The notes under the pieces were generated by a model. The model did no database searches. It was not told where the DNA came from and saw nothing but the letters and a program-made list of their open reading frames with translations. From Rikenellaceae bacterium (GTDB lineage: Bacteria > Bacteroidota > Bacteroidia > Bacteroidales > UBA932), in the NCBI GenBank assembly GCA_012800665.1, contig JAAZIW010000005.1, positions 1 to 37,767 of the forward strand: DNA of 37,767 bases, given 5' to 3'. The position numbers and the translations under genes were made by a program. Every line of letters starts with the position of its first letter. Position 1 is the stretch's first letter. Shown here in pieces: positions 1 to 37,767 of this stretch.

Positions 1-122
1 ATAAGCATGTTCGTGCCATGTATGTATTCCAAAGGCTGCTGCTCATCGGCCTTGTCGGCAAGTTTACCCTCTACTTTCAACTCATAGGCAAGTGAGGTTA
101 CAGTGTGTTTTGTTATTTTCAT
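1..122 (-). CDS. slyD: FKBP-type peptidyl-prolyl isomerase, SlyD-like (partial, N-terminus only)
   Basis: Reverse strand from the ATG at 122 reads MKITKHTVTSLAYELKVEGKLADKADEQQPLEYIHGTNML, a SlyD-type N-terminus; truncated by the window edge. Confidence 0.75.
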   Translation of the reverse strand, partial: MKITKHTVTSLAYELKVEGKLADKADEQQPLEYIHGTNML

Positions 123-142
123 ATTATTTCGTTTTAAATGAT

Positions 143-1492
143 TTATCCGCTGAAATCCACATCCTTGAAAGCAAGGCTTGGGATTAGTTTTTCTCTGCAT
201 GGCCTGGCATCAGCTGCTACGGCAAGCAAATCAAGCCATAAAGTTAAGAAATTTCCCGTTACCAACATACCGCTTACCGGTTTTACCGGTTTTCCGTCTT
301 CGAAATAGAAGCCCTCTATGCCGTAGGAGAAGTCTCCTGTTGCAGTGTTGGAATTGCCTCCGTTGAAGTAATTAACCAATATTCCTTTGCCGCAGAGGTG
401 CATAAGGTCATCTCTGCCAAGGGTATTCAAGGTCTTTTTGCTGTCAGGCGCATAAGGCATCAATTTTGGCCGGATTGCATCTTCTTGGGTGGGGGAGAGA
501 CCGAGTTTGTTTGCAGTGTAGCTGTTCAGGAAAAATTCTTTTACAACGCCTTTTTCTATTATGGCATGCTCGCGGGTGGCAACTCCCTCAGAGTCGAAAA
601 GACGGCTGCCGTTCTGCCCCTTTATATGGGGACAGTCCATTACGGTAAGCCCTTCGGAAAATACTTTTTTGCCAACGGCATCCATAAGGAAAGAATTGCC
701 TTGCTGTATGCTGTAACCGTTCAGAGCCGCCAATATGGGAGAAAACAGTTTTGAAGATACTTCTCTATCCACAACCATATTGTATTTTCCGCTTTTTATG
801 CTCTTTGCACCTATCTGCCCGATCGCCATTTCGAGGGCTTTTCCTCCTATGCCCGCGGACTTGAGCTCACTTAAAAAGGGGCTTGAATCCCACCAATAAC
901 CGCTGTATTTGCGCCCTTTGAAATCTTCAATAGTTATCTCGACTCCATAGGAGAAGCGCGTTTCACAGTGCAGAGCCTCCAAGCCTCCGCTGTCTATCAC
1001 ATAAGAAAAATCCAAGGAGTCGGAATATTCGCCTTCTTCCGAAATCAGCTTCCAAGCCTTTCCCTTAGAAGGCCATACAGCGGCATTCAGGGCTAAGTCC
1101 CTCCTCTCATCGGCACATATCTTTTCGTAATAATTGTCGTACAGGCCAAGTTCCCGGCCGTTAAGACTGCCTTGAATCTGCCTTTCGCGGGCGGGGAGGT
1201 CTCTTGCATCGTCGGGGGCCAGCATGCGGACGGTATCCACTGCCCTTAATATAAAGCTTTCCAATGCGTTTTCCGAGAGCTTGTTAGTGGAAAAACCGCC
1301 GAATTTCCCATCCACAAACAATATAATATTCATTGATGAGTCCAGGCATCTCGTAAGCTTATCCACTTCTCCGTCCAGCGTGTTCACAAGGTCCATGCTG
1401 CTTTTTACAAAGTTTATTCGGGCCTTTTGCGCTCCGACTTTCAGAGCCGTCTGCAAAGCCGTATGGCATAGGGTTTTTTCTTCCTTAAACAT
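143..1492 (-). CDS. pmbA: TldD/PmbA family protein, PmbA/TldE-like subunit
   Basis: 449 aa ORF paired with TldD; PmbA-like C-terminus (GILVNYFNGGNSNTATGDFSYGIEGF); lacks the HExxxH of TldD. Confidence 0.85.
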   Translation of the reverse strand: MFKEEKTLCHTALQTALKVGAQKARINFVKSSMDLVNTLDGEVDKLTRCLDSSMNIILFVDGKFGGFSTNKLSENALESFILRAVDTVRMLAPDDARDLPARERQIQGSLNGRELGLYDNYYEKICADERRDLALNAAVWPSKGKAWKLISEEGEYSDSLDFSYVIDSGGLEALHCETRFSYGVEITIEDFKGRKYSGYWWDSSPFLSELKSAGIGGKALEMAIGQIGAKSIKSGKYNMVVDREVSSKLFSPILAALNGYSIQQGNSFLMDAVGKKVFSEGLTVMDCPHIKGQNGSRLFDSEGVATREHAIIEKGVVKEFFLNSYTANKLGLSPTQEDAIRPKLMPYAPDSKKTLNTLGRDDLMHLCGKGILVNYFNGGNSNTATGDFSYGIEGFYFEDGKPVKPVSGMLVTGNFLTLWLDLLAVAADARPCREKLIPSLAFKDVDFSG

Positions 1493-1493
1493 T

Positions 1494-2918
1494 CTATATC
1501 CCTCCCACAGTTAATTTTTTTACCAGTACGCTGGGAATTCCGCAACTTACGGAAACGCTTTGTTCTTTTCCGCAGGTCCAGGTGGAATCGTCTATTTTAA
1601 GGTCGCCTGCTACTGCAGTGATATCTGCAAGCGCTTTGGGGCCGTTTCCTATTATATTAATGTCTTTCACAGGCATATCGAGACGGCCGTTTACAATGGT
1701 GTAACCGCTTTTTACATAAAAGCTGAAATCTCCTTCGCCTATCTTCACCTGTCCATTGGCGAATTGATCTACAAAAATGCCCTTGCGTACGCTTCCTATT
1801 AAGTCTTGCAAGGTGCCGTCGCTGCCGCTTTCCATATAAGTACAGCGCATTCGCGGAATGGGATTATAACGGAAAGATTCGCGCCTGCCGTTACCTGTAG
1901 GAGCCACTCCGAAGTGCTCTGCCGAGATGCGGTCGTGAAGATAGCTTTTCAGGACTCCGTCTTCCACCATATAGGTTTTTTGCCCCGTTACGCCTTCATC
2001 ATCATAATTGAGGGCTCCGCGATTGCCCGGAATGGTGGCATCATCTATAATATTGATGCCTCTCTTCGCCACCCTCTTACCCATTTTGTCTGCAAAAATA
2101 CTTTGGCCCTTGCGGTTGAAATCGGCCTCGAAAGCGTGGCCCATTGCCTCGTGAAGCAATATCCCCGAAGCGCCTGCGGCCATTACCACCGGCATCTCCC
2201 CGCCTTTCGGCCTTCTAGCCTCGAAGCTTGCATCCAGGCCCTCCACAGCCATATCTGCAAGCTCCTCTATAAGAGCATCGCCAATCATTTCCGCTCCCAT
2301 TCTGAAGCTTCTCGACACCGACTTTGTTTCGCTTTTGCCGTTTTGCATGAAAATTACAGAAGCGGCTAAGGAGCCCATAGGCTTAGTGTCGCAAGTCAGC
2401 TCGCCGAGCGAATTATACATCATTATATCGCTCATACTGTAACTTAGTATGGCGATTACCTTTTGCACCCTTGAATCTTTGCTTCTTATGGCATTGTCTA
2501 ATTTTTGCAGCGCCGATACGAATTCAGCAGCGCTTTTTTCCCGCCAGTCTGTTTTAATGGGATAATATTGTCCGCCACTCTTTGTATCTGCCTTGTGTGC
2601 CGCTATCGGAGGGATATTGCTGCCTGAGGATGCAATTCCGCAGACCGCTCTTGCCGCCCGCAGAAGTTCTCTCCAAGCTGTGCTTTCGGAATAGGCATAA
2701 GCGGTTTTTCCGTTTTGAAGCACCCTTATACCGCAGCCGTAACTCTCATTGGCGGCGCCGCTGCTTACGCTTCCGTCACGCAGCAGCAAATCGCAAGTGA
2801 GCGTATTTTCGAAATAGAGGTCGCACCATGATCCTCCGCCTTTCAGCCCTTCGCCCACGAGCTGCTTCATCTGAGCCTCAGTAACACCGAATATCTTCAG
2901 ATATTTATTCTTGTTCAT
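1494..2918 (-). CDS. tldD: TldD family metallopeptidase
   Basis: 474 aa ORF with LLHEAMGHAFEAD (HExxxH) and TldD-type C-terminus; adjacent to pmbA. Confidence 0.9.
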   Translation of the reverse strand: MNKNKYLKIFGVTEAQMKQLVGEGLKGGGSWCDLYFENTLTCDLLLRDGSVSSGAANESYGCGIRVLQNGKTAYAYSESTAWRELLRAARAVCGIASSGSNIPPIAAHKADTKSGGQYYPIKTDWREKSAAEFVSALQKLDNAIRSKDSRVQKVIAILSYSMSDIMMYNSLGELTCDTKPMGSLAASVIFMQNGKSETKSVSRSFRMGAEMIGDALIEELADMAVEGLDASFEARRPKGGEMPVVMAAGASGILLHEAMGHAFEADFNRKGQSIFADKMGKRVAKRGINIIDDATIPGNRGALNYDDEGVTGQKTYMVEDGVLKSYLHDRISAEHFGVAPTGNGRRESFRYNPIPRMRCTYMESGSDGTLQDLIGSVRKGIFVDQFANGQVKIGEGDFSFYVKSGYTIVNGRLDMPVKDINIIGNGPKALADITAVAGDLKIDDSTWTCGKEQSVSVSCGIPSVLVKKLTVGGI

Positions 2919-3489
2919 CGGGATAAACGATACTCCTTATCGTCTTGTATTTCTCTTCATCCTTTATGAAGGTGCCGTTGTTGCTGCCTTCTGCCACTAC
3001 TTTGAAAGGGGTTGTGGAATTGTCTGCTAAAACCCAACGGTCGCTCAAGGGTATATATGTTTCGAAAAAATATTGAAGCCCCATTATATAGCGCCTGCGA
3101 ATTACGTTTTCGGGAATATTGTGACCGCCCGCCTTAACCCTGTTGCGTACCCTTTGGATGGCAAGCTCAGGAGAACTGAGCCAGAAATAAAGCAGGGTAA
3201 TGCTGTAGCCCGCAGCTTTTGCCGTATTTATAATACCTACGAGAGAGCGTGTTGCAAGGGTTGTTTCTATACTGAAGTCTTCTTTTCGCGAAAGCAGATA
3301 TTCTATACGCATCAGCATGAAGCGGCTAGCCACTATCGTTGCCTCCGATGGATTGAAAGGAGAAAAACTCTTTGCAAACTCATCGGAATTGACAAACTCC
3401 GTACATTCCAGCATTTCGGGCAGAAGAGTGTAAGATGCTGTGGTTTTACCTGAGCCGTTGCAGCCTGAAAGAATATATAGTTTCGGCAT
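2905..3489 (-). CDS. Zeta-toxin-like P-loop kinase/ATPase
   Basis: N-terminal Walker A GCNGSGKTT, central SIETTLA and RVRNRVKAGGHNIPENVIRRRY motifs of zeta-like kinases; overlaps the tldD start by 14 nt. Confidence 0.8.
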   Translation of the reverse strand: MPKLYILSGCNGSGKTTASYTLLPEMLECTEFVNSDEFAKSFSPFNPSEATIVASRFMLMRIEYLLSRKEDFSIETTLATRSLVGIINTAKAAGYSITLLYFWLSSPELAIQRVRNRVKAGGHNIPENVIRRRYIMGLQYFFETYIPLSDRWVLADNSTTPFKVVAEGSNNGTFIKDEEKYKTIRSIVYPDEQE

Positions 3490-3492
3490 GTT

Positions 3493-4230
3493 TTATCTTC
3501 CCGAAGTTATACCGTAACCAAACAGCGCGAAGTCTCCTTTTACAGGGTCATTTGGAAAGATTTCTCTAAAAGCATCGGTTATTTCTTGGGCGCTTGCCAA
3601 GTCTTTGGAGCGGCGCTTGCACAGGCCGAGAGATTCGGCTTGAGTGTGAACATGTACATCCAGCGGGATTATAAGATCAGCGGGACTGCTCTTTCTCCAT
3701 AAGCCCAAGTCCACCTTTCCGTCGCGACGCACCATCCAGCGGCGCATCAACCAAATTTTCTTGTTTGCTGCCTTCGGATTGGGCTTTTGACCAAAGATTT
3801 CCGTGCGCACTACGTTTGCATCAAGTTCCTCCAAAGATTCGCAGGAACTGTAAAAATCCCGCAGACGCCTACAGATGCCGGCTACATCCTTCCATTTTAT
3901 TGTGCGGTGTATAGAGCTGTTGTCGTTTCTGTAGGAGCCTGACATTACATAATTGTATGGCCGCCACATCATCTCCTCGAACAGGCGGCTGCAGTTGCGC
4001 ACTATCATGGCTCTTCGCCCCCAGGCAAAGTGAGAGGCGAAAACCGCCGCTATTTCTACATCTTGCAGCGATGGCCGCCACTGCTCTCCCTCCAATCCGA
4101 GGGAGGGCTGTGTGGCGGTCATCTGAAGCGCCATTCGGCGAGGAAAGGCTATGGGATCCTCGATAAAATATCGGGGATGATTATAGCGCTCTGCCCAGCT
4201 GCGTAGTTTTTCTGCAAGAAGCGAATCCAT
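3493..4230 (-). CDS. TIGR02757-like family protein
   Basis: 245 aa ORF; MRRWMVRRDGKVDLGLW...LIIPLDVHVHTQAESLGL resembles this Bacteroidetes family. Confidence 0.75.
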   Translation of the reverse strand: MDSLLAEKLRSWAERYNHPRYFIEDPIAFPRRMALQMTATQPSLGLEGEQWRPSLQDVEIAAVFASHFAWGRRAMIVRNCSRLFEEMMWRPYNYVMSGSYRNDNSSIHRTIKWKDVAGICRRLRDFYSSCESLEELDANVVRTEIFGQKPNPKAANKKIWLMRRWMVRRDGKVDLGLWRKSSPADLIIPLDVHVHTQAESLGLCKRRSKDLASAQEITDAFREIFPNDPVKGDFALFGYGITSGR

Positions 4231-4233
4231 TAT

Positions 4234-5925
4234 TTATTCTGCCGTAGCAGCTTCTATCTTTTTAAGCATGGCAAACATGATACCCGCTGCAATGAGGCAG
4301 AGGACCATGAGAAGTGTCCAGTTGGCCCAAAGCGGAACGCGTTCCCAAAGCAGGCCGGGGATTGAGCTGAGGTAGTTGCCTATAGCTGAGGCGGCGAACC
4401 AAAGACCCATCATGAGGCCCTTCATCTTGGGAGGCGCAACCTTGGAAACGAAAGAAATACCCATAGGACTGAGCAGAAGCTCGGCAAAGGTAAGGGTGAG
4501 ATAGGTGGCCATCAGCCACTGGGGTACTACAGGATCGGGAGCTACCGTTCCCTGGATTGATGCCGGTGAAGGCTGGCCCTTGGAGGCGAATATCATAATT
4601 AGATAGCCGGCGGCGGCCACGAGCATACCGAATGCGATTTTGCGAGGCGCTGACGGCTCCCTGCCGTTAGGATACTTTTCGCTTTTCTTTGCAGCAAGGC
4701 TGCTGAAAATAGCCATGGAGAAGGGCGTGAGCGCTACCACAAAGAAGGGGTTGAACTGCTGGAACAGTTGAGGCTGGATGTCGAGCGGAGACGGCAAACC
4801 CTTGTAGATAGCCCATGCCCCGAACCAAAGACCGCCGGTAACTAAGCCGTTGATGATTTTGGCGCCTGTCTTTTCGCTTTGGAAAATTCCGAACAGAGTA
4901 TAAACGCTTATTGCAATGAGCGCGAGAGCCCAGATATTGAAGCCTATGCGGCTCCAGCCTGTAGCGTAGGGTTGAGTGTAGTCGCGTGCGAACCAGGTAA
5001 GTGACTGTCCGTTCTGGTGGAATGCCATCCAGAAGAATATAACCACTGCGAACACGAGTATAAGAGCGGTAATGCGGTCTTTTTCCTGCTTGGGAGTAAG
5101 TTCCACCAGCTTTTCGTCTCCTGCGGCTTTTGCCTGCTTGGCATTGACATCGGCATGCTTGAACCACTTGCGGCAGCCGAAGTAGATTGAGACGGAAAAA
5201 ATGAGAGAGATGCATGCTACAGCAAATCCCATATTATATGAAGATGACAGATTTTCGATATAATATTGACTGAAAGTGCCCAAGTCCGCAGCGCTGTATG
5301 ATGGCATTTGTGCAGCCAGGTTTGCGAGTTTGTCGGTGTTTTCGGGAGTAATGGTACCTCTGAGGAACTGATGTGCAAGTGCGGGGATGTCTGCCTTGTA
5401 GATGAGGCCTGCTTTGCTGAGGAATTTATTGGTGATAGCGGTAGCGGCCGCAGGAGCAAACATAGAGCCGAGGTTGATGGCCATGTAGAAGAGGCTGAAG
5501 GCGGCATCCCTTCGGGAAGAGTATTTGGGGTCATCATAGAGATTCCCCACCATTACTTGAAGATTGCCTTTGAAAAGACCGGTGCCCACGCTTATCAGCA
5601 GCAGGGCGCCTATCATAAGAGCCATTCCCAAACCGCCGGCGGCAGTTGGAATTGAAAGGCAGGCGTAGCCTATAAACATGACCACGATGCCGATAACGAC
5701 ACATTTTCCGAAGCCTATTTTATCTGCAAGGATACCGCCTAAAACAGGCATGAAGTATACTACGGCAAGGAAAATGGAATAAATGGTGCTGGCGGTTGCG
5801 CCTCCGAAACCGAATTTGGCTTGAAGGAAAAGCATAAAGATGGCCAGCATTGTGTAGTAACCGAAGCGTTCGCCGGTGTTGGCGAGGGCTAAGGCATAGA
5901 GACCTTTAGGATGGTTTTTGAACAT
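4234..5925 (-). CDS. POT/PTR family peptide MFS transporter
   Basis: 563 aa polytopic membrane protein; N-terminal ANTGERFGYYTMLAIFMLFLQ and FSLFYMAINLGSMFAP are POT-family signatures. Confidence 0.9.
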   Translation of the reverse strand: MFKNHPKGLYALALANTGERFGYYTMLAIFMLFLQAKFGFGGATASTIYSIFLAVVYFMPVLGGILADKIGFGKCVVIGIVVMFIGYACLSIPTAAGGLGMALMIGALLLISVGTGLFKGNLQVMVGNLYDDPKYSSRRDAAFSLFYMAINLGSMFAPAAATAITNKFLSKAGLIYKADIPALAHQFLRGTITPENTDKLANLAAQMPSYSAADLGTFSQYYIENLSSSYNMGFAVACISLIFSVSIYFGCRKWFKHADVNAKQAKAAGDEKLVELTPKQEKDRITALILVFAVVIFFWMAFHQNGQSLTWFARDYTQPYATGWSRIGFNIWALALIAISVYTLFGIFQSEKTGAKIINGLVTGGLWFGAWAIYKGLPSPLDIQPQLFQQFNPFFVVALTPFSMAIFSSLAAKKSEKYPNGREPSAPRKIAFGMLVAAAGYLIMIFASKGQPSPASIQGTVAPDPVVPQWLMATYLTLTFAELLLSPMGISFVSKVAPPKMKGLMMGLWFAASAIGNYLSSIPGLLWERVPLWANWTLLMVLCLIAAGIMFAMLKKIEAATAE

Positions 5926-5956
5926 ATTAATTAATAATTGGATTAATCTGTATCCA

Positions 5957-5964
5957 CAAAGATA
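5957..5964 (-). promoter_or_regulatory. Putative Bacteroidetes -7 box (TATCTTTG) for the POT transporter operon
   Basis: CAAAGATA on + strand is TATCTTTG on -, about 30 nt upstream of the ATG; no clear -33 TTG. Confidence 0.45.
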
Positions 5965-5987
5965 TAAATCTTTTCTCTAAAATTCGT

Positions 5988-5995
5988 TATATTTG
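5988..5995 (+). promoter_or_regulatory. Putative Bacteroidetes -7 box (TATATTTG)
   Basis: TAnnTTTG match ending 8 nt before the ATG at 6004; -33 weak. Confidence 0.4.
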
Positions 5996-6003
5996 CAAAT
6001 ACG

Positions 6004-6948
6004 ATGATTCAGGATGGGAAAAATATAGAGCCCGCTATCGGAGCTGCTGTTTTAAGGCTGCTTTTGACTCCTTTAGCCATTCTTCCGCTCAAATTCCATC
6101 TATGGTGCTCTAAATTTCTTGCTTGGATTCTAAGGGATGTGGCAGCTTATCGCAGGAATGAGGTTATGATCAATCTCGCCCGCAGTTTTCCAGACAAAAA
6201 ATACAAGGAGCTCGCACAAATAAGCAAGCGTTTTTATCTTCATCTCGCCGATATTTTTGTCGAAACCATTTGGTTTGGAGCTTGCCGCGGCGAAAGGGGC
6301 CGCAAGCGCCTCTATGATTCACGGATAGTGGATATTGTTAATCCTGAAGTGTTCAATGAGGTGTACGAAAACAGCACCAATATTTTAGTTCTCTCAAGTC
6401 ATTGCGGAAATTGGGAACTTCTTGGCGGCTGGTTCAATTATAATCATGATAGCGGGAACCCGCTGACTTCCGATGTTTCTGAGATAGGCGTTGTGTACAA
6501 GCAGCTCAGCAGCAAAACCTGGAACCGCTTCATGGCCGATAACCGTTGCGCTCCTTTATTGGACACGGATTTTCATGGTTATCTTGAGTCCAAAGAGGTT
6601 TTTCGTTTTGCCATTACCAATCGGGATAAAAAATTTATTTATATATTCCCCACAGACCAATACCCCTACGGTAATGCCACCAAACATGATATAGGTCCCT
6701 TTATGAATCAAAACACCAAGGTTATGACAGGCGGCACAGCTCTTGCCTGCAAGTTCGGCATGAGTGTAAGCTATCTTCGTTGGAAGAGCGTTGAGAGAGG
6801 CCGCTATTCGGTGGAGTTGGTGCCGATTTGCAAGGATGCTTCGGGCGAAACCCCCGAAGGTCTTATGAGGAAATATTATGATTTATTGGAAAAAGACATA
6901 CAAGACCAGCCATGGAACTATCTTTGGAGTCACCGCAGATGGAAATAA
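6004..6948 (+). CDS. Lysophospholipid/lipid A acyltransferase family protein (LpxL/HtrB-like)
   Basis: 314 aa; YRRNEVMINLARSFPDK near N-terminus, SSHCGNWELLGG (HxxxxE-type acyltransferase motif). Confidence 0.85.
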   Translation: MIQDGKNIEPAIGAAVLRLLLTPLAILPLKFHLWCSKFLAWILRDVAAYRRNEVMINLARSFPDKKYKELAQISKRFYLHLADIFVETIWFGACRGERGRKRLYDSRIVDIVNPEVFNEVYENSTNILVLSSHCGNWELLGGWFNYNHDSGNPLTSDVSEIGVVYKQLSSKTWNRFMADNRCAPLLDTDFHGYLESKEVFRFAITNRDKKFIYIFPTDQYPYGNATKHDIGPFMNQNTKVMTGGTALACKFGMSVSYLRWKSVERGRYSVELVPICKDASGETPEGLMRKYYDLLEKDIQDQPWNYLWSHRRWK

Positions 6949-6976
6949 ACAATTTAAAACAAATAAATAATTACAC

Positions 6977-8437
6977 ATGAGTACAATTAAAGATCTTACC
7001 CCAAAAATTGTTTGGAACAACTTTTACCTTCTTACCAGACAACCCCGTCCATCCAAACACGAAGAAAAAGTTCGCGCTTTTCTTCTTGAATGGGCAAAAG
7101 AACGTGATATCGAAGCCTTTGCCGACGAAATAGGCAATGTAATAATGCGCGCTCCTGCCACAAAGGGCTACGAAAACAAGCGAGGCGTAATTCTTCAGGC
7201 CCATATGGATATGGTTCCCCAAAAAACAGCTGAAACAAAACACGATTTCATTAACGACCCCATCGAAACTTATGTAGATGGCGATTGGTTGGGTGCAAAG
7301 GGCACCACTCTCGGAGCTGACAACGGCGTAGGCGTAGCCTTGGCCATGTCTGTTTTAGAAGATAAAGACCTGCCTCACGGTCCTGTAGAAGTATTATTTA
7401 CCACAGACGAAGAAACAGGAATGACGGGAGCCAATCATCTTGAACCCGGCATTTTCAAAGGCGACATATTGCTTAATCTCGACTCCGAAGACGAAGGCGA
7501 GCTCTGCATAGGATGCGCAGGCGGCCTCGACGGAATTGCCGACTTCAAATACAAAACGTTGAAAGCGCCCGCAGGTTATGAAGCTTATCGCATAGAGGTA
7601 AAGGGCTTGCAGGGCGGTCATTCAGGTATGGACATATCGCTCTATAGGGCGAATGCCTGCAAGATTATAGCGCGCACCCTCCTGCCTCTGCTCGAAAAAT
7701 ACGGGGCGAAAGTGGCGGATATCAATGCCGGTTCGCTTCGCAATGCCATTCCTTTTGAGGGCAGGGCTGATGTGCTTATCCCCTCGGGACAACTTGATGC
7801 CGCCGGCAAGGAAGTGAAAAAGATTTTCGCTGACGTATACGAGGAATTCAAAGACACCGACCCGGGCGCCAAATTCTATTTCAGCAAAATGGAGAAAGCT
7901 CCCGAGCAATATATAGAAGACGAGCTTATGCTTAAGGCCGTTATGTCCATTTTAGCCTGCCCCGCCGGTGTTATCCGCATGAGCAGCGCTTTCAAGGGAC
8001 TGACCGAAACCAGCACAAACTTAGCTATGATTCGTTGCGAAGGCGGCCATCTGCGCATTTATTCTCTCATGCGCAGCGCAGTGAACAGCGCAAAGCTTCA
8101 GCTTGCCGAGGATATGCGTTGTGTGTTTGCGCTTGCAGGCGCAGAATTCACCACGGAAGGCGGTTACAGCGGTTGGACACCGAAGCCCGACACTCCGGTT
8201 TATAAGGTAATCTGCGATGTTTGGGAGAAGGTTTCCGGTACAAAAATGACAGTTGGAGCAACTCACGGCGGTCTCGAATGCGCCCTTCTCGGAGCCAAGT
8301 ATCCCAATTGGGAAATGGCTTCCATAGGACCCACCATCATACACCCGCATTCTCCCGATGAGCGCGTGAAGATTTCCACCGTCGGCAAAGCCTGGGAGTT
8401 CCTGAAAGAATTGCTGAAAGCCATACCCGAAAAGTAA
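6977..8437 (+). CDS. pepD: Aminoacyl-histidine dipeptidase (M20-family PepD)
   Basis: 486 aa; PRPSKHEEKVRAFLLEWAKE, ILQAHMDMVPQK, GADNGVGVALA, FTTDEETGMTGA. Confidence 0.92.
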   Translation: MSTIKDLTPKIVWNNFYLLTRQPRPSKHEEKVRAFLLEWAKERDIEAFADEIGNVIMRAPATKGYENKRGVILQAHMDMVPQKTAETKHDFINDPIETYVDGDWLGAKGTTLGADNGVGVALAMSVLEDKDLPHGPVEVLFTTDEETGMTGANHLEPGIFKGDILLNLDSEDEGELCIGCAGGLDGIADFKYKTLKAPAGYEAYRIEVKGLQGGHSGMDISLYRANACKIIARTLLPLLEKYGAKVADINAGSLRNAIPFEGRADVLIPSGQLDAAGKEVKKIFADVYEEFKDTDPGAKFYFSKMEKAPEQYIEDELMLKAVMSILACPAGVIRMSSAFKGLTETSTNLAMIRCEGGHLRIYSLMRSAVNSAKLQLAEDMRCVFALAGAEFTTEGGYSGWTPKPDTPVYKVICDVWEKVSGTKMTVGATHGGLECALLGAKYPNWEMASIGPTIIHPHSPDERVKISTVGKAWEFLKELLKAIPEK

Positions 8438-8438
8438 T

Positions 8439-10619
8439 ATGAAACGCATGATTTTTATTGCGACCCTGCTGCTTGGTGTTTCGGCAGCAGCGCAGAGCGT
8501 TTTGTCTACTGACAACACTTCTTTGGTAATAGATGCCTCTCAGGGTAAGTCCCCGAAAATCCTTTATTACGGAGCCAAACTTTCGGATGCAGATATTTCT
8601 TCGCTTATTTCGTCCGGTTTCGCATCAAAAGATGCCTATCCGACACACAACAAAAATTCTGATAATTTGGAAGCGTTGAGCGTACGGATGCCCGATGGAA
8701 ATCTCTCTGCTGAGCTTAATGTTGTTTCTGTAGATACCAAAACCTGGGAAGGCGGTAAAATTCTCAGCGTTTTATGCAAAGACCCCGTTTATCCGCTGGA
8801 AGTGCGGCTGATTTATAAAAGCTATGATAATGAGGATGTTATAAGCACTTGGACAGAGATAATCAATGGCAATAAGAGAAAGAGCATAGTCCTTACCCGC
8901 TTCGATTCCGGAAGTCTACCGATTCGTCGGGGAGACGTGTGGGTGAACAGTTTCGGCGGCTCATGGGCATCCGAAGCCACTCTGACTTGCCAGCCTTTGG
9001 GGCCAGGAGTACGCTCCATTTATAATAAGGACGGCATACGCAACTCTCAAACATCGCATGCCGAAGTAATGATTTCGTTAGATGGCAAACCTCGCGAGCT
9101 CAGCGGTCGCGTAATCGGTGCAGCTCTTTGCTATTCAGGTAATTATGAGCTGCGTTTCGAGACCGGAAATGATAGCTGTCATCGCTTTTACGCAGGTATA
9201 GATCCCTCTAACTCCAATTATACCCTTGCAGGGGGCGAGTGTTTTGTCACTCCTGAACTTGCGCTGAGTTTTTCCACTGAAGGCCTCAGTGGGGTAAGCC
9301 GCAACTTTCATAAATGGGGCAGAAAATATAAGCTCGCCCATGGCGGAAAAGTGAATGATATTCTGCTTAACAGCTGGGAGGGAGTTTATTTTAATATTGA
9401 TGAGCCTGAAATGCATCAGATGATGAAGGATATAGCGGATATGGGAGGAGAATTGTTTGTGATGGATGACGGCTGGTTCGGAGATAAATATCCCCGCCTT
9501 AACGACCATACCTCTCTTGGCGATTGGGTTGTAGACCGCAATAAACTTCCCGGAGGAGTAGAAGGGCTTGTAGAGGGGGCGGCAAAGAACGGTATTAAGT
9601 TCGGAATATGGATAGAGCCCGAAATGACGAACAGCCGCAGCGAACTTTTCGAAGCTCATCCCGATTGGATAATAAATGCACCTGACCGGGAGCTTGTTTA
9701 CGGGCGTGGGGGCACCCAGCTGGTGCTGGACCTCAGCAATCCTCAAGTGCAGGATTTCGTATTCGGAGTCTTTGACGACATTATGAGCGCATGGCCGCAA
9801 ATCGCTTATATAAAGTGGGATGCAAATATGCATGTGCCTTCTCAGGGTTCGAAATACCTGAAAAACCAGGAGCATCTATATATAGAATATCACAGAGGCT
9901 TGGCAAAAGTACTCGACCGTATCCGCGCAAAATATCCGGATGTAGCAATCCAGGCCTGCGCAAGCGGGGGAGGCCGCGTGAATTACGGAATTCTCCCATG
10001 GTTTGATGAGTTCTGGACTTCGGACAATACCGATGCACTTCAGCGCGTATTCATACAATGGAATACCTCTTATTTCTTTCCTGCTGAGGCAATGGGTGCG
10101 CATATCGGCTCTTCGCCCAATCATACTACGGGGCGGGTGATACCGCTTAAATTCCGTATAGATGTTGCAATGAGCGGCCGTCTGGGCTTGGAACTCCAGC
10201 CCTCTGCAATGAGCGTGAAGGAAAAGGATATGTGCCGCAAGGCAATAGCAGACTATAAGATGGTGCGCGATGTGGTCCAGCTCGGAGATCTCTACCGCAT
10301 AGTTTCCCCCTATGATGATAAGGGCGTGTCCACTAAATTATATGCCGCCCCCGATAAGGAGCGTGCCGTATATTTTTGGTACAAGACCGAATATTTCCGT
10401 GGTGATTATGCTCCCGTGGCGCTTCTCGCCGGTTTGGACCCCGAAAAGAATTATAGGATTCGCGAGCTCAACTTGGTTGGCCGCTCCCTGCCTTTCGATG
10501 GCAAGGTGTTCAGCGGCAAGTTCTTGATGGAGACCGGATTGAATATTCCGGATAGGAACTATGGAGGCGGCACACACCGCGATTTCGCTTCACACGTGCT
10601 CTATCTTGTAGCGGAGTAG
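8439..10619 (+). CDS. Alpha-galactosidase, GH36 family, with signal peptide
   Basis: 726 aa; MKRMIFIATLLLGVSAAAQS signal; DDGWFGDK, DWVVDRNKLPGG, FGIWIEPEMTN, YIKWDAN, CASGGGR motifs of GH36. Confidence 0.93.
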   Translation: MKRMIFIATLLLGVSAAAQSVLSTDNTSLVIDASQGKSPKILYYGAKLSDADISSLISSGFASKDAYPTHNKNSDNLEALSVRMPDGNLSAELNVVSVDTKTWEGGKILSVLCKDPVYPLEVRLIYKSYDNEDVISTWTEIINGNKRKSIVLTRFDSGSLPIRRGDVWVNSFGGSWASEATLTCQPLGPGVRSIYNKDGIRNSQTSHAEVMISLDGKPRELSGRVIGAALCYSGNYELRFETGNDSCHRFYAGIDPSNSNYTLAGGECFVTPELALSFSTEGLSGVSRNFHKWGRKYKLAHGGKVNDILLNSWEGVYFNIDEPEMHQMMKDIADMGGELFVMDDGWFGDKYPRLNDHTSLGDWVVDRNKLPGGVEGLVEGAAKNGIKFGIWIEPEMTNSRSELFEAHPDWIINAPDRELVYGRGGTQLVLDLSNPQVQDFVFGVFDDIMSAWPQIAYIKWDANMHVPSQGSKYLKNQEHLYIEYHRGLAKVLDRIRAKYPDVAIQACASGGGRVNYGILPWFDEFWTSDNTDALQRVFIQWNTSYFFPAEAMGAHIGSSPNHTTGRVIPLKFRIDVAMSGRLGLELQPSAMSVKEKDMCRKAIADYKMVRDVVQLGDLYRIVSPYDDKGVSTKLYAAPDKERAVYFWYKTEYFRGDYAPVALLAGLDPEKNYRIRELNLVGRSLPFDGKVFSGKFLMETGLNIPDRNYGGGTHRDFASHVLYLVAE

Positions 10620-10661
10620 TGTTAGTATAGGCGACGGAGTTTACGATTCCGCGCTGTCCTG

Positions 10662-11171
10662 CTACCCTCCTCTCCCGTCCTGCCGTCCTTCTATCCCTCC
10701 ATGCCAAAAGCGCTCGGTAATATCTATTGCCGAGCCTTTTCCTTTTCCGCGCTCGAGGAGGTACATTCGCTGATTGGTGGTCGGCTTGTTAAGAGGGCCT
10801 AACTCGGCTTTGTAGGGACCTGTTTTTACATAATCGAAATAGTCCCATACGCGCTCGTCAGTGTGGTGGAGACCCGAATACAGTGCGACCTCGATTGATG
10901 GATATTTCTTGTTGATATGTTTTACAAGCTTCAGCAAAGCATCCACATCTTTTCCCTCTCCCAAGAAAAGGAAGCAATTCACCCCGAAGTTGTCGCCAAA
11001 CAAGGCATCTATCTTGGCAGGGGTAAGTTCTTCGCCCAAGTCATCCCGTAAATGGGGGGAGTGGCAATCCTCGCAATGACCCTGGCAGTTGGTGATTTCC
11101 ACAGCCAGGGTAACTTTATCGGGGATTTCTTCGAGAACCACCGTAGCAGTCTCTGGAAGATATTTTATCAC
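10662..11171 (-). CDS. nrdG: Anaerobic ribonucleoside-triphosphate reductase activating protein
   Basis: 169 aa radical-SAM-like protein with CQGHCEDCHSPHL; immediately downstream of nrdD. Confidence 0.85.
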   Translation of the reverse strand: MIKYLPETATVVLEEIPDKVTLAVEITNCQGHCEDCHSPHLRDDLGEELTPAKIDALFGDNFGVNCFLFLGEGKDVDALLKLVKHINKKYPSIEVALYSGLHHTDERVWDYFDYVKTGPYKAELGPLNKPTTNQRMYLLERGKGKGSAIDITERFWHGGIEGRQDGRGG

Positions 11172-11174
11172 GGT

Positions 11175-13385
11175 TTATGCCTGCAGTTTGGCGTTTTGCG
11201 GTTTTTTATCATAGAAACGATGAATGGCTTCGTCCTGGCGGATTTCCGCGAATGAAGATATACGCTTCAGATAGCCGATTACACGTGTAAGATGGTCTAT
11301 ATTCCTGCTGTCGCATTTCGGGCAGATATTGAGAGTGTCCTTGCTGATGTACCCGCATTGATTGCAAATCGTATTGCGGCAGTTGAAAGTGAAATAGTTG
11401 GTCCCGTAATGGGCTGCCACATTGAGCAGCTGCCTGTATTGCTCTTTGGTGAGATGTTCCTGAATGTTCATGTGCAGGGCGCTGCCCCCATCCAAATACT
11501 TAACATAGTCTTCGCCATGCAGTTTGAACTTGTCTATCATGCTGAGCGAGGTGTCCTCGGGATTATAAAAGTAGCTGCTGTACAAAACATGATGGGGCGA
11601 CACATAGTAACCATCCTTTTGATCCCATTTATAGTTCTTGCCGGCAAGGTTTTCCGCAGGCACGAACTCGGTATTGAACATGGTTTCCTTGGTCTTGTCT
11701 TTGCGGTTGCAGATATTAATGGTTTCGAGCAGCATATTCACAAACTCGTTGTAGTCGGGGTTTGGTGAAACCTTGAGGCCTAAAAATTCTGCAGCTTCCG
11801 TCATTCCGTTTATGCCTACAGTCAGGTATTGACGCCTCATATCTATGAAGCCGGCATTGTAAACATCCAGCATGTCCGCTTTTAGAAAATCCTTAATGAT
11901 TTCATTGAAGGCTGTCTGGTATTTGTGCACCCGCTCGGTTTGTATGGTTACCGCCTCGCGGATGTAATTGTAGAGTTCCTCCTTGTGATATACTTCGGGA
12001 CTGATGGGTACGCCCATTTTAATATCAATACCCATTTTTTCGCGGAAATACTTGCGTGCGGCATCCTGAATAAGCCTGTTCAGGTTTATTGTCATTACGC
12101 TTTTGCTGCCGGTGGATACCGAAGCGGTGCCCATGGAGTATTGGTGCGTGGTATGATTATGGTCCTCGTCAATCTCCTCGAGGTCATTAAGGGAATTGCG
12201 CAGACGGCAGCAGCTGGAAAGGCTGTCGGGGCTGTTGCTTATGTAGCAGAAGAAACTATGGCCTTTACTCCACATTTCAGCCGTAAAGTCGGCGTATTCT
12301 TTATCCGCATAGTCGTTGCCTCCATCGGTGAGAAGCGCCATTGTTTCCACAGGGAAAGTAAGGACGTAGCGGTTGCGCTCTTCATTGAACCAGCGCATGA
12401 AGTGTTTTTGCAGCCAGGAAAGGGTTTCCCATTGGGGAGCAGTGCCGTCGGGGAAGCGGAAGTCGGAAAAAACTCCTTCAAAATAGGGTTTGTCGAAGTA
12501 GCTTATATTCCAGAAGACTGTTTGGTAGCCGCGGTTTCCTGCAGGCATATTCATGGAGTGCACCACCTGCTGGAAGCAGTTGTCGATTACTTTTGTGAGA
12601 GTGCGTGCCTTGCGGTTGTTTTCCACCACCTCATCAAGACGGGATAGATAGTCATCGCCATAGTCTCTGCGTATGAAGTAGTCCATATACATCAGGAACT
12701 CCGGAGTGGCCACGGCACCCATGAATTGGCTGGATATGCTGTACACCAAATTGATGAATTCTCCGCAGAAGCTCTTGAGGTCGGTGGGGGCGATGGATAC
12801 GCCGCCAAGTTCAGTAAGACCGCTCACGAGGAAGGGATACATGGTGATGGCTACACAATATGGATAGCCAGGCGTACCGCTTTCATCGTGCTTGTAAAGG
12901 ACATGGCTTTCCAAGTCTTTTATATATTGGGATGCAAGATCCTTTCCATACATAGACCGGATTTTGTCCTGCATAATGTAGCGGTTCTGCTTTATATTGT
13001 TCTCCTTATATAATTCCTGGCCGAGAGTTACGATGTTTTTGCGCGTAACATTGGCGTTTGCATCAAACTTGCTGCCGGTGGCGGCATTTGAGGCTTTGAT
13101 ATAATCCTGTATAAAGTCTCTTTTTTTGCGGATGTCCTTGCCGGCATCGAATTTTTGGATATATTCGAGTGCGGCTGTTTTGTTTATGCTCATGAGAGAT
13201 TCCACCACTTGACGGCGAATCTCCTGACTGGACATTTTGTCATAGATGTAGAGGTTGTCGGTTATAGACACAAGCACTTCTTCGGGGCATACCTGTCCTG
13301 TGGACTCATAGGTCTGGCGTATTCCTCTTTTTAACTTTTCGAGATCGAACTCCTCAATGGTTCTGTTGGTTTTTCTAACATCCAT
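11175..13385 (-). CDS. nrdD: Anaerobic ribonucleoside triphosphate reductase
   Basis: 736 aa; N-terminal ATP-cone, C-terminal CxxC pairs (CNQCGYISKDTLNICPKC) and RVIGYLKRISSF glycyl-radical-type tail. Confidence 0.92.
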   Translation of the reverse strand: MDVRKTNRTIEEFDLEKLKRGIRQTYESTGQVCPEEVLVSITDNLYIYDKMSSQEIRRQVVESLMSINKTAALEYIQKFDAGKDIRKKRDFIQDYIKASNAATGSKFDANANVTRKNIVTLGQELYKENNIKQNRYIMQDKIRSMYGKDLASQYIKDLESHVLYKHDESGTPGYPYCVAITMYPFLVSGLTELGGVSIAPTDLKSFCGEFINLVYSISSQFMGAVATPEFLMYMDYFIRRDYGDDYLSRLDEVVENNRKARTLTKVIDNCFQQVVHSMNMPAGNRGYQTVFWNISYFDKPYFEGVFSDFRFPDGTAPQWETLSWLQKHFMRWFNEERNRYVLTFPVETMALLTDGGNDYADKEYADFTAEMWSKGHSFFCYISNSPDSLSSCCRLRNSLNDLEEIDEDHNHTTHQYSMGTASVSTGSKSVMTINLNRLIQDAARKYFREKMGIDIKMGVPISPEVYHKEELYNYIREAVTIQTERVHKYQTAFNEIIKDFLKADMLDVYNAGFIDMRRQYLTVGINGMTEAAEFLGLKVSPNPDYNEFVNMLLETINICNRKDKTKETMFNTEFVPAENLAGKNYKWDQKDGYYVSPHHVLYSSYFYNPEDTSLSMIDKFKLHGEDYVKYLDGGSALHMNIQEHLTKEQYRQLLNVAAHYGTNYFTFNCRNTICNQCGYISKDTLNICPKCDSRNIDHLTRVIGYLKRISSFAEIRQDEAIHRFYDKKPQNAKLQA

Positions 13386-13437
13386 ATTATCAAGAACTTA
13401 CAATGTTTTGAATTAGTTTAGGCAAGGAATTGGGGGT

Positions 13438-13467
13438 AAAAAATTTCAGACTGTCGGGGACAATCTG
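13438..13467 (-). terminator. Putative attenuator/terminator hairpin in the nrdD leader
   Basis: Minus strand CAGATTGTC-CCC-GACAGTCTG followed by AAA and TTTTTT, 53 nt upstream of nrdD. Confidence 0.4.
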
Positions 13468-13506
13468 TCTTACTTCCGTCTAGCTTTAGTTTAATTCCTT
13501 CGCAGA

Positions 13507-13514
13507 CAAAGTTA
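13507..13514 (-). promoter_or_regulatory. Candidate -7 box (TAACTTTG) for nrdD
   Basis: CAAAGTTA on + strand; TAnnTTTG match; -33 not clear. Confidence 0.35.
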
Positions 13515-13664
13515 ACCAATAGCTTATTAAATGTCCACCCTAAAATTGAAAAGTTATGAACACGAAACTAACAACATAGTTGCCTGTCTCGGCAGGACTG
13601 CCGTCCGCTCTTCCAATACCCGTCCCGGGGTTGACAGGCTACCTACATCCGCAATCTGCGAATC

Positions 13665-13779
13665 CGAGCGTAAAATGTAAAGTGCTGAAAATCAGGCAGA
13701 TCATTAAACAAGACCAAGCAAATTTCATACTCTTCTTTAAGGATTTCGATGATAACCAGCGAGTTACATTTTACGCTCG
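13665..13779. repeat. 16-bp perfect inverted repeat CGAGCGTAAAATGTAA / TTACATTTTACGCTCG separated by 83 bp
   Basis: Arms at 13665-13680 and 13764-13779; a further partial copy (ATTTTACGCTC) near 13847-13857. Confidence 0.85.
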
Positions 13780-13878
13780 CTTTGCGGCTGTGCCACACAT
13801 CCGCAGTTGACATTATATATTCGCCTTTTTCTGTACTATCTGTTATATTTTACGCTCCGAGCCGAGCAGGCCTTAGGC

Positions 13879-13920
13879 AAAAAGAATGACCGGTCAGTCT
13901 TGGACTAATCGGTCATACTC
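13879..13920 (-). terminator. Rho-independent terminator of the rpsF-rpsR-rplI operon
   Basis: Minus strand ATGACCG...CGGTCAT stem (13886-13892/13910-13916) followed by TCTTTTTG, just 3' of rplI. Confidence 0.8.
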
Positions 13921-13942
13921 TTTAAATATTTATAAAGGAAAT

Positions 13943-14479
13943 TTATTCGGCTGCTTCTACATTTTCGGTTTCAGCTGCGGCTTCTGCCTTTTCTTCAGCT
14001 GCGGTTTCAGCTTTGGCATCAGCTTTTTTGCCTTCCGCCTTTTCCGCATCCACCAATATCTTCACATCGGCAACGACTGCTTTGTAAACCTTTACAGTGC
14101 CTTCGAATTCGCCGGCTTCCTTGATTTCGGGAACGCTGATAGTCTTCTTGTCCACATTGATGCCGAGAGCAGCAAGAGCATCAGCCACCATAGCGGCCGT
14201 AACGGCTCCATAGAGCTTTCCGCTTTCGGATACCTTAACGGTGAGTTTAACGGGCAGGGACTCAATCTGCTTCTTAACGGCCTCTGCATCGGCAACAATC
14301 TTGGCCTCCTTGTGTGCGCGCTGACGGATTGTCTCCTCATACTGCTTGAGAGCGCCTTTTGTAGCTACGGATGCAAAGCCCTGAGGCACAAGGTAATTGA
14401 GTGCATATCCGCTCTTAACTTCTACGACCTCCCCGGCCTCGCCGAGATTCTGTACGTCTTTTTTAAGGATGATTTTCAT
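13943..14479 (-). CDS. rplI: 50S ribosomal protein L9
   Basis: MKIILKKDVQNLGEAGEVVEVKSGYALNYLVPQGFA; Ala/Glu-rich C-terminal extension. Confidence 0.97.
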   Translation of the reverse strand: MKIILKKDVQNLGEAGEVVEVKSGYALNYLVPQGFASVATKGALKQYEETIRQRAHKEAKIVADAEAVKKQIESLPVKLTVKVSESGKLYGAVTAAMVADALAALGINVDKKTISVPEIKEAGEFEGTVKVYKAVVADVKILVDAEKAEGKKADAKAETAAEEKAEAAAETENVEAAE

Positions 14480-14488
14480 GGCCGCAGA

Positions 14489-14761
14489 TTATTTAAGAAG
14501 GTCAGTTACATAAGGAAGAAGAGCGAGGCTGCGGGCGCGCTTGATGGCGGTGGCAACCTTACGCTGGAACTTAAGAGAGGTTCCTGTTATCCTTCTGGGG
14601 AGAATTTTTCCCTGTTCGTTGAGGAACTTCTTGAGGAATTCAGGGTCTTTATAGTCTACATACTTTATACCGGCCTTTTTAAAGCGGCAGTATTTCTTTT
14701 TGTTGACCACCAAGGTAGGCGGATTCAGATAGCGAACTTCGCTTTTTTTACCGTTTGCCAT
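14489..14761 (-). CDS. rpsR: 30S ribosomal protein S18
   Basis: 90 aa; [63 protein letters not shown]. Confidence 0.97.
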
Positions 14762-14764
14762 AAT

Positions 14765-15208
14765 TTAATCCTCCTTGTTATCCTCTATAGGTTCAACATC
14801 ATACTCGTCCGGAAGCTCTACATCATCATCATCAAGATCTTCTTTTACCTTTTTGCTTACAGGAGCCGCCTTTGGCTTTGACCGCATTTCGCGGCGGCGC
14901 TCGGCATAGGCAATGGCATCTTTGTCAAGAGCTACAGTGAGGAAGCGGATAATGCGCTCGTCGCGCTTATATTGTACTTCCAAAGTGTTTACGAAATCGG
15001 GCTCGGCCTTGAATTCGATGAGGTAATAGAACCCTGAGGTTTTGTGTTGGATTGGATACGCGAGCTGCTTCAGCCCCCAATCCTCTTCGTGCACTATCTC
15101 GCCGCCATTCGAGCGGATGAGTTCAGTGTACTTTTGAACCGCTTCCTTCATCTGCGCATCAGACAAAACGGGAGTTGCAATGAAAACGGTTTCGTACTGT
15201 TTTAACAT
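14765..15208 (-). CDS. rpsF: 30S ribosomal protein S6
   Basis: 147 aa; MLKQYETVFIATPVLSDAQMKEAVQKY, acidic C-terminal extension. Confidence 0.96.
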   Translation of the reverse strand: MLKQYETVFIATPVLSDAQMKEAVQKYTELIRSNGGEIVHEEDWGLKQLAYPIQHKTSGFYYLIEFKAEPDFVNTLEVQYKRDERIIRFLTVALDKDAIAYAERRREMRSKPKAAPVSKKVKEDLDDDDVELPDEYDVEPIEDNKED

Positions 15209-15235
15209 ACTGATAATTAATTAATTGATAATAAA

Positions 15236-15264
15236 CAGCCCGTTAGGGCTTTACTAAAGGGCTG
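15236..15264 (-). promoter_or_regulatory. Structured 5' leader of rpsF (possible autoregulatory element)
   Basis: Minus strand CAGCCC...GGGCTG outer stem with alternative GCCC-TAAC-GGGC hairpin, between the -7 box and the ATG. Confidence 0.45.
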
Positions 15265-15296
15265 CAAATGTACTTTATTTTTCGCTTTTCTGCAAA
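15265..15296 (-). promoter_or_regulatory. Bacteroidetes sigma-type promoter for rpsF operon
   Basis: Minus strand TTTG (15296-15293) - 20 nt - TACATTTG (15272-15265). Confidence 0.7.
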
Positions 15297-16996
15297 TTTT
15301 CTTTGCTTTTTTCTTTTTCGTCCTTGTATTTAAAGCGCCGAATCTTATGCGTAGCGGTCTTATCGAAGGGCTCTTTCATGGCTTCAACATCAGCTATATT
15401 CGAGTTTTTGCCTACAAGGGAATTCACCTTATCCATTATATTCTTGCGGAGAGAAGCGAGATCGGCATAGAACTGCTCTTCGCCTGCCAGGTCCCAGTTG
15501 AGAACATTCTCATCAAATTTCACCTTGGCTACGAGCCTGCCGTTCTTTTCGGTCACCAACGACTCTTCCACTCCTTCCATGCCGTTAATCAGAGTCTCTA
15601 TCTCTTCGGGATAAATATTCTCGCCCGAAGGGCCTATGATGGTGCTGCCGTATCTGCCGCGCAGGAAAAAGTAACCATCCTTATCGCATGTGGCAATATC
15701 TCCGGTATGGAACCAACCATCATCATCTATCACGCTTTGGGTGCGCTCAGGGTCTTTATAATAGCCCAGCATCACATTATCCCCCCTGCATATTACCTCT
15801 CCCTCGCCGGTCTCAGGGTCGGGATTGGCTATTTTTACTTCCACCTTATAAGCGGGTATACCTACGCTGCCTACACGGGTTCGCCCGACCAATGCGTTGC
15901 TGACCAAGGGGGCGCATTCTGTGAGTCCGTATCCTATTGCGTAGGGGAAACCTGCTCTTTTCAGGAAAGTTTCCACTTCCGGGTCCAATTTGCTGCCGCC
16001 TATGCCGAAAAAGGTCAGACATCCGCCGAAGCTCCGGTACAGACGCCTTCCAACCAGATAATAGAGCAGCCATGGAATATTCTTTTTCATCCAACGGAGG
16101 GTGCGGCTTTTGCGCAAGGTGGGAACTATGCTTTTGCGGTATATCTTTTCTATTATAAGAGGCACGACACATATTACGGTAGGCCTTACCTCTTTCATGG
16201 CCCCTAAGAGTATGCTTGGGGTGGGGGGTTTTTGAATATAGTGAACGCTTGCGCCCACATATATGGGATAGAGGCAGCCGAGGGCCATTTCATAGGTATG
16301 AGCCATCGGCAGGATGGACATAAAACGGTCTTTTCTGGTGCATCTCTGCGCTTTATGTGCCGCCATTATATTGTGACAGAGATTGCGATGGCTCAGCATT
16401 ACGCCTTTTGCATTGCCGGTGGTGCCGGAGGTGTAAATGATTGCGGCCAGCGAGTCGGCATTGGGGAATTTGGTCCAGCCATCGCATTGGAAGGCCTCCT
16501 TGTCTTTTTTAATGAAAGAGAAGTCTTCGATGTCAATCACCAATGTGAGTTTTTCCAAACATTCTTCCGATACCTTCGGCAGCAGTCTTTTGGATACATA
16601 GAGCACCTTCGTTTCGGAATGGCGAAGAATATTGGTAATCTCGTTTGTAGAGGAGTCGGGCAGAATGGGGATGGCCACGCGGCCGAATGCGGTAGCGGTG
16701 AAAAAGGCCAGGGTCCAATTCGGCATATTCTGCGAAAGAATCGCTACGCGGTCACCCGCACTGATTCCGAAGCGCGAAAGTCTTTGGCTTTGAAGGTCGC
16801 AGGTATCTTTGAAAGAAGTATAGGTATAAGATTGGCCGCCTTCTATGAATTTGCTGAAGGGCCGCTTCCCGAATCGCTCGGAGCTGGTTTCCAAGAGTTT
16901 TCTAAGCGTTTGGGGATAGTGGTCGCCGCGAATAAGTCTGACCGGGTTGCAGCGGACAAAAATATTTCTTATTCTGTATGGATGACGTTTGCTCAT
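15275..16996 (-). CDS. AMP-dependent synthetase/ligase (long-chain acyl-CoA synthetase-like)
   Basis: 573 aa; AAIIYTSGTTGNAKGVMLSHRN, GYGLTECAPLVS, GWFHTGDIA. Confidence 0.9.
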   Translation of the reverse strand: MSKRHPYRIRNIFVRCNPVRLIRGDHYPQTLRKLLETSSERFGKRPFSKFIEGGQSYTYTSFKDTCDLQSQRLSRFGISAGDRVAILSQNMPNWTLAFFTATAFGRVAIPILPDSSTNEITNILRHSETKVLYVSKRLLPKVSEECLEKLTLVIDIEDFSFIKKDKEAFQCDGWTKFPNADSLAAIIYTSGTTGNAKGVMLSHRNLCHNIMAAHKAQRCTRKDRFMSILPMAHTYEMALGCLYPIYVGASVHYIQKPPTPSILLGAMKEVRPTVICVVPLIIEKIYRKSIVPTLRKSRTLRWMKKNIPWLLYYLVGRRLYRSFGGCLTFFGIGGSKLDPEVETFLKRAGFPYAIGYGLTECAPLVSNALVGRTRVGSVGIPAYKVEVKIANPDPETGEGEVICRGDNVMLGYYKDPERTQSVIDDDGWFHTGDIATCDKDGYFFLRGRYGSTIIGPSGENIYPEEIETLINGMEGVEESLVTEKNGRLVAKVKFDENVLNWDLAGEEQFYADLASLRKNIMDKVNSLVGKNSNIADVEAMKEPFDKTATHKIRRFKYKDEKEKSKENLQKSEK

Positions 16997-17011
16997 TATT
17001 CGGTTCAGATT

Positions 17012-17596
17012 TTAATGGGTTATATAATTTTCGGGATGTTTCCCTTTTAGATTAAGTTCTTCGTAATATTGTTGAAGGCGTTTGAGGTCGGACTTATGGT
17101 CTCCTGTAAGAGGGAATTTTTTTCCGCACGAAATGCGCTTTGTGCCCCAGTCGATATAGCCTGCATAGAGAGGTATTCCTGCTTCGTGTGCAATTACCAA
17201 TGCGCCTGTTTTCCAACGCTTTATCGGTTTACGGGTGCCTTCAGGCGCAACGGCTAATTTAAAGAAATCGACTTGCTCCATTTCGCTGATGATACTCTTT
17301 ACTAAATTACCGGCATTGGAGCGGTCCACAGGGATGCATCCCCAAGCTCTGAGTATGGATCCCAAGGGCCAGAAAAAGAGTTCTTTCTTTATCATCACCC
17401 GACCGACTTCGCCGAAGGAGGAATAAAACAGGTATGCAACAATAAAATCGGCCATGCTGGTATGCGGAACCCCAAGCATAACACATTTTGGCTCAGGGGG
17501 AGGTCCGCTTACCGATGTCCAGCCGAGTTTTCTCAAACACCATCCGCAAAAACGGCTCCAGCGCTTACTGTAATGGGTTTTTTTATAGGTTGACAT
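17012..17596 (-). CDS. 1-acylglycerol-3-phosphate acyltransferase-like protein
   Basis: ORF trimmed to internal start MSTYKKTHYSKRW; VPHTSMADF, VAPEGTRKP motifs. Confidence 0.75.
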   Translation of the reverse strand: MSTYKKTHYSKRWSRFCGWCLRKLGWTSVSGPPPEPKCVMLGVPHTSMADFIVAYLFYSSFGEVGRVMIKKELFFWPLGSILRAWGCIPVDRSNAGNLVKSIISEMEQVDFFKLAVAPEGTRKPIKRWKTGALVIAHEAGIPLYAGYIDWGTKRISCGKKFPLTGDHKSDLKRLQQYYEELNLKGKHPENYITH

Positions 17597-19502
17597 CTTG
17601 AAGTTCTTCTTCGCTGCGTAGGTTTGCGCGTATGAATCTCTGCCTTTCCGGCGTATTGTCACCCATATAGAATTCCATTATTTCGGAAATGTTTTCTTCA
17701 TCAGAAATCTGCACTGTATCTAGTTTCATGTCTTCGTTTATGAAATTGGCGAATTCGTCTGCCGATATTTCACCGAGACCTTTAAAGCGGGTGATTTCGA
17801 ATTTCCCGTTCTGCAATTCGCTTACGGCCTTGTCCTTTTCCTCGATGGAGTAGCAATAACGGTTTTCTTTTTTATTGCGTACACGGAAAAGGGGAGTCTG
17901 CAGTATGAATACATGGCCGCGGCGGATGAGTTCCGGGTAATATTTCATTATAAAGGTAAGCACCAGCATGCGTATATGCATGCCGTCATCATCCGCATCG
18001 GTGGCTATTATTATATTGTTGTAGCGCAGATTGTCTATGTCGTCTTCAACTCCGAGCGCACTGATCAGCAGATTGAGTTCTTCGTTTTCGACCACCCTCC
18101 TGCGGCTTTCCTTGTAAGAATTGATGGGCTTTCCGCGAAGGCTGAACACTGCCTGGTAATTTGCGTTGCGGGCCTTTGTGATGGTTCCGCTTGCAGAGTC
18201 GCCCTCGGTAATGAATATGCTGCTGTTCTCGATATAGTCTTTTGTATTATCATTCGCCTTGTCGTCATAATGATAGCGGCAGTCACGGAGTTTGCGGTTG
18301 TAGACCGCTGTTTTTCGATTGCGCTCGCGCGTCTTTTTTTGTATGCTGGAAATCTCCTCCCTCTCCTTCTGGGATGCCTTTATCTTTTCTTCTATTATCG
18401 GCACAATCTCCTTGTGAATGTGCAAATAGTTGTCGAGATTCTTGGATATGAAATCGTTCACATAGCTTCGGATGGTGGGTCCTATATCGAGTTTCGGCAA
18501 GCCCTTTTCGTTGTGAGTCTGCTTTTCCCACATATAGTTGCTCCCGAGTTTGGTTTTGGTTTGGCCTTCGAAGTTCGGTTCCTGAATCAAGATGCTGATG
18601 GCTCCAACAACGCCTTGCCTGCAGTCGGAAGGTTCGTAGTTTTTCTTGAAGAAGTCTTTGAGGGTTTTGGCGATGGCTTCGCGGTAAGCGGCAAGATGGG
18701 TGCCGCCGTCACGGGTGTTTTGGCCGTTAACGAAAGAAGATATGTTCTCGCCATGTTCGTTATTGTGTGTAAGCACCACCTCTATGTCTTCGCCTATCAG
18801 ATGGATAGGGGGATAGAGAGGCTCGCCGCTAAGGAGATTTTCGTTCACCAAGTCCAAAAGGCCGTTTTCGCTTTGGTAAGATTTGCCATTGTAGGTTAGA
18901 GTAAGGCCTTTTTTAAGATAGGAATAGTTTTTAACCATCTGCTCCACATACTCGCTTTGATATTCGTACTTGCCGAACATCATGGTGTCGGGAGTGAATT
19001 TTACAAGGGTGCCATCCTTCTCTTTGGCCGCCTGCTCCTTGCCTGAATCTTTCAGCTCGCCTCTTTCGAAGTGAGCCCAAGACTTTTCGCCATCGCGGAA
19101 TGAAGAAACGTAAAAGCTTTCGGACAGGGCATTTACTGCCTTGGAACCTACTCCGTTAAGGCCTACGCTCTTTTTGAAAACTTTATCGTCGAATTTTCCG
19201 CCGGTGTTGAGTATGCTCACGGCCTTTATCACGCTGTCCAATGGAATACCGCGGCCGAAGTCCCTTACGCTTACCTCATTGTTTTGTATGTCTACGATTA
19301 TTTCCTTGCCGTGCCCCATGGAGTATTCGTCCACCGAGTTGTCGATTATCTCTTTTAGCAGAACATATATTCCATCGCCGGGGTTGTTGCCATTGCCAAG
19401 CCGGCCTATGTACATTCCGGGACGCAGGCGCACGTGTTCTACGCCTTCAAGAGTTCTTATTTTGTCGTCTGTATAGTTTGTTACGTTGGGCATAAGTTGC
19501 AA
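17583..19502 (-). CDS. parE: DNA topoisomerase IV subunit B / GyrB-type ATPase subunit
   Basis: 639 aa; EHVRLRPGMYIGRLGNGNNPGDGIYVLLKEIIDNSVDEY, TEGDSASGT, DADDDGMHIRML; start may be 19493 (MPNVTN). Confidence 0.88.
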   Translation of the reverse strand: MQLMPNVTNYTDDKIRTLEGVEHVRLRPGMYIGRLGNGNNPGDGIYVLLKEIIDNSVDEYSMGHGKEIIVDIQNNEVSVRDFGRGIPLDSVIKAVSILNTGGKFDDKVFKKSVGLNGVGSKAVNALSESFYVSSFRDGEKSWAHFERGELKDSGKEQAAKEKDGTLVKFTPDTMMFGKYEYQSEYVEQMVKNYSYLKKGLTLTYNGKSYQSENGLLDLVNENLLSGEPLYPPIHLIGEDIEVVLTHNNEHGENISSFVNGQNTRDGGTHLAAYREAIAKTLKDFFKKNYEPSDCRQGVVGAISILIQEPNFEGQTKTKLGSNYMWEKQTHNEKGLPKLDIGPTIRSYVNDFISKNLDNYLHIHKEIVPIIEEKIKASQKEREEISSIQKKTRERNRKTAVYNRKLRDCRYHYDDKANDNTKDYIENSSIFITEGDSASGTITKARNANYQAVFSLRGKPINSYKESRRRVVENEELNLLISALGVEDDIDNLRYNNIIIATDADDDGMHIRMLVLTFIMKYYPELIRRGHVFILQTPLFRVRNKKENRYCYSIEEKDKAVSELQNGKFEITRFKGLGEISADEFANFINEDMKLDTVQISDEENISEIMEFYMGDNTPERQRFIRANLRSEEELQDVNL

Positions 19503-19512
19503 AAATACTAAA

Positions 19513-19875
19513 TTATTCTTTTGTGACCACGCCCTTGAGGTGCAGAATAATCGGTTTTTTTATATCTGAAAGATAAACTATTACGGTTTTGTCGAAAGGA
19601 TACGGGCCGTCTTCATTCTTGTAATTCACGCTTATCGTTCCTTTCTCTCCGGTCTTAAGGCTTTCGCGCGTCCAGCTAACCCCTGTGCATCCGCAGGACG
19701 GGATGGCGGAAAGTATGGTCAGCGGTTCGTCTCCCTTGTTAGTGATCGTGAATACGCAGTTTTGAACTCCGTCTTTTACGCTGAACTTGCCGAAGTCATG
19801 TACGGTTTTATCGAATTCCGCTCTGCCCCCTATGAGCGTCTGGAGCGATATGAATATTAGCAAAAATAATTTCAT
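19513..19875 (-). CDS. DUF1573 domain-containing protein
   Basis: 120 aa secreted; FDKTVHDFGKFSVKDG...FTITNKGDEPLTILSAIPSCGCTGVSW. Confidence 0.85.
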   Translation of the reverse strand: MKLFLLIFISLQTLIGGRAEFDKTVHDFGKFSVKDGVQNCVFTITNKGDEPLTILSAIPSCGCTGVSWTRESLKTGEKGTISVNYKNEDGPYPFDKTVIVYLSDIKKPIILHLKGVVTKE

Positions 19876-19876
19876 A

Positions 19877-19907
19877 TTGCAAATTTATTACAAAAACCTT
19901 ACCTTTG
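19877..19907 (+). promoter_or_regulatory. Bacteroidetes sigma-type promoter upstream of ferredoxin operon
   Basis: TTG (19877-19879) - 20 nt - TACCTTTG (19900-19907). Confidence 0.7.
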
Positions 19908-19936
19908 CTGAACATTCATAAAAAAGTTATAGAACT

Positions 19937-20110
19937 ATGGCTTATAAAATTGATCCGGATCTTTGTATTGCATGCGGTAGCTGTCAAGGCGAATGCCCCA
20001 GCGGAGCTATCCAGGAAGGGGACAGCTATTCCATCGACCCTGACGTTTGCGTAGATTGCGGTGCATGCGAAAGCGTATGCCCCGTAGAGGCAATCTCCTC
20101 AGGTGATTAG
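19937..20110 (+). CDS. 2[4Fe-4S] ferredoxin (57 aa)
   Basis: MAYKIDPDLCIACGSCQGECPSGAIQEGDSYSIDPDVCVDCGACESVCPVEAISSGD; two CxxCxxCxxxCP motifs; too short for the supplied ORF track. Confidence 0.93.
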   Translation: MAYKIDPDLCIACGSCQGECPSGAIQEGDSYSIDPDVCVDCGACESVCPVEAISSGD

Positions 20111-20116
20111 CTATCA

Positions 20117-20485
20117 ATGCTGGAAGACAAAAGACTAAAAATTTTTGCGGCGGTGGTGGAATTCAGCAATTTCACTGCCGCTGCCACTTCTTTGGGTATC
20201 ACCCAGCCTGCGGTAAGTCAAAACATTGCCGAACTTGAACGCCTGCTCGGAGTCAGGCTTTTTGAGCGCACTCGCAGCGAGGCTGTCCTTACCGAGGAGG
20301 GACGCCGCTTCGAGGGGTATGCAAGGCAGATTTTGCATTGGTATCGTGTTGCAGAAGAGGCCTTTTCTCCTCTCGATTATGGCAAAGAACCCGTTAATCC
20401 TGTAAGCATTCCTCTCGATGAGGCAACAGATGCCGAAATATGGTCATCCTGCGGTGACCTTCATATAGAAATCAAGCATAAATAA
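20117..20485 (+). CDS. LysR-type winged-helix DNA-binding protein lacking effector domain
   Basis: 122 aa; FAAVVEFSNFTAAATSLGITQPAVSQNIAELERLLGVRLFER is a LysR HTH; no substrate-binding domain follows. Confidence 0.82.
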   Translation: MLEDKRLKIFAAVVEFSNFTAAATSLGITQPAVSQNIAELERLLGVRLFERTRSEAVLTEEGRRFEGYARQILHWYRVAEEAFSPLDYGKEPVNPVSIPLDEATDAEIWSSCGDLHIEIKHK

Positions 20486-20487
20486 CA

Positions 20488-21564
20488 ATGGCAAGGAAAC
20501 AAGGTCCCTGGAAACAGAATTTCTGGTATACCGTTCTGCGTTATTACGTAGATGCCTGCACCCGTTTCAGCTACAGGAGTTTGCGTGTGGAGGGCCTAGA
20601 GAACATTCCCTCCGATGGAGCAGTGATAATCGCACCAAACCATAGCAATACCCTGATGGATGCGCTTGTGGTGCTTGGCTCTCGAAAATGCCGCACCGTC
20701 TTCGGCGCAAGGGCGGATATTTTCGAAAACCCTACGGTAGCTTCCATTCTGCGCTTTCTTCGCATTCTTCCCATGGTGCGCAGGCGGGATGGCATACGCA
20801 AGGTGCTACGCAATTACGAAACTATCGATCAAGTGGTGGATGTGCTTGACAATGGTGTTCCTTTTTGCATGTTTGCAGAAGGAAGACACCGCGCCATGCA
20901 TTCCTTACTGCCTATAAATAAGGGAATCTTCCGCATAGCCAAAATGGCTCATGAGGCTCTCGGCGACAAGAAAGATGTTTTCATTGTACCTACAGGTCTG
21001 GATTACGGCGATTACTTTCTTTTCAGGACTTGGTCGCGCCTGCGTTATGGCAAGGCCATAAATGTATCGGAATTCATAAGGAAGAACGCGGATTTAAGCG
21101 AACAGGAATTATTTGCAGGCTTGAGAGCCCGCTTGGTTGGCGGAATATCAAGCAGGATAGTTTGTTTGCCTGATGACGAAAACTATTCTCTTAATTGGGA
21201 GGCTTTTCAGCAGCGCTTTGCCGCCCTTAACGGCAACACTTACCGCGATGCCGGTCTTCCTCGCAAACGCTCCACACGTTTGGCGCTTGCAGTGCTTACG
21301 GCTCTGCCTTTTGCGGTTTCCGCCGTGCTCACAGCACCGATGTGGGGTGTTGCGGAATGGCTTTGCCATAAAAAGATAAAAGACCGGGCTTTCCGCAATA
21401 CCGCCCGTTTTGCCATGAAGCTGCTCGGCAACATCCTTATAGGCATCCCTTTGGCTGTGGTTTTTTTCGTAAACCTGTCCTGGTACTTCGCCCTTGCCGC
21501 ACTTCTTTACTTTTTCGCAAGTTACAGCATTTTCTACGACTGGCTTAATCTCATCCGCCGATAA
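20488..21564 (+). CDS. PlsC-type 1-acyl-sn-glycerol-3-phosphate acyltransferase
   Basis: 358 aa; IIAPNHSNTLMDAL (HxxxxD-like), FCMFAEGRHR, C-terminal TM segments. Confidence 0.8.
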   Translation: MARKQGPWKQNFWYTVLRYYVDACTRFSYRSLRVEGLENIPSDGAVIIAPNHSNTLMDALVVLGSRKCRTVFGARADIFENPTVASILRFLRILPMVRRRDGIRKVLRNYETIDQVVDVLDNGVPFCMFAEGRHRAMHSLLPINKGIFRIAKMAHEALGDKKDVFIVPTGLDYGDYFLFRTWSRLRYGKAINVSEFIRKNADLSEQELFAGLRARLVGGISSRIVCLPDDENYSLNWEAFQQRFAALNGNTYRDAGLPRKRSTRLALAVLTALPFAVSAVLTAPMWGVAEWLCHKKIKDRAFRNTARFAMKLLGNILIGIPLAVVFFVNLSWYFALAALLYFFASYSIFYDWLNLIRR

Positions 21565-21572
21565 TATTCATT

Positions 21573-21600
21573 AAAAAACCTCCGACTTTTCAGCCGGAGG
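21573..21600 (-). terminator. Rho-independent terminator of nifJ
   Basis: Minus strand CCTCCGGCT-GAAA-AGTCGGAGG then TTTTTT. Confidence 0.8.
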
Positions 21601-21622
21601 CAAATATAGAGGAAGATTATTA

Positions 21623-24600
21623 TTAATCTTTCGCAAGGCGTTGGTAGTTGGCGAGGCGCAGCTTTGCAAACTCTTCAGTCTTGCTTAGAAGTTCTTTTGC
21701 CCTGTCGGGGAAGAGCTTGTGGAGCGATGAGAAACGAACTTCTCCCATAAGGAAGTCCTGGAATTTAGTCCAGTCGGGCTCCTTGCTGTCGAGAGAGAAC
21801 GGGTTTTTGTCGCTCCCCACAAGAGTCGGATTGTAGCGGTACAGGTGCCAGTAGCCGCAGTCTACAGCAAGTTTTTCCTCACGCTGACTAAGCCCCATGC
21901 CTGCCTTGAGGCCATGGTTGATACATGGAGAATAGGCTATTATGAGTGATGGGCCGTCATAGGCTTCAGCTTCCTTGATGGCATTCATGAATTGTACAGG
22001 GCTGGCTCCCATAGCTACCTGGGCAACATAAACATAGCCGTAGCTGATAGCCATCATGCCCAAATCCTTCTTGCGCACCTCCTTGCCGGAAGCGGCGAAC
22101 TTGGCAATGGCTCCCACAGGGGTACTCTTGCTGGACTGTCCGCCGGTGTTGGAATAAACCTCAGTGTCGAGTACTAATACATTCACATTCTTGCCGCTCG
22201 CAAGCACATGGTCGAGTCCACCGTAGCCAATGTCGTAGGCCCAGCCGTCTCCGCCGAATATCCATTGGCTGCGTGCCGGTATATAATGCTTGTATTCTGC
22301 AAGTTGCTCGGATACTTTATCCTTGCTCTTTTCGAGTATGGGGATAAGCGCATCTGCAACTTCACGGGTGGTTTTATAGTCTTCGGGTGCGGAGAGCCAC
22401 TTTTCTGCAAGCGCTTTCACATCTCCATCCCTTCCGGCGAGCTGCTCCATAAGCGATTTTACGGTCAGACGCATACGGTCGGAACCTATCTTCATACCCA
22501 AACCGAATTCGGCGGCATCTTCAAACAGAGAATTCTGCCAAGCCGGCCCGTGCCCGCCGGCATTGGTGCAATAGGGGCTTGCGGGGAAAGAGGCTCCGTA
22601 GATGGAGGAGCATCCTGTGGCATTGGCAATCATCATATGGTCGCCGAAGAGCTGGGTGATATTCTTTATATAAGGTGTCTCACCGCAACCTGCGCATGCT
22701 CCCGAGAACTCGAAGAGAGGCTGGCTGAACTGAGATGCCTTCACATTGCTCTTGGGGTCGAACGGAGTCTTGTAGCCTACCTTGCTGTTGAGATGATCGA
22801 ATTGTACCTGCTCATCTGCACGTTCGAGATAATCGACCATTTTGAGAGCCTTTTCCGGTTTGGCAAGGCAGACATCCATACAATTGCCGCAACCTGTACA
22901 GTCTGCCACGCTGATGCTGAGAGCGTACTTGTATTCTTTGAGGTTGGCTCTGCCATCAGCGAACTTGGTGCCCTTCGGAAGGGCCGCCGCTTCTTCGTCA
23001 GTGAGCAGGAACGGCCTTATGGCTGCGTGCGGACATGCAAAAGCGCAATTGTTGCACTGGATACATTTTTCAGCATCCCACTCAGGAACCATTACTGCCA
23101 CGCCGCGTTTTTCATAGGCGGATGTGCCGGAGGGCATTGTGCCGTCCATATATGGAAGGAAGGCGCTCACAGGCAGGGAGTCTCCGGCCTGAGCGTTCAC
23201 CACATCGGCGATTTCTTTTACAAACGGAGTTGCAAGGCGGTCTACGCCCGGATTCTCAAATTTGGCGTTGATGCCGGCCCAAGTTGAGGGTATTGCAACT
23301 TCGATATATTCTCCACCCCTGTCTATGGCATCGTAATTCATCTTCACTATATGCTCACCCTTGTTGCCGTAGCTCTTGAAGGCTGCATCTTTCATATATT
23401 TAACTGCATCTTCGTAGGGGATTATACCGGTAATCTTAAAGAATGCGCTTTGCAGAATGGTGTTGATACGGTTGCCCAAACCAATCTCCTGAGCAATCTT
23501 GGTGGCGTTTATAATGTAGAGTTTGATATTCTTTTTAGCTATAACGCCTTTTACGTTGTCGGGAATGCGCTCCAAGGTTTCTTTTTCGTCCCAAAGGGAA
23601 TTGAGTAGGAGGCTGCCGCCGTTTTTAATTCCCTTGAGCACATCATATTTATATAGGTATGAAGGCACGTGGCAAGCAACGAAATCGGGAGTGCTTACCA
23701 AATAGGGGGCGTGTATGGGCTGTTTGCCGAAGCGGAGATGACTGCAGGTGTAGCCTCCGGACTTTTTGGAGTCGTAGTCAAAGTAAGCCTGGCAATATAA
23801 ATCGGTGTGACTGCCGATAATCTTGATGGTGTTTTTGTTGGCGCCCACGGTGCCGTCAGAACCCAAGCCATAGAACTTGCATTCTTTCGTGCCGGGCTTC
23901 ACTATGGAAACCTCTTCCTTTACAGGGAGGCTCTTGAAAGTTACATCGTCCACAATTCCTATGGTAAAGTCACTCTTGGGAGACTTGAGCTCCAAGTTCT
24001 CATATACGGCGATGATTTGCGCCGGAGTGGTGTCCTTGCTGGAAAGTCCATAGCGTCCTCCAACGATTAGGGGAGCGTTTTCTTTGCCTTGATAAGCGGC
24101 CTTTATGTCCAAATAGAGGGGTTCGCCGAGCGAGCCGGGCTCTTTGGTGCGGTCCAGCACTGCGATTTTTTTAACCGTCTTGGGTATGGCCTTGAAGAGA
24201 TATTCAGTGCTGAAAGGCCTGTAAAGATGTACGCTTACGAGGCCGTATTTGCCTCCGGCGCTGTTCAGATGATCGATGGTCTCCTTTATGGTTTCGGTAA
24301 CGGAGCCCATGGCGATGATTATATTTTCGGCCTGTTTGTCGCCGTAATATATAAAAGGACGATATTTGCGGCCTGTAAGCTCGCTTATTTCGCCCATATA
24401 GCGTGCAACTATGTCCGGAACTTCCTCATATACTTTATTGCGCACCTCCACAGCCTGGAAATAAACGTCACCGTTTTGGGCTGTTCCGCGGATAACGGGG
24501 GCATTCGGGCTGAGGGCTCTTTCACGGAAGTTCTTGAGGGATTTTTCGCTTACCATATCTTTGAGTGCGGCCTCGTCGAGAACCTCAATCTTTTGTACTT

Positions 24601-25141
24601 CGTGGCTGGTGCGGAAACCATCGAAGAAATGCAGGAAAGGAATGCTGCTCTTGATTGCGCTCAGATGCGCTACTGCGGCAAGGTCCTGCGCCTCTTGTAC
24701 AGAGCCGGAAGCAAGAAGGGCAAAGCCTGTCTGGCGGCATGCCATTACGTCCTGATGGTCTCCGAAGATGGAGAGGGCGTGGCTTGCAAGTGCGCGGGCC
24801 GACACGTGAAATACGCCGGGAAGAAGTTCGCCGGCCATCTTATACATATTGGGAATCATGAGCAGGAGACCCTGAGAAGCGGTATAAGTGCTGGTAAGGG
24901 CGCCTGCTTGAAGCGAGCCGTGCATTGCTCCTGCGGCTCCGGCTTCACTTTCTAACTCGGTAACCTCGACTGTCTCGCCCCAGAGGTTCTTTTTACCGTG
25001 GGCGGCCCATTCGTCTATGCTCTCCGCCATAGGTGAAGAAGGCGTAATGGGATAGATGCATGCGTTCTCGCTGAAGAGATACGCGATGTTTGCGACAGCG
25101 GTGTTACCGTCACAAGTAATAAATTTCTTTTCTTTGGCCAT
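21623..25141 (-). CDS. nifJ: Pyruvate:ferredoxin (flavodoxin) oxidoreductase
   Basis: 1172 aa; ACIYPITPSSPMAES, two [4Fe-4S] motifs (CIQCNNCAFACP, CTGCGNCMDVC), CAGCGETPY and GGDGWAYDIGYGG TPP-binding region. Confidence 0.96.
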   Translation of the reverse strand: MAKEKKFITCDGNTAVANIAYLFSENACIYPITPSSPMAESIDEWAAHGKKNLWGETVEVTELESEAGAAGAMHGSLQAGALTSTYTASQGLLLMIPNMYKMAGELLPGVFHVSARALASHALSIFGDHQDVMACRQTGFALLASGSVQEAQDLAAVAHLSAIKSSIPFLHFFDGFRTSHEVQKIEVLDEAALKDMVSEKSLKNFRERALSPNAPVIRGTAQNGDVYFQAVEVRNKVYEEVPDIVARYMGEISELTGRKYRPFIYYGDKQAENIIIAMGSVTETIKETIDHLNSAGGKYGLVSVHLYRPFSTEYLFKAIPKTVKKIAVLDRTKEPGSLGEPLYLDIKAAYQGKENAPLIVGGRYGLSSKDTTPAQIIAVYENLELKSPKSDFTIGIVDDVTFKSLPVKEEVSIVKPGTKECKFYGLGSDGTVGANKNTIKIIGSHTDLYCQAYFDYDSKKSGGYTCSHLRFGKQPIHAPYLVSTPDFVACHVPSYLYKYDVLKGIKNGGSLLLNSLWDEKETLERIPDNVKGVIAKKNIKLYIINATKIAQEIGLGNRINTILQSAFFKITGIIPYEDAVKYMKDAAFKSYGNKGEHIVKMNYDAIDRGGEYIEVAIPSTWAGINAKFENPGVDRLATPFVKEIADVVNAQAGDSLPVSAFLPYMDGTMPSGTSAYEKRGVAVMVPEWDAEKCIQCNNCAFACPHAAIRPFLLTDEEAAALPKGTKFADGRANLKEYKYALSISVADCTGCGNCMDVCLAKPEKALKMVDYLERADEQVQFDHLNSKVGYKTPFDPKSNVKASQFSQPLFEFSGACAGCGETPYIKNITQLFGDHMMIANATGCSSIYGASFPASPYCTNAGGHGPAWQNSLFEDAAEFGLGMKIGSDRMRLTVKSLMEQLAGRDGDVKALAEKWLSAPEDYKTTREVADALIPILEKSKDKVSEQLAEYKHYIPARSQWIFGGDGWAYDIGYGGLDHVLASGKNVNVLVLDTEVYSNTGGQSSKSTPVGAIAKFAASGKEVRKKDLGMMAISYGYVYVAQVAMGASPVQFMNAIKEAEAYDGPSLIIAYSPCINHGLKAGMGLSQREEKLAVDCGYWHLYRYNPTLVGSDKNPFSLDSKEPDWTKFQDFLMGEVRFSSLHKLFPDRAKELLSKTEEFAKLRLANYQRLAKD

Positions 25142-25218
25142 AATTATGTTAATGAAATAAGATTTAGATTCTTTGTATCGTGTTGATTTTTACATCGTGC
25201 TAAGTTAATAAAAAAACC

Positions 25219-26106
25219 TTAAGATTGCCCTGAAACCTCCACTTCTTTTCCCTCCGCACTGCTGATGCGCTTTACAAGGCCTTGCAATACGCTTCCGGGT
25301 CCGAGCTCGAGGAAAAAGTCCGCTCCGTCAGCGAGCATATTCCTTACGCTTTCGGTCCAGCGCACAGGGCTGGTGAGTTGTTTGAGGAGATTGTCTTTAA
25401 TGACTGCCGGGTCGCTTTCGCCTTTGGCGCTGAAATTTTGATAGATTGGGCAGATTGGGGCCTTGATAGGGGTGGATGCGATTGCCTCCGCAAGTTCCAG
25501 TCGGGCCGGCTCCATAAGGGAAGAGTGGAATGCACCGCCCACTATCAGCGGCAAGGCGCGCTTTGCTCCAGCCTCCTTGAGCTTTTCGCAAGCCAGTAAA
25601 ACAGCTTCCTTTTCACCGGAGACAACCACCTGGCCCGGACTGTTGTAATTAGCCGGAACCACGCCTTTGATATCTGCGCAGACTTCTTTTACCTGCTCAT
25701 CCGGAAGGCCGATTATGGCAGCCATTGTGCCGGGAACTTTTTCGCAGCATTTCTGCATTGCGCCGGCGCGTATGGCAACGAGCTTCAAGCCGTCTTCAAA
25801 ACTCATGGCTTCCGCCGCCACCAGTGCAGAGAATTCACCGAGAGAATGCCCGCCGACCATGTCTGGAGCGGGAAGATTCGGGGTGCATAGAGCAAGAGCG
25901 GTAGAGTGTATGAAGATGGCCGGCTGGGTGACATTTGTGGCTCGAAGGTCTTCTTCACTGCCGCTGAACATTATGTCCGTAATTCTGAAGCCGAGTATTT
26001 CATTTGCCTGTTCCATTAGGGCCGCGGCTTTGGGGCTATTGTCGTAGAGTTCTTTTCCCATTCCCGGGAATTGTGCCCCCTGACCGGGGAAAACATATGC
26101 TTTCAT
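25219..26106 (-). CDS. fabD: Malonyl-CoA ACP transacylase
   Basis: MKAYVFPGQGAQFPGMGKELY, GHSLGEFSALVAA, GGAFHSSLM; start trimmed from 26136. Confidence 0.93.
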   Translation of the reverse strand: MKAYVFPGQGAQFPGMGKELYDNSPKAAALMEQANEILGFRITDIMFSGSEEDLRATNVTQPAIFIHSTALALCTPNLPAPDMVGGHSLGEFSALVAAEAMSFEDGLKLVAIRAGAMQKCCEKVPGTMAAIIGLPDEQVKEVCADIKGVVPANYNSPGQVVVSGEKEAVLLACEKLKEAGAKRALPLIVGGAFHSSLMEPARLELAEAIASTPIKAPICPIYQNFSAKGESDPAVIKDNLLKQLTSPVRWTESVRNMLADGADFFLELGPGSVLQGLVKRISSAEGKEVEVSGQS

Positions 26107-26132
26107 GTTCTGATTAGGAGTTGATTTGGAAT

Positions 26133-26162
26133 GCAAAGATACATTTTTTTAAGTATCTTTGC
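26133..26162. promoter_or_regulatory. Back-to-back divergent -7 boxes forming a perfect palindrome (fabD / tRNA-Arg)
   Basis: GCAAAGATAC-N10-GTATCTTTGC; each arm is a TATCTTTG -7 box facing outwards. Confidence 0.7.
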
Positions 26163-26168
26163 AGTCCT

Positions 26169-26243
26169 GCTCCCTTAGTTTAACGGATAGAATTACGGAT
26201 TCCGGTTCCGTAGGTATAGGTTCGATTCCTATAGGGAGTACCA
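26169..26243 (+). tRNA. tRNA-Arg (anticodon CCG), CCA encoded
   Basis: Acceptor GCTCCCT/AGGGAGT, anticodon stem ACGGA/TCCGT with loop TTCCGGT, T-arm TATAGGTTCGATTCCTATA, terminal ACCA. Confidence 0.92.
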
Positions 26244-26284
26244 GCGGGCAGTTGCTCGTCACATTTAACAGTCTTCTGTCACAG

Positions 26285-26319
26285 GCGGAGCGTCAATTTA
26301 AATTGATGCTCCGCTTTTT
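26285..26319 (+). terminator. Rho-independent terminator of tRNA-Arg transcript
   Basis: GCGGAGCGTCAATTT / AAATTGATGCTCCGC stem (one G-U) followed by TTTTT. Confidence 0.85.
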
Positions 26320-26467
26320 GTCACTCTTTACGCAATTCCATCACCTTCAATGTTAAAATAAAATTTAAGAAACAGTCTGAAACATAAAAAGAATCGGGAT
26401 TCCGGGACGCCGCAAAATATAAACGGATAAGCATATGCACCTTTGTGACAAACAATTTATATGCTTT

Positions 26468-27550
26468 ATGAAAAAGATTTTTATTCCCCTTTCATGCACC
26501 CTTACGGCTGTGCTTCTGTTATCTTCCTGCGACAAAATGCACGGCGAAAAAACCTCCTCTCCTCAGCTGTCGCCTGAGGAGACCTCTACTCTCAGTATCT
26601 CCATCGAGGGAGTGGACGCGGAAATCACCACCCGCGCCTCCACCTCAGAAATCGGCTCCGACAAAACCGCCCAAAGCACGCAGATTTTCATCTTCGAACC
26701 CGGAGGCGCCTGCGCTAAAAAACTCAGCGCCGCCTCGAACGACATTGTGCTTCCGAGGGGCTTCAAGTATACCGTGGCTGCCCTTATAAACGGTCCGGAG
26801 CTTGCAAATCCAAGTTTAACGGCATTAAGGGACAAAATTATCTCCCTGAAGGATCATCCTTTTGTGATGTATAAAGAGCAGCAGGCAGACCTTACGACAG
26901 CTGCCGAGGTCTCTGTGGCCCTGAAAGTCACCAGTCTCGGAGCCCGCGTAAGGGTAAAGAATGTTACGAACAATCTGCCTTCGTGGCTCGGGAATCTCAC
27001 CATCAATAAAATGTTTCTTTGCAATGTGGTGGGTACAGCTCAGCCCAAGGCTCCAACATATAATATTACTTATAATTGGTACGGGCGCAACAATATCAAT
27101 ACTCCCATAAGCGACGGGAGCGTGACCGGTTCTGTCAGCAGTACCGCGGAGGCGGCGGCTTATACCCTGAAAGAGCCCGCCCTTGCTCTCTCGAGCGGAG
27201 AATCTTTCTCAGGAAAAGGTTATTCCTGCTCTTTTTACTGCTTTCCCAACAAAAACAAAACGGCAATTCCCGACACCGGTTATTCCGGCACTACGGCCGA
27301 CCAAAGCCTTGCAACCTGGCTTACGGTATGCGGCACTGTCGGAGAGAAAACCTATTATTGGACGATTAACTTGGGCGAAAACATCTCGAAAAACACCGGT
27401 CTGGCGGCAAACTATACCTATGATGTAACATTAACCATAAACAATCTCGGCAGCGTGAATCCTACCGTTCCGGTGGTGCCCGGCTCGGCAGACATAAGCT
27501 GCACAATATCCCCATGGACAGACGGAGGCGATATAATTACAAGCATCTAA
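26468..27550 (+). CDS. Fimbrillin/Mfa1-like surface lipoprotein
   Basis: MKKIFIPLSCTLTAVLLLSSC lipobox signal; TTRASTSE Arg processing-like site; fimbrillin-like C-terminus; start trimmed from 26435. Confidence 0.65.
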   Translation: MKKIFIPLSCTLTAVLLLSSCDKMHGEKTSSPQLSPEETSTLSISIEGVDAEITTRASTSEIGSDKTAQSTQIFIFEPGGACAKKLSAASNDIVLPRGFKYTVAALINGPELANPSLTALRDKIISLKDHPFVMYKEQQADLTTAAEVSVALKVTSLGARVRVKNVTNNLPSWLGNLTINKMFLCNVVGTAQPKAPTYNITYNWYGRNNINTPISDGSVTGSVSSTAEAAAYTLKEPALALSSGESFSGKGYSCSFYCFPNKNKTAIPDTGYSGTTADQSLATWLTVCGTVGEKTYYWTINLGENISKNTGLAANYTYDVTLTINNLGSVNPTVPVVPGSADISCTISPWTDGGDIITSI

Positions 27551-27556
27551 GGCGGC

Positions 27557-29842
27557 ATGAAAAGACTATCCCTGATATCGGCCGCCCTGCTGTTTTGTTA
27601 TGCCTGTGAAAGGGTGGAGGAAGCCCCTCCCGCGCAAGTGCGGGAGGGGAGGGCGAGCATCGAAATGATGCTCGACACCGGTGGAGGGCATCTCACCCGT
27701 TCTTCCTGCGGCCCAAGCTCTGAGGACGAAATTCACGACATAAATGTATGGCTCTATCAGGACGGAGCCCTCTTCCCTGACTTCTGTTTATATTCTTCCA
27801 ATCTGACCGGCAATAAAATAAACCTCGTATTCCCAAGCATCAACGGCGAATACAGTCTCTATTTTCTTGCAAATACCGGAGAAATTGAGCCTCCCGAAAA
27901 AGAAAGCGAACTGCTCGATTTTACATTGAACTTCGATGATTATTCTTCTTTCGAGACAAACGGATTCCCTATGGCGGCGGCTCTGCTCGGCTATAAGCCG
28001 CAAGAAGGCACCGGCATACACTTGGAAAAATTAGTGGGGCGCTTTGACATTTACATTTATAGGAATCCTGCCAATAAAAAAGTGGACTACAGTTTTACTT
28101 CGGGAAAGATGAAAGCCTGTGCAAAGGCGGTGCGGCCATGGGGGAGGGTGGAAGGGATTGAGGGTTATGCCAGCAGAGCTTTGAATGAGGGTGAGGTGCT
28201 GCCGGAGGGGGATTATATGAGCGCTGAGGATATTGAGGAGTTGAACACCTATGGTACTGTAACCCTCTATTATTTGGAGAATTGTCAGGGATGTCTGCTT
28301 CCTGACAACACTCTGCCGAGAGGCAAGAATGCCCAAGCGATAGAGGCGGCGACAGGAGATGCCGGGCGGGCATCCCTGTGTTCTTATCTGGAGCTCACTT
28401 GCAGGGCCGTTACGCCCACCATTACCTACGAAAATGTAATTTACAGAGTCTATTTGGGGCAGGATGGGACTAGCGATTTTTCGGTAAAGCGGGGCAGCCT
28501 TAATAATATGGAGCTGGATTTAGTTTCCGACCGTATTACTGAGTCTGATTGGTTTGTGGAGCCGGGGGAGGGAACGCTTACCGGACAGCTTTTGTTTACC
28601 GAGACGGACCCGTTTGCAGATGTAAAACCTTATGACAATTATTATGTTTTCGTAAACCACGATGCGGCGCCTGCTTCGGGAGTGATTTCCTCGCCGTCTT
28701 TTTATCTGCAAAACAATCTCATCAAGACTTATTATATCTATTGCAGCGATTCAAAGATGGATTATACCCTTTCGCAAGACATTCCTTCAAGCGTATCGCC
28801 TTATGTTAGTTGCGAGCTGGAAACGCTCACCAAGCCTTATCATATAGGTGAAACGAATATGGGTACCTATGTGTCGAAGTATTGGAAAAAGCTGACCATA
28901 AGTACAGAATGCACTCCGGAAAGCTTCGGGGTGACATTCAACAATATATTTACTTTATATGAAAAGAAAAAGACAGTCAATCTTAACATAAGCAGTTACG
29001 ACGGAGTAATAAATGTGCCTGTAGAGGTAGGGGTGATAGGCAGTTTGGAGGTAAAATTCAGTCTCAATACCAATAATCTTTTGCAAATGACCATGTTTGA
29101 CCCTATAGGCTACACTATGCATAGCAGCAATATAGGGATTGAGGCCTTTGCGGCAGGCAGTCATTATTGGTACAGCAATTATTTTCTCGATTACGATTCC
29201 CCCTTTTGGGCGGTGCTCCTTAAAAGGTCATCTTTCGATTCGTATTTCTATAATACAGGCGCTCTTATTAGCATTTATAAAGAAAAGGATTATCCTATGG
29301 ACATCTCCGCCACTCACAATACTTTGTATAATACCCTTTACTTGGCTGACAGCTATACCCGCAAAAACAAAAAAAAGAATAAGCCCGAATATGCCGAAGC
29401 GGACCTTGTATACGGTCGGATAAACACTCTTGAGATTACTCTCGATTGTCCTCAGGGTTATAGTTTCAAGAATTCTGTAACGCGCAATATCCCTGTGACA
29501 TTCAAAAGCACCGCCAATCTGATGAACGGTAAATTCGGAATAGGAAGTTCTTCTGCAAAGTGGGAGGGGATATATGTGTTCCACGGTAAAAACCTGGAAT
29601 ATTCTCCAAGTAATGAAACGCGCAGTTTTGTCTTCGAAACCAATTATGCAGGTCAGGGCTATACCCTCAATTTGGATGGTATTTATAATCTGACAAAGCA
29701 TCACGGTTCCGCTTATCGCGACTCGGGGCTTCAGCAATATGGAGGAACCATTATGTGCGGAGTCTCTTCGGGGCAGCACGAAGAATATTGGTGGGTTAAT
29801 TATCCGTTCCTGCACGAAGATTATTATCCGCAGACAGATTAA
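27557..29842 (+). CDS. Large surface protein, DUF4906-like
   Basis: 761 aa, secreted N-terminus; internal NCQGCLLPDNTLPRGKNAQ...ASLCSYLELTC region resembles DUF4906 proteins found with fimbrillins; 6 nt after upstream gene. Confidence 0.6.
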   Translation: MKRLSLISAALLFCYACERVEEAPPAQVREGRASIEMMLDTGGGHLTRSSCGPSSEDEIHDINVWLYQDGALFPDFCLYSSNLTGNKINLVFPSINGEYSLYFLANTGEIEPPEKESELLDFTLNFDDYSSFETNGFPMAAALLGYKPQEGTGIHLEKLVGRFDIYIYRNPANKKVDYSFTSGKMKACAKAVRPWGRVEGIEGYASRALNEGEVLPEGDYMSAEDIEELNTYGTVTLYYLENCQGCLLPDNTLPRGKNAQAIEAATGDAGRASLCSYLELTCRAVTPTITYENVIYRVYLGQDGTSDFSVKRGSLNNMELDLVSDRITESDWFVEPGEGTLTGQLLFTETDPFADVKPYDNYYVFVNHDAAPASGVISSPSFYLQNNLIKTYYIYCSDSKMDYTLSQDIPSSVSPYVSCELETLTKPYHIGETNMGTYVSKYWKKLTISTECTPESFGVTFNNIFTLYEKKKTVNLNISSYDGVINVPVEVGVIGSLEVKFSLNTNNLLQMTMFDPIGYTMHSSNIGIEAFAAGSHYWYSNYFLDYDSPFWAVLLKRSSFDSYFYNTGALISIYKEKDYPMDISATHNTLYNTLYLADSYTRKNKKKNKPEYAEADLVYGRINTLEITLDCPQGYSFKNSVTRNIPVTFKSTANLMNGKFGIGSSSAKWEGIYVFHGKNLEYSPSNETRSFVFETNYAGQGYTLNLDGIYNLTKHHGSAYRDSGLQQYGGTIMCGVSSGQHEEYWWVNYPFLHEDYYPQTD

Positions 29843-29912
29843 AACATAGCGGCAGATTCATGCATTGCCGCGCTTTGATGCGCCAAGACATGTTCTGCCT
29901 TGAAAAGAAATG

Positions 29913-29949
29913 AAAAAGCCGCGTCTCCGGAGAGGGGGCGCGGCCTTTT
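29913..29949. terminator. Likely bidirectional terminator between convergent genes
   Basis: AAAAAGCCGCG...CGCGGCcTTTT between + strand stop 29842 and - strand stop 29998. Confidence 0.7.
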
Positions 29950-29997
29950 GTACGGGTAAGCCTCGGCTGATGATGCCGGAGCATCACGGCTGAAGGC

Positions 29998-32901
29998 TTA
30001 ATATCCGAAAATATCTTTAAGCGAGAGCTCCTGAACAGGTCCCAAGGTCTTAAGGAAGTCCATATCCAGTTGAGCCTTGTCGCCGAGAATCGCATAAACG
30101 CATTCGCGGTCTTTCACCCATTTCTGCTGTACCTCCTTGACATCCTCTAAACTCATGTCCCCAATGGCAGCGAACACCGCTTTGTCCTGAGGCTCGTCAA
30201 GGCCAAGCCTTTCGCATGCAATATAGGAATTAAGTACGGCCATTCCGTTGGTACGCCTTGTGCGCATCTGCGAAACCATGCCGTCCTTGGCAATGGAGAA
30301 GGCTTGCTCCGATTCAGGCATCTTATTGATAATTAAGTCAAAGGCCTCTACTGCCTGTTGGATTTTATCGTTCTGTGATGCGATATAGGCGTAGAAGCTA
30401 TAGTCCTGACCGAGATGCGAGGGCTCCGAAAGTCTGGCCGTTGCGCTGTAGGCAAGGCCGCGCGCCTCTCTCATCTCCTGGAAGACTATGCTGTTCATGC
30501 CGGAGCCGAAATAATTATTGAACATGCGTATTCCGGGGCTATAGGCTTTGTCAAATTCTTCCCTGAGGTTGAAATACTGCATATAATAAAAGTTGTTGGC
30601 AACATATGGGGCAATCAGAACCTTGGATTGAGTTACGGGCGCATATTGAGTGAACTTCTCCGCCAAGGGCTCGGGGGTGTCTCCCGGCTTATGGCAGGAT
30701 GCCAATTTTGCGCGCGATTTGCCTTCCGAAAGAGGTCCGTAATACAGAATCCTGTGTCCCTTTGCGAATACATCGCGCAGCTTTCCGAGCAATTCTTCAG
30801 ATGTAAGAGCATTAATTCCGGCATCGGAAAAAGTGGAAGACTTAATATAATCGGGGCCGTAGCGCAGATAGGTTATAAGCGCGCTGAAGCAGCTGTCCTG
30901 ACTCTTCTTGGCATCGGCTCTGGCTTTGAACATATCGGACTTGAGCGAGGCGAGTATATTTTCGTCCGCCTGCGCATTGGCGATGAGGTCTTCCACGATA
31001 GTTACAGCCTCAGCAATATTCTCATCAAGGCCGCTGACAGTCAGCCTGAGCTGATGGTCGCTTAGATTAAAGTTGAAGTCGCTCGCAAGAGAATACATCT
31101 TGGCTGCAATTTCCGCTGCGCTCATTTCGGGTGTTCCCAAATATGGCAGATAATCGATGGCGGCTTCCAAAGCGGGGTCATCGCAGCGGCCGATATTCCA
31201 TACAAAGCTTACTGTGCTTATCTCGTTGAGCTCATTGCGCTTGTAGAGCATCTCCACGCCGCCGGCAAATTCACTTTTCGACATGTCTTTGCTGAAGTCC
31301 AAGAACTTAGGCTCAATGGGTTGCACCTCAGTATTCTGAACTGCTACGAGGAAGCCGCTGCTTTTGTCGCGGTTGGTTTCGATGGGAGTAATGGCGGGAG
31401 CCACCATCTTCTGGATATTTTTGTCTTCACCCTGCCTCTTATAAACGATTACATGACTTTCGGGGGCAAGATATTCGGCGGCGAAGTCCATTACATCCTG
31501 CTTTGTGACTTGGCTGTAACGCTCAAGGTCTTTGCAGGCATCTTTCCAAGGAATATCGGCTATAAAGGCGTTCACGAACAGATTTGCCCTTACTCGGTTG
31601 CTTTCGAGCTGACGCATTTTCTGAAGCCTGATGTTGTTGATGGTGCTGCTTATCAGGCTTTCATCGAAGTCTCCCGATGCGAGCTTGGCCACCTGGTCAA
31701 GAGCGAGGTCCCTGAGCTCCTCCAAAGTCTGCCCCTGCTTGGGCATGCTGACAGTGAGGAAAATACTATAGTCGGGCTGGGTGTTGGTTCCGGCGCCCAT
31801 ATACATGGCTTTTTGCTGCTGATTTACATCAATATCGATTATGCCTGCCTGCCCGTTACTGAGTATGCTGCTTGCAATCTCGGAAACCGTAGTGGTTTGA
31901 AGGTCCCTTTCACCCGGCAGCCTCCAGCCGAGAGCCATTATTTCGGCTTGCTGGCCATAAACCTCCTTAACTATGGGGCTTGTAATCGGCTCCTCCGGCT
32001 CATATTCCAATTTGGGAATGTTGGGATTGGGTTCCCAATCGCCGAAGTATTTTTCTATGACGGCAAGAGTCTTGGCAGGGTCGAAGTCACCGGAGAGGCA
32101 GATGGCTATGTTGTTGGGGACATAATAGCTTTTGTAGAAATTTTTAATGTTTGTGATGGAGGGGTTCTTGAGCTGCTCCTGTGTGCCCAGCACGGTTTGA
32201 GTGCCGTAAGGGTGATTTTTGAACAGACCTGCCTGAAGAGCCTCGAAGAGCTTGTAGTTGTCTTCGGTAAGGGACATGTTCTTCTCTTCATAAACAGTCT
32301 CAAGCTCGGTGTGGAAACCGCGTATCACATTATTGCGGAAGCGGTCGGCTTGAATTTTGGCCCAATTCTCTATCTGATTGGACGGGATGTCCTCAGTGAA
32401 GACGGTTTCATCCTGACTGGTCCAGGCATTGGTGCCTCGTGCCCCGATTAAACTCATGAGTTTGTCATATTCGTTGGGGATGGCAATCTTGGAGGCCTCG
32501 TAACTCACAGAGTCTATTTTTTTATAGAATGCTGTGCGCTGCGCGGGGTCTGTGATTGTGCGGTATTCCTCGAACAGACGCTCGATTTCATCCAACAGGG
32601 GTTTTTCCGCCTCGTAGTCCTGGGTGCCGAATTGTTCGGTGCCCTTGAACATTAGATGCTCGAAATAGTGAGCCAAGCCGGTGGTTTCGTGAGGGTCGTT
32701 TTTGCCTCCGGAACGCACGGCGATATAGGTTTGGATTCGGGGCTCCTCCTTGTTTACGGTCATATAGACCTTGAGCCCGTTATCCAAGGTGTAAATGCGG
32801 CTTTTCATAGGGTCACCGGCCACCCTTTCATAGTTTTTGCATGAAACAAAGCCCGTCAGCAGCGCTGAACTGCAAAGGGCAATTATTAGAAATCTTTTCA
32901 T
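29998..32901 (-). CDS. M16 family (insulinase/pitrilysin-like) metallopeptidase, secreted/lipoprotein
   Basis: 967 aa; TTGLAHYFEHLMFKGT (HxxEH), second M16 half; signal MKRFLIIALCSSALLTGFVSC. Confidence 0.93.
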   Translation of the reverse strand: MKRFLIIALCSSALLTGFVSCKNYERVAGDPMKSRIYTLDNGLKVYMTVNKEEPRIQTYIAVRSGGKNDPHETTGLAHYFEHLMFKGTEQFGTQDYEAEKPLLDEIERLFEEYRTITDPAQRTAFYKKIDSVSYEASKIAIPNEYDKLMSLIGARGTNAWTSQDETVFTEDIPSNQIENWAKIQADRFRNNVIRGFHTELETVYEEKNMSLTEDNYKLFEALQAGLFKNHPYGTQTVLGTQEQLKNPSITNIKNFYKSYYVPNNIAICLSGDFDPAKTLAVIEKYFGDWEPNPNIPKLEYEPEEPITSPIVKEVYGQQAEIMALGWRLPGERDLQTTTVSEIASSILSNGQAGIIDIDVNQQQKAMYMGAGTNTQPDYSIFLTVSMPKQGQTLEELRDLALDQVAKLASGDFDESLISSTINNIRLQKMRQLESNRVRANLFVNAFIADIPWKDACKDLERYSQVTKQDVMDFAAEYLAPESHVIVYKRQGEDKNIQKMVAPAITPIETNRDKSSGFLVAVQNTEVQPIEPKFLDFSKDMSKSEFAGGVEMLYKRNELNEISTVSFVWNIGRCDDPALEAAIDYLPYLGTPEMSAAEIAAKMYSLASDFNFNLSDHQLRLTVSGLDENIAEAVTIVEDLIANAQADENILASLKSDMFKARADAKKSQDSCFSALITYLRYGPDYIKSSTFSDAGINALTSEELLGKLRDVFAKGHRILYYGPLSEGKSRAKLASCHKPGDTPEPLAEKFTQYAPVTQSKVLIAPYVANNFYYMQYFNLREEFDKAYSPGIRMFNNYFGSGMNSIVFQEMREARGLAYSATARLSEPSHLGQDYSFYAYIASQNDKIQQAVEAFDLIINKMPESEQAFSIAKDGMVSQMRTRRTNGMAVLNSYIACERLGLDEPQDKAVFAAIGDMSLEDVKEVQQKWVKDRECVYAILGDKAQLDMDFLKTLGPVQELSLKDIFGY

Positions 32902-33129
32902 AAAAATTTAATTAACGGATATAAAGATAGCCATAATATTTCATTTTCGCTCAATCTTTATAGTCTGTTTGATATAAATTCGATGCAAATCCACCTGATA
33001 CCTTAGGAATTGCTTATAGAGTGTATATTCAGCAAGATGTCTGTACTTTTTTTGAAGTTTTATCCATGACTGTCCGGCTTGTTTATTCAACAAAATATTC
33101 GGTAAGCGTGAAGTTTGCCTATGCACGAT

Positions 33130-34233
33130 CTATTTCAGCCGATAGTCGGAAATGTTCTGCAATCCGGGAATGCCGTAATATTTTGGCACGAGGTCGCCTT
33201 TCAAGTAAACTAAACGGCCGAGATTTTCGGGGTGGTCCACCAAATTGAGAACCTGGCGTATATCGCCTTTTTGCAATTGCACCGCAAGGCAGCTTTCTTT
33301 GTCTGCAGAGGTGGATGTGGGGGAGAGGACAAGGTTGGTGACCGATTTGAAAGGAGGGCTGAAAGAGCAGCCGCTCGCAGTGCAGTCGCCTCCGGCTATA
33401 TAGCCGTACACCCATACCCCGGCAGGGCTTTCGGATGCTTTGCTGCGCGCTTCTCCAACGCTGAGGGCGCCCGACAAATCGGTGTTGTCTCCTTCTGAAC
33501 CAGAGCCTCCGGAATTAAAAAAGAAGTTTTCTGCGGTATAGCTTAGAGAAGTGTCGATTTCCATGCTGAAACCCTCGCCGTATTTGTCAGCGGTAGAGCT
33601 TACTTCTTTTATGTTGTTGCCGGCATCAATTCGCAGGATGAGTATCTCCCGCGCTGCGAGTTCGCGTGTAAGCAGTGTGCTTGTATTGCCGCCATAACAG
33701 AATTCCAGCCACACCGGACCGGGTTTGAAATATCCTGTGCGCTTTTCGCCGTAACCGTACACTAAGGAGCCGGTAGCGCTGTGAAGGTAGAAAGTGCCGT
33801 CGGGATATTCTGCGCGGAAATTAATTCCTGTTTGCAACCTGACTCCCGCATTCAGTTGAGCGCAAGACAAATGCACTGCCGAAATCACTCCGGACTCTAT
33901 GGTAAATGTTTGATAATCACCAAATTGTTGTGCATCGAAAAGAGGCTCTGAAAACTTGCGGGAAATTGCCGATATGGTATAGTCCCCAGGCAGCAATTTC
34001 ATTTGTTTAGGGAGTGAGGAATAAATGCCCGAAAAAATACTTTTTCCCGATTCTTCAGATATTTCTATCATAAAAAGATTGGTGTCGGGAATTTCTGTTA
34101 TTGCGCGGCTTGACTGTGACTCGAATGCGATTTGCAGAAAACCTTTCTGAGGAGAAGGTCCCGACATTATGCGGTCGCAGGATAATAACGACAGCGCCAA
34201 TAGTAAGGATGTGATAATGCAAGATTTCTTCAT
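33130..34233 (-). CDS. DUF4493/DUF6359-like lipoprotein
   Basis: MKKSCIITSLLLALSLLSC lipobox; N-terminal KGFLQIAFES...LLPGDYTISA and C-terminal OB-fold-like GVWVYGYIAGG...YLKGDLVPKYYGIPGLQNISDYRL. Confidence 0.65.
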   Translation of the reverse strand: MKKSCIITSLLLALSLLSCDRIMSGPSPQKGFLQIAFESQSSRAITEIPDTNLFMIEISEESGKSIFSGIYSSLPKQMKLLPGDYTISAISRKFSEPLFDAQQFGDYQTFTIESGVISAVHLSCAQLNAGVRLQTGINFRAEYPDGTFYLHSATGSLVYGYGEKRTGYFKPGPVWLEFCYGGNTSTLLTRELAAREILILRIDAGNNIKEVSSTADKYGEGFSMEIDTSLSYTAENFFFNSGGSGSEGDNTDLSGALSVGEARSKASESPAGVWVYGYIAGGDCTASGCSFSPPFKSVTNLVLSPTSTSADKESCLAVQLQKGDIRQVLNLVDHPENLGRLVYLKGDLVPKYYGIPGLQNISDYRLK

Positions 34234-34300
34234 AATTTTTCGTTTTTGTGAATTTACGAAGACTTTCCGTTGTATCGGAGGAGTAAAAATCAACTTTTTT

Positions 34301-34319
34301 TGTTTTACTGTGTAAAACA
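34301..34319. promoter_or_regulatory. Perfect dyad TGTTTTAC-TGT-GTAAAACA (candidate operator)
   Basis: 8-bp arms, in the divergent intergenic region. Confidence 0.5.
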
Positions 34320-34437
34320 GGGTGATTTTCCCAAAGAATATTTTTTCTCAAAAATGGCCTCTCGTGTTAGTCTGTTGAGGATAAAGGATAAAAAACAAAA
34401 AAAACCAAAAAAAATGTTCATTTTTTTCGAAAAAGTG

Positions 34438-34468
34438 TTGCTATGTTTGAAAAAGGTTTTATCTTTGC
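34438..34468 (+). promoter_or_regulatory. Bacteroidetes sigma-type promoter for the DUF3575/DUF5119/fimbrillin operon
   Basis: TTG (34438-34440) - 19 nt - TATCTTTGC (34460-34468). Confidence 0.75.
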
Positions 34469-34556
34469 AGTCCGAAAAATTTGACGATTTAAAATTATAT
34501 CCAAGGCTCATGCCGAAAATATGACTTCTGTCGTTTTTTTTTGTGAAAAAAGGTAC

Positions 34557-36104
34557 ATGGTTGGACAATACTTCAGGAGGGCACTAATTGCGTGCTTATT
34601 AACCCTCGCAGCCGAAATTACGCTTGCAGCTTTCGACACCGCAAATGTGAAAACATCTGCGGATGAGGTGTTTATACGCAAGTCTACTGTCATCCACTTC
34701 AAGGTTAATCTCTTCGAACCCGATAGAGCATATGAAAACAATGCAGCCAGCCTCGATTCTTTAGTAAGCTGGATTAATCGCATCAATGGCAATGAAAATG
34801 CCACACTCGAAAAAATAACAGTCCGTTCCGCCGCTTCTCCTGAAGGCGGGGATTCTTACAATCAAAGTCTTGCCGAAAAACGCGCCAGGTCAATTTCCCT
34901 TTTCATTATTGAAAATACCGGCGTGGATCGTTCCCTCATTATAGAAAATCCCGTAGGCTCCGATTACGAGGGCCTTCGCAATATGGTCGATACTGTTTCT
35001 TTCCAGTATAGAGACGAGGTTATCCATATTCTGGACAATACTCCTTTATACGTTTATAGGAATGGAAAAATAGTAGATAGTAAAAAGAAACAACTTATGG
35101 ATTTGCGCGGCGGTCGTCCTTGGTTTTGGATGCTGTCCAACCTGTACCCAAGCTTGCGCCGGACTAAAGTCGTGATAGACTACGCCGAGCGTATAAAAAG
35201 GCATTCAGAGCTCAAGGATACCGCCAAATCCATTTCTCCTACTGTTATCCCCACAGTCATAGATACCACATCTTTGGCTGCGGAGCCGGCAGTTAGAGAT
35301 AAAGTTAAAATTGTTTCTCCTGTTATTCCCACAGTCGCCGATACGACATCCGCGACTGTGGAGGTAACAGTTTCTGACATTCCTTCCGAAATCAAGGAGG
35401 TGATAGTCAGGGATACTGTCGTAATCAGAGATACTGTCATAATCAGAGACACGATCGTAATAAGGGATACAATCCGTATCTGCGATGCAATCGAGCCCGT
35501 TCCTGAAACCGTTCCCGACACTCTTGAAACCATTGTCCAACCAATAGATACCTTCGCTCAGCAGGATCTTATCAAGATATTCAAGGCAAGGGTTGCTTTC
35601 AGCACTAATGTATTGTACGACCTTGCCATCACCCCTAATTTCAGCATGGAGATTCCCATCGGCAGGCGTTGGAGCACGGGCTTTAACTATACCTTCCCAT
35701 GGTACGTTTGGGATGGCAATACACGCGCCTACGAAATTCTCCATTTGGATATTTTTGCCCGCTATTGGTTCAATCCTTCCGAAGCCCTTACAGGCTGGTT
35801 TGCAGGAGTGAATTTCGGCGGAGGCTATTTCGATATCCAGCCCAAGGGTGCAGGTTATCAGGGAGAAGCTTCTGTAATAAGCATAGAGGCGGGTTACAAC
35901 TGGTATATCAACAAGCATTGGCGCTTTACGCTCTCCGCCGCAGCCGGCTGGATGGGCGCCGGATATCGCAGGTACGATGCCATTAAGAGCACCTATACCC
36001 ACTTGGTAGAAAGGTATGAAGGCACCTATACATGGTACGGTCCCACCCGTCTGAATGTAGGCTTCACCTATGTGTTTGGTCGTAACGTAGTAAAGAATAA
36101 GTAA
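34557..36104 (+). CDS. DUF3575 domain outer-membrane protein with OmpA-like N-terminal region
   Basis: ORF 34521-36104; start at 34557 gives a cleaner signal peptide (MVGQYFRRALIACLLTLAAEITLA); AASPEGGDSYNQSLAEKRARSI OmpA-like; C-terminal KARVAFSTNVLYDLAITPNFSMEIPIGRRWS is DUF3575-type. Confidence 0.8.
   Translation: MVGQYFRRALIACLLTLAAEITLAAFDTANVKTSADEVFIRKSTVIHFKVNLFEPDRAYENNAASLDSLVSWINRINGNENATLEKITVRSAASPEGGDSYNQSLAEKRARSISLFIIENTGVDRSLIIENPVGSDYEGLRNMVDTVSFQYRDEVIHILDNTPLYVYRNGKIVDSKKKQLMDLRGGRPWFWMLSNLYPSLRRTKVVIDYAERIKRHSELKDTAKSISPTVIPTVIDTTSLAAEPAVRDKVKIVSPVIPTVADTTSATVEVTVSDIPSEIKEVIVRDTVVIRDTVIIRDTIVIRDTIRICDAIEPVPETVPDTLETIVQPIDTFAQQDLIKIFKARVAFSTNVLYDLAITPNFSMEIPIGRRWSTGFNYTFPWYVWDGNTRAYEILHLDIFARYWFNPSEALTGWFAGVNFGGGYFDIQPKGAGYQGEASVISIEAGYNWYINKHWRFTLSAAAGWMGAGYRRYDAIKSTYTHLVERYEGTYTWYGPTRLNVGFTYVFGRNVVKNK
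35400..35489 (+). repeat. 18-bp / hexapeptide tandem repeat ([VI]xIRDT)
   Basis: VIVRDT-VVIRDT-VIIRDT-IVIRDT-IRICDA inside the DUF3575 protein. Confidence 0.9.
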
Positions 36105-37225
36105 TGAGAAAGCTCAGGTCATACGTTCTTATGCTTCTCGCAGCTGTCGTTCTGGCGGCTACGGGTTGCGAGCGCAGACCTATGGAGGCAGACTACGTTC
36201 CCACCGTAAGGGTTATTGTGAAATGCGATTGGCAATACTTCTGCGAAGAGCCCACCGGTATGACCATGTACTTCTTCAGGGACGGCGAAGACACTCCACG
36301 TGTAATCAGTACTTCACAAGTAAACGATGTGGCGGTGAATCTTCCCGCAGGCCATTGGAGAATGTTCCTCATCAACCAGAGCGTTTACGAGTTTTCAAGC
36401 TACGAATTCTTCAGCATGAACAAATACGCTCAAGCTTTCGTGCGCCTTGCAGAGATTAAATCCAATTGGTACGTTCCGAGCAAAATCAAGTCAATAAGCA
36501 AAGAAACCTTTATCGGACACGACCCCGAGCACCTCGCCGTTGCCCTGGCAAGCGAGTTCGACATCACTCACGAAATGGTGGATCACTATCAATCGGCTTA
36601 TTACGAATATAAGACCAGACTGAAGAGCAAGGCCCCGGACAGCGAATTGGATTATTATCTGAGCGCTATGGACGAATACACATACGTTATCCCTGTAACG
36701 GCACGCGACATTATTTCCACCGTGAGGGCACGTATCTATATAAACAATATCAGAAGCTTGCGCTCCGTACGCGCCGCCCTTACCGGCATGGCTCAGAACT
36801 TTGTGCTTACCAAAGACAGGACGGATGAGGGGGATGTGGATCAGCTGCTCGAATCCTGGGTAGTAGAATTCGATGAAGAAGTCCCCACCCGCGGTTATAT
36901 AGAGTCGCAGGTTACCACCCTCGGTCTTCCGAATGGAGTTACCAGTGTAGAGGGAAGAGCGCCTGAGCTTAACTCGCTAGGACTCAATATGCTTATGAAA
37001 GACGGCAAAACCCTGTTGAAGTACGATTTTTTAGTGGGGCACAAGTTCCAAATCACCAAGGATGAAAGTGGATTGGGCTTGAGGCTGAATCTCTATTTGC
37101 AGGAAGGTTACGATAAAGACCCTGTAATAACATTGCCTGATGTGGTGGTAGAAGAGGGCGGCGGCGGATTCAAGGCTGATGTTGTGGATTGGGAAGATGA
37201 AATCAATGTCGGAATACCGATTTAA
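36104..37225 (+). CDS. DUF5119-like lipoprotein
   Basis: 373 aa; lipobox LAATGC; VRVIVKCDWQYFCEEPTGMTMYFFRDGED...LPAGHWRMFLINQS; start overlaps upstream stop by 1 nt. Confidence 0.75.
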   Translation: MRKLRSYVLMLLAAVVLAATGCERRPMEADYVPTVRVIVKCDWQYFCEEPTGMTMYFFRDGEDTPRVISTSQVNDVAVNLPAGHWRMFLINQSVYEFSSYEFFSMNKYAQAFVRLAEIKSNWYVPSKIKSISKETFIGHDPEHLAVALASEFDITHEMVDHYQSAYYEYKTRLKSKAPDSELDYYLSAMDEYTYVIPVTARDIISTVRARIYINNIRSLRSVRAALTGMAQNFVLTKDRTDEGDVDQLLESWVVEFDEEVPTRGYIESQVTTLGLPNGVTSVEGRAPELNSLGLNMLMKDGKTLLKYDFLVGHKFQITKDESGLGLRLNLYLQEGYDKDPVITLPDVVVEEGGGGFKADVVDWEDEINVGIPI

Positions 37226-37279
37226 TGTGATACGGCATCTTATATATATAAGGTTAGAAAATTTAAAAATCGAATAAAA

Positions 37280-37339
37280 ATGAAAGATTTGAAAAATAAT
37301 AAACAACAAATAATAAACAACAAAAACAAAAAATCATGA
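37280..37339 (+). other. Short upstream ORF (19 codons) overlapping fimbrillin start (ATGA)
   Basis: MKDLKNNKQQIINNKNKKS*; TGA stop overlaps the ATG at 37336. Confidence 0.35.
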
Positions 37340-37767
37340 AAAAGTATTTTGTTATCGCAGCAGCTGCTGCCCTTGTTCTTGGAGCATGCTCCAAGAACAT
37401 CATCGATGTAACCAGTACAGGAAATGTTATTGGTTTCAGTACTTACTCTCCCACGCCTACCAAGGCGGGCGGTTCATTTGTAACCGGCACCAACTTCAAC
37501 GGAGTTAACGCAGACGATCAGCTTATAGGTGTTTATGCCTATAACACAGGTAGTGCTACTTATGCTGATGCAACACACACACCGAACTTTATGAGTGATG
37601 TTAAGGTTAAACTTTTGGCTAATGGCGATTCACCTTCAACTGAGTATTCTCCGATACGCTATTGGCCTACCGATGAGGCTAACAACAAGCTTACCTTCTT
37701 TGCCTATTATCCAAATTTGGCGGGAAACAACATCACTAAGACGGCAGGCACCGGTCTCGTGGATTTC
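37336..37767 (+). CDS. Fimbrillin family protein (Mfa-like), partial at window edge
   Basis: MKKYFVIAAAAALVLGACSKNIIDVTSTGNVIGFSTYSPTPTKAGG...YSPIRYWPTDEANNKLTFFAYYP is the fimbrillin-type N-terminus; missed by the ORF track because it runs off the end. Confidence 0.88.
   Translation, partial: MKKYFVIAAAAALVLGACSKNIIDVTSTGNVIGFSTYSPTPTKAGGSFVTGTNFNGVNADDQLIGVYAYNTGSATYADATHTPNFMSDVKVKLLANGDSPSTEYSPIRYWPTDEANNKLTFFAYYPNLAGNNITKTAGTGLVDF

Follow-up and report, generated by a model that had tools for sequence, protein, structure and literature searches.

The type V fimbriae of Porphyromonas gingivalis, Mfa1 (Mfa1-5) and FimA (FimA-E), are built from pilins that are lipoproteins and have a Lys/Arg cut site, together with an anchor that stays uncleaved and accessory or tip proteins. 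Mfa2 is such an anchor and is not cleaved, 3pay, 3gf8 and 4qdg are putative anchors, and these proteins carry a tryptophan some ten residues from their C-terminal end (Hall et al. 2018, PMC5789003). Known anchors end in a short C-terminal hairpin, with no long free tail (PMC5789003). In Bacteroides thetaiotaomicron, the BT4227-BT4236 locus, reported to be iron-responsive, encodes an Mfa1-type fimbrillin, a DUF3868 protein, a DUF3575 protein and a response regulator (PMC10434189); as in the locus described here, DUF3575 lies near a fimbrillin, but it is adjoined by DUF3868 and no DUF5119 protein is named. A further relative is BACOVA_02677 of Bacteroides ovatus, deposited in the PDB in 2015 as a "putative adhesin" (5cag) without a function. 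The open-access library searched returned no paper dealing with DUF5119 or BACOVA_02677, and two that mention DUF3575, both of them in gene tables.

The window analysed here (37,767 nt) is the entire contig G000:C193 of a MAG of 1.58 Mb (273 contigs, 84.9% complete), and the fimbrillin gene at its right end is thus cut by the contig break at 37767. Three ORFs were confirmed at this end, coding for a DUF3575 protein, a DUF5119 lipoprotein and the 5' part of a fimbrillin, and the analysis supports reading the locus as a type V-like pilus operon from an uncultured Bacteroidales, of which the contig retains the base-proximal half. Its features are as follows.

34437-34467, + strand: candidate Bacteroidales promoter (-33 GTTG at 34437-34440, 19-bp spacer, -7 TATCTTTG at 34460-34467)
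34557-36104, + strand: DUF3575 outer-membrane protein (PF12099, E = 8e-25; AF2 mean pLDDT 78)
34659-35201, + strand: OmpA-like domain, residues 35-215 (PDB profile matches to OmpA/OprF/Pal; Foldseek matches to OmpA-like domains)
35229-35561, + strand: predicted disordered linker with RDT(V/I)VIRDT-type repeats, residues 225-335 (pLDDT mostly 32-56)
35568-36098, + strand: predicted eight-strand beta-barrel, residues 338-514, which is the DUF3575 domain proper (the model shows eight long strands)
36104-37225, + strand: DUF5119 lipoprotein of 373 aa, proposed anchor pilin (PF17145, E = 2.5e-25; AF2 mean pLDDT 87.7)
37163-37222, + strand: end of the Gly-rich linker and C-terminal tail GGFKADVVDWEDEINVGIPI, proposed donor strand (Trp363 at 37190-37192)
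37226-37335, + strand: A-rich stretch leading up to the fimbrillin; contains a 14-bp tandem direct repeat (sequence read)
37336-37767, + strand: fimbrillin, putative major pilin, first 144 residues (PF13149, E = 2.5e-6)
37374-37399, no strand: 26-bp perfect palindrome TGTTCTTGGAGCATGCTCCAAGAACA, with the GCA TGC codons of the fimbrillin lipobox at its centre

The profile searches recovered the three families that the initial annotation had named from the sequence, the OmpA match being sub-threshold, and the TAATG overlap of the DUF3575 and DUF5119 genes that it described was read at 36102-36106. Compared with the P. gingivalis fimbriae, the proposed anchor belongs to DUF5119 instead of PF08842, its gene lies before those of the pilins, the operon includes a DUF3575 gene, there are several pilin genes and the anchor tail sits on a flexible linker. 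A phage origin was ruled out, as PHROG profiles gave no match for DUF5119 or the fimbrillin. On the other side of the intergenic region, which it has in common with the pilus operon, lies a divergent lipoprotein gene with DUF4493 and DUF6359 (33130-34293, - strand).

The promoter before DUF3575 had been called strong. Its -7 box is exact, but its -33 box keeps three of four bases, and a strict search of the window for the pattern TTTG-N15-23-TANNTTTG did not return it; TANNTTTGC itself occurs 17 times in the window where 8.3 are expected, roughly a twofold excess. It is plausibly a real promoter, although a candidate that falls short of "strong". Upstream of DUF3575 we saw no inverted repeats typical of an invertible promoter, and such a promoter was ruled out, the repeats there being A/T runs only.

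The DUF3575 protein has 515 residues if translated from 34557 and 527 from 34521, the former start being likelier because the signal peptide begins there. The AF2 model places in order a signal peptide, an OmpA-like domain, a disordered linker and an eight-strand barrel. The fold of the N-terminal domain is backed by sequence profile, AF2 model and Foldseek; Pfam detects OmpA below threshold in this part of the protein and returns an OmpA match in 15 of 37 DUF3575 members. The domain is similar to the peptidoglycan-binding domain of OmpA, OprF and Pal in its fold and in a conserved Arg (kept in 30 of 30 DUF3575 proteins that possess the domain), whereas it precedes the barrel instead of following it, and the diaminopimelate (DAP)-binding Asp is replaced by Ser in the same 30 of 30. 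We take these two aligned positions to be the OmpA Asp/Arg pair that binds DAP, and standard peptidoglycan tethering is doubtful because of the missing Asp. Seven of the 37 aligned DUF3575 proteins lack the domain altogether. From the model, the protein could be narrowed to a putative outer-membrane barrel with a non-canonical, optional OmpA-like domain. A second, short DUF3575 protein is encoded elsewhere in the MAG (G000:C168, 37500-38030, - strand, locus L080; E = 8e-38).

The DUF5119 gene is the only one of its family found in the MAG. Its product has a lipobox with Cys22 (36167-36169), and its structure was modelled with AF2 from 44 sequences. A Foldseek search of the PDB with this model gave 5cag as the best match (E = 1.5e-15), followed at ranks 2 to 7 by anchors, namely Mfa2 (5nfi), 3gf8, 4qdg and 3pay, whose best chains have E-values of 1.6e-8 to 1.8e-7; the tip protein Mfa3 (3e-7), the shaft protein Mfa1 (5e-5) and also FimA rank behind them. 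The TM-scores with the anchors are modest (0.37-0.42 by query length). The structural similarity to type V proteins on which the initial annotation depended is thus found in the DUF5119 model, which folds like type V anchors such as Mfa2. At the sequence level, 5cag was the only significant match of the DUF5119 profile among PDB sequences (E = 5.5e-5), none of the 44 DUF5119 proteins matched PF08842 at E 0.01, and a search of the MAG for this Mfa2 family returned no protein above the cut-off. By model match, DUF5119 is therefore a predicted anchor-like protein that resembles Mfa2/FimB yet lies outside PF08842. The cut motif T-[KR]-[AGSTN] was found within about 50 residues after the Cys in one of 44 DUF5119 proteins, against 74-88% of the downstream genes, and we infer that DUF5119 is lipidated and would retain its lipid.

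The C-terminus of DUF5119 is as distinctive as its fold. In 43 of 44 copies, a Trp occupies the position exactly 10 residues from the C-terminus, and the last 20 residues, behind a Gly-rich linker, are disordered in the monomer model (pLDDT about 43). As known anchors have a short hairpin in place of this Gly/Ser/Pro linker, a free-tail mode of DUF5119 would deviate from them. The same Gly-rich linker and Trp tail occur in the crystallised 5cag sequence, which is otherwise shorter, and in DUF5119 proteins from other families in the order, where DUF3575 mostly lies upstream. A 22-column tail HMM was too short, with no match even in pilins, and a Trp-anchored score against GGFKADVVDWEDEINVGIPI was therefore used. 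Its mean is 22 for the first pilin gene, 19 for the second and 10-12 for later genes, compared with 2.7 for background C-termini, while some internal Trp windows of pilins also reach good scores. The likeness to the first pilins is consistent with both tails occupying the major pilin's groove. Anchor and pilin tails match better within than between loci (p = 4e-4); once the relatedness of the DUF5119 bodies was controlled, this own-locus matching was not significant (partial Mantel p = 0.155), and co-evolution of the tails was dropped. Taken together, the fold, the rarity of the cut motif and the tail suggest that DUF5119 is probably an anchor that donates its C-terminal tail.

The fimbrillin fragment matches Mfa_like_1 (PF13149) just above the cut-off, its full-length relatives reach E-values down to 1e-22, and its PDB profile match is 3ufi (E = 3e-7). 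It has a lipobox with Cys18 and a putative protease site after Lys43 (PTK/A). Both motifs listed in the initial annotation are present, TKAGG with the K43 codon at 37462-37464 and YWP within RYWP at 37657-37668, and K43-A44 is invariant in 11 aligned sequences. The pilins thus have what is expected of lipoproteins with a Lys/Arg protease site, at which cleavage is putative. The window's fimbrillin is closest to gene 1 of the related loci L024, L033 and L054, and it is also before gene 1 that A-richness is highest across relatives. As for the palindrome at the lipobox, no other arm in the window exceeds 7 bp and Markov sequences reach 9; a role as a shared pilin recombination site was ruled out, TGTTCTTGGAGCATGCTCCAAGAACA being absent, with up to two mismatches allowed, from 399 other genomes of the genus. 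Its RNA could form a strong hairpin in the mRNA. A fimbrillin-like fragment beside a peptidase-like gene lies at another contig edge of the same MAG (L020, G000:C122, 2-511, - strand), and pilin genes may break this assembly repeatedly.

To place the locus among its relatives, 41 genomes were searched at first, six of which, besides that of the window, matched DUF5119; a single GTDB genome scan then gave 43 DUF5119 loci, nearly all from uncultured ruminant Bacteroidales, four of which (L027, L052, L054, L056) repeat loci of the first set. The order conserved in the 43 loci is DUF3575, DUF5119, fimbrillins (in most cases one to five) and, last, one or two long tip-type proteins of about 500-1,100 aa, DUF5119 being always at the DUF3575 end and never at the tip end. 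An ORF lies upstream of DUF5119 in 43 of 44 loci, and 35 of the 37 examined match the DUF3575 Pfam model; the two genes overlap by 4 bp in 19 loci and by 1 bp in 4, that is in 23 of 43. Two tandem pilin genes of L028 (2481-3692 and 3795-5006) have equal length and look identical at both ends, which suggests a recent duplication or an assembly repeat. The 718-aa accessory protein of the L063 type has no match in the MAG, which at its completeness is uninformative.

The initial annotation expected further genes of the pilus operon past 37767, and this agrees both with the additional fimbrillins in the relatives and with tip-type genes on another contig of the MAG, C246. There, a 771-aa gene starts 38 bases from the edge and is followed by a 952-aa gene. 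In the locus set, the 771-aa protein has 13 matches, all of which come late in DUF5119 loci, and the 952-aa protein has a match in L046, to the last gene there (E = 1e-109); these matches are circumstantial, because the set covers only DUF5119 loci and their surroundings. C193, however, has the only DUF5119 gene found in the MAG, and we consider it likely that C193 and C246 are the two ends of one operon. Of the two C246 genes (L068, G000:C246, 3362-8540, - strand), the 952-aa one contains a weak stretch of similarity to Mfa2 (PF08842, E = 0.002, under the cut-off), and the 771-aa one has a weak Lcl_C match near its C-terminus.

We thus propose, with reasonable confidence, a base-half type V-like operon in which DUF5119 would be the tail-donating anchor and DUF3575 its platform. 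The pilins would be synthesised as lipoproteins and exported to the cell surface. By analogy with FimA and Mfa1, a Lys/Arg-specific protease would cut at TK/A, taking off the N-terminal strand and exposing a groove. Because it has no cut site, DUF5119 would keep both its lipid and its first strand, and its C-terminal strand, on the Gly/Ser/Pro linker, may enter the groove of the most basal major pilin by strand exchange, which would tether the pilus and end its growth. The DUF3575 barrel with its periplasmic OmpA-like domain would be the most likely seat of the anchor; gene coupling is the basis on which we prefer to read DUF3575 as its platform or partner. In the missing right part we would expect further pilins followed by tip-type proteins, the latter probably encoded by the 771- and 952-aa genes of C246. 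A bolder version, in which DUF5119 and DUF3575 form a distinct two-part type V base, with a pre-released donor strand and a co-translated barrel that nucleates or caps assembly, seems to us unlikely; if true, type V pili would gain their first known dedicated assembly platform.

Could DUF5119 instead be a minor or tip pilin inside the fibre? Its fimbrillin-type two-domain fold and shaft-like C-terminal tail, and the presence of Mfa3 among the fold matches, would suit such a role, which is nevertheless quite improbable given that the pilin cleavage motif is all but confined to the downstream genes, that the DUF5119 gene keeps to the DUF3575 end and that the top fold matches after 5cag are anchors. 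It is more doubtful still that the genes encode individual surface lipoprotein adhesins and no polymer at all: the evidence for a fibre is sequence evidence, which would suit this idea, but the conserved multi-pilin order, the K-A cut site and the Trp tails speak against it.

With DUF5119 taken as the anchor, the role of its neighbour may also be seen differently. DUF3575 might be an usher-like protein that assembles or translocates the pilin lipoproteins and not a static base, as no chaperone or usher is known for the type V fimbriae of P. gingivalis (PMC5789003). The predicted outer-membrane barrel and the tight gene coupling with the anchor would agree with this, whereas the occurrence of DUF3575 outside such operons, as in the copy on C168, would not. 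An eight-strand barrel is, moreover, too narrow for subunits to pass. We hold an usher-like role to be possible though rather improbable. Canonical tethering of the pilus base to peptidoglycan by the OmpA-like domain is what the domain's fold, its sequence match and the invariant Arg would predict; the uniform change from Asp to Ser and the DUF3575 proteins devoid of the domain make it improbable. A platform or partner for a DUF5119 anchor remains the reading that we prefer.

The obvious view of an OmpA domain tying the pilus to peptidoglycan thus fails on a key residue, and DUF3575 becomes a candidate base component of fimbrial loci. Assigning DUF5119 as an anchor, with its tail defined and its partner predicted, would turn it from a family of unknown function into a testable one, and the tethering and termination of type V pili would become testable outside Porphyromonas.
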